Part shown: positions 1 through 48,207 of the stretch, piece by piece
Layout: each line of letters starts with the position of its first letter
Position numbering within the stretch: position 1 is the first letter of the stretch
From: an uncultured Flavobacteriales bacterium
GTDB taxonomy: Bacteria; Bacteroidota; Bacteroidia; Flavobacteriales_D; Sanyastnellaceae
NCBI GenBank assembly: GCA_937881575.1
Contig: CALGEI010000165.1
Span: 1 to 48,207 of the forward strand
Length of the DNA: 48,207 nt
Direction: 5' to 3'
Position numbers and translations under genes: made by a program
Notes under the pieces: generated by a model
Told to the model about the DNA's origin: nothing
The model's database searches: none
The model's input: only the letters and a program-made list of their open reading frames with translations

Positions 1-1
1 G

Positions 2-72
2 AGGTCCGAAGCGGATTCGAACCGCTGTAGCAGCTTTTGCAGAGCTGAGCCTAGCCACTCGGCCATCGGACC
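2..72 (-). tRNA. tRNA-Cys (anticodon GCA)
   Basis: On the minus strand the segment folds as a complete 71-nt tRNA. The 7-bp acceptor stem is GGTCCGA/TCGGACC, the D stem GCC/GGC, the anticodon stem CAGCT/AGCTG around loop CTGCAAA, the variable loop CTAC, and the T stem AGCGG/CCGCT around TTCGAAT. The loop places GCA at the anticodon (plus-strand 38-40), which reads cysteine codons UGC and UGU. The base after the acceptor stem is U, the usual discriminator of cysteine tRNAs. Only one base remains after it in the window, so whether CCA is encoded cannot be seen. Confidence 0.95.
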
Positions 73-101
73 AAAGACCCTTTCCTATTGGATTGGGTTT
101 G

Positions 102-109
102 CAAATATA
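102..109 (-). promoter_or_regulatory. -7 promoter box upstream of tRNA-Cys
   Basis: The minus strand reads TATATTTG, a full match to the Bacteroidota -7 consensus TAnnTTTG. It lies 29 bases before the mature tRNA 5' end, which leaves room for a short RNase P-trimmed leader. No convincing -33 TTG partner is visible. Confidence 0.45.
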
Positions 110-151
110 CGAAAACCCTTAGCAGAGGTTACATTCTAGTCTAGGCAAATG

Positions 152-159
152 TATTTTCG
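152..159 (+). promoter_or_regulatory. -7-like box directly before pssA start
   Basis: TATTTTCG matches TAnnTTTG at five of six fixed positions and ends four bases before the ATG at 164. It lies inside the reading frame if translation instead began at the ATG at 149. It is therefore an argument for the downstream start, with transcription beginning at the start codon. Confidence 0.4.
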
Positions 160-163
160 CACC

Positions 164-994
164 ATGCAAGTTCGCCGATACCTCCCCAACGCTCTGACAA
201 TGGGGAATTTACTTTCCGGAGTGTTGGTCATCATCGGACTGTTTATTTGGCCATATGGGGCTCAACTCAATGAGTTTCAAGGCGCGCAAATCTCCGAAAT
301 CGGGGCGCTCTCGCAACGGCTTCATGGACAAGGCATGCTGGCGCTGGCGCTAATTTGGATTGCAGGGCAGCTCTGTGACTTGCTCGATGGGATCGCCGCA
401 CGGTGGGCGAAGACCGAAGGGCCCATGGGCATTCAATTGGACAGCATGGCCGACCTGGTTTCCAGCGGCATTGCGCCGGCTGTAGCGGGTATCGCGTTTT
501 TGCACACGTGGGCGCCGGCCCTTCCAACAGCCGCCAAGTTTCTTCCTTTGACCATGGCCATGGCAGCCGCCTGGCGTTTGGCTCGATTCAATGTGGAAGT
601 CCATGCGCCAACGGCAGCACAAGGCTTTTCCGGCATGCCGGCTCCGGCAGGAGCTCTTTGGTGGATTGGCGTCTTGCTCACTGGAGCGCAATACGAGATG
701 TTTGGATCGTTTGGCTTGTACGGGATGGGCGGTGTGGTGGCCGTGGTGGGGAGCATTGTTTTGGGGAGCACCATCATTCCTTTGCTCATGATCAGCCGCG
801 TCCCCATGATGGATTTAAAAGGCTGGAAGAAGCATCCGGCTTATGACCGAAAACGCATCCTCTGGTTGAGCTTGTTGATCATTGTGGGAACAGTGGTAGC
901 AATTTCCGCTCGGGCAGTAGGATTGGGTTTGCAAGCCGCTTTACTTTTGTACGTGTTGGGAGGCAAATTCATTGTGCCTTCCGCCAAAACCTAA
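164..994 (+). CDS. pssA: CDP-diacylglycerol--serine O-phosphatidyltransferase
   Basis: Integral inner-membrane enzyme that condenses CDP-diacylglycerol with L-serine to phosphatidylserine, the first step towards phosphatidylethanolamine. The CDP-alcohol phosphotransferase signature D-G-x2-A-R-x8-G-x3-D-x3-D is complete, from DG at about residues 75-76 to the last Asp at about 97 of the 276-residue form. Several hydrophobic stretches fit a membrane protein, and the length is normal for the family. The frame also opens at ATG 149. I prefer ATG 164 because it begins MQVRRYLPN, the usual start of a cytosolic N-terminus before the first helix, and because a -7-like box ends four bases upstream. 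purS follows after 13 bases on the same strand. Confidence 0.92.
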   Translation: MQVRRYLPNALTMGNLLSGVLVIIGLFIWPYGAQLNEFQGAQISEIGALSQRLHGQGMLALALIWIAGQLCDLLDGIAARWAKTEGPMGIQLDSMADLVSSGIAPAVAGIAFLHTWAPALPTAAKFLPLTMAMAAAWRLARFNVEVHAPTAAQGFSGMPAPAGALWWIGVLLTGAQYEMFGSFGLYGMGGVVAVVGSIVLGSTIIPLLMISRVPMMDLKGWKKHPAYDRKRILWLSLLIIVGTVVAISARAVGLGLQAALLLYVLGGKFIVPSAKT

Positions 995-1007
995 AGACGT
1001 TACTACC

Positions 1008-1271
1008 ATGACTTTTCGCGCTTCCATTGACATCATGCCGCTTCCTGCATTGCTCGACCCGCAAGGCAAGGCCGTTTCAAGCAACATGCACAACATCGGA
1101 TTGGCAAGCATCTCCAATGTGCGCATTGGCAAGCACATCACGTTGGAAGTCGAAGCCGCTGATCAAGCGAGCGCTGAAGCTCAAGTGAAAGAAGCTTGTG
1201 AGAAGCTTTTGGCCAACCAAATCATGGAGGCGTTCACCTTCACGATGGAAGCCGTCGAGACGGTCGCCTAA
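1008..1271 (+). CDS. purS: Phosphoribosylformylglycinamidine synthase subunit PurS
   Basis: Small subunit of the three-part FGAM synthase (PurS, PurQ, PurL) of de novo purine synthesis; the family acts as the dimeric scaffold that helps ammonia pass from the glutaminase to the synthetase. The 87-residue product has the family's size, the core AVSSNMHNIGLASISNVRIG (a variant of the usual ALxxLG...V pattern) and an alternating strand-helix-strand layout. The ATG at 1008 is chosen; the open frame runs further upstream only through a TTG that would add unrelated residues. It follows pssA by 13 bases. Its TAA overlaps the stop of the convergent minus-strand gene by four bases. No purQ or purL is nearby, so the subunits are scattered in this genome. 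Confidence 0.88.
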   Translation: MTFRASIDIMPLPALLDPQGKAVSSNMHNIGLASISNVRIGKHITLEVEAADQASAEAQVKEACEKLLANQIMEAFTFTMEAVETVA

Positions 1272-2521
1272 TCTGACTGATTTGCTTCATGGGCCGAACC
1301 CTCTAGGGCTTGGTCCAAGTCTTGGATGAGGTCCTTCGGGTTTTCCAGGCCGATGCTCAGTCGGATCAATCCTTCTGAGATTCCGAATTTCTGCTTCACC
1401 TCATCGGGCACCGCCACGTGCGTCATGGAAGCCGGGTGCTGGGCCAACGATTCTGAGGACCCCAAACTCACCGCAAGTTGGAAGGTTTTGAGACGATTCA
1501 ACACGCGAAACGCTCCTTCTCTTCCACCACGAACGGTGATGGCCAACATGGCTCCGCCACCCGTCATCTGCTCTGCTGCAATGGCTTGATCGTCCGCAGG
1601 TAGATCCTCAGGCCAGGCCGATTGCAGCAACTCAATGGCCGGATGCACACGCAGGAAATCCGCGACGTGCTTGCAATTTTCCTGCTGCCGCTCCACGCGC
1701 ACATGCAAGGTTTCCATGCTTCGGCACAACATCCACGCTGTCCACGAGTCAATCATGCCTCCCAAAAACGTGCGGTAGGCTTTCACTCCACCCATCAATT
1801 CCTTGTTCCCGCTGGCCGCTCCCGCGACGAGATCACTGTGGCCTCCCAAGTACTTGGTCGCCGAATACAAAAGCAGGTCCACCCCCAATTCCAGCGGACG
1901 TTGGAGAATGGGCCCGAGGTAGGTGTTGTCGACATAGGTCCACACCGGATGTTCCTCGGTGCGATGCCGATGGGCAAATTCCACCGCCGTCCGCATCCGA
2001 TGCAGTTGCATCGTTGGGTTAGCTGGGGTCTCCATGTAGATCACGCCTGGGGTTTCATTCCATTCCGCCGCCTTGGCTTCGAGCGCATCCAAACTTTCGA
2101 GTTCGCGCACGGTGACGCCCATGGTGGGGAGAATTTCCCGAACGAAATGTTCTGTTCCTCCATAGAGTGGAGAACAAAACCAAAGGGGTCGATTTGGACC
2201 CGTTCCCGCTAAAATTGCTGTTGTAATCGCCGCCATCCCCGTGGAGAAGAAGGCCGCATCCTCCGCTTCGTCCCAAGCGGCTAAACGCGCCTCCGCTACG
2301 TCAACGGTGGGGTTCGTGAGCCGACTGTAAATGTGGCCTTGTGGAGGGTCGTTGGGTTCCAATCCCGTCGGTAAGCCATAGGCCGCGGCCATCATGGCAG
2401 CGCCCGCTTCAGCGGTTGGGAAGACAAACGTAGAGCTCGGCTGCATGGCCGGCTTGACGGCACCATCCCCGGAAGCAGGGTGGTACCCCGCGAACATTGC
2501 GCGGGTCTCCAATTCATTCAT
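1268..2521 (-). CDS. Cystathionine gamma-synthase family PLP enzyme
   Basis: A 417-residue PLP-dependent enzyme of the Cys/Met metabolism family, which performs gamma-replacement or gamma-elimination on sulfur amino acids. Visible landmarks are YSRLTNPT (about 65-72), the cofactor-stacking region with Y120-G-G, the PLP-pyridine Asp in YVDNT (D198) and the Schiff-base lysine K223 in SATKYLGGHSD. Methionine gamma-lyases usually carry Cys where this protein has Gly122, so a cystathionine gamma-synthase/lyase-like role is more likely than classical methionine gamma-lyase. The exact substrate cannot be read from sequence. It lies 36 bases downstream of the small secreted protein, at the end of the glyS-pgk group, and overlaps purS tail-to-tail by four bases. 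Confidence 0.85.
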   Translation of the reverse strand: MNELETRAMFAGYHPASGDGAVKPAMQPSSTFVFPTAEAGAAMMAAAYGLPTGLEPNDPPQGHIYSRLTNPTVDVAEARLAAWDEAEDAAFFSTGMAAITTAILAGTGPNRPLWFCSPLYGGTEHFVREILPTMGVTVRELESLDALEAKAAEWNETPGVIYMETPANPTMQLHRMRTAVEFAHRHRTEEHPVWTYVDNTYLGPILQRPLELGVDLLLYSATKYLGGHSDLVAGAASGNKELMGGVKAYRTFLGGMIDSWTAWMLCRSMETLHVRVERQQENCKHVADFLRVHPAIELLQSAWPEDLPADDQAIAAEQMTGGGAMLAITVRGGREGAFRVLNRLKTFQLAVSLGSSESLAQHPASMTHVAVPDEVKQKFGISEGLIRLSIGLENPKDLIQDLDQALEGSAHEANQSD

Positions 2522-2557
2522 GTCCGCAAGTTCGGGCGTAATCGACCGATTGATGCC

Positions 2558-3061
2558 TCAAAGCAATCCTTGCGCAAGGAGCAACGCAAACAGTTGTTCT
2601 GCACTTGGGGCTCCTTGAAAAACACATACCCGATCAAACGTGCTGATACTGTCTTCTGTGTACAAGCCGATGACCTCAGGGTCGAAGGGCGCTGGCCGTA
2701 GAGTGTACACCAAATCCAGAGGGAACGTGCTGTCTCCGATGTAGACGTTGGGACCATCCAGGGTATACAAAATGGCGTCACTGAATTGGCTATCGCCTTG
2801 AATCAGTTGGTCGTTCTGGACCGTAAAGGCCAAGTCAAACGAACTCGAAGAGTAGCCAGCGAAAATCTTTCCCGGTTGCAAGGTCCACAGGACCTGGCCC
2901 CTCCATTGGTTGCCTTCACGCACCACGCCGTTCTCCGCATGAAACAACGTTTCACTCCAGATCAAACGGTCGTTCGGGTAAACTTCCACTCGACCCTGGG
3001 CCCACGTTCCGAGGCTCGTCAAGCAGGCCACCAAGACCAACCATGTCCCCGCGAACTTCAT
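2558..3061 (-). CDS. Small secreted protein with beta-strand repeats
   Basis: A 167-residue protein with a signal peptide ending near TWAQ (about residue 22). The mature part is built from short repeats of roughly 20-25 residues, in which a hydrophobic strand such as DLAFTV, ILYTL or DLVYTL alternates with a turn of the type GDSxF. This looks like a small all-beta fold and recalls the 4-fold beta-flower repeats, but I cannot confirm that assignment. Its ATG overlaps the pgk stop as ATGA, so it is probably translationally coupled to pgk. No enzymatic motif is visible and no function is assigned. Confidence 0.65.
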   Translation of the reverse strand: MKFAGTWLVLVACLTSLGTWAQGRVEVYPNDRLIWSETLFHAENGVVREGNQWRGQVLWTLQPGKIFAGYSSSSFDLAFTVQNDQLIQGDSQFSDAILYTLDGPNVYIGDSTFPLDLVYTLRPAPFDPEVIGLYTEDSISTFDRVCVFQGAPSAEQLFALLLAQGLL

Positions 3062-4245
3062 GATTCCATCGCCGCAATACCCGGCAATTCCTTACCTTCG
3101 AGATACTCCAACATCGCTCCACCTCCTGTGCTCACATAGCTCACACGATCGGCGAGTCCCGCTTGATTGATGGCCGCCACGGAATCGCCGCCGCCAATCA
3201 AGGTAAACGCACCGTGTTCTTCGGTTGCTCGGGCCAAGGCCTCCGCAACTTGGTTGGTTCCCGCCGCAAACGCTTCCATCTCAAACACACCCATGGGCCC
3301 GTTCCATAAAATCGTTCGGGACGTGGAAACGGCTTCCACGAATTTCAAGCGCGTCGCTGGGCCGATGTCCAATCCCATCCAATCGTCTGGTATCGAGTCT
3401 GTAGGAACGACTTGCGTGGCTGCATCTGCCGCGAATCGATCCGCCGCGAGCGTGTCTGTAGGCAACAACAATTCGGTTCCCGTTTCCTCCGCCTTTTTCA
3501 GAATCTTCAACGCCTGTTCGTGCATCTCCGATTCGACCAAGCTCGTACCGATGCGGCCCCCTTGCGCTTGCACAAAAGTGTACGCCATGCCACCACCGAT
3601 GATGAGGCGATCTACACGACCAATAAGGTGCTCGATGATGCCCAATTTCGAGCTGACTTTCGCACCGCCGATGATGGCTGTCAGCGGTTTTTCAGGATGA
3701 GCCAACACTTTCTTCAACGCATCAATTTCGGATGCCAAGAGCCTGCCGTACGCCTTGTCTTCTGGGAAGAAGCGCGCGATGATCGCGGTGGAGGCGTGAG
3801 CGCGGTGAGCCGTGCCAAAGGCATCATTGATGTAGACGTCTCCGTTCTCAGCCAGCTGGCCTGCGAAGAATTCATCCCCTTTCTTCTCTTCTTTATGAAA
3901 ACGCAGGTTTTCCAGCAAGGCTACTTCACCGGGCTTCAGTGATTGGCTCACGTCCAGCGCGACGTCATCCACACAATCCGATGCGAATTGGACCGAACGG
4001 CCCAGTAATTTTTCCAACGTGGGAACGATGTGCCGCAAGCTCCATTCAGGGTCGATGCCCTTGGGCCTTCCAAGATGTGACATCAGCACGACAGAACCGC
4101 CTTGCGCCAGCACATACTCAATGGTCGGTATGGCCGCACGGATTCGCGTATCGTCGGTGACTTCGCGATTCTCGTTGAGTGGAACATTGAAATCCACACG
4201 GATCAAAGCGCGGCGACCCGCGAGTTCAAGTGATTCGAGTTGCAT
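3058..4245 (-). CDS. pgk: Phosphoglycerate kinase
   Basis: Cytosolic glycolytic enzyme that moves the acyl phosphate of 1,3-bisphosphoglycerate to ADP. At 395 residues it has the normal bacterial length. The N-terminal substrate domain shows RVDFNVPL (about 16-23) and the basic patch SHLGRPKG (about 56-63). The C-terminal nucleotide domain shows IGGAKVSSKLG and the closing IGGGDSVAAI loop. It starts two bases after the glyS stop and overlaps the next gene by four bases (ATGA), so the three genes are very likely one transcript read from the glyS promoter. Confidence 0.97.
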   Translation of the reverse strand: MQLESLELAGRRALIRVDFNVPLNENREVTDDTRIRAAIPTIEYVLAQGGSVVLMSHLGRPKGIDPEWSLRHIVPTLEKLLGRSVQFASDCVDDVALDVSQSLKPGEVALLENLRFHKEEKKGDEFFAGQLAENGDVYINDAFGTAHRAHASTAIIARFFPEDKAYGRLLASEIDALKKVLAHPEKPLTAIIGGAKVSSKLGIIEHLIGRVDRLIIGGGMAYTFVQAQGGRIGTSLVESEMHEQALKILKKAEETGTELLLPTDTLAADRFAADAATQVVPTDSIPDDWMGLDIGPATRLKFVEAVSTSRTILWNGPMGVFEMEAFAAGTNQVAEALARATEEHGAFTLIGGGDSVAAINQAGLADRVSYVSTGGGAMLEYLEGKELPGIAAMES

Positions 4246-4247
4246 AA

Positions 4248-5783
4248 TTAGGATGCTTTAAACAATTGAGACATACTGACTTTCCCAGCCACCACCGCAA
4301 CCAATTGGTCGATGGCAACGCGCTCCTGGGTCATGGTATCGCGATCCCGGATGGTCACAGCGTGGTCCGTCAGTGTATCGTGGTCCACGGTAATACACAG
4401 CGGTGTTCCAATGGCATCCTGTCGACGGTATCGTCGGCCAATGGCATCCTTTTCGTCGTATTGAACATTGTGATCCATTTGCAGCATGGCCATGATTTCA
4501 CGTGCTTTCTCAGGCAAACCATCCTTTTTGAGGAGCGGCAAAATCGCAACCTTAACCGGAGCCAGTGGTGCCGGAATCCGCAAAACCGTTCGGGTAGAGC
4601 CGTCTTCTAAGGTTTCTTCTTGAAGCGCAGCACTTAGCGTCGCTAAGAACATCCGGTCCAATCCAATCGACGTCTCTACGACATAAGGAACATAGCTCTC
4701 TTGCGTCTCTGGGTCGAAATAGCGCAACTTTTTATTGCTATGCGCCTCGTGCTGATTCAAGTCAAAGTCTGTTCGTGAATGCACCCCTTCAAGCTCCTTG
4801 AAGCCCATGGGAAAGTTGAACTCGATGTCACTTGCGGCATCGGCATAGTGAGCCAACTTAATGTGGTCGTGAAAACGGTACATATTGTCGCCCAATCCCA
4901 AGGCCTTATGCCACTGAATGCGGGCCTCTTTCCAATAGGCATACCACTCGGCTTGTGTGCCCGGCTTGACAAAAAACTGCATCTCCATCTGCTCAAACTC
5001 CCGCATGCGGAAAATGAACTGGCGGGCAATGATCTCGTTGCGAAACGCCTTGCCAATTTGAGCGATTCCAAAGGGGATTTTCATCCGCCCGCTTTTCTGC
5101 ACATTGAGGAAATTGACAAAAATTCCTTGGGCCGTCTCTGGACGCAAGTAGATGACCCCACTTTCTCCACTCACCGCTCCCAATTCCGTCTTGAACATCA
5201 GATTGAACTGGCGCACATCCGTCCAATTGCGGCTTCCTGTATCCGGATCAGCAATGTCCAGATCTACAATCAATTGCTTGACGGACGCCAAGTCCTCAGC
5301 TTCCATGGCCGATTTGAACCGGACATTGATGTCATCAATTTGTTTCTGACGATCCAAAACCCGTCCGTTGGTCGAGCGAAATTCCGCTTCATCAAAGGCA
5401 TCCCCAAATCGTTTCAGCGCCTTCGCCACATCCTTCTGGATTTTGGCCTCAATTTTCCCAATATGATCCTCGATCAGAACATCCGCGCGGTAACGCTTAT
5501 TCGAATCCTTGTTATCAATCAAAGGATCATTGAATGCGTCAATGTGTCCTGAGGCTTTCCACGTCTTGGGGTGCATGAAAATGGAGGCGTCGAGGCCCAC
5601 AATGTTGTCATGCATGCGCACCATGGCGGTCCACCAATAGTGCTTGATATTGTTTTTCAGCTCTGCCCCCAATTGACCGTAGTCATAGGCCGCGGATAGG
5701 CCGTCGTATATCTCACTTGATGGAAATACAAAGCCATATTCCTTGGCGTGGCTGATGACTTTTTTCAGAAGATCGTCGCTCAT
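4248..5783 (-). CDS. glyS: Glycyl-tRNA synthetase (dimeric alpha2 type)
   Basis: Charges tRNA-Gly in the cytosol. The 511-residue single chain is the homodimeric class II form, not the alpha/beta tetramer of Proteobacteria. The N-terminus with GFVFPSSEIY and GLSAAYDYGQLG is typical. The motif 2 region is seen in YLRPETAQGIF and FRNEI...RMREFEQMEMQF. Motif 3 lies in the conserved ETSIGLDRMFL segment, followed by an anticodon-binding domain (about 395-511) starting near APVKVAILPL. It heads the glyS-pgk-secreted protein group and is divergent from gpsA with an 88-base gap. A matching -7 box lies 27 bases upstream. Confidence 0.96.
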   Translation of the reverse strand: MSDDLLKKVISHAKEYGFVFPSSEIYDGLSAAYDYGQLGAELKNNIKHYWWTAMVRMHDNIVGLDASIFMHPKTWKASGHIDAFNDPLIDNKDSNKRYRADVLIEDHIGKIEAKIQKDVAKALKRFGDAFDEAEFRSTNGRVLDRQKQIDDINVRFKSAMEAEDLASVKQLIVDLDIADPDTGSRNWTDVRQFNLMFKTELGAVSGESGVIYLRPETAQGIFVNFLNVQKSGRMKIPFGIAQIGKAFRNEIIARQFIFRMREFEQMEMQFFVKPGTQAEWYAYWKEARIQWHKALGLGDNMYRFHDHIKLAHYADAASDIEFNFPMGFKELEGVHSRTDFDLNQHEAHSNKKLRYFDPETQESYVPYVVETSIGLDRMFLATLSAALQEETLEDGSTRTVLRIPAPLAPVKVAILPLLKKDGLPEKAREIMAMLQMDHNVQYDEKDAIGRRYRRQDAIGTPLCITVDHDTLTDHAVTIRDRDTMTQERVAIDQLVAVVAGKVSMSQLFKAS

Positions 5784-5810
5784 GTTGCTGGTGTTCTACG
5801 AATGCGATTG

Positions 5811-5818
5811 CAAAGGTA
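5811..5818 (-). promoter_or_regulatory. -7 promoter box for glyS
   Basis: The minus strand reads TACCTTTG, a full TAnnTTTG match, 27 bases before the glyS ATG. Unlike several other genes here, this spacing would give glyS a short 5' leader of about 23 bases. A -33 element is not obvious. Confidence 0.45.
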
Positions 5819-5858
5819 GCGCCTGCAAACGGGACTCCACGTAATTGATGGAGTAGAC

Positions 5859-5866
5859 TACATTTG
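5859..5866 (+). promoter_or_regulatory. -7 promoter box for gpsA
   Basis: TACATTTG is a full TAnnTTTG match and ends five bases before the gpsA ATG at 5872. If the transcript starts about four bases after the box, as is usual for this promoter class, the mRNA would carry zero or one untranslated base. Confidence 0.5.
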
Positions 5867-5871
5867 TCCCC

Positions 5872-6870
5872 ATGGCAGAAAATCTCCGTTTTGGATTGCT
5901 GGGCAGTGGATCTTGGGCAACAGCAATCGCTAAGATGCTTTTGACCAACGTTGATTCCTTGAATTGGTGGGTTCGACGGGAGGAAACCAAAACGTACTTG
6001 GAGCAGCATGGGCGCAATCCCAACTACATCCAGAGCATTTCATTTGATACCAACCGATTGGTTGTGAGCACTTCGATGCAGGAAATCATTGACCAAAGCG
6101 ATGTGATCATTTTTGCCATTCCATCTGCCCACTTGGATGATGCCATCCAAGATCAACAGGTGACAGGGATGGAAAATAAATTGCTCATCAGCGCGATCAA
6201 GGGCATGGTGGTCAAATACGATAGCATTCCTGCCCGCTATTTACACAAAGAGTTTCAAGTGCCTTATGATCGCATTGGCCTGATCGCGGGTCCTTGCCAT
6301 GCGGAAGAAGTCGCGCGGGAAAAACTGAGTTACCTCACGGTCGCTTGTCCCAATTTGGAGAATGCACAGACGGTGGCAGATGCGCTAAAAACGCGCTACA
6401 TCAAAGTCAGTACAAGCGAAGACGTCTTTGGAACAGAGATCGCCGCGGTGCTTAAAAACATTTACGCCATTGGTGCTGGCATTGCATTAGGGCTCGGGTA
6501 TGGAGACAACTTTTTGAGCGTACTCATTAGCAATGCCTCACAAGAGATGAAGGCTTTTTTGGCCGCCGTTCATGAACTCGACCGTGACGTAAAAAAAAGC
6601 CCCTATTTAGGTGACTTGTTGGTCACAGCGTACAGTCCGCATAGCCGGAATCGCAACTTGGGCATGATGATTGGCAAGGGGTACAGTGTGAAAGGAGCCA
6701 TTATGGAAATGAGTATGGTGGCGGAGGGATACAATGGGTCCGAAGGCATCTTCGAAATGAACAAACGCTTTCAAGCCCACTTGCCCATCGCAGATGCCGT
6801 CTACCGGATTCTGCATGAACGCATGTCACCCGTGATCGAAATGCGCTTGCTCATCGATGAGCTTTCCTGA
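5872..6870 (+). CDS. gpsA: Glycerol-3-phosphate dehydrogenase [NAD(P)+]
   Basis: Reduces dihydroxyacetone phosphate to sn-glycerol 3-phosphate for phospholipid synthesis, which links it in function to pssA upstream. The 332-residue chain begins with the dinucleotide-binding loop GLLGSGSWATAIAKML (about 8-23). It carries SAIKGM (about 107-112), the active-site Lys-containing segment AAVLKNIYAIGAGIALGLGY (about 199-218) and a C-terminal helical domain. The usual SGPSFA segment reads AGPCHAEEVA here, a form I associate with Bacteroidota GpsA. It is monocistronic by appearance, followed by a strong terminator hairpin at 6900. Confidence 0.93.
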   Translation: MAENLRFGLLGSGSWATAIAKMLLTNVDSLNWWVRREETKTYLEQHGRNPNYIQSISFDTNRLVVSTSMQEIIDQSDVIIFAIPSAHLDDAIQDQQVTGMENKLLISAIKGMVVKYDSIPARYLHKEFQVPYDRIGLIAGPCHAEEVAREKLSYLTVACPNLENAQTVADALKTRYIKVSTSEDVFGTEIAAVLKNIYAIGAGIALGLGYGDNFLSVLISNASQEMKAFLAAVHELDRDVKKSPYLGDLLVTAYSPHSRNRNLGMMIGKGYSVKGAIMEMSMVAEGYNGSEGIFEMNKRFQAHLPIADAVYRILHERMSPVIEMRLLIDELS

Positions 6871-6899
6871 AGAAGGCCGTTCAAAATGAAGCGATAAAA

Positions 6900-6929
6900 A
6901 AACGCCCCGACCCAAGGGCCGAGGCGTTT
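6900..6929. terminator. Bidirectional intrinsic terminator
   Basis: An inverted repeat pairs AAACGCC (6900-6906) with GGCGTTT (6923-6929) and continues inward through CG/CG and CCC/GGG pairs. A run of A on the left side gives a T tract on the minus strand, ideal for terminating the gene ending at 6949. The plus-strand T tract is shorter but still serves gpsA. Confidence 0.85.
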
Positions 6930-6948
6930 CACTTCGCGTTTTCTATAA

Positions 6949-8511
6949 TCAGTGTGCGATGTTGACCATTTGGGTCATGCCATCCACACTCAAAATGTAC
7001 GTTCCAGCAGACAAGCCGGCTACCTCAAGGACAATGCGCGTTGCGCCTTGTAGAGATTGATTGTAGACACGTCGTCCATCCAAGCTATATAAAGCAAGCT
7101 GTTGTCCCGGTGCGTTCAATTCAATTTGCAATTGATCCGATGCTGGATTGGGATACGCCCACAAACCGTTTTCTTCAGCTGCAGATTCTGCAATCGAAGA
7201 GGTTTCGACCAAGCCCAAAGCATAGGCCATGCGGGGAGCGGTGTATCCTTGGATGATATCCAACCAAGCCATTGCCTCTTCCACTCCCATCGTCGGATTT
7301 AAACCCAGTTGGGTTGCCGCAATGTTGGAGCTGTTTGCTGAATCAACCGCTTGCGTCGTTGCAACATCCCACCACTGCCAAGGGGAGCTGTCATAAGGCT
7401 CCGATGGTGCGCCATCGACGTAGTTGTTCAAAACAGGATACAATCCGTCCATGCCGTCGTTGATTTCCAACGCTTGCAGTGACAATGGATCAGACAGGTT
7501 TTGACTTTGGAAAGAAGTGTTGTTGTTGGGATCGTCAAATGCATTGATCGCAAGGTGAACATTGTAAGCACCCGTTGCTTCAATGACCGGCTCACCAGTC
7601 GTTGGAACGACAACAATACCGGATGTATAGGGAGCAAATGGATCATGAGGACAATGGAAGCTGACCATCGCAGGGTCGCCTGAGTCCAACCATTCTTGTG
7701 AGCCCAAAGCGCCTCCCATGTTCATTTGAAACTGGATATCCGAATTGTAATCTGGATAGTGGCCAATGCAAAGCTGCAGGCTATCTGGAGTATACCCGTC
7801 AAACTTCGCCTCCGGATCTCCGTTGATCGATTCAATCACCATCGGAATGGAAGTGCCGTTTCCTGGATCATACCACAAACTCTCGATGGGCGCTCCAGAA
7901 GCATCCACAAAAATGTCGTTGTAATCCGTAATAGAGGCCGACGCGAGCGACACATACCCACCTGTTCCGTCACCGAAATACGCGACTTTCTCCGGGTCAA
8001 TTCCAAACTCGTTGCCCATCTCTGCCGCATTCATGCGGAAATATCGAACGGCCGTTCGTGCATCCTGCACACCCCGGTACGCTGCATTGATCAACTGATA
8101 GGTTCGCTCAACTTGCGTTCCGGCCAACGGGTTCCATCCCAATCGATAGTCAACCGAAGCTGTGACATAGCCCATGCGCGCAAATCGATTGCACAACTCC
8201 ACAACGGAGCTGTCTGTTCGGCCGCCAAGAGCGGATCCGTTTAGGTACTTCGGAAGGAAGTTGCCCGTGTGAAAAACCAAGATCAATGGACGGTTGGTTT
8301 CTGTGTCGCCTTCAGGCTCGTATACATCCATAAGCTGAGGCAGCGCCATGGGAGGCATGGCCTGTAAAGCGGGCAATACCGTGACGTTGGTCGCGTAGAC
8401 CACATCCGTGGTGACGACGACAGACTCAAAGACTTCATCCAAGTAACGCTCTTGGGCCTGCATCGACAGGAAGCCCAAAGCACACAAGGCCAGCGTAAAA
8501 TATTTTTTCAT
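6949..8511 (-). CDS. T9SS-exported alpha/beta-hydrolase-like protein, nucleophile missing
   Basis: A 520-residue protein with a signal peptide ending at MQAQ (about residue 20), a hydrolase-like domain (about 70-350) and a C-terminal T9SS type A sorting domain (about 450-520, from YPNPASDQL to the end). The hydrolase region resembles the carboxylesterase/BD-FAE group: NRPLILVFHTGNF at the oxyanion-hole position, ASVDYRLGW, and a nucleophile elbow at residues 180-185. The elbow reads G-D-G-T-G-G, with Gly182 where the catalytic Ser of G-x-S-x-G should be. Either the domain is inactive and binds a ligand, or it uses different chemistry. Export through the outer membrane by T9SS is inferred from the tail. 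The strong terminator at 6900 follows it. It is divergent from the YHYH gene. Confidence 0.8.
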   Translation of the reverse strand: MKKYFTLALCALGFLSMQAQERYLDEVFESVVVTTDVVYATNVTVLPALQAMPPMALPQLMDVYEPEGDTETNRPLILVFHTGNFLPKYLNGSALGGRTDSSVVELCNRFARMGYVTASVDYRLGWNPLAGTQVERTYQLINAAYRGVQDARTAVRYFRMNAAEMGNEFGIDPEKVAYFGDGTGGYVSLASASITDYNDIFVDASGAPIESLWYDPGNGTSIPMVIESINGDPEAKFDGYTPDSLQLCIGHYPDYNSDIQFQMNMGGALGSQEWLDSGDPAMVSFHCPHDPFAPYTSGIVVVPTTGEPVIEATGAYNVHLAINAFDDPNNNTSFQSQNLSDPLSLQALEINDGMDGLYPVLNNYVDGAPSEPYDSSPWQWWDVATTQAVDSANSSNIAATQLGLNPTMGVEEAMAWLDIIQGYTAPRMAYALGLVETSSIAESAAEENGLWAYPNPASDQLQIELNAPGQQLALYSLDGRRVYNQSLQGATRIVLEVAGLSAGTYILSVDGMTQMVNIAH

Positions 8512-8658
8512 GAGAAAAGGTTTTGTTTCAACGCAAATTACCCCGCCTATAGCTCATTTGTATGAGGCCAAACCAAATCATATGAACCGTGGTTTTCAAC
8601 AATCGAAGCCCTTAAGACTGGAATTAAACCCCTCAAGACCAAGCGCGTCTTATTCCTA

Positions 8659-8666
8659 TAATTTTG
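8659..8666 (+). promoter_or_regulatory. -7 promoter box for the YHYH gene
   Basis: TAATTTTG is a full TAnnTTTG match 18 bases before the ATG at 8685, predicting a leader of roughly 14 bases. It lies in the 173-base divergent gap 8512-8684, in which I see no other feature. Confidence 0.45.
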
Positions 8667-8684
8667 CAGTTCAACCCTCTCCTT

Positions 8685-10031
8685 ATGAAAAATATCGGCT
8701 TCTCATTGTCCGCAGTTCTGGTTTCCATTGGTTTGTTCGCGCAACCTGAGTTGGAGGCTTGGCAAATCAACACGGACGGTGCCAACGGGCAGTTCTGGAA
8801 CAACGGACAATTGACGGACAACGGGGTCGTATGTGATGTTCAGCTCGTGCAGTTTTCAGCGGACAATGTCTACATCACCTCCACAGGTGTTCCCCGATAT
8901 GCCACGGCTCCGTTCAATGATGGCAACCCCTCACAAGCCTCCGAAACGGCTTATTTATTCCGCATTCCCCGTCAACCCGAGCAGGGCCCTGCGGGAGGAA
9001 CCGCAACCGGTCTGGGGCATACCGCTGTCTTGATCAATGGCGTTCCGACGTTCAATGCCCTCGATGCATTCTCTTACAACAACCAAAACATTTGGCATCA
9101 AAACGGGGGCTTTTTTGAGTTGGCCGGTTTCGACTGTGCCAAAGGCCATCCGGCGATGGGGCGATACCATCACCACTTGATGCCCAATCCATTCAGCGAT
9201 TCGCAAGATGTCATCAATCCCGTTTGTTCGGATTACCCCAGTGAAGGATTGCTAACCATCGATTCCAACAGCCACAGCCCCATCCTTGGTTATGCGTTTG
9301 ATGGCTATCCCATTTATGGCCCATATGCTTTTGCCAATGAAGATGGAACGGGTGAACTCGTGCGCGTGGAATCGAGTTATGCCGTGCGCAACATCTCCGT
9401 TCGGCATGAGCTCGCAGACGGCACCGTCCTCGACCCCAACCAATACGGTCCTGACGTGGGTGCCCTGGTAACACCCGCAATTCCCCCTGGTGCCGAGCCC
9501 GTCGAGGCCGTCTTGGGAGCCTACATTGAAGACTTCGAATTCATTGAAAACTCAGGACACCTCGATGTCCACAACGGTCGGTTCGGTATCACTCCGGAAT
9601 ACCCCAACGGCACGTACGCGTATTTCGCCACGATCGATGAAAACTGGAATCCGGCATTCCCCTATTTCTTCGCTTCTTATTACGGCGTCATTGCAACAGA
9701 TAACTTTGGACAAGGCCCTCCGGGTCCAGGGGGCTCAGCCACCAATGTCTCGATCAATGAATCCGTCGAAACCTACGACTCCAACTCAATCATCGCCGAG
9801 AATGCATCCGAAAGCGCGGGCAGATGGTTTCCCAACCCAGCCAAGCAGACCATCACGTGGAGCGGAGAACAGCTGCCCGAAGCCTGTCAATTGTTGGACG
9901 CTCAAGGCCGTATAGTGAGCCACTGGACCTCAACTCATGGATCCCAATGGGAGCTTGGACATCTTGCGCCCGGCGCGTATTACATTGCTGGTTCAACCGG
10001 GATGCGCACTCCAATTCTGATTGAGAAATAA
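8685..10031 (+). CDS. YHYH domain protein with T9SS sorting domain
   Basis: A 448-residue exported protein. The signal peptide (about 1-19, ending GLFAQ) is followed by a YHYH family domain (about 85-340). The eponymous motif appears as YHHH in GRYHHHLMPN; further on are GYAFDGYPIYGP and the family's late block TYAYFATIDENWNPAFPYF. A T9SS type A sorting domain closes the protein (about 385-448, from WFPNPAKQ). The molecular function of YHYH proteins is not established. ATG 8685 is preferred over the upstream TTG at 8664, which overlaps the promoter box. The next gene starts one base after the stop, so the two are probably co-transcribed. Confidence 0.85.
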   Translation: MKNIGFSLSAVLVSIGLFAQPELEAWQINTDGANGQFWNNGQLTDNGVVCDVQLVQFSADNVYITSTGVPRYATAPFNDGNPSQASETAYLFRIPRQPEQGPAGGTATGLGHTAVLINGVPTFNALDAFSYNNQNIWHQNGGFFELAGFDCAKGHPAMGRYHHHLMPNPFSDSQDVINPVCSDYPSEGLLTIDSNSHSPILGYAFDGYPIYGPYAFANEDGTGELVRVESSYAVRNISVRHELADGTVLDPNQYGPDVGALVTPAIPPGAEPVEAVLGAYIEDFEFIENSGHLDVHNGRFGITPEYPNGTYAYFATIDENWNPAFPYFFASYYGVIATDNFGQGPPGPGGSATNVSINESVETYDSNSIIAENASESAGRWFPNPAKQTITWSGEQLPEACQLLDAQGRIVSHWTSTHGSQWELGHLAPGAYYIAGSTGMRTPILIEK

Positions 10032-10032
10032 C

Positions 10033-11628
10033 ATGCAAATCCGTCGGTTGAGCTTTCTTGTTTTTTGTTTTGTGAACGGGAGTGCCTGGGCTCAAACTGC
10101 GCCTTGGGTTCAAGACACGGCCTGGGTGTCCCAAGGATGGGCGCATGCCAACCTCGCAGGATGGGAAGATCTTCGGGGGTTGAGTCCTTGGGGTGAAAAT
10201 GCCATTGCAGGGGCTGTTCAGGTGTATGCCGAAGAAGGAGGGTCACACCCGGTCATCGTGCGCCTCAACGAAGACGCCGACCTGCATGTTTTATTCCCCT
10301 TTGAGCAGGACCTCGAACGGCCCACTCAAATTCAAGCCCTCGCTACGGATGAATCGGATCGGCTGTGGTGCGCACTCAACCAGCGTTCCCATGACAGCAG
10401 CCTCACATCCATTGGCGGAATCATGGTGTTGGACTCCGAGGGCGCTCCTGATTCGAGTTTTGGATCCGACACTTTACCCGGTTGGCTGTCCATTTATTAT
10501 GGGAGTCCCTTTCAGGAATTGCATGGGCTGGACAAATCTGACGGCACGTGGTTGGCGAGCGGGATGGTGCTGGACCCTTGTTGTTTCCACCGGGAAATGC
10601 CCACGCTAGCTTTGCTCGATTCAGCCGGGCAATGGGTGGAGTCGTTCGGTACAAATGGACGTGTTGTGGTGGATGTTGGAGCCGCTGAAATTGTGGACAC
10701 CCTGGGTCTAAGACCGGCATTCAACCGACATGAAATCGGCGGATTCTATGCCGCCACTGCGGCCACAGAAGGCGGATGGATTGCGGCCGGTGCCTATTCC
10801 AATGCGGCGCATTACGAAGTGCTCGTGTCCAAGCATGACGTGAACGGTTCGTTGGATCCGAGTTTTGGAGAGATGGGGATCGTCCATCTGAATTTGAATC
10901 CTGGCGTCAACCACTGGGCTCAGGATCTCCGAATTGAAAATGACGGCATCATTTCACTCAATGTCGTTTCGCATGGTGGTGGCGATTTGCCGACGGGCTG
11001 GCACGGGCTAACCTTGGATGCCACGGGCACACCCCTTCAGTGGGAAACTGCGGAGACGGCCGCTCCTTGGACGAGTTGTGGTTTTCTGAACACACCCGGT
11101 CCATGGCCAATGGGCGTTGGGTTTGTCGAAGGGGCTGTCGCACCCTCATTGGTTTCCTACTCCGAAGAATTGAACGAGGCACCACCCATTCTTTCGCTCG
11201 AACCTTTGCTCATTCCTGAAGGAGAATGGGCTGGATTTCAATGCGTCTACCACCCTGACTGGAGCGGACTGATCGTTGCAGGTCGTTTTGAAGAACTCTC
11301 CAACGACGGGGAAGTTGATTCACAAATCCAGTTATCACTTTGGCAGGAAGTCGCCACCCATATTTCACTCGAATCTCCCGATCAAGTGGCAACTGGACAG
11401 CTCTACCCGAATCCGGTTTTAGCCGGAAATTTCCTGCACCTCGATCAGGTCGCAACAGAATACGCACCGTCGGAAACGTGGGTATTGTGGGACATCAATG
11501 GACGGCAATTAACCCATTGGCCTGCCTCTTTGCAGTCACTTCAAATCGACACCGATATCCCTTCAGGCATTTATATTCTCGAGGCACCCTCGCCATCAAT
11601 GGAGCGATTTCGGCTGATTATTGAGTGA
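10033..11628 (+). CDS. Delta-60 repeat protein with T9SS sorting domain
   Basis: A 531-residue exported protein with a signal peptide ending near SAWAQ. At least three segments match the delta-60 repeat pattern, in which (L)D-x-S-F-G is followed by G-x-V and a strand: DSSFGSDTLPGWL, VESFGTNGRVVVDVG and DPSFGEMGIVHLNL. The repeats suggest a beta-propeller-like surface protein. A T9SS type A sorting domain starts near LYPNPVLAGNF and ends with GIYIL...RLIIE. It starts one base after the YHYH gene. The earlier in-frame TTG at 10021 would overlap that gene and gives no better signal peptide. The function is unknown; it is likely displayed on or released from the cell surface. Confidence 0.8.
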   Translation: MQIRRLSFLVFCFVNGSAWAQTAPWVQDTAWVSQGWAHANLAGWEDLRGLSPWGENAIAGAVQVYAEEGGSHPVIVRLNEDADLHVLFPFEQDLERPTQIQALATDESDRLWCALNQRSHDSSLTSIGGIMVLDSEGAPDSSFGSDTLPGWLSIYYGSPFQELHGLDKSDGTWLASGMVLDPCCFHREMPTLALLDSAGQWVESFGTNGRVVVDVGAAEIVDTLGLRPAFNRHEIGGFYAATAATEGGWIAAGAYSNAAHYEVLVSKHDVNGSLDPSFGEMGIVHLNLNPGVNHWAQDLRIENDGIISLNVVSHGGGDLPTGWHGLTLDATGTPLQWETAETAAPWTSCGFLNTPGPWPMGVGFVEGAVAPSLVSYSEELNEAPPILSLEPLLIPEGEWAGFQCVYHPDWSGLIVAGRFEELSNDGEVDSQIQLSLWQEVATHISLESPDQVATGQLYPNPVLAGNFLHLDQVATEYAPSETWVLWDINGRQLTHWPASLQSLQIDTDIPSGIYILEAPSPSMERFRLIIE

Positions 11629-11636
11629 AAACTTCC

Positions 11637-11644
11637 TACATTTC
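11637..11644 (+). promoter_or_regulatory. -7-like box before the TonB-domain gene
   Basis: TACATTTC matches TAnnTTTG at five of six fixed positions. It lies between the delta-60 stop and the ATG at 11648 and ends three bases before that ATG. It could give this gene its own start of transcription without a leader. Confidence 0.35.
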
Positions 11645-11647
11645 AAC

Positions 11648-12103
11648 ATGAGAATTTCACCCCCTTCCCCGTTCCTTCTTGGATTGTCCTTGATGCTCAT
11701 CTCGGTCTCCACGTTTGCTCAAACTGGATTGCAATACCCTGAGGACAATTCTGCGGTTAAAAGCGCTGAAGTCATGCCCGTTTTGCTCGGTTGCGAGGAT
11801 GCGGTCGAGCCTGAAAAAAGACAATCCTGCACCAACGATGGCATCATGACGCACATCATGAATGAACTCATATACCCCGAAGAAGCCCAAAACAAAGGTC
11901 TTGAAGGCACGGTCGTGGTTGAGTTCGTGGTCAACGTCAAGGGTGTTGTAAGCGACGTCAAAATTCTCCGAGGTTTAGGGCCTTTGGATGAAGCCGCCAT
12001 GGAAGTGGTTCGCAGTTTGCCCCATTTCACGCCTGGACTTGAGAACGGCAAGCCCGTCAATGTGAAATATGCCTTGCCGATTCGTTTCTCTTTAGCCGAT
12101 TGA
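11648..12103 (+). CDS. TonB C-terminal domain protein with signal peptide
   Basis: A 151-residue protein with a signal peptide ending at TFAQ (about residue 25) and a TonB C-terminal domain (about 70-148). The domain shows LIYPEEAQNKGLEGTVVVEF, then VSDVKILRGLGPLDEAAMEVV and PHFTPGLENGKPVNVKYALP, the standard motif order. The N-terminal proline-rich spacer of a true TonB is absent, and the only hydrophobic segment looks cleavable. This is therefore probably a periplasmic free TonB-C domain, a common Bacteroidota variant, and not an energy transducer. The ATG at 11648 was chosen because translation from 11621 would begin inside the previous gene and bury the signal peptide. Confidence 0.8.
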   Translation: MRISPPSPFLLGLSLMLISVSTFAQTGLQYPEDNSAVKSAEVMPVLLGCEDAVEPEKRQSCTNDGIMTHIMNELIYPEEAQNKGLEGTVVVEFVVNVKGVVSDVKILRGLGPLDEAAMEVVRSLPHFTPGLENGKPVNVKYALPIRFSLAD

Positions 12104-12126
12104 TTCCACCCCTTTCCCTAACGCAG

Positions 12127-13266
12127 ATGCGTTCGTTGCACGGATGCTTTTTCTTGTGTTGTCTTTTTTTCTTGACCCGTTGCGGTCAAGAGCAGCAGAC
12201 GATTGTGATCCAAAAGCGCAAGCAAAAACCACAAGCCGATTTGACCGTTCGTAAGGAGGTCAAAACCATTGCTTTCGGCAGTTGTTCCCACCCGGATGCA
12301 CCCATGCCGGCTTTGCATGTCGCTGTGGAGCAAAAAGCCGATCTCTTCATTTGGCTTGGCGACAATGTCTACGGCGACACCCGCAACATTGAGACGCTCA
12401 TTTCAGACTATGCGATGCTCGGGGGGCACGACGATTTTCAGGAACTCGCCCAACATACCCGCATGCTCGCTACGTGGGACGATCACGATTATGGCTGGAA
12501 TGATGCGGGCCGTCATTACCCGCTTCGCGAAGCATCCAAAGAGGCGTTTCTTTCATTTTGGAAGGAGCCGGAATTCTCCCCGCGCAGAACACGACCTGGG
12601 ATCTATATGAGCTATCTTTTTGACGGAGGACGTCAGGACGTCCATGTCTTATTGCTCGACACCCGTTCCTTTCGAGATGAACTGATCCATGCTTCGGGCA
12701 TTTCATTTCAAGGAACCAACGGCATTGGATACGCCGCAGACTATGTTCCTCATACCACAGCGGATTCAACGCTTCTAGGCACCGAACAATGGGCCTGGTT
12801 AGAGGATCAATTCGAAGTCAAAGCAGACGTTCGCATCATCGGATCTTCCACCCAATTCGGTATCGAGTGGAATGGATATGAATGCTGGGGGAACTTTCCG
12901 CATGAACAAGAAAAAATGGCTCAATTGATCGAAAAATCCCATGCGCTCGATCGTCAAATGGGACGCCCCGAAGTTCCTGTTGTTTTCATTTCTGGAGATG
13001 TCCACTATGGCGAAATCTCTGGTTGGAAATCCCGTGAAGAGGGATTGAATACATCTCTCGACACCCTGTTTGACGTGACTTCGAGCGGAATCACATCCAA
13101 GTGGGATTTTGCCACGCCCAATGGAAATCGCCTCGAAGGTCCTTTGATGGATAACAACATCGGGATGCTTCAAATTGGCCGCCCACGGCAAGCCTTTGTG
13201 GTAGCTGAACTGTGGGACGCTCAAGGAGAAAAACGCATCTCTCGGGATCTGGTTGTGAGACCTTGA
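12127..13266 (+). CDS. PhoD-like metallophosphatase, probable lipoprotein
   Basis: A 379-residue alkaline phosphatase D family protein (metallophosphoesterase fold). The metal-binding blocks occur in order: FGSCSHP, WLGDNVYGD, WDDHDYGWNDAG and FISGDVHYGE. The N-terminus MRSLHGCFFLCCLFFLTRC gives a lipoprotein-like signal with the candidate lipidated Cys19; the box LTRC is not classical, so ordinary secretion is also possible. PhoD enzymes release phosphate from phosphodiesters or monoesters outside the cytoplasm. ATG 12127 is preferred to the TTG at 12100, which overlaps the preceding stop. It is the last gene of the 8685-13266 envelope cluster. Confidence 0.85.
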   Translation: MRSLHGCFFLCCLFFLTRCGQEQQTIVIQKRKQKPQADLTVRKEVKTIAFGSCSHPDAPMPALHVAVEQKADLFIWLGDNVYGDTRNIETLISDYAMLGGHDDFQELAQHTRMLATWDDHDYGWNDAGRHYPLREASKEAFLSFWKEPEFSPRRTRPGIYMSYLFDGGRQDVHVLLLDTRSFRDELIHASGISFQGTNGIGYAADYVPHTTADSTLLGTEQWAWLEDQFEVKADVRIIGSSTQFGIEWNGYECWGNFPHEQEKMAQLIEKSHALDRQMGRPEVPVVFISGDVHYGEISGWKSREEGLNTSLDTLFDVTSSGITSKWDFATPNGNRLEGPLMDNNIGMLQIGRPRQAFVVAELWDAQGEKRISRDLVVRP

Positions 13267-13527
13267 CCCAAAACACTTAAAATCAACTGTTTAATCCGGT
13301 TGTTTTCGCACAATTGCAAATTAAAATGCTGTTTTCGCAGATTCCGCCTCATCTTTGCACAGCGAATAGGTCAGGTTGTTCATAACCTTTGAAACCATCG
13401 CAGGCGCGTTATCCCTAGTTGAACGCGCAATCGGACGATAGCGAATGGCTCTCCCGAATTTCAAACAATCAATTCGACTTGGGACGTTTACCGCACACGT
13501 TTTTGTGCGGATTGATTCCTTTCATTT
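13267..13527 (+). other. Structured leader region of the DEAD-box helicase
   Basis: A 261-base gene-free stretch, the longest in the window outside the insertion sequence. It contains two perfect 7-bp hairpins. The first is GCGCGTT (13404-13410) with AACGCGC (13422-13428). The second is CCGCACA (13491-13497) with TGTGCGG (13504-13510), ending 17 bases before the helicase start. A near-consensus -7 box CATCTTTG lies at 13350-13357. If it is used, the leader would be about 165 bases and contain both hairpins. A structured leader fits thermal or growth control of an RNA helicase; that role is inferred. Confidence 0.4.
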
Positions 13528-15291
13528 TTGAGTTTATTTACTGACCTGGGCCTATGCCCTGAAGTGCTTGACGCACTCAAACCGCTTGGATATTCCGAGC
13601 CCACCCCTATTCAAGCAGAAGCCATACCCGTTGTGATCAATGGTCAAGATGTGCTTGGATGTGCTCAAACAGGAACCGGTAAAACCGCTGCGTTTGCCCT
13701 TCCTATGATCCACAATTTGATCCAACAAGAGTTGCCACAAAGTGGTCGACGACAGCCTCGGGGCCTGATCTTGACTCCGACGCGTGAGTTGGCCACACAG
13801 ATTGGCGTTAACCTCAACGATTACAGCACCCAAACTCGTTTGCGAACTACAACCATTTTTGGTGGTGTTTCACAAAACCGACAGGTGGATGCGCTCCGTC
13901 GTGGTGTCGATATTGTGGTCGCAACGCCAGGGCGTTTATTGGATTTGGTGAATCAACGCCATTTGGACCTGCGTGATATCACGACCCTCGTACTTGACGA
14001 AGCGGATACCATGTTGGACATGGGATTCATCAACGACATTCGGAAGATCATCGCGATGCTTCCTACCGAACGCCAAACGTTGTTCTTCTCGGCTACCATG
14101 CCACCGAACATTGTAAAGCTTTCCAGTGACATTCTTCGTTCGCCTGTGCGCATTGAAGTTGCTCGCCAAAGTTCCGCTGCAGAAACAGTCGAGCAAACCA
14201 TTTATTCCATCCGTCAAAACGATAAGCGCGACTTGCTCGTAGCCATTTTGAAGGAGGACGATGTAGATTCAGCCCTGGTTTTTACCCGAACCAAATACGG
14301 TGCGGATAAGGTCGCTAAGCACTTGAGCGTCTCAGGCATCCAAGCCGAAGCCATTCATGGCAACAAAAGCCAGCCACAGCGGGACCGGGCCATGAACGGA
14401 TTCAAAAAAGGCAAGATTCGCGTATTGGTCGCGACCGATATTGCTTCTCGTGGAATTGACGTCGATGAGTTGAGCCATGTCATCAACTTCGAATTGCCCA
14501 ACGTTCCTGAATCGTATGTGCACCGGATCGGAAGAACCGGCCGTGCAGGATCCAGCGGAAAGGCACTCAGTTTCTGCAACGAAGCGGATGAACGCAAGTA
14601 CTTGCGTGACATTCAAAACCTCATTCAACGAGAGCTCCCTGTTGACGCTTCGCATGAGTGGCACCTCGAGATGCCCCCAGTGAGCACCATTACGGGTGCC
14701 ACTTCCAAGAAAAAAGCGGGGCGTTCAGGTCAAGGTCAATCGCGATCCAATGATGGATCTCGTGGCCGCAATTCTGACAATCGGCGGGACCGGCCTCAAG
14801 GCGGTGGACGCGGGGGGAATAGCAACGGCCGTGGCCCTTCATCTCGGAACTCCGATTCCGATCGTTCCGATAGCCGCGGTGGTCGTCCCGGTGGAAACGC
14901 CGGCAACCGATCCGGTTCAGACCGCCGAACAACCAGTTCAGCGGACCGCAAACCACAAACGGCTCGAGGTGATGGCCGTTCAGACGGGCGTCGAAGCGAT
15001 GACCGCGTTTCACGCGGAGGAAATCAAGAACGTGGAGGCCGAGGACCAGCAAGGTCCGACAGCCGACAAGGCGACCGCAGAAATGATGATCGCTCAGCAC
15101 GCTCTGGAGATCGTCGTGAAAATAGTCGCGGAAGCGCCGGAGGTTCAGACCGACCAAAGCGTCAAGATAATCGTCCGGAACAAAGCGGCTCAACCGCTTC
15201 CAAACCACAAAAGCCCGTCTTCAAACCAAGCGAACCAAGTAAGGCTCGACGGACCTTTGGAGGATTCTTTGGATTTGGTAAGGGCGAATGA
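13528..15291 (+). CDS. DEAD-box ATP-dependent RNA helicase with RG-rich tail
   Basis: A 587-residue RNA helicase of the RhlE/CsdA type, acting in ribosome assembly or RNA unwinding. Motifs in order: Q motif with PTPIQ (about 25-29), motif I AQTGTGKT (46-53), PTRELATQ, GG, TPGR, DEAD (157-160), SAT (188-190), VATDIASRGID and HRIGRTGRAG. From about residue 395 the chain becomes a disordered tail of nearly 200 residues rich in Arg, Gly, Ser and Asp, ending in an FGGFFGFGKGE segment; such tails bind RNA and favour condensates. Translation must start at TTG 13528: an in-frame TGA lies at 13513 and no ATG or GTG lies between, while MSLFTDLGL is the expected family start. Confidence 0.92.
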   Translation: MSLFTDLGLCPEVLDALKPLGYSEPTPIQAEAIPVVINGQDVLGCAQTGTGKTAAFALPMIHNLIQQELPQSGRRQPRGLILTPTRELATQIGVNLNDYSTQTRLRTTTIFGGVSQNRQVDALRRGVDIVVATPGRLLDLVNQRHLDLRDITTLVLDEADTMLDMGFINDIRKIIAMLPTERQTLFFSATMPPNIVKLSSDILRSPVRIEVARQSSAAETVEQTIYSIRQNDKRDLLVAILKEDDVDSALVFTRTKYGADKVAKHLSVSGIQAEAIHGNKSQPQRDRAMNGFKKGKIRVLVATDIASRGIDVDELSHVINFELPNVPESYVHRIGRTGRAGSSGKALSFCNEADERKYLRDIQNLIQRELPVDASHEWHLEMPPVSTITGATSKKKAGRSGQGQSRSNDGSRGRNSDNRRDRPQGGGRGGNSNGRGPSSRNSDSDRSDSRGGRPGGNAGNRSGSDRRTTSSADRKPQTARGDGRSDGRRSDDRVSRGGNQERGGRGPARSDSRQGDRRNDDRSARSGDRRENSRGSAGGSDRPKRQDNRPEQSGSTASKPQKPVFKPSEPSKARRTFGGFFGFGKGE

Positions 15292-15328
15292 TTCAAAGTT
15301 TGGCCTGAGAATTGCACCTTTGTAGGGT

Positions 15329-16198
15329 ATGGATTCTCAACGCATTCTTATTATTACCTCAACGGCACTCGCTTTAGCTTGTGCCGTTTTGGGTTACCAA
15401 CTTTACGAGCGAAATGGAGATGTCGAGCAGGGCGAATCCGACCTTGCTGCACTTTCACTCGAAAAGGAACACGTACTTTTTGATTTAGAAAAGCTTCGTT
15501 TCAGTTACGATACGCTCGACACGGAAAACGCGCTCATGATCGCTGAGATCGCCGACCAGCGCGCCCAAATTGATGGTCTCGTTCAACAAGTCCGCAATGG
15601 CAACTGGTCGCTTTCTCGTGCCAAAAAAGAAGCCGAGTCCTTGCGCATGATCATGAAAGGATATGTGGTGACCATAGACTCTCTCAACCAGCTCAACTTG
15701 GCATTGATCGATGAGAATGACCAGATGCGAGCGCGTGTGGAGGAAATCCAAGAGCGCAATGCCAATTTGGTGACGCGGCAGCAAAACATGGAGGAGATTA
15801 TTAGCACAGGACAGACCTTACAGGCTTCTGAATCCAGTGCTTCTGGTATTCGCATATTGAGCAATGGAAAACAACGTGAAACCAACCGTTCAGCGCGAAC
15901 GGACATGGTGAGGGTCTGCTTCACCTTGTTGGAGAATCAAATCGCTCCTTCTGGGAATAAATTGCTGCATCTGCAGGTCACAACAGAAACGGGCGAGGTC
16001 CTCCCTGGAAATCAATCTGAAACTACATCTGATGATGCCGTGCTCGTCAGCGCTTCCCGCCAACTGGACTATGCCAATGAGCGATTGGAAGCGTGTGTAT
16101 TCTTTATGCCGCTTGCCCCATTGCCTGAGGGCATTTACACCATTGCAATTCTTGAAGACACAACCAAGATTGGTGAAACCCAACTGGTTCTGTATTGA
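15329..16198 (+). CDS. Membrane-anchored coiled-coil protein of unknown function
   Basis: A 289-residue protein not recognised as a named family. One N-terminal membrane segment (about 6-24) is followed by a long predicted coiled coil (about 35-165, with repeated E/K/Q and heptad leucines) and a compact beta-rich C-terminal domain (about 190-289). That domain contains RVCFTLLENQIAPSGNK and ends ...IGETQLVLY. The topology suggests an inner-membrane anchor with the coiled coil and C-domain on one side, as in some Bacteroidota cell-envelope or division accessory proteins. It follows the helicase by 37 bases on the same strand. Confidence 0.75.
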   Translation: MDSQRILIITSTALALACAVLGYQLYERNGDVEQGESDLAALSLEKEHVLFDLEKLRFSYDTLDTENALMIAEIADQRAQIDGLVQQVRNGNWSLSRAKKEAESLRMIMKGYVVTIDSLNQLNLALIDENDQMRARVEEIQERNANLVTRQQNMEEIISTGQTLQASESSASGIRILSNGKQRETNRSARTDMVRVCFTLLENQIAPSGNKLLHLQVTTETGEVLPGNQSETTSDDAVLVSASRQLDYANERLEACVFFMPLAPLPEGIYTIAILEDTTKIGETQLVLY

Positions 16199-16209
16199 CC
16201 ATCACGTCT

Positions 16210-17124
16210 TCAACGCCCCCATTTAGGGCAGGTATTGCAGCTTTTTTTTGCATTGCGATGATCGCCGCCAATCAGGTATCCTAAGGCGAAGGCACCTTCG
16301 AAATAGCCGATGCTTTGCTCCGCACCGGCACTCCCTGGGCCTTGAATTCGAATCCAAGGAAGTCTCACCCCGCCAACATGGGCCGTCGTTTGCACGAAAA
16401 ACCGACGGTGCACCTGCATTCTCAGGCCTGAATGGAATCCCAACCCCAATCCACTGATGTGTTGGGCGTTTTTTCGACGTTCATCAGCCCATCTGAAATC
16501 TGTGCTGCAGACCACGATTCCCGCTCCGGCAGCACCGAACGCACTCAGAGCAACATGCGCGCGTTTCGAAGCCCAAATGGACCACTCTCGTTCCATGCTG
16601 AATCGAACAAAGTTCATCCCATCGCTGTGCTCCAAGTTGAATTCAGGGCTCCAATAAATGCCTTCATTGTCATATTCCAACACCGGGTTTTCTGGAGAAA
16701 CAATGCCCATGTCAGCAGCGCTCGCAAAACCCGATACATTGACAAATTGCTTGCTCAGTTTGTATTTCATGTGATCCCAACCTGCTGAAAACCACCACTT
16801 ATCTGATATTTTCTTTCCAAATCGGGCGTTGTACTGCGGGATCGTAAATAGCCCCGGATGAAAATACACTTTGGTTTGAAATCGCTCGGGCATGTCATTT
16901 GCCTGCGCGTCATGGAGGGTCAAATCAAAATCTCCACCTTCACCCGTACCCCAAATGTGCACATCGGAAGTCGTGTACATGGAGCGATTGTACCCCCAAG
17001 TGATGTACCAATCACCCTCCTGCGATTGTGCATTCCCATCCATCACACCCAGGCCGCAAAACATCAGCAGCGAAAAAACTCCTTTCACACGTTTGTCAAT
17101 CCCCATCATGCCTTGAAAAATCAT
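16210..17124 (-). CDS. Outer-membrane beta-barrel protein
   Basis: About 304 residues, with a signal peptide ending near DGNAQ and many alternating aromatic/polar strands (for example WYITWGYNRSMY, KWWFSAGWDHMKY, FFVQTTAHVGGVRLPW), which suggests an outer-membrane barrel of the porin/OmpA-like kind. The last residues are Lys- and Cys-containing, not a classic aromatic terminus, which is unusual for a barrel. The open frame extends to 17208, but those codons overlap yraN. ATG 17124 is preferred because a full -7 box ends four bases before it. ATG 17109 or 17106 would give a more ordinary signal peptide and cannot be excluded. The function is unknown. Confidence 0.7.
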   Translation of the reverse strand: MIFQGMMGIDKRVKGVFSLLMFCGLGVMDGNAQSQEGDWYITWGYNRSMYTTSDVHIWGTGEGGDFDLTLHDAQANDMPERFQTKVYFHPGLFTIPQYNARFGKKISDKWWFSAGWDHMKYKLSKQFVNVSGFASAADMGIVSPENPVLEYDNEGIYWSPEFNLEHSDGMNFVRFSMEREWSIWASKRAHVALSAFGAAGAGIVVCSTDFRWADERRKNAQHISGLGLGFHSGLRMQVHRRFFVQTTAHVGGVRLPWIRIQGPGSAGAEQSIGYFEGAFALGYLIGGDHRNAKKSCNTCPKWGR

Positions 17125-17128
17125 GCTC

Positions 17129-17136
17129 CAAAAGTA
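17129..17136 (-). promoter_or_regulatory. -7 promoter box for the 16210-17124 outer-membrane gene
   Basis: The minus strand reads TACTTTTG, a full TAnnTTTG match, and ends four bases before the ATG at 17124. It lies head-to-head with the yraN box only 14 bases away. Confidence 0.45.
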
Positions 17137-17150
17137 AGTGGTTCGTGGAT

Positions 17151-17158
17151 TTGATTTG
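17151..17158 (+). promoter_or_regulatory. -7-like box for yraN
   Basis: TTGATTTG matches TAnnTTTG at five of six fixed positions and ends four bases before the yraN ATG at 17163. The geometry is the same as at several other genes here. Confidence 0.3.
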
Positions 17159-17162
17159 CGCA

Positions 17163-17555
17163 ATGATTGCAGACAAAGACACGAACAAGTCGATGACGAC
17201 CACAGCAAGAGGCCGATGGGGCGAGACCCTAGCAGCCGCGCATTTCAAAACCTTGGGTTACACGCTGGTCGCTCGGAACTGGCGTCACCAGAAATTCGAA
17301 ATCGACCTCATCGTCTGCACAGACGATCAGTGGGTTTTCGTTGAAGTTAAAACACGAAAAAAAGGCTATTTCGAATGCGCCTTGGAAGCCGTTGATCTTG
17401 GCAAACAGGAACGAATCATCAAAGCCGCGCATCAGTACATTCTGCGCCAAAGCAATGGGACAAAGGCTGTGCGATTCGATATTTTGTGCGTCGAATATGG
17501 TCACACCGATTGGCGAATTCAGCACATACCAGACGCTTTCATTTCACTGCCCTGA
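17163..17555 (+). CDS. yraN: YraN family (UPF0102) endonuclease-like protein
   Basis: A 130-residue member of the YraN/UPF0102 family, a small restriction-endonuclease-like fold of uncertain role. It shows GRWGETLAAAHFKTLGYTLVARNWR near the N-terminus, then the PD-(D/E)xK-type core FEIDLIVCTDDQWVFVEVKTR, with Asp in EIDLI and E-x-K in FVEVKTR. The core is intact, so nuclease chemistry remains possible. The open frame reaches 17028, but that would overlap the divergent outer-membrane gene and add unrelated residues. ATG 17193 is another possible start. The pseudouridine synthase gene follows after 21 bases. Confidence 0.88.
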   Translation: MIADKDTNKSMTTTARGRWGETLAAAHFKTLGYTLVARNWRHQKFEIDLIVCTDDQWVFVEVKTRKKGYFECALEAVDLGKQERIIKAAHQYILRQSNGTKAVRFDILCVEYGHTDWRIQHIPDAFISLP

Positions 17556-17561
17556 AGCCGT

Positions 17562-17569
17562 TATCTTTG
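17562..17569 (+). promoter_or_regulatory. -7 promoter box for the pseudouridine synthase
   Basis: TATCTTTG is a full TAnnTTTG match just after the yraN stop and ends seven bases before the ATG at 17577. It predicts a leader of about three bases at most. Confidence 0.5.
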
Positions 17570-17576
17570 TGTCATA

Positions 17577-18503
17577 ATGAGGAAAACTCCTTCCGCAGGC
17601 CGACGAGCCTCAACAACCGGTTCAAAAGGCCCATCGAAGTCGACGAAAAGAGCCACGCCAGGTGGTCGTAAGACCGGTGTGACCAAGACATTCCGACCCG
17701 GAACAGCGGGCAAGCCGCAGACGGGTAAACCCCCTCACGCCTTTGGTGGAACCAAAAAGATTGCTTCTGCAAAAAAGCCCTTGCCCAATAGCAATGCGCC
17801 GATGCGGCTGAATCGTTTTGTCTCCAATGCCGGGATCTGTTCGCGCCGGGAAGCCGATGTCCTCATCGAGTCCGGTGCCGTCATGGTCAACGGAGAGATT
17901 GTGACCTCCATGGGCTTCAAGGTGGCAACAACCGACACCGTCCAGGTAGGCGGAGAGTCCATTCGCCCCGATGCCAAGCGCTACGTCCTGTTGAATAAAC
18001 CCAAGGGATTTGGGACTTCAATTGCTGATTTTAACGCACGGCGCGGCGTAATGGAGTTGGTCCAGAAAGCCTGCAAAGAAGAAATTCGGCCGCTCGACAA
18101 GTTGGACCGCGAAAGCACCGGCTTGATGCTATTCACGAATGATGAGCCATTGGCCGTTCGGCTCAATGATCCACGGAGTGGCATGAAACGCCTCTACCAT
18201 GTCGTGCTATCAGACAAGTTGAGCTCAACGCATTTGGACGCAATGAAGGCTGGTTTTGTTCTGGATGAAGGTTTCGTGAAGGCTTCTCAAGTCGAGGTGG
18301 TTGGAGAGGATCGTCATCAAATTGGCCTGGAAATTTTGTCCAGCAGAAGCCGCATTGCACGTCGGATGTTCGAGCATTTCGGTTACAAAGTTCACAAGGT
18401 TGATCGTGTGATGATCGGTCCACTCTCTAAGAAAAACGTCCCACGAGGCACCTTTAGACATCTAACAGAAGCAGAAATTAATTTACTGCTCATGTCCTCC
18501 TAA
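17577..18503 (+). CDS. RsuA/RluB family 16S/23S rRNA pseudouridine synthase
   Basis: A 308-residue enzyme that isomerises a uridine in rRNA. An S4 RNA-binding domain begins at about residue 76 (MRLNRFVSNAGICSRREADVLIE). The catalytic domain follows, with YVLLNKPKGFGTS, then LDKLDRESTGLMLFTND carrying the catalytic Asp in LDRESTG, and KVHKVDRVMIG near the end. An unusual N-terminal extension of about 75 residues, rich in Lys, Arg, Thr, Gly and Pro, precedes the S4 domain; Bacteroidota RluB-like proteins often carry such basic low-complexity leaders. ATG 17802 would give the bare enzyme, but the promoter box just upstream of 17577 supports the long form. The target uridine is not predictable from sequence. 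Confidence 0.9.
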   Translation: MRKTPSAGRRASTTGSKGPSKSTKRATPGGRKTGVTKTFRPGTAGKPQTGKPPHAFGGTKKIASAKKPLPNSNAPMRLNRFVSNAGICSRREADVLIESGAVMVNGEIVTSMGFKVATTDTVQVGGESIRPDAKRYVLLNKPKGFGTSIADFNARRGVMELVQKACKEEIRPLDKLDRESTGLMLFTNDEPLAVRLNDPRSGMKRLYHVVLSDKLSSTHLDAMKAGFVLDEGFVKASQVEVVGEDRHQIGLEILSSRSRIARRMFEHFGYKVHKVDRVMIGPLSKKNVPRGTFRHLTEAEINLLLMSS

Positions 18504-18514
18504 ATATTCGATCG

Positions 18515-19243
18515 ATGCGCAGCTTAGTCATCATTCCTACCTACAATGAAATCGAGAACATCGAAAGGATGCTCGAAACAGCGGTCGCTTTAGAGCCCCC
18601 CTTTCACATTCTCATTGTAGACGATGGATCCCCAGACGGAACAGCTGATGCCGTTTTGTCTTTTCAAAAACGTCATCCAGCGCAAATTCACCTGCTTCAA
18701 CGCGCCGGAAAACTCGGCCTTGGAACCGCCTATATCGCTGGTTTTCAATGGGCAATTGAACGGGAATACGATTTAATCTATGAGATGGACTGTGACTTCT
18801 CACACAATCCAAAAGACTTAATTCGCCTTCGTCAAGCTTGTGTTGATGGCGCTGACGTCGCTGTCGGATCACGCTATGTCAAAGGGGGTGGTGTGAGCAA
18901 TTGGCCAATCGGACGGATTTTAATGAGCTATTTCGCATCGGTTTATGTCAACACAATTTTGTGGCTCGGGGTGCGCGATAGCACCGCGGGGTTCAAGTGC
19001 TATCGACGCGAAGTCTTAGAGTCGATTGACTTGAAACAAATCCGCTTCATTGGCTACGCCTTTCAAATTGAGATGAAGTACAATGCGAAACAATTGGGAT
19101 TTCGCATTCAAGAGGTTCCCATCACCTTCTCGGACCGTGAGTTTGGAACGAGCAAAATGAGCATGGGTATTTTTAAGGAGGCTTTTCTTGGTGTTCTTCA
19201 AATGCGCCTTCGGCGCGTAAAAGCCGCGCCCAGCAAGTCATGA
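18515..19243 (+). CDS. GT2 polyprenol-phosphate sugar transferase (DPM1-like)
   Basis: A 242-residue family 2 glycosyltransferase similar to dolichyl/polyprenyl-phosphate mannosyltransferases, which load a sugar from a nucleotide donor onto a lipid phosphate at the inner membrane. Motifs: IIPTYNEIENIERM (about 5-18), VDDGSPDGT (about 35-43), EMDCDFSHNP (the DxD-type metal site, about 90-99), GSRYVKGG, and the C-terminal RFIGYAFQIEMKY and VPITFSDREFGTSKM. There is no strong C-terminal membrane pair, so it resembles soluble DPM1 rather than GtrB. Its TGA overlaps the dihydroorotase ATG (ATGA), and the trio with dihydroorotase and DUF4296 recurs in Bacteroidota. Confidence 0.9.
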   Translation: MRSLVIIPTYNEIENIERMLETAVALEPPFHILIVDDGSPDGTADAVLSFQKRHPAQIHLLQRAGKLGLGTAYIAGFQWAIEREYDLIYEMDCDFSHNPKDLIRLRQACVDGADVAVGSRYVKGGGVSNWPIGRILMSYFASVYVNTILWLGVRDSTAGFKCYRREVLESIDLKQIRFIGYAFQIEMKYNAKQLGFRIQEVPITFSDREFGTSKMSMGIFKEAFLGVLQMRLRRVKAAPSKS

Positions 19244-20607
19244 CGTCTGTGCAACCGACCCTTTTTAAGCAGGGAATCATCGTCAACGAAGGGCGCAGTG
19301 AAGTCGGTGATGTCCTAACTGGATTGGATGGAACCATTGTAGCCGTAGGAGGCGACCTATCAAATCACCCCGGTTCTAACAACGCCATTATCGTAGACGC
19401 AAAGGACCATTGGTTGTTGCCCGGATGCATCGATGACCAAGTACACTTTCGGGAACCTGGATTGACACACAAGGCCGAAATCGCAACGGAATCTGCAGCC
19501 GCCGCAGCCGGAGGAATTACATCCTTCATGGAAATGCCCAACACCGTGCCTCAAGCGCTCACGCAGCAGCTCTTAGAAGATAAGTATGAACGCGCCGCAG
19601 AGGTGAGCGCTGTGAATTACTCGTTTTTCATGGGTGCTTCCAATGACAATCTGGACGAGGTGCTCAAAACTGACCCCAAACGGGTGTGTGGAATTAAGGT
19701 GTTTATGGGCTCTTCAACGGGCAATATGCTTGTCGATAACAGGGAAGTCCTGGAAGGAGTTTTCAAGGAAAGCCCTATGATTGTGGCAACCCACTGTGAA
19801 GATGAGGCAACGATCCGTCGCAACACCGAGTTGGCACGTGGGCAATTTGGTGAAGCCGTCCCCATCCATCATCACCCGATCATCCGCAACGCCGAAGCGT
19901 GCTACCGCAGCTCCTCCATGGCCGTAGAATTGGCCGAAAAATGGAACACACGGCTGCATATTTTGCACATTTCTAGCGCGAAGGAGGTGAGCCTTTTCCG
20001 AAATGACATCCCAACATCTGAAAAGCGCATCACCGCTGAAGCATGCGTGCACCACCTGTGGTTTACCGATTCAGATTATGAGCAAAAAGGAACCCATATC
20101 AAGTGGAATCCTGCGGTCAAAACAGCCGCCGACCGAGCGGAAATACGGGCAGGCTTGCTTGATGGCAGAATCGACGTCGTCGCGACAGACCATGCACCCC
20201 ATACGCTGGAAGAAAAGCAGCAATCGTATTTCAAAGCGCCTTCAGGAGGCCCTTTGGTTCAGCATGCCTTGGTTGCCATGCTTGAATTAGTCCATCAAGG
20301 TGTTTTACCCATTCATGAAGTGGCCAACCTCATGGCCCACCGGGTGGCGACAGTCTTTGACATTCCAGATCGAGGATACATTCGTCCCGGGTATCAAGCG
20401 GATTTAACCTTGGTTCACCCCAACGCCATTTGGACGGTTGAGCGCCGTGATTTGCTTTACAAATGCGGTTGGTCTCCCTTTGAAGGAACAGCGTTTCGGT
20501 CACGTGTCAAAGGAACTTGGGTCAATGGCACCCATGTTTTTGATGGGCATTCCGTCCAAACTTCACAAGGCAACCATGCCGGCCAGCGGCTCACTTTTGC
20601 ACGATGA
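19240..20607 (+). CDS. pyrC: Dihydroorotase (Bacteroidota type, HxH altered to QxH)
   Basis: Cyclises carbamoyl-aspartate to dihydroorotate in pyrimidine synthesis. The 455-residue amidohydrolase shows most of the metal site: carbamylated-Lys candidate K153 in GIKVFMGSSTGNML, H185 in THCED, H243 in HILHIS and D317 in ATDHAPH. The first metal motif reads D-D-Q67-V-H69-F-R-E-P-G, with Gln in place of the first His of the usual HxH. I recall the same DDQVHF motif in other Bacteroidota dihydroorotases, so this is probably a lineage trait and not decay. It overlaps the upstream GT2 gene and the downstream DUF4296 gene by four bases each (ATGA), implying coupled translation. Confidence 0.9.
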   Translation: MTSVQPTLFKQGIIVNEGRSEVGDVLTGLDGTIVAVGGDLSNHPGSNNAIIVDAKDHWLLPGCIDDQVHFREPGLTHKAEIATESAAAAAGGITSFMEMPNTVPQALTQQLLEDKYERAAEVSAVNYSFFMGASNDNLDEVLKTDPKRVCGIKVFMGSSTGNMLVDNREVLEGVFKESPMIVATHCEDEATIRRNTELARGQFGEAVPIHHHPIIRNAEACYRSSSMAVELAEKWNTRLHILHISSAKEVSLFRNDIPTSEKRITAEACVHHLWFTDSDYEQKGTHIKWNPAVKTAADRAEIRAGLLDGRIDVVATDHAPHTLEEKQQSYFKAPSGGPLVQHALVAMLELVHQGVLPIHEVANLMAHRVATVFDIPDRGYIRPGYQADLTLVHPNAIWTVERRDLLYKCGWSPFEGTAFRSRVKGTWVNGTHVFDGHSVQTSQGNHAGQRLTFAR

Positions 20608-20990
20608 GTCGACTCATGCTAATGATGCTGCTCGTTGCGATGAGCGCCTGCTCTTCTTCGAGACAATCAGGAGTCGAATCTCCTGATGAAATCGTTTCAC
20701 GAGACACCTTTTTATTGATGCTCACAGAGGTGCAATTGATTGAAGGCGTCTTCAAACAGCGCTTGCTTCGCAATGACGACGAAGACATGCTCCTGAAAAG
20801 TCATTATGCTGAGCTTTTTCAGCGATTTGAAATCACAGAAGAACGATTTCTTCAGAGTTACCGATGGTGGTATGAACATCCCTCAGAGATGGACAATCTG
20901 CTGCAAGAAGCCGCTGAAGGGCTGACCGCCATGGAGCGCATTTCCATCCAATCTGAATCCGATTCCACATCGGAACGGCGTCAACGTTAG
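20604..20990 (+). CDS. DUF4296 family lipoprotein
   Basis: A 128-residue small lipoprotein. The signal MSRLMLMMLLVAMSAC ends in a good lipobox with lipidated Cys16. The remaining helical domain contains RDTFLLMLTEVQLIEG and FEITEERFLQSYRWWYEHP, the pattern of DUF4296, followed by a polar Ser/Arg tail. The function of the family is unknown. It is coupled to dihydroorotase by a four-base ATGA overlap and ends tail-to-tail with the minus-strand epimerase gene, whose stop shares bases with its TAG. Confidence 0.85.
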   Translation: MSRLMLMMLLVAMSACSSSRQSGVESPDEIVSRDTFLLMLTEVQLIEGVFKQRLLRNDDEDMLLKSHYAELFQRFEITEERFLQSYRWWYEHPSEMDNLLQEAAEGLTAMERISIQSESDSTSERRQR

Positions 20991-22003
20991 CGGGGGCTCA
21001 GCTGCTCCAAAAATGCCTTCGCTGTTTCATGGATGGTCTCATTGACTTGTTGATAGTGCCAAATCACCCCTTGTTCCGATAATGTTTGTTCCAATCGATT
21101 GGTTTCATAGCGATGGTTTCGATGGGTATTGACAACGGAGTCCTTTGTCACTCGTGAGCGCTTTCCCGTCACACGCTCCCACATCATGGACAAACGCCAT
21201 GCCAGTCCCATCATCCATGTTTTGACAGGACGCGCAGGACTTGGGCGGTTGAATTCAAGTGCCATTTGATCAAATACAGATTGATAAGAACGGTTTTCTG
21301 CATTCAACAAGTACCTCTTTCCCCAACACCCATGGTCCGCCAGCAGCACACAGGCCCTTGCTACGTCCTTTGCCGCAACGAACCCGTTGGATCCTGTTGG
21401 GTACCACTTCAAGCCCTGATGCACCATGGAAAACAACGCAGAAGAACTGCGCTCAAAATCTCCAGCACCAAGGATCACTGTTGGATTGACCGTTAAAACA
21501 TTCAGCCCTTCTTCCTGACCTCGCCAAACCTGCAACTCCGATTCAAATTTGCTTTTTGCATAGGGCGTGACGTCCGGTCCATTCTCGAAAGGGACATCCT
21601 CGTGCACGGATTCTCCTTCCACTCGGCCCAAAGCCGATACAGAGCTCATATGAACCAATTCAGACACCCCCACATGCAGCATGGCATTGACCAGCACCTC
21701 CGTTGCATCGCGATTGATTTGCATCATAAGCTCTGCATCCTTGGGGTGAAAAGACACCACTGCTGCCAAATGGTAAACACGAGAGCAGCCCTTGATCGCA
21801 TCTTCCAGAAAAGACCCATCCCTCAAATCCCCCTCGCACCACTCTAGTTTTTGATCATTCAATCCACGGCTCGCCAAGAAATCCAGGAGCGCCTTTCGAT
21901 TCGACGATGGTCGACACATCAGACGGACCGTTCGGCCTTCCGACAGGAGCTCGGCAACCAAATAACGCCCTACCAATCCTGTCCCACCCGTTACGAATTC
22001 CAT
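20987..22003 (-). CDS. NAD-dependent epimerase/dehydratase family protein (extended SDR)
   Basis: A 338-residue extended short-chain dehydrogenase. The N-terminal cofactor loop is VTGGTGLVGRYLV (about 4-16). It is followed by GDLRD, YHLAAVVSF, the catalytic Ser region HMSSVSALG and the catalytic pair in YAKSK (Tyr and Lys). NPTVILGAGD is typical of the dihydroflavonol-reductase-like/atypical subgroup. The substrate is not predictable. The gene sits beside DUF4296 and dihydroorotase, a neighbourhood I associate with Bacteroidota. A full -7 box ends four bases before its ATG. It is divergent from uvrC with a 44-base gap. Confidence 0.88.
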   Translation of the reverse strand: MEFVTGGTGLVGRYLVAELLSEGRTVRLMCRPSSNRKALLDFLASRGLNDQKLEWCEGDLRDGSFLEDAIKGCSRVYHLAAVVSFHPKDAELMMQINRDATEVLVNAMLHVGVSELVHMSSVSALGRVEGESVHEDVPFENGPDVTPYAKSKFESELQVWRGQEEGLNVLTVNPTVILGAGDFERSSSALFSMVHQGLKWYPTGSNGFVAAKDVARACVLLADHGCWGKRYLLNAENRSYQSVFDQMALEFNRPSPARPVKTWMMGLAWRLSMMWERVTGKRSRVTKDSVVNTHRNHRYETNRLEQTLSEQGVIWHYQQVNETIHETAKAFLEQLSPR

Positions 22004-22007
22004 GTTT

Positions 22008-22015
22008 CAAATTTA
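22008..22015 (-). promoter_or_regulatory. -7 promoter box for the SDR gene
   Basis: The minus strand reads TAAATTTG, a full TAnnTTTG match, and ends four bases before the ATG at 22003. It predicts a transcript without an untranslated leader. Confidence 0.5.
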
Positions 22016-22047
22016 GTTGGAGAATCCGCCCGAAATTCGCAACTCAC

Positions 22048-23853
22048 ATGGCACGTTCTAAACACATCCAGCAGATTCTTGATCGGCTTCCCCATGAGCC
22101 CGGTGTTTACCAGCACTTCGATAGCGAGGGCAAACTTCTGTACGTTGGGAAGGCCAAGGATTTAAAGAAGCGCGTCACGAGTTATTTCACCAAGCAGCAG
22201 CACGAAAACGGGAAGACCCGGCTATTGGTTTCAAAAATCGCTGACGTCCAGTGGCTCATTACGCCCACAGAAGCCGATGCCCTGCTGTTGGAAAATAGCC
22301 TGATCAAAGAGCACAAGCCGATCTACAACATCCAGCTCAAAGACGACAAGACCTACCCCTTCATTGTCATCAAGAAAGAGCCGTTTCCGAGGGTCTTTGC
22401 CACGCGTCAATTCATCCGTGATGGTAGTGAGTACTTCGGACCTTTTCCCAGTGTGAAAACGATGCACACCGTGTTGGAGTTGTGCCGAAAGCTCTATCCC
22501 ATTAGGACGTGCGCGCTATCCTTGACTGAAAGCAACATCAAAAACGATAAGTTCAGGGTGTGCCTGGAGTATCACATCGGCAACTGCTTGGGCCCTTGCG
22601 TTGGACACCAGCAAGCGGATGATTATGAAAAGAGCATCGATGCCATCCGTTATCTACTTCGAGGCAATTTAACCGAAGTCGTGCGCCTGTTGGAAGGACA
22701 AATGAAATCCGCTGCGGAATCCCTTGCCTTTGAAGAGGCTGAGCGGTTCAAGTTGCGCCTGCAGTCCGTTCGAAAATATCAAGCTAAAAACACCATTGTT
22801 CATCCGACCATCACCGATGTAGAGGTCTTCACGGTGGTCCAAGATGCTCGTTGCGCCTATGTCAACTTTCTCAAGGTGCAAAACGGCTCCATCATTCAAG
22901 GTCATACGGCCGAAGTAAAAAGAAGGCTTGGAGAGGAAAACAAGGAGGTGCTCGAGGCCGCGATTGTACAAATGCGCGACCGATTTGGAAGCCAATCACG
23001 GACCATTTACACGCCCTTTCTCGTCGAATTGGCTTTGCCCGAAGTCACGTGCCATGTGCCACAACGCGGTGACAAGCTGCGGTTGGTTGAGCTTTCTGAA
23101 CGCAATGCTAAATTTTTCATGCGCGACCGGCAGAAACAATTGGAGCAAACCAATCCTGAAGCCGCCACGCAGCGGATTCTTGAGACGATGCAAGAGGATC
23201 TTCGTCTAACATCTTTGCCCGTTCACATTGAATGTTTTGACAACAGCAATATCCAGGGCACACATCCTGCATCGGCCTGTGTTGTCTTCAAAAATGGAAA
23301 GCCCGCCAAGTCCGACTACCGAAAGTTCAACATCAAGACAGTGACAGGACCTGACGATTTTGCATCGATGCGAGAGGTCGTCTACCGACGTTACAAGCGC
23401 TTATCAGAGGAAGGGGAATCCTTGCCTCAGTTGATCATCATCGATGGGGGAAAGGGACAGTTGTCTCATGCGATGGAGGCCCTAGAGGAATTGGGATTGC
23501 GCGGAGAAATTGCCATCATCGGCATTGCCAAACGCCTTGAGGAAATTTTCTTCCCGGGCGATAGCCTGCCGCTGTTCATTGATAAGCGGTCTTCTACACT
23601 GAAGCTCATTCAGCACTTGCGCAACGAAGCACACCGGTTTTCACTTGCACACCACCGCGATCGACGCAGCAAGGCTGCATTGCATTCAGAGCTAGACGAC
23701 ATCAAAGGCATTGGCAGCGTAACCCGCCACAAGCTGATGGCGCATTTTAAAACGGTTATCGCGATTCGTCAAGCAACTGAAATTCAACTTCTGGAAGTCG
23801 TGAATCTCAAGGTGGCGAAGAGCATCATACAGCACTTCACGGAGGTGCTCTGA
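22048..23853 (+). CDS. uvrC: Excinuclease ABC subunit C
   Basis: Makes the two incisions of nucleotide excision repair together with UvrA and UvrB. The 601-residue chain has the GIY-YIG nuclease domain (PGVYQHFDSEGKLLYVGKAK at about 15-34), Cys-rich positions typical of UvrC (RTCALSL, CLEYHIGNCLGPC), and a UVR helix pair (about 200-235). The RNase H-like endonuclease domain follows with ECFDNSNIQGTHPASACVVF and IIIDGGKGQL, and then a C-terminal helix-hairpin-helix (DDIKGIGSVTRHKLM). The frame is open from 21907, but those residues overlap the divergent SDR gene; MARSKHIQQIL at 22048 is the normal start. The C-terminus is intact although an insertion sequence begins only a few bases after the stop. 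Confidence 0.95.
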   Translation: MARSKHIQQILDRLPHEPGVYQHFDSEGKLLYVGKAKDLKKRVTSYFTKQQHENGKTRLLVSKIADVQWLITPTEADALLLENSLIKEHKPIYNIQLKDDKTYPFIVIKKEPFPRVFATRQFIRDGSEYFGPFPSVKTMHTVLELCRKLYPIRTCALSLTESNIKNDKFRVCLEYHIGNCLGPCVGHQQADDYEKSIDAIRYLLRGNLTEVVRLLEGQMKSAAESLAFEEAERFKLRLQSVRKYQAKNTIVHPTITDVEVFTVVQDARCAYVNFLKVQNGSIIQGHTAEVKRRLGEENKEVLEAAIVQMRDRFGSQSRTIYTPFLVELALPEVTCHVPQRGDKLRLVELSERNAKFFMRDRQKQLEQTNPEAATQRILETMQEDLRLTSLPVHIECFDNSNIQGTHPASACVVFKNGKPAKSDYRKFNIKTVTGPDDFASMREVVYRRYKRLSEEGESLPQLIIIDGGKGQLSHAMEALEELGLRGEIAIIGIAKRLEEIFFPGDSLPLFIDKRSSTLKLIQHLRNEAHRFSLAHHRDRRSKAALHSELDDIKGIGSVTRHKLMAHFKTVIAIRQATEIQLLEVVNLKVAKSIIQHFTEVL

Positions 23854-23897
23854 AAAAACTGGACAGGAGATGATCGGTTTCTTAATTCCCCAGTCAG

Positions 23898-24224
23898 CTG
23901 AACAAACAACGGAGAAAATTATCCGCAGCCTTCAAGGCGAAGGTTGCGATTGAGGCGCTCAAGGAGCGCAAAACGGTTTGAGAACTTGCTGCTGAGTTCG
24001 AGGTCCACCCATCTCAGGTCAGCATATGGAAACGCGAGTTTCTGGAATACAGCGCTTCTGTATTTGAGGGCGATAGAAAGAAGGGCCAGCGCATCGAAGA
24101 GCTAGAGGCTGAGCGAGAAGCGACCTTTAAGAAGAGCGGTCGTCTGACGATGGATAACGATTGCCTAAAAAAAAGCTCGGGTGATGCGTACTTCAGAAAA
24201 GCGGTCGCTTATCGAGCGTCCTAG
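23898..24224 (+). pseudogene. IS3-family orfA remnant (helix-turn-helix)
   Basis: The translated remnant runs from a CTG at 23898, where an ATG would be expected, through KQRRKLSAAFKAKVAIEAL and, after a stop, ELAAEFEVHPSQVSIWKREF, the helix-turn-helix of IS3 OrfA. An in-frame TGA at 23979-23981 interrupts it after KERKTV. The end of the frame crosses a run of eight A (24167-24174). Restoring a ninth A would bring back the usual ...LKKKLG-stop ending and put orfB in the -1 frame. Start loss, nonsense codon and frameshift together make this a pseudogene. Confidence 0.82.
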
Positions 24225-25053
24225 CCCTGAGCTCAGCGTAATCCGCCAGTGCGAGTTGATGGGGCTTGAGCGGTCGACGTTCTACTGCCGTGTGGCGCCT
24301 CTTTCAGCAGATGAGCTGCCGATGACGCGCAAACTGGACGAGCTTTATGCTGAGGATCCCACGCGAAGAACCCGAAGGATGAGCGACGAATTGAACAAGT
24401 CTGGATTCAACGCGGGCCGGGGCCGCACGCGCCGCCTGATGCAGATGATGCGCATGAAAACGATTTACTGTTGGCCCCGCACAACTGTCTGTGGTCCGGC
24501 GAAGTACAAGGCGCCGTACTTGCTTCGGAAGCTGAAAATCCAGCGCCCCAATCAGGTCTGGGCGCTGGACATCAGCTACATGCCACTGAACCGAGGATAC
24601 GTGTACCTGCTGGTAATCATCGACTGGAAAACACGGTGCGTCCTAGGATGGAGCCTCTCCAATACCATGGAAGCGGCCTGGGTGGTTGAAACGCTATCAG
24701 ACACAGTGGACCGCTAAGGCAAGCCTGAGATTCTCAACTCGGACCAGGGAGCGCAGTTTACCTCTGACGAATACGTCTCCTTTGTCAAAGGATTGGAAAC
24801 GGTGCGCATGTCAATGGACGGAAAGGGTCGGGCCATAGACAACGTGATTGTGGAGCGATTCTTCCGAACCATCCAATACGAAAAGCTCTACATCGAGGTG
24901 CCCCAAACAGCCGCTAACACTTTTAGAATGTGCATGGAATTCATTGCCTACTATAACGACAGGCGAGATCATTCCTCATTGGGCAAACGGCCACCAATGA
25001 GCGTTTACAAGCAGGCCGAAGGAATCAGACAAACCAAACTAAATAAAACTTAA
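24181..25053 (+). pseudogene. IS3-family orfB transposase (DDE), interrupted by a stop
   Basis: A single frame encodes an IS3 OrfB: an HTH_21-like segment (ELYAEDPTRRTRRMSDELNK), then the rve integrase core with the first Asp in WALDISYMPL, the second in NSDQGAQFTS and the Glu in VIVERFFRTI, ending with YYNDRRDHSSLGKRPP. A TAA at 24715-24717 splits the frame between the first and second catalytic Asp, where related proteins have a Tyr before Gly (one substitution away). All three acidic residues are otherwise retained. It would be inactive unless the stop is suppressed. Confidence 0.87.
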
Positions 25054-25117
25054 CTCGACCTGAAATCTGTCCAGTCAGACCGAACCACCTCTTCACGCAG
25101 TCGGATTTCTGATTGTT

Positions 25118-25522
25118 TTAATTCAAAAAACGGGCGCCCGCTCCTACCACGCAGCGATCTGAAAAAATCCGGTGACGGTTGGCTGCGATGCGCCGGTAAG
25201 TCCATCGGGTCAGCGGCTTCAAAACAGACGAGCAAGCCAGCTGGGTGAGTTGCTTGTAAGGTGCTTGCAACGTTTTCCCGAGTCGACTCAAAGCCTCCAC
25301 TTCGGTACAGGCTTCTCCTTCTGCATATACCACCAAAGACTGCAACGGTGGAGTACGCAATTCAACTGGCAGCAATTTGGCAGCCGTTTCTCCTTGCAGC
25401 GGTGCAAAATGCAAGCCACTGGTCTCATCTCCCCACGTCAGGCACTGCTGCACTGCTCGGCTGCACAAACCACACACTCCGTCATAAAATAAAATGGGAT
25501 CGCTCACCGCTTCGCTCACCAT
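25118..25522 (-). CDS. DCC family (DUF393) thiol-disulfide oxidoreductase-like protein
   Basis: A 134-residue protein of the DCC/DUF393 family, named after the conserved D-x-x-C-x-x-C, here Y-D14-G-V-C17-G-L-C20 near the N-terminus. The fold is thioredoxin-like and a redox role is assumed from the CxxC pair; the substrate is unknown. There is no signal peptide, so it is cytosolic. It is the last gene of the minus-strand operon starting at thiL, and its ATG overlaps the end of the nitronate monooxygenase gene by seven bases. The gap to the insertion sequence is about 40 bases. Confidence 0.85.
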   Translation of the reverse strand: MVSEAVSDPILFYDGVCGLCSRAVQQCLTWGDETSGLHFAPLQGETAAKLLPVELRTPPLQSLVVYAEGEACTEVEALSRLGKTLQAPYKQLTQLACSSVLKPLTRWTYRRIAANRHRIFSDRCVVGAGARFLN

Positions 25523-26466
25523 TGGAAATGTGGATCTACCATGCCGGTTGTCAGGCTCTGATAGGCCAACACCAGCTCCTCCACAATGGCCGAAGCCGGT
25601 TGGATCTGATTGATTTGACCACTGACCTGCCCAATTTCAAGTTCCCCTTCGATTAAGTCCCCTTCGAACATGCCTTTTTTAGCGCGCCCTCGCCCGAGCA
25701 GTTCGCGCAAGGCATCCTCGCCAACGCCAGCGTCTTCAGCGGCAGCGACCTGCTGTGCAAAAGGGTTATCCAATAAACGCACCGGAGTCAAGTCTTTGAG
25801 TCGCAATAGCGTTTCTCCTTCTGTGGCATCCACGATGCGGTCTTTGAAGGCTCGATGTGCTGACGATTCGGAGGTCGCTACAAAGCGACTGCCTATCTGC
25901 ACTCCTTCTGCCCCCAAGGCAAACGCTGCCAGCGTCGTTCGGCCGTCATGAATTCCACCGGCTGCGATCACCGGAATCTTAACCGCATCGACAACAGCAG
26001 GAACCAAACACAGCGTCGTTGTTTCCTCTCTTCCGTTGTGACCGCCTGCCTCAAAGCCTTCTGCGACCACCGCATCCACTCCTGCCGCTTCGGCTTTCAA
26101 AGCAAACTTGACGCTGCTAACGACATGAACCACACGGATGCCCTTCGCTTGGAGTGACGGAGTCCATTTTGAAGGGTTTCCCGCACTGCTAAAAACAATG
26201 GGGACACCCAGCTCCATGATCGTCTGCATGTGCTCTTCTACCGAGGGGTAAATCAATGGTACGTTCACAGCAAATGGCCGATCCGTTGCCGCTTGGCATT
26301 TTAAAATCTGGTCTCGCAAGACCTCTGGATACATGGACCCCGCTCCAATGATGCCCAATCCGCCTGCGTTGGAAACAGCGCTGGCCAATTCCCAGCCGCT
26401 ACACCAAATCATTCCCGCTTGAATGATGGGCCATCGAATGCCGAAAAGGGCTTGAATGCGGTTCAT
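25516..26466 (-). CDS. Nitronate monooxygenase / FabK-like flavoprotein
   Basis: A 316-residue FMN-dependent TIM-barrel protein of the nitronate monooxygenase/enoyl-ACP reductase II family. Landmarks are PIIQAGMIWCSG (about 13-24), SNAGGLGIIGAG (about 32-43), VVAEGFEAGGHNG with the conserved His, IPVIAAGGIHDGRT and GAEGVQIGSRF, the last two binding the FMN phosphate. Members oxidise alkyl nitronates or act as enoyl reductases, and sequence alone does not decide which. It overlaps the GT4 gene upstream by four bases and the DCC gene downstream by seven. Confidence 0.87.
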   Translation of the reverse strand: MNRIQALFGIRWPIIQAGMIWCSGWELASAVSNAGGLGIIGAGSMYPEVLRDQILKCQAATDRPFAVNVPLIYPSVEEHMQTIMELGVPIVFSSAGNPSKWTPSLQAKGIRVVHVVSSVKFALKAEAAGVDAVVAEGFEAGGHNGREETTTLCLVPAVVDAVKIPVIAAGGIHDGRTTLAAFALGAEGVQIGSRFVATSESSAHRAFKDRIVDATEGETLLRLKDLTPVRLLDNPFAQQVAAAEDAGVGEDALRELLGRGRAKKGMFEGDLIEGELEIGQVSGQINQIQPASAIVEELVLAYQSLTTGMVDPHFQW

Positions 26467-27617
26467 GGTTGAAAGAGATTGAGGTTGGCTTCTTCGACAT
26501 CTGGATTGCGGACTTCCGCATCAAAAAATGACCGCGCATTTTCGGACAACCGCTGCCATTCCATTGCATCTACATTCAGCGCGACCTCCAATCCGTGCAA
26601 CCAAGTGGCGCGTTCCAATGGCCAATCCCATCCAATGCCTTTTGACTCGAGTTCACGCCAAGGTGTGCGATCACTGATCAAAACAGGGCAGCCATTGGCC
26701 CAGGCCTCCACGATGGAATGTCCGAAATTTTCTTGGGTCGTTGACGACAACAAGTAGTGCGATTGCTGCCAGTAAGGACCCAATGCCGTTGGGGGCATTC
26801 CTCCCAAAAACTCCACGTCAACACGGTCTTGGTTCTTCGCCATCGCCATCAACTCCTCCTGGTATTCCTTGTCCTCGACGGGGCCGATGAAGGTCATTTT
26901 GATCGGACGAGCACTCGTGACATTGAGGAGAGCTTCCAATCCAAAGTGCAGGTTCTTAACCCGATGAATCCGACCAATCGAAACAACTCGCCACTGCGAT
27001 TGGTTGCGGGTTACGTTGTTGGGGACGACCCCGCTTGGAATGTTCTGTGCAATCCGACAATCCGCGCCCATAAACTGTCCGAGGACCTCATCACGTTCGG
27101 CAGATGTCGACGCATGCCAACGGACATTTCGAAACAAACCAATCGCCCGAGCATACGCCAAGAAAACGCGTTTTTTCAGCGGCTTCAAACTCAAGGCAGC
27201 AACCCCTAGCATTCCACGAGGTGCCAATGCGATCCTCGTGGAGTCCAGTTTCCGAGCCGCACGCAAGGGGACCAACGTAAAGTGCTTCGAATAAACACTG
27301 TTCAGGTGAATCCAATCAGGCTTAATTTCCATCAAAACCCGCGACCAAGACGAGGTGTTCCAGTTCGGTTTTGTCCAATGCATCACCTGAATCTGGCCCT
27401 GATCAGATGGCAACTCATTCCAAACATTCAATGGAACAGAAAGCGGTTCTTCCTCACCTAAATCATAGGCTCCTGAAACCACCCAGACATCGTGGGTTTG
27501 GGCCAACAAACTGACTAGATTGAATGTGCTACGAATCGGCCCACCCGCGCGGTATGCAGGCGGAAACCAATCCACTGACACCAGGATCCGTTGGCGATTG
27601 GATTCAAGCGATGCCAT
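26463..27617 (-). CDS. GT4 family glycosyltransferase
   Basis: A 384-residue GT-B fold glycosyltransferase of family 4, probably adding a sugar during surface polysaccharide or glycan assembly in the cytosol. The acceptor-side N-terminus has WFPPAYRAGGPIRSTFNL. The donor-side C-terminal domain has VVSIGRIHRVKNLHFGLEAL, MTFIGPVEDKEY and the E-x7-E-like QENFGHSIVEAWANGCPVLI. It overlaps asnB upstream by 14 bases and the nitronate monooxygenase gene downstream by four. The asnB neighbour suggests amidation of a sugar acid or amino-acid decoration of a glycan, which is inference. Confidence 0.88.
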   Translation of the reverse strand: MASLESNRQRILVSVDWFPPAYRAGGPIRSTFNLVSLLAQTHDVWVVSGAYDLGEEEPLSVPLNVWNELPSDQGQIQVMHWTKPNWNTSSWSRVLMEIKPDWIHLNSVYSKHFTLVPLRAARKLDSTRIALAPRGMLGVAALSLKPLKKRVFLAYARAIGLFRNVRWHASTSAERDEVLGQFMGADCRIAQNIPSGVVPNNVTRNQSQWRVVSIGRIHRVKNLHFGLEALLNVTSARPIKMTFIGPVEDKEYQEELMAMAKNQDRVDVEFLGGMPPTALGPYWQQSHYLLSSTTQENFGHSIVEAWANGCPVLISDRTPWRELESKGIGWDWPLERATWLHGLEVALNVDAMEWQRLSENARSFFDAEVRNPDVEEANLNLFQP

Positions 27618-29496
27618 GGCGCTTCATCCAGTTTCCGAGAACCACGAGCATCCAAACACGCGAAAAAGTCCAGCGGGCATCGCCTGCCAGGAATGCCTGC
27701 CAGATTCGATCAATCTGTTTGGTATGCATCGAATCCAAGCCCGACAACGCCTCCAAACCCTCCTCACAAAGTGGCTTCAATTCAGCGCGCATCCATTGCT
27801 CCCATGGCAAGGTGAATCCCATTTTTGGTCGATTGACCACTTCCTTGGGTAGCAAATCAGGCAGCGCATCGGTCAATAACTTCTTCGGCGTATGCGGCCA
27901 TTTTTCCTCATCCGAAGCCGCCATGGCTTCCACGACCAAATGGTGATCCAGGAACGGCACCCGTACTTCCAAGGCATGCGCCATGGACATCTGGTCGGTA
28001 TCCCGCAAAAGGGTATGGCCCATGTAGGTGTGCATTTCCGCCAGGCTCACCTTGCTCAAAAAAGGCAAGTCAAATCCCGCTGTTCCGGGTTCCAAGGCTT
28101 CCTTCATCCAGCCAAAAACAGCATTGGGGTGGTGGGCCAATTCCGGCGCCATTTTCCGCAAATCCCGCTCCAGTAGCATTTGCCGGGAAAGCGGGTAGGT
28201 GTGCTCCAAATCGAAGTAATCTCCCGCCAAGATATCCGCCATTTTGCGCGCCGTACCCGTGGGTTTGGCGGCGGCATACACTGAACCCGCCAATTTCCTC
28301 AAGCCCTTTGGCCAGGAGGCCAACCAACGCTTTTGCACCAGGTCATGGGAACGGGTGAACACCGGATATCCGGCAAACAACTCATCGCCACCCAATCCAC
28401 TCAGGGCAACAGTAATGCCCTCCTTTTTCGTCGCTGCACTGACTACAAACGTATTGGGACCATCGCCCGAAGGATGATCCATGGCCTCCAAAGCGGCGGG
28501 GACCTGTTCCAAGAAATTGTCCGCGGTCAGACGGATTTCATGGTGGTCCGTCTGGAACCGCTTTGCAATGAGTCGTGAATAAGGACCTTCGTCGAATTGC
28601 CCTTCATCAAACGTGACACTGAAGGTCGAGATTGGACGCTCTGACACTTCTTGCATCAATCCCACAATGGCGCTTGAATCAATTCCTCCAGACAAAAAAG
28701 CTCCCAACGGAACATCTGCACGCATCCGCAGGCGAACGGCCTCTTTCAAATGGTGACGGACCCGCTCAGTTCTTTCTTTTCGCGAAGCGACCGGAGACAA
28801 AGCCATGGCTTCATGCGCGGCGTCCCACCACTTCTCCAACTCCATTTCTTCTCCCTGCAACCGGATCCAATGTCCAGGCTCTAGCAATTTTACATCTTTG
28901 AGAATGGTGCGAGGAGCATGAACCGTTTGGTAGCGCAAATAATCCGCCAATGCCATGGGGTCATGTTCTCGTTTGACCCGATTGGAAGCCAACAGGCTGC
29001 GGATTTCACTGGCAAACAAAAAGGCGCCATTCGACTCCGTGTAATAGAGAGGCTTGATTCCGAGGCGATCTCGAACCAATAGCAATTCGCGCTTTTCCGC
29101 ATTCCACCAAGCAAAGGCGAACATCCCATTGAACCGCTGAAGCGCCGCGCGACCCCATTGTTGCAAAGCGGCCAGAACCACCTCGGTATCGCTATCGGTT
29201 TGGAAGGTATGCTGCGCCTCCAATTCACTGCGCAGTTCCCGGTAATTGTAAACCTCACCGTTGAACACCAGCGCATCTCCTGTTGCCTCGTGCAAGAAGG
29301 GCTGGTTGGATGCCGCTTGGGTATCGATGATGCTGAGCCTTTGGTGCCCTAGCACTAGCTCCGGGTCTTCCTTCCAGATTCCGGTTGCATCCGGTCCCCG
29401 ATGGGCCAATGCTGCGTTCATGAGAACAACCGATTCACAAGCTGCCTCGTGGGATTGCTTCCCTCCTAAACCATAGATGCCGGTGATGCCACACAT
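27604..29496 (-). CDS. asnB: Asparagine synthase (glutamine-hydrolysing)
   Basis: A 630-residue two-domain amidotransferase. The class II glutaminase domain starts with the catalytic Cys2 (MCGITGIYG) and includes HRGPDATG, HQRLSIID and FNGEVYNYREL. The synthetase domain has the PP-loop SGGIDSS (269-275) and LSGLGGDELFAGYP. It either makes asparagine from aspartate or, as with many AsnB paralogues beside glycosyltransferases, amidates a sugar acid or peptide in glycan synthesis. The longer chain resembles AsnB forms of exopolysaccharide clusters more than the roughly 550-residue E. coli enzyme. It starts one base after the thiL stop and overlaps the GT4 gene by 14 bases. Confidence 0.92.
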   Translation of the reverse strand: MCGITGIYGLGGKQSHEAACESVVLMNAALAHRGPDATGIWKEDPELVLGHQRLSIIDTQAASNQPFLHEATGDALVFNGEVYNYRELRSELEAQHTFQTDSDTEVVLAALQQWGRAALQRFNGMFAFAWWNAEKRELLLVRDRLGIKPLYYTESNGAFLFASEIRSLLASNRVKREHDPMALADYLRYQTVHAPRTILKDVKLLEPGHWIRLQGEEMELEKWWDAAHEAMALSPVASRKERTERVRHHLKEAVRLRMRADVPLGAFLSGGIDSSAIVGLMQEVSERPISTFSVTFDEGQFDEGPYSRLIAKRFQTDHHEIRLTADNFLEQVPAALEAMDHPSGDGPNTFVVSAATKKEGITVALSGLGGDELFAGYPVFTRSHDLVQKRWLASWPKGLRKLAGSVYAAAKPTGTARKMADILAGDYFDLEHTYPLSRQMLLERDLRKMAPELAHHPNAVFGWMKEALEPGTAGFDLPFLSKVSLAEMHTYMGHTLLRDTDQMSMAHALEVRVPFLDHHLVVEAMAASDEEKWPHTPKKLLTDALPDLLPKEVVNRPKMGFTLPWEQWMRAELKPLCEEGLEALSGLDSMHTKQIDRIWQAFLAGDARWTFSRVWMLVVLGNWMKRHGIA

Positions 29497-29497
29497 G

Positions 29498-30556
29498 TCA
29501 GTCTTCCTCCTCTGTTTTGTCTTTCCGCGCCGCTTTTATCCCATCCCATCCTTGCGCCTTCAAAGGTGTGTGCAAGCCATTTCGCGTGATCAACGTGTGT
29601 TCGTTCGCGTCTTCCGTGATGTGGCCAATGACCGTCAGTTTGGGGTGGTTGTGCACCTTGTCATAATCCTCTTGGCTGATGGTGAATAACAGTTCATAGT
29701 CCTCACCACCGCTCAAGGCACACAGCGTGGGGTCCAAGTTGAACTCGCGGGCTGTCTCGTAAGTCTCTTCGTGCACAGGAATTTTCTCTTCAAACAGCTT
29801 CACGCCGCATTGAGAGGCCGTGCACAAATGCAAAACCTCCGAGGCCAGACCGTCTGAAATGTCTATCATCGCTGTCGGTTTGAGTCCCAAATCAGCCATT
29901 TCTTGGATCACATCAGTGCGGGCTTCGGGTTTGAGTTGGCGTTCCAAGATGCCTTCATGACCCTTCAGTTCTGGTTGGGCAGTAGGCGCCGATTTGAACA
30001 CCTCCTTTTCTCGCTCAAGGACTTGAAGTCCCATGTAAGCACCGCCCAATTCACCTGTGACAACCAACAGGTCGTTGGGCTTCGCTCCCGAACGGGAAAC
30101 GATGGAATCCGAATAAGCCATACCAATTGCTGTGATGCTCAGCACCAAACCTGCTTGTGAGGATGTGGTGTCTCCTCCAATCAAATCCACACCGTACACT
30201 TCACAAGCCATCAGGATTCCGGAATACATCTCATCCACGGCTTCAACAGAAAACCGACTGCTCAACGCCATGGAAACCGTGATTTGTGTTGGCAACGCAT
30301 TCATCGCACAGATGTCCGATAAATTGACCACTACGGCCTTGTATCCTAAGTGCTTCAGAGGCATGTAGGATAAATCGAAGTGTATGCCTTCGCACAGCAT
30401 ATCCGTGGAAATAACCACTTTCCGATCTCCACTATCCAGCACAGCAGCGTCGTCTCCCACGCCCACCAAAGTCGACGATTGCCGACGTTCTAGGCCCTCC
30501 GTCAAACGACGAATCAACCCGAATTCTCCGATCTCTTCAATCTCAGTACGTTCCAT
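29498..30556 (-). CDS. thiL: Thiamine-monophosphate kinase
   Basis: Phosphorylates thiamine monophosphate to the active cofactor thiamine diphosphate. The 352-residue protein has the AIR-synthase/PurM-like fold, with GEFGLIRRL at the N-terminus, the nucleotide/metal region VGVGDDAAVL (about 31-40), STDMLCEGIHFDL (about 50-62) and GGDTTSS. The late IDISDGLASEVLHL and LSGGEDYELLFTI blocks are also present. It is the first gene of the minus-strand operon with asnB, GT4, nitronate monooxygenase and DCC; no other thiamine gene is near. A full -7 box ends four bases before its ATG. Confidence 0.95.
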   Translation of the reverse strand: MERTEIEEIGEFGLIRRLTEGLERRQSSTLVGVGDDAAVLDSGDRKVVISTDMLCEGIHFDLSYMPLKHLGYKAVVVNLSDICAMNALPTQITVSMALSSRFSVEAVDEMYSGILMACEVYGVDLIGGDTTSSQAGLVLSITAIGMAYSDSIVSRSGAKPNDLLVVTGELGGAYMGLQVLEREKEVFKSAPTAQPELKGHEGILERQLKPEARTDVIQEMADLGLKPTAMIDISDGLASEVLHLCTASQCGVKLFEEKIPVHEETYETAREFNLDPTLCALSGGEDYELLFTISQEDYDKVHNHPKLTVIGHITEDANEHTLITRNGLHTPLKAQGWDGIKAARKDKTEEED

Positions 30557-30560
30557 GCTT

Positions 30561-30568
30561 CAAAGTTA
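30561..30568 (-). promoter_or_regulatory. -7 promoter box for the thiL operon
   Basis: The minus strand reads TAACTTTG, a full TAnnTTTG match, and ends four bases before the thiL ATG at 30556. It is probably the promoter of the five-gene operon, with a leaderless first cistron. Confidence 0.5.
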
Positions 30569-30614
30569 CCCAATCCCAAGCAGAACCGAGTCGACCAAAA
30601 AGCGCTGAGTTTGG

Positions 30615-31091
30615 TTAATTTGAGGCAGGGGGGGCCTCAGAAACCAAGGTGATTTCACCGGCAAAATGCAACGGCACTCCCGCAAACGGATGGTTGAAAT
30701 CGACGATTACATCATTCAATCGCACCTCTGCAACGACGCCGATCATCTCCTCGCCATCTTCCGTTTCCATGGGAACTACTTCACCCACTTCGAAAATACT
30801 CTCGTCCAATTCTCCATCGACGATGAATGCCGACTTCGGGATTTCAACGAAGGCTTCCTCATCTTCTTCACCATAAGCGTCCTCCACAGAGAGCACGAAC
30901 TCAAACGAGTCGCCCGCTTTTTTGCCCATCAAAGCGGATTCAAAGGCAGGCAAAACCTCATCCTGGCCAATTACAAATCCAAATGGATCCTCAGCTGGAC
31001 AAACTTCTAGCTCCTCCCCTTCAGGACCATCTTCACGCAATACGTAAGTGATTTCAACGTAGACTCCACTTGAGATATTCATTTCCTTCAT
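30615..31091 (-). CDS. SlyD-like FKBP-type peptidyl-prolyl isomerase
   Basis: A 158-residue acidic FKBP-type cis-trans prolyl isomerase with the SlyD layout. An FKBP half (about 7-35) is followed by FGFVIGQDEVLPAFESALMGKKAGD (about 37-61), the insert-in-flap domain with DAYGEEDEE, and the return strand VDFNHPFAGVPLHFAGEI (about 129-146). The His-rich metal-binding tail of E. coli SlyD is absent. There is no signal peptide, so it is cytosolic. ATG 31082 (MNISSGVY) is another possible start, but a -7-like box ends four bases before 31091. Confidence 0.9.
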   Translation of the reverse strand: MKEMNISSGVYVEITYVLREDGPEGEELEVCPAEDPFGFVIGQDEVLPAFESALMGKKAGDSFEFVLSVEDAYGEEDEEAFVEIPKSAFIVDGELDESIFEVGEVVPMETEDGEEMIGVVAEVRLNDVIVDFNHPFAGVPLHFAGEITLVSEAPPASN

Positions 31092-31095
31092 ACGG

Positions 31096-31103
31096 CGAAA
31101 GTA
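31096..31103 (-). promoter_or_regulatory. -7-like box for the FKBP gene
   Basis: The minus strand reads TACTTTCG, five of six fixed positions of TAnnTTTG, and ends four bases before the ATG at 31091. It sits in the 35-base divergent gap shared with the M1 peptidase gene. Confidence 0.35.
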
Positions 31104-31126
31104 GTCAGTTGAACTAAATTGCCGGC

Positions 31127-33619
31127 ATGATCCATCTCAATCCTTTTGACTTGCTGCGATTTTTGCTGATTTCCGCAGGCGCTTTGGTATTTCAGCCCGT
31201 CAGCGGGCAAGAAAACATGGATGATCAGCGGCCTCTTCGATCTCCTCGGGTTTTCAATCCGGTCCCTTGCCACCATTATCGGCACGCTCAAGCACCACGA
31301 ACGGAAGAAGCACCGCCCGCGCCGCGCTGGATGATGAATTACGACATGAGTGAGTCCATTGCGCGCAGCGACTCGTTTGATGTGGCGACCTACGCGCTCG
31401 ATCTGGATGTGACTGAATACAATTTGCATCAACTCACGGCCCATGCCACCATCGGCTTCAATGTGGTCGATTCCGAAGCGGTCAATCTTTGGTTCGATTT
31501 GGTGGAATTGACCGTTGATAGCGTGCACCTCAACGGCATGGCCATCGGATTTGACCATGGTGAATTTCAATTGCACGTGGACACTCCGGAATCGGGTTGG
31601 GAGACGGACACCGCATACGAATTGGACGTTTGGTACGGTGGCATTCCTTATAAAGACCCGTATTGGGGAGGTTTCTATTTCGTAAGCGATTACATCTACA
31701 ATTTGGGCATCGGCTTAACGACCATCCCGCCCAATTTTGGAAAAGTGTGGTACCCTTGTTTTGACAACTTCGTCGAGCGCGCAACCTACACCTACAACGT
31801 CACAAGCGCCGGAGGGCGCACCGCTCACTGCCAAGGCACTTTCCTCGGGGAAACGCAACTCGGGGGCGACACGGTGACCCGAAGTTTCAATTTGGCGCAT
31901 CCCATTACGACGCATCAATCGGCCATTGCGGTCGCGCCCTATGTTGATTCCAATCTGGTGCACATGGGAGCGTTTGGAGAGATTCCAATTCGTTTGACTG
32001 GAAAAGCGGAACACATCAACGCGATGGCAACGAAGTTCCAAGAACTGGGGTCTGCAATTGACGCCTTGGAGTATTGGTGGGGACCGTATGCATGGGAACG
32101 TGTCGGGTATGTGTTGACTACGGACGGTGCACTCGAAATCCCAACCAACATCGCGTATCCCCAATTCATGGTCGGCGAAGGATTGGCGCAGAACGGGGAT
32201 TTGTTTAGCCATGAGCTGGGCCACCATTGGTGGGGTGATTTGGTCGCTCCCACGATTCACAACCACATGTGGATCAAGGAGGGGCCGGCCGAGTACAGTT
32301 CCCACTTATTCGTTGAGTGGAAAGACGGACAGGAGGCTTTTGTGGAGGTGGTGAAGGACAACCAGTTGTTCGTGTTGGAAGAAACGCATCTTCAAGATGA
32401 TGGTTTTCACCCGCTGTCTCCGATGCCAGATGAACACATCTATGGACGTCACACGTATTACAAGGGGGCTTCCATCCTCCACAATCTGCGCGCTTATCTC
32501 GGCGATGAGTTGTACCGCAGTAGCATGCAATCGGTTTTGGCCACGCACATGGACAGCCACATGGATGCGAGCGTATTCGAAGCCACGTTGGAAGAGATCA
32601 CCGGTGTCGACATGACGCCTTGGTTTGAAGCACAGGTCTTACAACCTGGATTTTCCACTTGGCTAATCGATTCCACAGCCCAAGTTGCATCCGGCATGTC
32701 GACTACATTGTACTTGCAGCAGAAATTGCGGGCGTGTGATAACTACCACCAAGCCGAGCCTTTGGACGTTGCTGTTTGGGACGCAGATTGGAATCGGTAC
32801 GACACGCAGATCAGTGCCAATGGTCAAACCGATGTGGTCACCATTGACCATCCCGGGATCACCAATCCCGTGCTGTTTGCATTGAATGCCAATGGACGAT
32901 TGAATCAGGGGCGAATGGATTTCATGTACACCATCGATGATCTTGAAGGAATTCAGAATTTACCGTGGGTGGCCATGCGTGTGGGATGCGATGCGATGCC
33001 GGAAGGTGATTCAGCTTTGGTGCGCGTTGAACACCATTGGGCCGCTCCAGATGCCGGGCCCGTTGAAGCGTACGTCGATGAGCTCAGCACCACGCATTTT
33101 TGGACAGTGGATGGCATTTGGCCTGATGGAACGTTATTGGATGCGCGCTTGCAGTATTATGGAAACAATGCAGAACAGTTGGATTTTGATTTGTACGGCG
33201 ACTCAGAGGCCAATGGCTTTTTAGCATGGCGCCCTGACGCCAGCGCGCCATGGCAAGAGTGCTTGGATTACGAATGGCAGCCGGGCTCATTGACCAACGG
33301 CTCAGGCTTGTTCCGGGTACTGAATTTGCGCAAGGGGCAATACGCTTTTGCTAAAGGGGATGTTTCCGCTGATATCTCAGACGTTGCCGTCGATGAAGCC
33401 TTCGTTGTTTGGCCCAATCCCGTTCAGGAAGTCCTGAATGTGCAGTGGGAGAACGCCGTTGAGTCCATTCGACTGACCGACGCTTCAGGTCGAACGGTTT
33501 GGAGGAAGCAGCTCGCTGCAGATCAGCGTTCGTTGACGATTCTTGTGCAACAATTTGAAAGTGGGTTATACCATCTCGTATTGCCTACCGGCCAAACGCA
33601 GTCCTTGATCAAGAATTGA
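31127..33619 (+). CDS. M1 family metallopeptidase with T9SS sorting domain
   Basis: An 830-residue exported zinc peptidase. The signal peptide (about 1-27, ending VSGQ) is followed by an M1 N-terminal beta domain (about 80-260). The catalytic domain has H362-E-L-G-H366 and the third zinc ligand E385 exactly 18 residues on (HExxH-x18-E). The exopeptidase motif usually written GAMEN reads GALEI (334-338), so N-terminal amine recognition may differ. The last 70 or so residues, from WPNPVQEVLN, form a T9SS type A sorting domain, implying surface display or release. It probably digests extracellular peptides. Its 3' end overlaps the convergent propeller gene by 11 bases. Confidence 0.88.
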   Translation: MIHLNPFDLLRFLLISAGALVFQPVSGQENMDDQRPLRSPRVFNPVPCHHYRHAQAPRTEEAPPAPRWMMNYDMSESIARSDSFDVATYALDLDVTEYNLHQLTAHATIGFNVVDSEAVNLWFDLVELTVDSVHLNGMAIGFDHGEFQLHVDTPESGWETDTAYELDVWYGGIPYKDPYWGGFYFVSDYIYNLGIGLTTIPPNFGKVWYPCFDNFVERATYTYNVTSAGGRTAHCQGTFLGETQLGGDTVTRSFNLAHPITTHQSAIAVAPYVDSNLVHMGAFGEIPIRLTGKAEHINAMATKFQELGSAIDALEYWWGPYAWERVGYVLTTDGALEIPTNIAYPQFMVGEGLAQNGDLFSHELGHHWWGDLVAPTIHNHMWIKEGPAEYSSHLFVEWKDGQEAFVEVVKDNQLFVLEETHLQDDGFHPLSPMPDEHIYGRHTYYKGASILHNLRAYLGDELYRSSMQSVLATHMDSHMDASVFEATLEEITGVDMTPWFEAQVLQPGFSTWLIDSTAQVASGMSTTLYLQQKLRACDNYHQAEPLDVAVWDADWNRYDTQISANGQTDVVTIDHPGITNPVLFALNANGRLNQGRMDFMYTIDDLEGIQNLPWVAMRVGCDAMPEGDSALVRVEHHWAAPDAGPVEAYVDELSTTHFWTVDGIWPDGTLLDARLQYYGNNAEQLDFDLYGDSEANGFLAWRPDASAPWQECLDYEWQPGSLTNGSGLFRVLNLRKGQYAFAKGDVSADISDVAVDEAFVVWPNPVQEVLNVQWENAVESIRLTDASGRTVWRKQLAADQRSLTILVQQFESGLYHLVLPTGQTQSLIKN

Positions 33620-34652
33620 CCGGTCGTCTGGAGATAATTCCTTTCCCGGCAAGCCAAACACACTTTCCACTGGGAGTGAATCGCACGGTGTAGAAGCTGG
33701 AATCTCGCTCAGTGGTCCATGTTTGACCGCCATCCTGAGACTTGTGGATGCCCGGAATTCCCACGGCCCAAATGTCCTGCCCGTCTGTGTTAGGAACGAA
33801 CCGCACGGAAGAACTGTAACCGGGGCCGGCGCCTGGAAGCAAGGACTCCCAATGCGCACCTCCATCGTGGGTGAAGATCTTGTTGGCTTCATTGTCTGAC
33901 ATAGTCTCCCAATCTCCCCCCCACGCGATGCCATGCGCTTCATCCCACATGTCAAGGCTAAACAAACCCGTCATCGCACCGCCTTGCACGACAGGGACAT
34001 CCATCACCTCCCAATTTCGACCGCGATTCTCGGAGTAGAAAACACGAGAGGCCTTTCCGCCTGTCACGATCCAAACAGCGCTATCGGAAACGGCGATATT
34101 GCCGTTGGAAGCTGCGAAGGCTGCTTCGCCTTCAAGCGCAGCAGGCAGGGCTTCACAGGATAGTTTATTCCAAGTAACGCCGCCATCTCGGGTTAGAATG
34201 ATGCTGAGGCAACCGCCTATGGCGTCGCCCATTGCGATACCCTCTTGGTCATCCCAGAAAGCCATGCTGTCGTAAAAAACATCCGGATGGTGCTCTGTGT
34301 AAACTGAGTCCCAGTGGGCTCCGGCGTCTGTGCTCCGAAAAAGCACTGCCGGATTCGAAATGGTCAATACATGAGCGGCCTTGCCTGTAACCGCTATGGA
34401 GCGGAAAGCGGGGAACGTTCCGTTGGTGAGACGCAAGGTGTCTTGACGCCATGTTGCGCCACCATCCATCGTCGAGCCCACCGCCCCTTGAGCGCCCGCG
34501 TACCAGATTTCTTGTTCACTTACAACCTCCAACGCCCGCACACTCGTGTTCGTTTCCCACGTCGATTCCGAACATTCAGGAACAACTTCAGCGTCTTGTT
34601 TCGGCGAGGCGCAACCGGCAAACAAAGCCATTGCGATGAGTTGAAATCTCAT
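33609..34652 (-). CDS. Beta-propeller lipoprotein with BNR/sialidase-like repeats
   Basis: A 347-residue lipoprotein (lipobox MALFAGC, lipidated Cys14). The mature protein is made of repeated blades with Asp-box-like turns: STMDGGATWRQD, RSTDAGAHWDS, LTRDGGVTWNK, YSENRGRNWEV, FTHDGGAHWES and KSQDGGQTWTT. This S-x-D-x-G-x-x-W pattern is that of BNR repeats, also seen in Ycf48-like assembly factors and sialidases. No sialidase active-site arginine cluster is evident, so a binding or assembly role is more likely. It is the last gene of the tatA-MltD-DUF4837 operon, overlapping DUF4837 by four bases. Confidence 0.82.
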   Translation of the reverse strand: MRFQLIAMALFAGCASPKQDAEVVPECSESTWETNTSVRALEVVSEQEIWYAGAQGAVGSTMDGGATWRQDTLRLTNGTFPAFRSIAVTGKAAHVLTISNPAVLFRSTDAGAHWDSVYTEHHPDVFYDSMAFWDDQEGIAMGDAIGGCLSIILTRDGGVTWNKLSCEALPAALEGEAAFAASNGNIAVSDSAVWIVTGGKASRVFYSENRGRNWEVMDVPVVQGGAMTGLFSLDMWDEAHGIAWGGDWETMSDNEANKIFTHDGGAHWESLLPGAGPGYSSSVRFVPNTDGQDIWAVGIPGIHKSQDGGQTWTTERDSSFYTVRFTPSGKCVWLAGKGIISRRPVNS

Positions 34653-35719
34653 GGTGCAGTCGTTTCATCCACAAGGACCGGATTCAAATTCAATGAGCGT
34701 ACAGCAGCCTCCACTTCCCGCATGTACTCCCGTTTATCAAAATAAGGGGCGTAAGCATAGCCTTCCACCGTGACCAGCATTCCGCTTTTTTTATCGAAGG
34801 TTGTCAGACTGTAAAATGGCCCTCCCATATAATCGTTTTCCATTTTCCACAATCCCCTCAATTCCGAAGCAAACTCGCCATTAAAAACCACCTCTTCGTA
34901 GGACGGGACGTAGCGCATTTCAGTGGTCATATAGGAGTCCGGAGTTGGTCCGTTCACATGCTTGCGCAACATCTCATTTCGCATGGATAAGCGCGCTTGC
35001 AGGGAAAAAAGCGAATCACTTGTGTAGGGCTCTGTATAGATGAAGTACCCCTGCTGTACATCGTGGTTGTCACCGCCTTTCATGCGCGTCAACTGCCGGT
35101 CAATCCAACCAAAAGATTCCAACTTCTTCGCCCAACGAGCATCACGCGGAACAATGAGCTCCAACCCCAACCATTGCGTCAATTCACGCTGAATGACTTC
35201 GTTTCTGTCTAAACGAACCAACGCGGCAAAACGCTCAACCTCTGCACGATGCAGGACACTGAGCATATCGCGGCCTTTGTCGGCGATGGCCATAGCTAAC
35301 CCCGAAGCGCTCCGCGCCTTGCCCTCCATGTAGATCTGATGCCTTGAATATTTTTCGCGAAAAATATTCAGCTGAGCCGTTTGCGTATCCACCCGATCCG
35401 CTACTTCCAATTCTAGAATATTGCGATGCGGCTTCCAAAAACGGTCAAATGCATCCGGTTTCAGGTGAACCAAATCAAACCACGGTTCGTATTGCGGTAG
35501 CACCGGAAAAGGCTGTCCAAAAACACTTCGAAGAGAGTCGCCTGCGGCACTTTCCCAAATCGCATCGGAACACACGACCACCAACTCACCGGACGCCCCG
35601 ACCTTTCCAGGGAGCGCATGTCTCGCGCCTTCTTGACTACCACAACCCATAAAGAGGAGGGTCAAACCTCCCAAAAACAAACGGACCAATCGATGGTTAA
35701 AGTGAGCGCGGATTCGCAT
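34649..35719 (-). CDS. DUF4837 family lipoprotein
   Basis: A 356-residue protein with a signal ending in the lipobox LLFMGC (lipidated Cys26). The body matches the DUF4837 pattern known from Bacteroidota: GELVVVCSDAIWES near the N-terminus, a central HRNILELEV and RDARWAKKLESFGWIDRQ, and the late YMGGPFYSLTTFDKKSGMLVTVEGYAYAP. The function is unknown; it faces the periplasm or outer membrane. Its start lies 23 bases inside the end of the MltD-like gene and its end overlaps the propeller gene by four bases, so translation of the series is probably coupled. Confidence 0.85.
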   Translation of the reverse strand: MRIRAHFNHRLVRLFLGGLTLLFMGCGSQEGARHALPGKVGASGELVVVCSDAIWESAAGDSLRSVFGQPFPVLPQYEPWFDLVHLKPDAFDRFWKPHRNILELEVADRVDTQTAQLNIFREKYSRHQIYMEGKARSASGLAMAIADKGRDMLSVLHRAEVERFAALVRLDRNEVIQRELTQWLGLELIVPRDARWAKKLESFGWIDRQLTRMKGGDNHDVQQGYFIYTEPYTSDSLFSLQARLSMRNEMLRKHVNGPTPDSYMTTEMRYVPSYEEVVFNGEFASELRGLWKMENDYMGGPFYSLTTFDKKSGMLVTVEGYAYAPYFDKREYMREVEAAVRSLNLNPVLVDETTAP

Positions 35720-36923
35720 GGATTTTAAGTTTTTGTCCGACCCGGATCATGGTGCCGTGCAGACCGTTCCATTCCCTGATTTCCTTCACCTTCACACCAT
35801 AGTCCGAAGCTATTTTCCCCAACACATCTCCGTTCTTCACCTTATAAATTACCGGTTCTGGAACAAACACGATTTCAGGAGTGCGCTCTGGTTCATGCAA
35901 AACCATGCTGTCTTGGAATGTCAAAAACGATGGGATGAATTCTTGTGGGAGGACCAATGGCCATTTCTGTGGAGGTCCGGGGATGATGTTCAAACGGAAC
36001 ATCGGATTCAATAACTCCAAGCCCTGCTCATCCAAATCCAAATGTGCTGCAATTTGATCAAATCGCAATACGGTTTCAACACCCACCGTATCCAAGGATG
36101 AAAAGGGGTCCAAAAGAGTGGCCGGAAAAATGTTGTGCTCAGCATGGAATTCCATGAGGTAGACTACAGCCATGAAGGCAGGCACATAATTCCGTGTTTC
36201 GCGCGGAAGGAAATAGCGGATCTCCCAAAAAGTATTCTTACCTCCGCTTCGCCGAATGGCCTTGTTGACATTCCCAGGGCCTGCATTGTATGCGGCAAGA
36301 GCCAAATACCAATCGCCGTATTGATTGTAGAGTTTTTTCAAAAACTGGCAAGCCGCCTCTGTACTGCGAACGGGGTCTCTTCGTTCATCGATGTACGAGT
36401 CAATTCGAAGACCCTGAGATCGCCCTGTAGCATACATGAATTGCCACAATCCGCTGGCTCCTGCATGGGAGCGTGCTTTTGGATTCAAGCCACTTTCAAC
36501 CACCGTCAAGTATTTCAGCTCCATCGGCAAGTCATGCCGATCCAAGGCTTCTTCAAAAATGGGAAAATAGAGCGGGGCACGTCCCAACATTCGACCTAAA
36601 TGAATCGGGCGATTGGCCGCATAAAACGAAATCCGTGAATGCGCCACTGGATTCCAAGACAAATCCATCGGTGAAGCGGCATCCAATATCTGCATGCGCA
36701 TTTTCAGCGTCGCCGTATCCAAGACGGGTGTTTCTCCCTCAACAAAGTCTCGAATGTTCCAAAGAGCAGTATCGTTGCTAGCGCAGGCTGTTGCTTGACA
36801 CCATTCCAACCACGAACTCTCCGCAACAGAAAGTTCCACCTTCTGTGCCACAGAATCGGGTGCCTGTGCCCAGAGAGTCCCTGCGGTCAGGCTTAGACTC
36901 AACCAAAGAATGGCACGAATCAC
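35697..36923 (-). CDS. mltD: MltD-like lytic transglycosylase with LysM domain
   Basis: A 408-residue murein hydrolase that cleaves glycan strands to 1,6-anhydro-muropeptides. A signal peptide (about 1-20, ending LWAQ) is followed by an SLT domain with the catalytic Glu143 in [12 protein letters not shown], then GASGLWQFM and [13 protein letters not shown]. One LysM domain at the C-terminus (about 358-404, [18 protein letters not shown]...VGQKLKI) binds peptidoglycan. The start codon is GTG at 36923, overlapping the tatA stop as GTGA. The neighbours tatA, DUF4837 and the propeller lipoprotein make this an envelope-maintenance operon. Confidence 0.88.
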
Positions 36924-37090
36924 GCTTCTTTATTGCCTTCTTTGGAGTCCTCGTCCGTGTTTGTGGCGTCCTTAAATTCCTTGACACCCTTGCCTAAACC
37001 GCGCATCAACTCAGGGATTTTTTTACCGCCAAACAGCAATAAAACGATCAAAGCGATGAGAATAATCTGTCCTGGACCTATGGCTCCCAT
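36920..37090 (-). CDS. tatA: Sec-independent translocase subunit TatA/TatE (56 residues)
   Basis: A small gene of 56 codons plus stop. The product begins [24 protein letters not shown] (given here as [11 protein letters not shown], then [13 protein letters not shown]). It continues [19 protein letters not shown] and ends in an acidic/basic tail ([12 protein letters not shown]). One N-terminal membrane helix, the FGGKKIPEL hinge and the amphipathic helix with [10 protein letters not shown] are the complete TatA signature. It is the pore-forming part of the twin-arginine pathway exporting folded proteins. The chain is short for the family but has all core parts. Its TGA overlaps the GTG start of the MltD-like gene. 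tatC is not in the window. Confidence 0.92.
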
Positions 37091-37152
37091 GATGGCTGTG
37101 TTTTGTGCGAAGTTCTAAAGAAAAACCGAATATCACGCTCCCTTTCGAGAAA

Positions 37153-38016
37153 TTAGACATCTCTTCCTGGATCTCCCAAGAAAAGATTGTCAATTAAACG
37201 CACTGACCCCAGATTTGCTGCGATCACGGCGTGTCCATTTCTCCAATTTTCACAACCAAGTTCGTCGAATGTCCTGGCATCAATGATGCCGATGTACTCC
37301 AATTCAATTCCTTCCTTCCTGTTCAACCGTTCTCGCTCGCGGGATAAAGCGTTTGGTTCACTTGAGACCTCTGAAACTGACGATCTCAGCCGATTCAAAG
37401 AGTGAAACAATTCCAATGCGAGGACACGTTGTCCAACTGAAAGTCTGATGTTTCTTGAACTTAAAGCCAATCCATCCGTGTCTCGAATGAGCTCACAAGG
37501 AACGATTTCCAAATCCGTGAATTCCCGATTGCACAATTCTCGAACAACAGCCAATTGCTGCAAGTCCTTTTCTCCGAAAAATGCTTTGCTTGGATTGACA
37601 ATCGAAAAAAGTCTCCGTACAATGGCCACGACACCATCAAAATGCCCCGTTCTCAAAGCCCCTTCGAATGAGTTCGTGAGATTGCCATAGTCCACGGAAT
37701 CTGCAGCAGGGACCCCTTCGTAAAGTTCAGTTGTTTCGGGCACAAACACCGCGTCCACGTCCAGTGAACGCGCCAACGCAAGATCTCTTTCCAGTGAAAC
37801 AGGATAAGACACGAAATCTTTTTCGCTATCGAATTGAGTTGGGTTCACGAAAATGCTCAACACGACAAAATCCGACTCGCGCTTCGCCTGATCGAGCAAT
37901 GAAGCATGGCCTGAATGCAGCGAACCCATGGTTGGCACAAATCCTACCCGCCCCGATTGAGTCTTGATTTCGCTCAATCGCTGTTTGAGTTCTCTCGAAG
38001 TGTAAAATACTTCCAT
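37153..38016 (-). CDS. panC: Pantoate--beta-alanine ligase
   Basis: Joins pantoate and beta-alanine with ATP to pantothenate, the precursor of coenzyme A. The 287-residue chain has the HIGH-like nucleotide motif in VPTMGSLHSGHASLL (about 28-42), FVNPTQF (about 57-63), and the substrate loop ALRTGHFDGVVAIVRRLF. KAFFGEKDLQQL and the late RDTDGLALSSRNI are also present. panD does not follow, as it does in many relatives; the next minus-strand gene is tatA after 62 bases. It is divergent from the GT5-like gene. Confidence 0.95.
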   Translation of the reverse strand: MEVFYTSRELKQRLSEIKTQSGRVGFVPTMGSLHSGHASLLDQAKRESDFVVLSIFVNPTQFDSEKDFVSYPVSLERDLALARSLDVDAVFVPETTELYEGVPAADSVDYGNLTNSFEGALRTGHFDGVVAIVRRLFSIVNPSKAFFGEKDLQQLAVVRELCNREFTDLEIVPCELIRDTDGLALSSRNIRLSVGQRVLALELFHSLNRLRSSVSEVSSEPNALSRERERLNRKEGIELEYIGIIDARTFDELGCENWRNGHAVIAANLGSVRLIDNLFLGDPGRDV

Positions 38017-38053
38017 AAGTGCTTCAGAATGCCTGATTTTAACAGGGTTTTAC

Positions 38054-38084
38054 TTGATTTTCTTCCCAAAAAAACGTATCTTCG
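38054..38084 (+). promoter_or_regulatory. Promoter of the GT5-DUF4270-glmS series
   Basis: TTG at 38054-38056, a 20-base spacer and TATCTTCG at 38077-38084 form the most complete -33/-7 pair in the window. The -7 element matches TAnnTTTG at five of six fixed positions. It predicts a leader of about 29 bases before the ATG at 38118. Confidence 0.5.
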
Positions 38085-38117
38085 TTATTCCTCCGTCCTA
38101 ACCAAAACCTGGCCACC

Positions 38118-38948
38118 ATGAGCAAAGCTCGGATACTCTACATCTCCCAACATATTGTGCCTTTTTTGCCCGCGACCCAGATGAGTTCTGTGAGCAGAAA
38201 TTTACCGCAAGGAGTGCACGAAAAAGGGCGAGAGATCCGTGTTTTTACTCCTCGTTTTGGTAAGATCAATGAGCGAAGGCACCAACTGCACGAGGTCATT
38301 CGATTGTCCGGGATGAACCTCATGGTTGACGACACCGACCACCCGTTGGTAATCAAAGTCGCTTCCATACCTACGGCTCGAATGCAAGTATACTTCATCG
38401 ACAACGATGAATACTTCAAGCGCAAGGCTGTTTTGCACGATATCGACGACAATTTGTTTCCTGACAATGATGAACGAGCGCTGTTCTTTGTTCGTGGGGT
38501 TTTAGAAACAGTGAAAAAACTCGGATGGGCCCCAGACATTATCCATTGCAATGGCTGGATGACCAATGTCGTTCCGGTTTACCTGAAGCAATTGTACAGC
38601 CAGGACACTTACTACGCCAACAGCAAAGTAGTCTGCAGTATTTACGACGAGGGGTTTGACGGGTCCTTGAATAAGCGGATGGCTGAAAAAATGATCAAGG
38701 ACGGCATTTCACCTGAAAGCGTTGAATGCATGACTGATCCTTCTTTCGATTCCTTGAATCGATTGGCTATTCAACATGCCGACGGCTTGATTGTCGGCTC
38801 AGAAGACTTGAGTGGAGAATTGCAGGAAGCCATCAAAAAGGCTGACGTTCCAACACTTTCATACCATGGTGAGGAAGGGTATGTTGGAGAAATAAACAAT
38901 TATTACGATACGATTTTGGAGGGAAAGGCTGAGGCTGTCCCGGAATAA
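38118..38948 (+). CDS. Short glycogen/starch synthase-like protein (GT5 N-terminal domain only)
   Basis: A 276-residue protein matching only the N-terminal, acceptor-side half of GT5 glycogen synthases: ILYISQHIVPFLPATQMSSVSRNLPQGV, VFTPRFGKINERRHQLHEVI, PDIIHCNGWMTNVVPVYLK and LAIQHADGLIVGSEDL. The C-terminal Rossmann half that binds ADP-glucose is absent, and no later frame supplies it. The ADP-glucose-binding K-x-G-G-L motif of true synthases is not where expected (PATQMSSV instead). It is therefore probably not an active glycogen synthase. The order panC | this gene - DUF4270 - glmS is conserved in Bacteroidota, pointing to a shared envelope or amino-sugar role. Its own role is unknown. 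Confidence 0.85.
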   Translation: MSKARILYISQHIVPFLPATQMSSVSRNLPQGVHEKGREIRVFTPRFGKINERRHQLHEVIRLSGMNLMVDDTDHPLVIKVASIPTARMQVYFIDNDEYFKRKAVLHDIDDNLFPDNDERALFFVRGVLETVKKLGWAPDIIHCNGWMTNVVPVYLKQLYSQDTYYANSKVVCSIYDEGFDGSLNKRMAEKMIKDGISPESVECMTDPSFDSLNRLAIQHADGLIVGSEDLSGELQEAIKKADVPTLSYHGEEGYVGEINNYYDTILEGKAEAVPE

Positions 38949-38962
38949 CAGAACTTCGCACC

Positions 38963-40285
38963 ATGTTGAAGTTACGTGCTGGTTTTCTCGCGACAGTCAT
39001 GGCATGCTCATTGGGATTCGCCACCCTCATTGGTTGCAATCGACCCGAAACTGAGGTCGGTTTGGACTATGCAGAAGATGATTTATTGGGTTTAAGTCAA
39101 ACTGACACGCTCACTTTGCGCTGTAGGACGGTTCGTGAGGACAGTTTACAATCCGATAATCTTAGCACAGCAGTGCTCGGTCGGATGTATCACCCCGATT
39201 TTGGTTGGCACACCGCTGGGTTTGTAACGCAGTTTAGACTGAGCGCTCCTGATATTGATTTTGGTTCCAACCCACAGGTGGACAGTGTCTATCTCTCGCT
39301 TCGTTATACTGGAGACGCGTATGGTCAACTTTCCCCGCAGACCATCGATGTTTATGCGCTTGAAGACTCATTGGAATACGACTCGACCTATTATTCCAAT
39401 CATGTCTTCGCTCATTCGCTTGAAAATTTAGCAGATCCCGGTTTCCAGCCGATTCCTCTCAATCCGAATCAAACGCTTTACTTCGGAAATGACACGGTCA
39501 ATCCCGAGGCCCGGATTTATTTACAAGATGCTTTTGGTCAACTCTTACTCGATGCTGGCGAAGAGGTTTATGATTCCAATGCGTCTTGGAACAGCTTCTT
39601 TCGTGGTCTGCGCATCACGCCCAACACCCTGATGGGTGGTCAAGGAGCTGTCGGCATCGACTTAATCAGCGGTCTGAGCTATATGCGACTCCACTACCAC
39701 AACGATTCTGACACGACTTTTTACGATTACATCATCAATCCACTCAGCGCCCGGTCCAATCAATTCTCCCATGAATGGCAGGGAGCTTTTCAGGCGCTCT
39801 CAGAGCCGTTGATTACCGAAGTGAATCAACCGCTCCTTGGCGTTTTCTCTGGAGCAGGGCTGAAAACCCAGATTACCTTTCCACACTTGTCCAGCTGGAA
39901 AGAGGCCATCGGCTCCAACAGCGCCATTCATAAGGCCGAGTTGTGGTTGCCCGTTGAGCCTGGTCAGAACGATGCGCACTACCCCCTACCTCGTCAACTT
40001 TTCGTTCTAACCGAAGACGCACTCGGCGAAGCCATTTCCACGCCTGATCAGTCTAGCATTGGATTGAATATCAACGGAAATTTCGATTCGGAAGAACAAG
40101 CGTATCGATTCAATATTTCGCAAACCCTGCAACGCATGCTCAATGGTGATTCAGATAGTGATGTATTGAATGTGGTTTCCTCAAGGGCTGGAATTTCCTT
40201 TCAAGGAATCGCCATTGCGGGACCCACAAACCCCAGTGATTCACTTCCACGCAACGCTCGACTGGTTGTGACCTGGAGCGATTAG
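38963..40285 (+). CDS. DUF4270 family lipoprotein
   Basis: A 440-residue lipoprotein with signal ending TLIGC (lipidated Cys25). The mature protein is beta-rich and shows the family's landmarks: EVGLDYAEDDLLG near the start, TAVLGRMYHPDFG, VDSVYLSLRYTG, and the closing RNARLVVTWS. DUF4270 proteins are Bacteroidota-specific and of unknown function; membership suggests an outer-membrane lipoprotein. It lies 14 bases after the GT5-like gene and 24 bases before glmS, so it is probably co-transcribed with both. Confidence 0.87.
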   Translation: MLKLRAGFLATVMACSLGFATLIGCNRPETEVGLDYAEDDLLGLSQTDTLTLRCRTVREDSLQSDNLSTAVLGRMYHPDFGWHTAGFVTQFRLSAPDIDFGSNPQVDSVYLSLRYTGDAYGQLSPQTIDVYALEDSLEYDSTYYSNHVFAHSLENLADPGFQPIPLNPNQTLYFGNDTVNPEARIYLQDAFGQLLLDAGEEVYDSNASWNSFFRGLRITPNTLMGGQGAVGIDLISGLSYMRLHYHNDSDTTFYDYIINPLSARSNQFSHEWQGAFQALSEPLITEVNQPLLGVFSGAGLKTQITFPHLSSWKEAIGSNSAIHKAELWLPVEPGQNDAHYPLPRQLFVLTEDALGEAISTPDQSSIGLNINGNFDSEEQAYRFNISQTLQRMLNGDSDSDVLNVVSSRAGISFQGIAIAGPTNPSDSLPRNARLVVTWSD

Positions 40286-40309
40286 TTTGAACGATAAAAG
40301 GATCTTGTC

Positions 40310-42160
40310 ATGTGCGGAATTGTAGGATATATCGGAAATAGGGACGCCTTCCCCGTCTTGATTAAAGGCCTTCAACGTTTGGAGTATCGCGGATACGACA
40401 GTGCGGGTGTTGCCCTTTTAAATGAAGATGGACAATTGAACTTGGGGAAAAAAAAGGGAAAGGTTTCCGATTTGCTCGAGCACATTGGTGAGAATCACGC
40501 CTTGCACGGTTACGCAGGCATTGGTCATACGCGATGGGCCACCCACGGACCGCCCAACGATGTCAACGCTCACCCTCACCAAGCACGAGCTGGGAGTTTA
40601 GCCCTGATCCACAACGGCATCATTGAGAACTACCTATCCCTTCGAAAAACTCTGGAGGCCATTGGGCATGCTTTCATCAGTGACACCGATACCGAAGTGC
40701 TCGTTCATTTGATTGAAGAGGTGCAGAAACGTTCCAATCTCAGCATATGTGACGCTGTTCAAGTTGCCTTGAGAGAAGTCGAAGGAGCCTATGCCATTGT
40801 CGTTATTGATAAGGACGAACCCAACATCTTAATCGCTGCGCGTAAGTCCAGCCCGCTGGTTATTGGTGTCGGCGAGGAGGGTGAGTATTTTGTGGGATCT
40901 GACGCGACACCCATCATTGAGTACACTCAAAATGTGATTTACCTCGAAGATGAGGAGGTGGCTATGATGCATCGGTCAGAAGGATTGATTATTCGGAATT
41001 TGCAAAACATGGTCATCACGCCTGAAGTCCATGAACTGAAGCTGCAAATCGAAGAGTTAGAAAAAGGTGGTTACGAGCATTTCATGCTCAAGGAAATCTT
41101 CGAACAACCGCGGTCCATTTTCGATTCCATTCGGGGAAGAATGAGCCTCCAGCGCGGCGAAATTCGCATGGCGGGCATCGATGATCACTGGAGCAGATGG
41201 GCAAAGGCAGAGCGCATCATCATCATCGCCTGCGGCACAAGCTGGCACGCAGGTCTCGTGGCAGAATATCTCTTTGAGGATCTCGCTCGCATTCCTGTTG
41301 AAGTTGAATACGCTTCTGAATTTCGGTACCGAAATCCTGTTATTCGACCCACGGATATCGTCATTGCCATTTCTCAATCTGGTGAGACCGCGGACACGCT
41401 TGCCGCCATTCAATTGGCTAAGTCCCGCGGAGTTCATGTCTTTGGCTTGTGCAACGTGGTCGGATCGAGCATCGCTCGCGAAACGGATAGCGGTGCTTAC
41501 ACCCATGCCGGTCCTGAAATTGGCGTAGCGTCTACCAAGGCCTTCACCGCGCAAGTCGCAGTTCTGACTTTGATGGCTATGTTGGTTGGAAAACGGAACG
41601 GGAATCTCTCGGCCAAACACTTCAGTCGACTGCTTGTCGAAATCAATTCCATTCCGGAGAAGGTGGAGACTTTACTGAAACAGGACGGGGAAATTCAAAA
41701 AATAGCCCATGCTTTCAAGGACTCCACCAACGCCCTGTATTTGGGCCGTGGGTACAACTTCCCCGTTGCTCTCGAAGGTGCCTTGAAATTGAAAGAGATC
41801 AGCTACATCCATGCCGAAGGATATCCATCGGCAGAAATGAAGCACGGGCCGATTGCCTTGATCGATGAGCACATGCCTGTTTTCTTCATCGCAACACGCG
41901 ATGACGTCTACGACAAAGTGGTTTCAAACATTCAAGAAGTCAAGGCCCGTGGTGGTCGATTGGTCGCACTCGTTTCCACTGGCAATTCAGACTTGAAAGA
42001 GCTCGCAGAGTTTGTGATATCCATCCCAAAATGCGATCAAGTCCTGGCTCCATTGTTGACGACCATTCCATTGCAATTGCTGAGTTACCACATCGCTGTT
42101 TTGCGTGACTGCCACGTCGATCAACCCCGGAACTTAGCCAAGAGCGTAACGGTAGAATAA
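40310..42160 (+). CDS. glmS: Glutamine--fructose-6-phosphate aminotransferase (isomerising)
   Basis: Makes glucosamine 6-phosphate from fructose 6-phosphate and glutamine, the entry to peptidoglycan and lipid A amino sugars. The 616-residue chain has the N-terminal class II glutaminase (catalytic Cys2 in MCGIVGYIG, then EYRGYDSAG, GHTRWATHG, HNGIIENY) and two SIS sugar-isomerase domains (IACGTSWHAG, AISQSGETADTLAA, GVASTKAFTAQ; LGRGYNFPVALEGALKLKEISYIHAEGY). The family C-terminus PRNLAKSVTVE is intact. No glmS ribozyme-like structure is evident in the short 24-base upstream gap. Here it ends the GT5-DUF4270 series. Confidence 0.97.
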   Translation: MCGIVGYIGNRDAFPVLIKGLQRLEYRGYDSAGVALLNEDGQLNLGKKKGKVSDLLEHIGENHALHGYAGIGHTRWATHGPPNDVNAHPHQARAGSLALIHNGIIENYLSLRKTLEAIGHAFISDTDTEVLVHLIEEVQKRSNLSICDAVQVALREVEGAYAIVVIDKDEPNILIAARKSSPLVIGVGEEGEYFVGSDATPIIEYTQNVIYLEDEEVAMMHRSEGLIIRNLQNMVITPEVHELKLQIEELEKGGYEHFMLKEIFEQPRSIFDSIRGRMSLQRGEIRMAGIDDHWSRWAKAERIIIIACGTSWHAGLVAEYLFEDLARIPVEVEYASEFRYRNPVIRPTDIVIAISQSGETADTLAAIQLAKSRGVHVFGLCNVVGSSIARETDSGAYTHAGPEIGVASTKAFTAQVAVLTLMAMLVGKRNGNLSAKHFSRLLVEINSIPEKVETLLKQDGEIQKIAHAFKDSTNALYLGRGYNFPVALEGALKLKEISYIHAEGYPSAEMKHGPIALIDEHMPVFFIATRDDVYDKVVSNIQEVKARGGRLVALVSTGNSDLKELAEFVISIPKCDQVLAPLLTTIPLQLLSYHIAVLRDCHVDQPRNLAKSVTVE

Positions 42161-42205
42161 TTTGATGTGTGATTCATCGCATACTGCACCTCAAACGGCA
42201 ATGTC

Positions 42206-42580
42206 ATGAGCTACATCGAAAAAACATTGACCACCGATGAGGTGGTTATTTCCATCTTTTCAATTCACAAGTTCTTCTATATCATTCCGGCTTTGAGTTC
42301 CTTGGTTCTTATCGGTATTCCCTCTCTCTTGAAGCTCGTCTTCACCGAATACAGCTTGACCAATAAGCGAATTGTCGTCAAAACAGGCATCATTGGCCGA
42401 AGCACTGAAGAGTTGAAATTGAGCAAAGTCGAAACGGTCGAGCTTCGCCAGTCCATCTTAGGGAGGATCTTTGGATTCGGAAATATCGTGCTGAGCGGAA
42501 CCGGCGCAAGCAACCTTGTTCTAAAAACTGTCGCTGACCCGGTTCAAGTCAAGAAAACAATTGACAACCAGCTGATCTAG
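42206..42580 (+). CDS. PH-domain (bPH2) membrane-associated protein
   Basis: A 124-residue protein with one or two N-terminal hydrophobic stretches (about 23-45) followed by a bacterial PH domain of the YdbS/YdbT type (about 48-122). The domain shows YSLTNKRIVVKTGIIGRSTEELKLSKVETVELRQS and IFGFGNIVLSGTG. Such domains are found in small membrane proteins of unclear function. It follows glmS by 45 bases and may be read from the same transcript, or may be independent. The next gene converges on it after 70 bases. Confidence 0.83.
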   Translation: MSYIEKTLTTDEVVISIFSIHKFFYIIPALSSLVLIGIPSLLKLVFTEYSLTNKRIVVKTGIIGRSTEELKLSKVETVELRQSILGRIFGFGNIVLSGTGASNLVLKTVADPVQVKKTIDNQLI

Positions 42581-42650
42581 CGCGTTTGGACGCACACTAC
42601 TTTGGCCCCGTTTCGAATGAACACGAACCTATTCCATCGCTGAGTAAACG

Positions 42651-44093
42651 CTACAGTTCGCGACCTATGCCCTCTAGCCCTTCGAGCAATCCATTTAAAT
42701 CTTCTTCCTGCGTCAATGGGTTTTGGAAGGTGCATCGGAGCCAGGTCTGATCTCCAAAAACCGTTTTCACCAAATAATAAGGCCCTGCATCGATCATGTT
42801 ACGGCGCAATGCGTCGTTGTCGAAATCCATTGATCGAAAGCAAACAATGTTGGAATTCGGGTGGTTGAACAGTTCCCACCCAGGTCGATTGTCCACAATT
42901 TGGGCAAAGGACTGCGCATTCTCAATGAGCCGATCCACCAAACTCTCCCAAAGATTCGGTCCGTGGTTTTCCCAAATGCCATAGACCGCTGCACTGAGCA
43001 TGCGCTTGGTGCATTCAAACGTGCGCTTGCTGAAATTCCACCACTCTTCCTCCTGGGATTCGTAGAGGTAATTCGCTTCGTGAGAAAACGCTGCATACCC
43101 GTCTTGGCCATTGCGGTAAAATAGCCCGGTGCACAAGGCCGGAACCCCCAACATCTTGTGGAAGTCCATGGCAATGGAATCAGCGCGTTCCATGCCCTTC
43201 AAAACCATGCTATGCGTTTTCGAGAAAATCTGGGCTGCGCCGTGTGCGCCGTCTACATGAAACCACATCCCGTGCTGTTCGGCAAAATCCGCCATCATCT
43301 CCAAATCATCAAACGATCCGGTCGACGTTGTACAAGCACTGCCCACGATGGCCAGTACTTCAAACCCCCAATTTTTGGCTTCTTCATATGACTCCAACAG
43401 GGCCTTCCCGTCCATCTGATGCCGTTCATTCGTGGCCACTTTAAAGATGCCGCCCTCTCCCCAGCCCATGACTTGAGCCGCACGCGCCACGCAATAGTGT
43501 GCCTGATCGCTGACCAAAAGCGCACAGGGCTTGCTCGTGCCATCTCGCCAGGCGTTGCCAGGATAACGCCGCTGTCGCGCCGCGAGAAGCGCCGTTAAAT
43601 TGGCCAAGGTGCCCCCATGACATAGCACGCCATTGGACTCCGGCCCCAATCCCATGAACTGAGCAATGGAACGCATCGCTGCTTCTTCCATGGGGGATGA
43701 CGCGGGTCCCATTTCATCGATGGCCATGCCGTTGTTCAACAGCGACGTAGCCGCCTGCAACCAAGCGAGTTCAGGAAATGGAACGGCGACTTGATGTCCT
43801 GCATACCTCGGATCATGCAATTTATTCGACCGATCGACCATGCGTTTGATTAGATCATGTCGAACAAGGCCTGTATCCGCGGAATCCTGGGGGCGCTCCA
43901 ATTCCGATTGCCATTGGGCCAACCGCTCTTCCGGCGTCCCCTGAGGTAAGACCCGATCAAATTCACGCGACCAGGCCGATTCCAGATATTGAAACAACTC
44001 ATTTTGAACAGATTCACCCACTTTTTCAAATCTGTTGGCGTTAAAGTGGGACGCCCAATGCGAGCGATTGAACCTTCGTGTATGCTCTTCCAT
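42651..44093 (-). CDS. Group II pyridoxal-phosphate-dependent decarboxylase
   Basis: A 480-residue member of the DDC/glutamate decarboxylase superfamily. Seen are the phosphate-binding HGGTLANLTALL (about 159-170), SDQAHYCVARAA with His199 stacking on PLP, FHVDGAHGAA with Asp281, and the Schiff-base lysine K313 in MDFHKMLGVPAL. It releases CO2 from an amino acid; aspartate, glutamate, 2,4-diaminobutyrate and aromatic substrates all occur in this group, and the sequence does not decide. Because panC lies about 5 kb away without panD beside it, aspartate (to beta-alanine) is a reasonable guess. It is divergent from the outer-membrane gene at 44178, with a variant -7-like AACTTTCG three bases upstream. 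Confidence 0.87.
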   Translation of the reverse strand: MEEHTRRFNRSHWASHFNANRFEKVGESVQNELFQYLESAWSREFDRVLPQGTPEERLAQWQSELERPQDSADTGLVRHDLIKRMVDRSNKLHDPRYAGHQVAVPFPELAWLQAATSLLNNGMAIDEMGPASSPMEEAAMRSIAQFMGLGPESNGVLCHGGTLANLTALLAARQRRYPGNAWRDGTSKPCALLVSDQAHYCVARAAQVMGWGEGGIFKVATNERHQMDGKALLESYEEAKNWGFEVLAIVGSACTTSTGSFDDLEMMADFAEQHGMWFHVDGAHGAAQIFSKTHSMVLKGMERADSIAMDFHKMLGVPALCTGLFYRNGQDGYAAFSHEANYLYESQEEEWWNFSKRTFECTKRMLSAAVYGIWENHGPNLWESLVDRLIENAQSFAQIVDNRPGWELFNHPNSNIVCFRSMDFDNDALRRNMIDAGPYYLVKTVFGDQTWLRCTFQNPLTQEEDLNGLLEGLEGIGREL

Positions 44094-44177
44094 GAGCGAA
44101 AGTTCGCAGGTATCAAGCGGACTTCGGTGTTTTTTCCGTTTCTTGCATTCGAAATTCTAGAAACACAACACACTATC

Positions 44178-45035
44178 ATGAAGAAACTCATGTTCACACT
44201 TGCGCTTTCAGCGCTCGTAACAATGGGCACTCAGGCCCAAAAGCAGATGGGAGATGAGCACAACATAGAGGTGAGCTTCACCCCGTTCTCAGGCAGCCCA
44301 ATTGATGGTTCCACCATCAAGTATCGGAACTTCTTGGAAGACAACCGCGCCTTCCGTTTGTCTTTGGCTATCTCCAACTCCAGTGACCTTCACGCTTGGT
44401 ACCAAGACGGTGAAATCATGGAAGCTGATCCTGTCAGTCCACAATTGAATATCGAAACGAAGACTTCTTCTTTCGGATTCGCTCCAGGTTATGAACTTCA
44501 CTTTGATGGAACAGATAATCTGTCTCCTTACTTCGCTTTTGAAGTTCCAATCGTGCTTGGAAAGCGTTCTGACACACAGGAGTTCTGGGGACCAGAAGAC
44601 ATCAACGACGCAGGACAACCTGACCAGTATGTCGTTTGGAACGTAGGCAACGAGCAGGGATCAACAACTGTTGGTTTGAATATCTTGTTCGGAGCAGACT
44701 ATTACTTCTCTGATGCGATTTATCTTGGATTCGAAGCAGGTCTTGGAATCGGAAAGACCACTTTCGGAAACCACAGCATCACGACAGACAACTTGACAGC
44801 ATTCAACATGTTCTTCAACAACGCGTTCTCTACGGATGCAGCTGGTGCTGAAGTGATGGGTGAGTTTGTTGGTCAATTGCCTTTCAGCGCACTTGATGGT
44901 GTTATCTACAGCGAGTACTACCCTGACGGCAGTGGTCCAGATGACGTCTACTACAGCTGGCCAAACCACATCTCCAACACCACTTTGGGCAACATGTTCC
45001 AAGGTTCATTGCGTGTTGGTTTCTTGTTTGACTAA
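44178..45035 (+). CDS. Outer-membrane beta-barrel protein, probably abundant
   Basis: A 285-residue protein with a signal peptide ending TQAQ (about residue 20). Alternating strands resembling an OmpW/OmpA-like outer-membrane barrel include HNIEVSFTPFSG, AFRLSLAISNSS, SFGFAPGYELHF and YLGFEAGLGIG; it closes with FQGSLRVGFLFD. The reading frame stays open upstream to 43989 but the extra residues are not signal-like, so ATG 44178 is the start. Asn, Phe, Tyr and Asp codons favour the C-ending forms more than in neighbours, and a strong terminator follows. Both suggest high expression. The ligand is unknown. Confidence 0.8.
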   Translation: MKKLMFTLALSALVTMGTQAQKQMGDEHNIEVSFTPFSGSPIDGSTIKYRNFLEDNRAFRLSLAISNSSDLHAWYQDGEIMEADPVSPQLNIETKTSSFGFAPGYELHFDGTDNLSPYFAFEVPIVLGKRSDTQEFWGPEDINDAGQPDQYVVWNVGNEQGSTTVGLNILFGADYYFSDAIYLGFEAGLGIGKTTFGNHSITTDNLTAFNMFFNNAFSTDAAGAEVMGEFVGQLPFSALDGVIYSEYYPDGSGPDDVYYSWPNHISNTTLGNMFQGSLRVGFLFD

Positions 45036-45053
45036 ACGATTTGAACTTATTTT

Positions 45054-45085
45054 AAAGGCGACTCCGATGGGGTCGCCTTTTTTTT
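45054..45085 (+). terminator. Intrinsic terminator of the 44178 gene
   Basis: AAAGGCGAC (45054-45062) pairs with GTCGCCTTT (45072-45080), extended inward by a G-U and two C-G pairs around a short loop. It is followed by T continuing to 45085. It is a strong factor-independent terminator 18 bases after the stop codon. Confidence 0.93.
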
Positions 45086-45101
45086 GCTCCAATATTACCG
45101 C

Positions 45102-45860
45102 ATGCAACTTTCCATTCATTTCGAGGGCGTTGACTTTACCGCAAATGGTGAGGTGCCGGTCGATCTCAGTTTAGCTTTTCAAGAAGCCGGCGGAGCCAGC
45201 GCTTGGTACGTTGAACCCATGCAGGTTGAGCCTGTCCGAGCGAATGGCTTTCTTGGCTCAGTCGCAGAAGGTGGTGATGTTAATTTTCGGGATGTGACGT
45301 TCAATCCACACGGGAATGGCACCCACACCGAGTGCGTTGGGCACATTTCTGAGGCAGCTCACTCTGTGAACAGAATCTCGATTTCCCCTCTGATGCCGTG
45401 CTTGGTCGTGTCCATACAGCCAGAGATCAAAAATGAAGACCACGTCATCACGGCCAAAGCGCTAGAATTGGCTTCAGAGCGCCACTGGAGCGGCCAAATA
45501 GCACCACCTTCCCTAGTCCTTCGAACGCTCCCAAACAGCGCTGAAAAGCGCTCTAAAAACTGGTCCAACACCAATGCTCCGTATTTGGAGGCTGCAGCGG
45601 CTCAGTGGCTGGTTGATCGAGGGGTCGAACATTTTCTACTGGACTTGCCATCCGTTGATCGCGAGCAAGACGGTGGTGCGCTTGCCGCACATCATATTTT
45701 CTGGCAATGGCCCGAAAATCCGAGAGAGCATGCAACCATTACCGAGTTCATTTTCGTTCCTGATACGGTTCGCGATGGTTTGCATTTGTTGAATCTACAA
45801 ACGGCTCCTTTTGAATTGGATGCCACCCCAAGTCGACCTGTTATCATTCCATGCTCATGA
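45102..45860 (+). CDS. Cyclase family protein (kynurenine formamidase-like hydrolase)
   Basis: A 252-residue metal-dependent hydrolase of the cyclase family, which includes bacterial kynurenine formamidase (KynB). The metal-binding motif, usually HxGTHxDxPxH, appears as H70-G-N-G-T-H75-T-E77-C-V-G-H81 with Glu in place of Asp. A later FLLDLPSVDREQDGGALAAHHIFW supplies the remaining His and Glu-type ligands. The substrate is unknown: kynurenine formamide is possible, but no other kynurenine gene is near. ATG 45102 is used; the TTG at 45084 lies just after the terminator and adds only six residues. It overlaps the next gene by ten bases. Confidence 0.82.
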   Translation: MQLSIHFEGVDFTANGEVPVDLSLAFQEAGGASAWYVEPMQVEPVRANGFLGSVAEGGDVNFRDVTFNPHGNGTHTECVGHISEAAHSVNRISISPLMPCLVVSIQPEIKNEDHVITAKALELASERHWSGQIAPPSLVLRTLPNSAEKRSKNWSNTNAPYLEAAAAQWLVDRGVEHFLLDLPSVDREQDGGALAAHHIFWQWPENPREHATITEFIFVPDTVRDGLHLLNLQTAPFELDATPSRPVIIPCS

Positions 45861-46270
45861 AGCCTTCATTCCATCCCGTTTTTTTCTTAGCAATCCTGGC
45901 CGCCACCGGATGCACACAACTGACGCAAACCACCAAACTTGCCCAAGGGCCTGTGCTACTCGCGATCGAGCCTGTTCGCGCAGAGGTGGACGTGGATACT
46001 ACTGAAACGCTGAACGGAGTATCGCGCACCACCTATATCCTCGGTATCATTCGCGTTGGCTCCAAAGCATATGCGGATTATCCCAGTCTATCGTTCGGAC
46101 TGGTGGGCAACACGCGAGAAAAGCGCGCAGCCATTTACAATGCCATTGAAGGAAGGGACTTGGACGTTCTCATTAATCCTAAATTCATGATCCAAGAGCA
46201 ACATGCCTTCCTGTTTCGAAGAACCACTGTTCAGGTCGCTGGATTTGGCGGGAAATTCATTTTCGAATGA
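45851..46270 (+). CDS. Small lipoprotein of unknown function
   Basis: A 139-residue lipoprotein with lipobox LAATGC (lipidated Cys21). The mature domain includes ILGIIRVGSKAYADYPSLSFG and AAIYNAIEGRDLDVLINPKFMI, then FRRTTVQVAGFGGKFIFE. This is a pattern seen in small Bacteroidota and proteobacterial lipoproteins in which a glycine/alanine-rich segment precedes a VLINPKF-like strand. No function is known to me. The start at 45851 overlaps the cyclase gene by ten bases; ATG 45857 is a possible alternative. Its TGA overlaps the ATG of the next gene. Confidence 0.75.
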   Translation: MLMKPSFHPVFFLAILAATGCTQLTQTTKLAQGPVLLAIEPVRAEVDVDTTETLNGVSRTTYILGIIRVGSKAYADYPSLSFGLVGNTREKRAAIYNAIEGRDLDVLINPKFMIQEQHAFLFRRTTVQVAGFGGKFIFE

Positions 46271-47196
46271 AGCAACTTCTATCCTTAATCGCCTTTGGAG
46301 TTGTACTGTCCGGATGGAGTCAGCAGCTCAATCCAAACTTAATGACTTCAGAAAGTCGCATCCAACGAGATTTCAACTTTGATTTTTTAGACGCCCCTCA
46401 ATCAGATTGGAGCGTCGAGGTGGCGTTCGGGTTGTCTCGTTGGTCAACGTTCAATATTCCCAACGGTGAAACCGTCATGAGCTCTTCCCTTGAGGCCTTT
46501 TACGACCTCTCGGCCAATGAAATGAGCATCACCATGGACCGCTTGCGTTTCAACACGAATGTCATCAACCAGTGGAACAACCGCTCCTATGGCTCATCGG
46601 GAGAACGCGTAAACACATTTCGAATTCGCTTTTGGCCTTCCGAGAAGACACCCATTTCATTTTCATTTGGAGCCGGAAAGGCTGTTGGTGTTTTCTTAGC
46701 GGAATCTCAACTGGTCGAAGGAACCAATTCCGTTGCCAAGACCATTGGACTCAATCAATCACAAGCCATTGGCTATGCCGCTCTTGACTCTTATTTCCAC
46801 TTGGAATCAATCTACGATCAGTGGATTCCTGTTGACGTAGAATTTCCAAATCAATGGGTTTCCAATTTCTATGAATTCGGAGTTGGCTACCAGATATTGC
46901 CGCAACTCAACTTGTACGTTTGCTATGCACCCATGTTATTAAGCAAGAACGACCTCGAGTCTTGGTTCAATGACATTTTAGCGCAAGCGCACAATCCCAG
47001 CTTGAGTCCCCTTGAAAACATCGCCATTGCCGATCACGCTGTAATGGGAGGACAATACACAATCGGTCACTTCATGCTCGGATTGGAGCGTCGCTGGACC
47101 TATTTCACTCAAAACACAACCAATTACTACGCTCTTGGAGCGCGACCCTATGAAGAACAATCTTCTTGGGCCATCAACTTGGGTTATCATTTCTGA
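46267..47196 (+). CDS. Predicted outer-membrane beta-barrel protein
   Basis: A 309-residue protein with a signal peptide ending at about residue 18-19 (GWSQQ). The rest alternates aromatic/polar strands such as WSVEVAFGLSRWS, TFRIRFWPSEKTPISFSFGAG, FYEFGVGYQILPQLNLYVCYAPML and HFMLGLERRWTYF. It ends WAINLGYHF, with the terminal aromatic residue of outer-membrane barrels. Its ATG overlaps the previous lipoprotein stop (ATGA), so the pair is likely to be made, and perhaps to work, together at the outer membrane. The function is not recognised. Confidence 0.75.
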   Translation: MKQLLSLIAFGVVLSGWSQQLNPNLMTSESRIQRDFNFDFLDAPQSDWSVEVAFGLSRWSTFNIPNGETVMSSSLEAFYDLSANEMSITMDRLRFNTNVINQWNNRSYGSSGERVNTFRIRFWPSEKTPISFSFGAGKAVGVFLAESQLVEGTNSVAKTIGLNQSQAIGYAALDSYFHLESIYDQWIPVDVEFPNQWVSNFYEFGVGYQILPQLNLYVCYAPMLLSKNDLESWFNDILAQAHNPSLSPLENIAIADHAVMGGQYTIGHFMLGLERRWTYFTQNTTNYYALGARPYEEQSSWAINLGYHF

Positions 47197-47200
47197 GTGC

Positions 47201-47227
47201 CTCGAACAGTCGAATATACTGTTCGAG
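47201..47227. repeat. 10-bp inverted repeat
   Basis: CTCGAACAGT (47201-47210) and ACTGTTCGAG (47218-47227) are perfect inverted copies around a 7-base AT-rich loop. The repeat lies immediately before the main terminator and lacks its own T tract, so it may stabilise transcript ends or bind a protein. Confidence 0.75.
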
Positions 47228-47233
47228 CATAAA

Positions 47234-47263
47234 AAAGGCCCCGCTTTCGCGGGGCCTTTCTTT
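47234..47263. terminator. Bidirectional intrinsic terminator
   Basis: AAAGGCCCCGC (47234-47244) pairs perfectly with GCGGGGCCTTT (47249-47259) around a TTTC loop. A run of A on the left and T on the right serve both strands. It separates the convergent genes ending at 47196 (plus) and 47281 (minus). Confidence 0.93.
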
Positions 47264-47280
47264 TCAATCGAGTGGATCGC

Positions 47281-48207
47281 TTAGTTCACGTCCCACCACA
47301 TCTTATCATTCCAGCTTTGACCAGCAGAAGCTGCTGACCAATTCGCATTGTTCAACGTTTGCTCATCGATGGGGTATTCGAAACGAGCAGGAACCGAACC
47401 ATCGCCTTGCAGCGCGCCGTCAGCACATGCTTGCAACAGACCGAAATCCAATCGACGGTATTCCGCCCATCCTTCGTATCCCTGCATGTACAGTGCTACC
47501 CACTTTTGGCGGCCAATCTTTTCGTTCCAAGCACCATCAGCCGTGCTGTACGCCACAGACTCTTGAGCGAGATACGCATCGATCGCCGCTTGATCGTCAA
47601 TGCCCCAATAGTTCATGTTCAAACCAATGGCGGCGTTGTAGTGCTCCTCAGCAGAAAGGATGCTCGCCCATCCACGTTCCGCAGCCTCAGCGGCCAAGAA
47701 ATGCGTCTGAGCCGCATCGAAGTAAATGCCTGCCAAATTGCCGGCAAGAATGCCCGCTCCGCGTTGCGAAACAGCATCGTCCGGTGTCAAAGCCGCATTC
47801 TCTTCACTTAAGCCATAGGTTTCACCCACATATTCACCAGAGGCGACTGACGGGCTGAAATAAACACCCATTCGAGGATCATTCAACGAAGTCAAGTAAT
47901 CCACCATGGTGTTGGAAGCAGCGAAATCGTTTCGTGTTTTCGCATCCTCATTGATGGGGTTGTTGTTAGGAGCTCCACTGAGGTAGCTGAAGAGCGCATT
48001 GTCTTCGTTGCCTGCAATGATGGACCCACTAGACAATGCCGCTTCCGCAGCCGCCTGAGCAGCTCCTGGATTGACGTCTGCCATGCGCATGGCAACACGG
48101 AGTTTCAGTGAGTTTCCAAACTTCGCCCATTGTGCCATGTCACCGCCGTAGATCTGATCCCCTTGAGGTCCTGCTCCACTGACGTTCATTCCGCTCAACG
48201 CTCCGTC
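47281..48207 (-). CDS. SusD/RagB-like nutrient-binding outer-membrane lipoprotein (partial)
   Basis: The C-terminal 308 residues of a SusD-like protein of the SusD-like_2 group; the frame stays open to the window edge (codons GAC GGA GCG TTG...), so the N-terminus with signal and lipobox is outside. Landmarks are WAKFGNSLKLRVAMRMADV, AGIYFDAAQTHFLAAEAAERGW, YNAAIGLNMNYWGI, IGRQKWVALYMQGYEGWAEYRRLDF and RFEYPIDEQTLNNANW. SusD proteins cap a TonB-dependent SusC transporter and bind glycans or peptides at the cell surface. The SusC partner should lie just beyond the right edge, upstream on the minus strand. Confidence 0.92.
   Translation of the reverse strand, partial: DGALSGMNVSGAGPQGDQIYGGDMAQWAKFGNSLKLRVAMRMADVNPGAAQAAAEAALSSGSIIAGNEDNALFSYLSGAPNNNPINEDAKTRNDFAASNTMVDYLTSLNDPRMGVYFSPSVASGEYVGETYGLSEENAALTPDDAVSQRGAGILAGNLAGIYFDAAQTHFLAAEAAERGWASILSAEEHYNAAIGLNMNYWGIDDQAAIDAYLAQESVAYSTADGAWNEKIGRQKWVALYMQGYEGWAEYRRLDFGLLQACADGALQGDGSVPARFEYPIDEQTLNNANWSAASAGQSWNDKMWWDVN

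Follow-up and report, generated by a model that had tools for sequence, protein, structure and literature searches.

A covarying, pseudoknotted leader RNA upstream of an RhlE-type DEAD-box helicase gene in Sanyastnellaceae

An RhlE-type DEAD-box RNA helicase gene of an uncultured Flavobacteriales bacterium (Sanyastnellaceae; assembly GCA_937881575.1, contig CALGEI010000165.1, of which a stretch of 48,207 nucleotides was analysed and is called the window) is preceded by a leader of about 166 nt whose folded, pseudoknotted structure is almost certainly real (Table 1). Conservation and covariation among relatives strongly support a functional structured leader, and this leader probably lets the cell set the amount of helicase that is made. 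The reading that we consider most likely, and that we would give about an even chance, is that the leader of the helicase mRNA is a cis-regulatory RNA under autogenous control by the helicase.

Table 1. Features of the helicase gene and its leader (positions in the window)
Feature	Position	Strand	Basis or remark
Inferred -7 promoter box CATCTTTG	13350..13357	+	Bacteroidota type; same type of box in relatives
P0 5' hairpin	13362..13401	+	predicted in fold of window stretch; window clade by eye
P0 pairs GCGA/TCGC	13362-13365/13398-13401	+	
P0 pairs GGT/ACC	13369-13371/13394-13396	+	
P0 pairs AGGTT/AACCT	13373-13377/13384-13388	+	
S1 hairpin GCGCGTT/AACGCGC	13404-13410/13422-13428	+	exact match; first hairpin of the preliminary description
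S2 5' strand TCCCTAGTTG, within S1 loop	13412..13421	+	pseudoknot partner 13475-13484
S2 3' strand CGACTTGGGA	13475..13484	+	pseudoknot partner 13412-13421
H2 hairpin CCGCACA/TGTGCGG	13491-13497/13504-13510	+	exact match; second hairpin of the preliminary description
TTG start codon	13528..13530	+	only ATG/GTG/TTG available; TTG in 6/6 window-clade leaders
RhlE-type DEAD-box RNA helicase, 587 aa, Arg/Gly/Ser-rich tail	13528..15291	+	Pfam, NCBIfam

The helicase carries the Pfam domains DEAD (2.6e-50) and Helicase_C (1.5e-32) together with a weak, overlapping ResIII match, and its best NCBIfam model is RhlE with 502.2 bits, which is under the cut-off of 743 for that model. A preliminary description of this DNA had proposed that the gene is forced to start with TTG, and this was confirmed, as a TGA lies in frame at 13513-13515 and the TTG is the sole ATG, GTG or TTG codon before the conserved N-terminus SLFTDLGL. 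The same description had regarded the structured leader and the weak start codon as one unit. However, ATG is used in 24 of the 30 leaders that contain the element (those of the genera g3, g9, g13 and g14), while in lineages without the pseudoknot 14 of 15 genes of g1B, the remaining species of the window's own genus g1, and 12 of 14 genes of g10 have TTG at the conserved position, some of them with other in-frame codons upstream. The leader and the weak start codon therefore evolve separately, and on the basis of this start-codon distribution the TTG start was rejected as part of a regulatory unit. The long leader itself is particular to the RhlE-type gene, since two other DEAD-box paralogs that were checked in the genus (12 loci, L237-L248) have a TAACTTTG-like promoter box 4 nt before their ATG or GTG and thus look nearly leaderless.

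Both perfect 7-bp hairpins of the preliminary description, S1 and H2 (13404-13428 and 13491-13510), are present exactly as it gave them and are the sole hairpins of this kind (loop of 3-12 nt) within 13267-13527; its spacing of 17 bases between the second hairpin and the start is also correct. The unusually long gene-free stretch in which it placed them does exist as a gap of 261 nt, but its length is not clearly exceptional, with longer gaps found elsewhere in the window, for example at 20607-20987 and 42160-42651 (gaps between open reading frames of at least 150 aa, shorter genes not being counted). Of 2000 dinucleotide shuffles of 13267-13527, 110 contained at least two perfect 7-bp hairpins, and the fold of the 294-nt stretch had a z of -1.04, 27 of 200 shuffles folding equally well, so that one sequence alone gives no proof of structure. 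These values would suit chance hairpins, or an operator in double-stranded DNA, in place of an RNA, an explanation that we consider exceedingly improbable in view of the covariation, the excess of G-U pairs, the helix that crosses S1 with 53 nt between its strands and the conservation above neutral sites, all described below; chance hairpins were rejected by the covariation and the leader conservation, and a DNA operator by the G-U excess and the crossing helix. No terminator hairpin with a U-tract was listed in 13267-13527, H2 included, and an intrinsic terminator or transcription attenuator was rejected on this ground. An open reading frame runs from an ATG at 13445 to a TGA that overlaps the TTG start (window 13445-13531). 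Control by a conserved upstream open reading frame or leader peptide was rejected after inspection by eye, as an insertion shifts the frame in three same-genus relatives (L002-L004) and a fourth (L006) is without the ATG.

Conservation of the leader is far above that of neutral sites. Over 13362-13510, identity to the window is 98, 95, 93 and 76% for L002, L003, L004 and L006, respectively, compared to 62, 46, 42 and 35% at fourfold-degenerate sites of the helicase gene and 59, 51, 50 and 39% in the adjacent spacer at 13267-13340. Conservation of the whole stretch between the inferred promoter box and the start codon is about equal to that of the leader.

The main feature of the structure, which the preliminary description did not contain, is the pseudoknot helix S2. 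Its two strands are separated by 53 nt in the window and lie closer together in g14; a single U-U mismatch in the window S2 is replaced by G-U in L002-L004 and by A-U in L006. Covariation was assessed in an alignment of 24 of 27 leaders from five genera (g1, g3, g9, g13 and g14), which omits L128 and L143, identical over the stretch to L127 and L142, respectively, and L150, in which H2 is lost and whose inclusion would lower the H2 count. The leaders of the genomes G012, G102 and G124 are absent from this alignment, that of G102 being present in a second one, which consists of ten g3 leaders and in which P0 can be aligned. From the 24-leader alignment RNAalifold recovered S1 and H2 unaided. 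Over S1, S2 and H2, compensatory changes on both sides were found at 13 of the 20 counted pairs and in 55 cells, 93.1% of the cells were paired and the covariation score was 0.379; each of these four values was reached by none of 500 shuffles. A fifth measure, the number of further pair types, was not exceptional (25 compared to a shuffle mean of 22.3, reached by 55 of 500 shuffles). The shuffles ignore relatedness, and more weight is therefore given to a slid control, in which moving the partner by 1-3 columns left 21.6-44.7% of cells paired and 3-8 cells with changes on both sides.

The individual helices of the 24 leaders contribute in different ways. S1 is paired in 100% of cells, with two of its six counted pairs varying on both sides and four invariant, and H2 in 93.7% of cells, with five of six counted pairs varying on both sides. 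In S2, 87.4% of cells are paired and six of eight pairs vary on both sides, the unpaired cells (3, 8, 5 and 6) falling at four of the eight pairs; in the window clade the lower half of the helix pairs one column off the counted register, and its cells therefore count against the structure, and within g3 S2 is paired in 100% of cells. Likewise, both-side changes occur in g3 at five of seven P0 pairs, a count lowered by one row, L126, that is one column off in P0, and altogether nine of 27 pairs in the ten g3 leaders vary on both sides, with none of 500 shuffles reaching the number of pairs or of cells. In addition, G-U cells (31) exceed A-C cells (7), which argues that the element acts as an RNA of the + strand. 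The hairpins of the preliminary description are thus both conserved and covarying in relatives, and at the level of sequence comparison S1, S2 and H2 are demonstrated across five genera and P0 in g3; the same comparison shows that the element works as + strand RNA and is tied to this one gene.

Between S1 and the 3' strand of S2, the loop contains CACGAG in nine and GAAGG in nine of the ten g3 leaders, and the g9 leaders L117 and L134 have both motifs in the corresponding loop. It is possible that this segment represents a protein-binding site.

The -7 promoter consensus of Bacteroidota is TAnnTTTG. The box CATCTTTG, which is conserved across the window clade, L006 included, would place the transcript start at about 13361-13362, and a promoter-type box is similarly found about 4 nt 5' of P0 in all ten g3 leaders, in the form TAnnTT(T/C)G, while all 11 g14 leaders have one of the form TAnTTTTG 5' of their first hairpin. 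Against this start, an automatic box search chose the later AACCTTTG (13384-13391) in five of six window-clade rows; this later box is degenerate in L006, where it reads AACCTCTG. If the transcript started after AACCTTTG, P0 would be lost from the leader. Read 5' to 3', the leader region of the window consists of the promoter box, a 4-nt spacer, P0, the S1/S2 pseudoknot, H2, a spacer of 17 nt and the start codon; in other lineages the distance from the end of H2 to the start codon is about 13-20 nt, as judged by eye. In the window clade and in g3 and g14, P0 begins about 4 nt past the inferred promoter box, which would also be expected if P0 and the pseudoknot merely shielded the messenger from decay and no ligand were involved. 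However, a simple 5' hairpin would suffice for such a role, while the conserved pseudoknot and the g3 loop segment demand more, and the 5' end from which the position of P0 is reckoned is itself an inferred one; we therefore regard a purely stabilising structure as quite unlikely.

To follow the element beyond the window clade, a covariance model was built from the 24-leader alignment with S1 and H2 as paired and S2 as sequence only. It matched 30 of 114 genomes of the family at E <= 1.6e-10, with one such match in each: six in the window clade of g1, 10 in g3, two in g9, one in g13 and 11 in g14. In g3, g9, g13 and g14 the RNA is the same and its sequence different. Most of the matched leaders had served to train the model, so the scores are not independent proof, but the gene context is: 29 of the 30 strong matches were seen directly 5' of this RhlE-type DEAD-box gene (25 placed by a search for the N-terminal motif and four g14 leaders by the ortholog search), and at the thirtieth, in G102, the contig ends 4 nt past the ATG. 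The ortholog search had covered 60 relatives first and the 114 family genomes thereafter, and 94 of the latter gave a match at E <= 1e-110. The model also gave weak matches, with E of 1.2e-8 and above. Of these, 16 were fetched, 12 of them from outside genus g1; all 16 overlap long open frames and none lies 5' of a DEAD-box gene. Among the weak matches beyond these 16 are those in G582, G604 and G623 and a second match each in G029 and G104. Outside the family no convincing match was found in the order (399 genomes) or the class (395 genomes; evenly drawn, overlapping sets), in searches with stricter filters and few candidates scored per genome that may miss diverged copies, nor did the model match any of 80 named DEAD-box loci, the top-ranking ones of a longer list.

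Rfam recognised only a tRNA in the whole window. The window leader and 16 upstream stretches related to it gave only matches of E 4.5-8.8, far below gathering scores; a known Rfam family was rejected, as no score exceeded the gathering threshold. By these comparisons the element is a pseudoknotted leader RNA that is uncatalogued in Rfam and belongs to a known kind, the structured mRNA leader. H-type pseudoknots near start codons are common in riboswitches, and together with the conserved loop nucleotides this would fit a riboswitch for a small molecule, or an RNA before the helicase gene that senses the ribosome or another protein. Such a sensor nevertheless seems quite improbable to us, given that the strong matches in the family genomes searched lie before RNA helicase genes only and that Rfam shows no similarity.

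The history of the gene was traced in a helicase tree of g1, g3, g9, g10, g13 and g14 with 12 outside rows, the named ones of which are Bacteroidota; g4, g8 and further genera were not part of it. All 55 rows from the six genera fall into a single clade (support 100/99; bootstrap not settled). The pseudoknot is present in g14, in the group of the window clade (g1A), g9 and g13, and in g3, and it is absent in g10 and g1B, in which the helicase is kept. Ancestral presence followed by two losses would be the simplest account, and transfer is possible, with several inner forks weak and g1A apart from g1B. Moreover, the window-clade helicase groups with those of g9 and g13 (82/86) and not with those of g1B, which hints at a replacement of the gene together with its leader.

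Other leaders were observed before the same gene. In g8 (L161-L165, L167 and L171) a different, highly conserved leader is located about 110 nt before the helicase start, with ATCAGG...CCTGAT around GTCC/GGAC followed by GTTCG/CGCGAAC, and the g4 loci L180-L182 and L184-L186 have a conserved leader in which CCGAGT and ACTCGG are complementary and a TTGTACGGCTACGATTTC segment recurs. At the loci with TTG in place of the pseudoknot-linked ATG, in g1B (L009, L013-L016 and L018-L026) and at 12 g10 loci, short hairpins with apparent compensatory changes were seen by eye just upstream of the gene. Consensus folds, calculated from similar sequences and without shuffles, reach -21.2 kcal/mol in g8, -16.7 in g4 and -4.0 in g1B; the g10 alignment gives no consensus fold, and its short hairpins are readable by eye.

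Under autogenous control, the messenger would present, from its inferred 5' end, P0, then the H-type pseudoknot S1/S2 and then H2 shortly before the start codon, and the leader would set helicase output after transcription start, via translation initiation or mRNA stability and not via termination. Control of translation or message stability is favoured because no terminator was found and H2 lies close to the start. The sensed signal would be the helicase itself, either its amount or its free activity, and the helicase is proposed as the ligand because the element is linked to a single gene before which different leaders occur in related lineages. Plentiful free helicase might bind or remodel the pseudoknot, whereupon expression would fall, and expression might rise when the helicase is occupied, for example with misfolded RNA in the cold, the polarity being a guess in both directions. 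Temperature, if it acts at all, would do so through the demand on the helicase. Counting against the autogenous reading are the lack of a specific RNA-binding domain in the helicase, for which Pfam gave no match besides DEAD, Helicase_C and the weak ResIII, the lack of rRNA mimicry, the missing element in g10 and g1B, and the partial pairing of the start region in the predicted nested folds, in which direct occlusion is not evident. The longest words shared by six leaders with rRNA were within the shuffle range, the rRNA being taken from G001, G038 and G039 (LSU found in two and SSU in three of 13 genomes, none of them the window's), and mimicry by shared words was rejected, as shuffles match the longest words. 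A more specific possibility, which we put forward tentatively and consider doubtful, is that the unfolding of the pseudoknot by the encoded helicase is itself the signal that sets output. Selection would in that case favour a structure on which the helicase must work and not one particular RNA, as suggested by the replacement of the element in some lineages of the family by other leaders before the same gene.

A cold-responsive leader that acts without helicase feedback, its low-temperature pseudoknotted form promoting translation or stability, would be in line with the strong structure and with the cold-shock RhlE helicase reported for Caulobacter (PMC5472812). However, the stems are GC-rich, and the accessibility of the start changes little with temperature, the mean unpaired fraction of the start region being 0.54 at 37 C and 0.46 at 10 C (27 leaders; nested folding, in which the pseudoknot is not representable), so that we hold this explanation to be unlikely. 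In classical RNA thermometers such as ROSE and FourU a helix of low stability covers the ribosome-binding site and opens on heating; the start region here is about half unpaired at both temperatures (nested folds, pseudoknot excluded), and there is no Rfam match. The cold-related RNA-chaperone gene cspA of E. coli has a pseudoknotted leader whose low-temperature form promotes translation or stability. Its likeness to the present leader is meant as one of description, and the structure here comes from covariation and not from temperature probing. The Pistol ribozyme also has a hairpin whose loop pairs downstream, as does S1 of the window leader, which has no Rfam match to Pistol even at E 10. 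A pistol-like enclosing helix, AATCAAT/ATTGATT, is perfect in the window, has one mismatch in L002, is weak or absent in L003, L004 and L006 by eye, and was rejected.

Closer parallels to autogenous control are found among ribosomal-protein leaders, for which the autogenous ligand has been inferred from linkage to one gene and related lineages may carry structurally unrelated leaders for the same ribosomal protein (PMC7247131). The present element likewise is a structured leader tied to one gene with other leaders in related lineages; it differs in that the gene encodes an RNA helicase and that shared words give no rRNA mimicry. A precedent for the autoregulation of an RNA helicase gene is crhR of Synechocystis, a DEAD-box helicase with transcriptional and post-transcriptional autoregulation, although it belongs to another phylum and the abstract names no conserved leader RNA (PMC3485376). 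No published report of the element was found in the open literature, which does not include the majority of subscription papers or the most extensive motif survey, of 2017. The word helicase is absent from the main text, as far as available and apart from supplements, of PMC2864571, PMC7247131 and PMC9723704, the last of which lists 64 structured 5' regions of Flavobacterium psychrophilum. With the present analysis, the leaders reported from Bacteroidota gain a pseudoknotted member that is backed by covariation. With its helices, natural compensatory changes and element-free lineages at hand, the question of how bacteria set the levels of their RNA helicases becomes directly testable.
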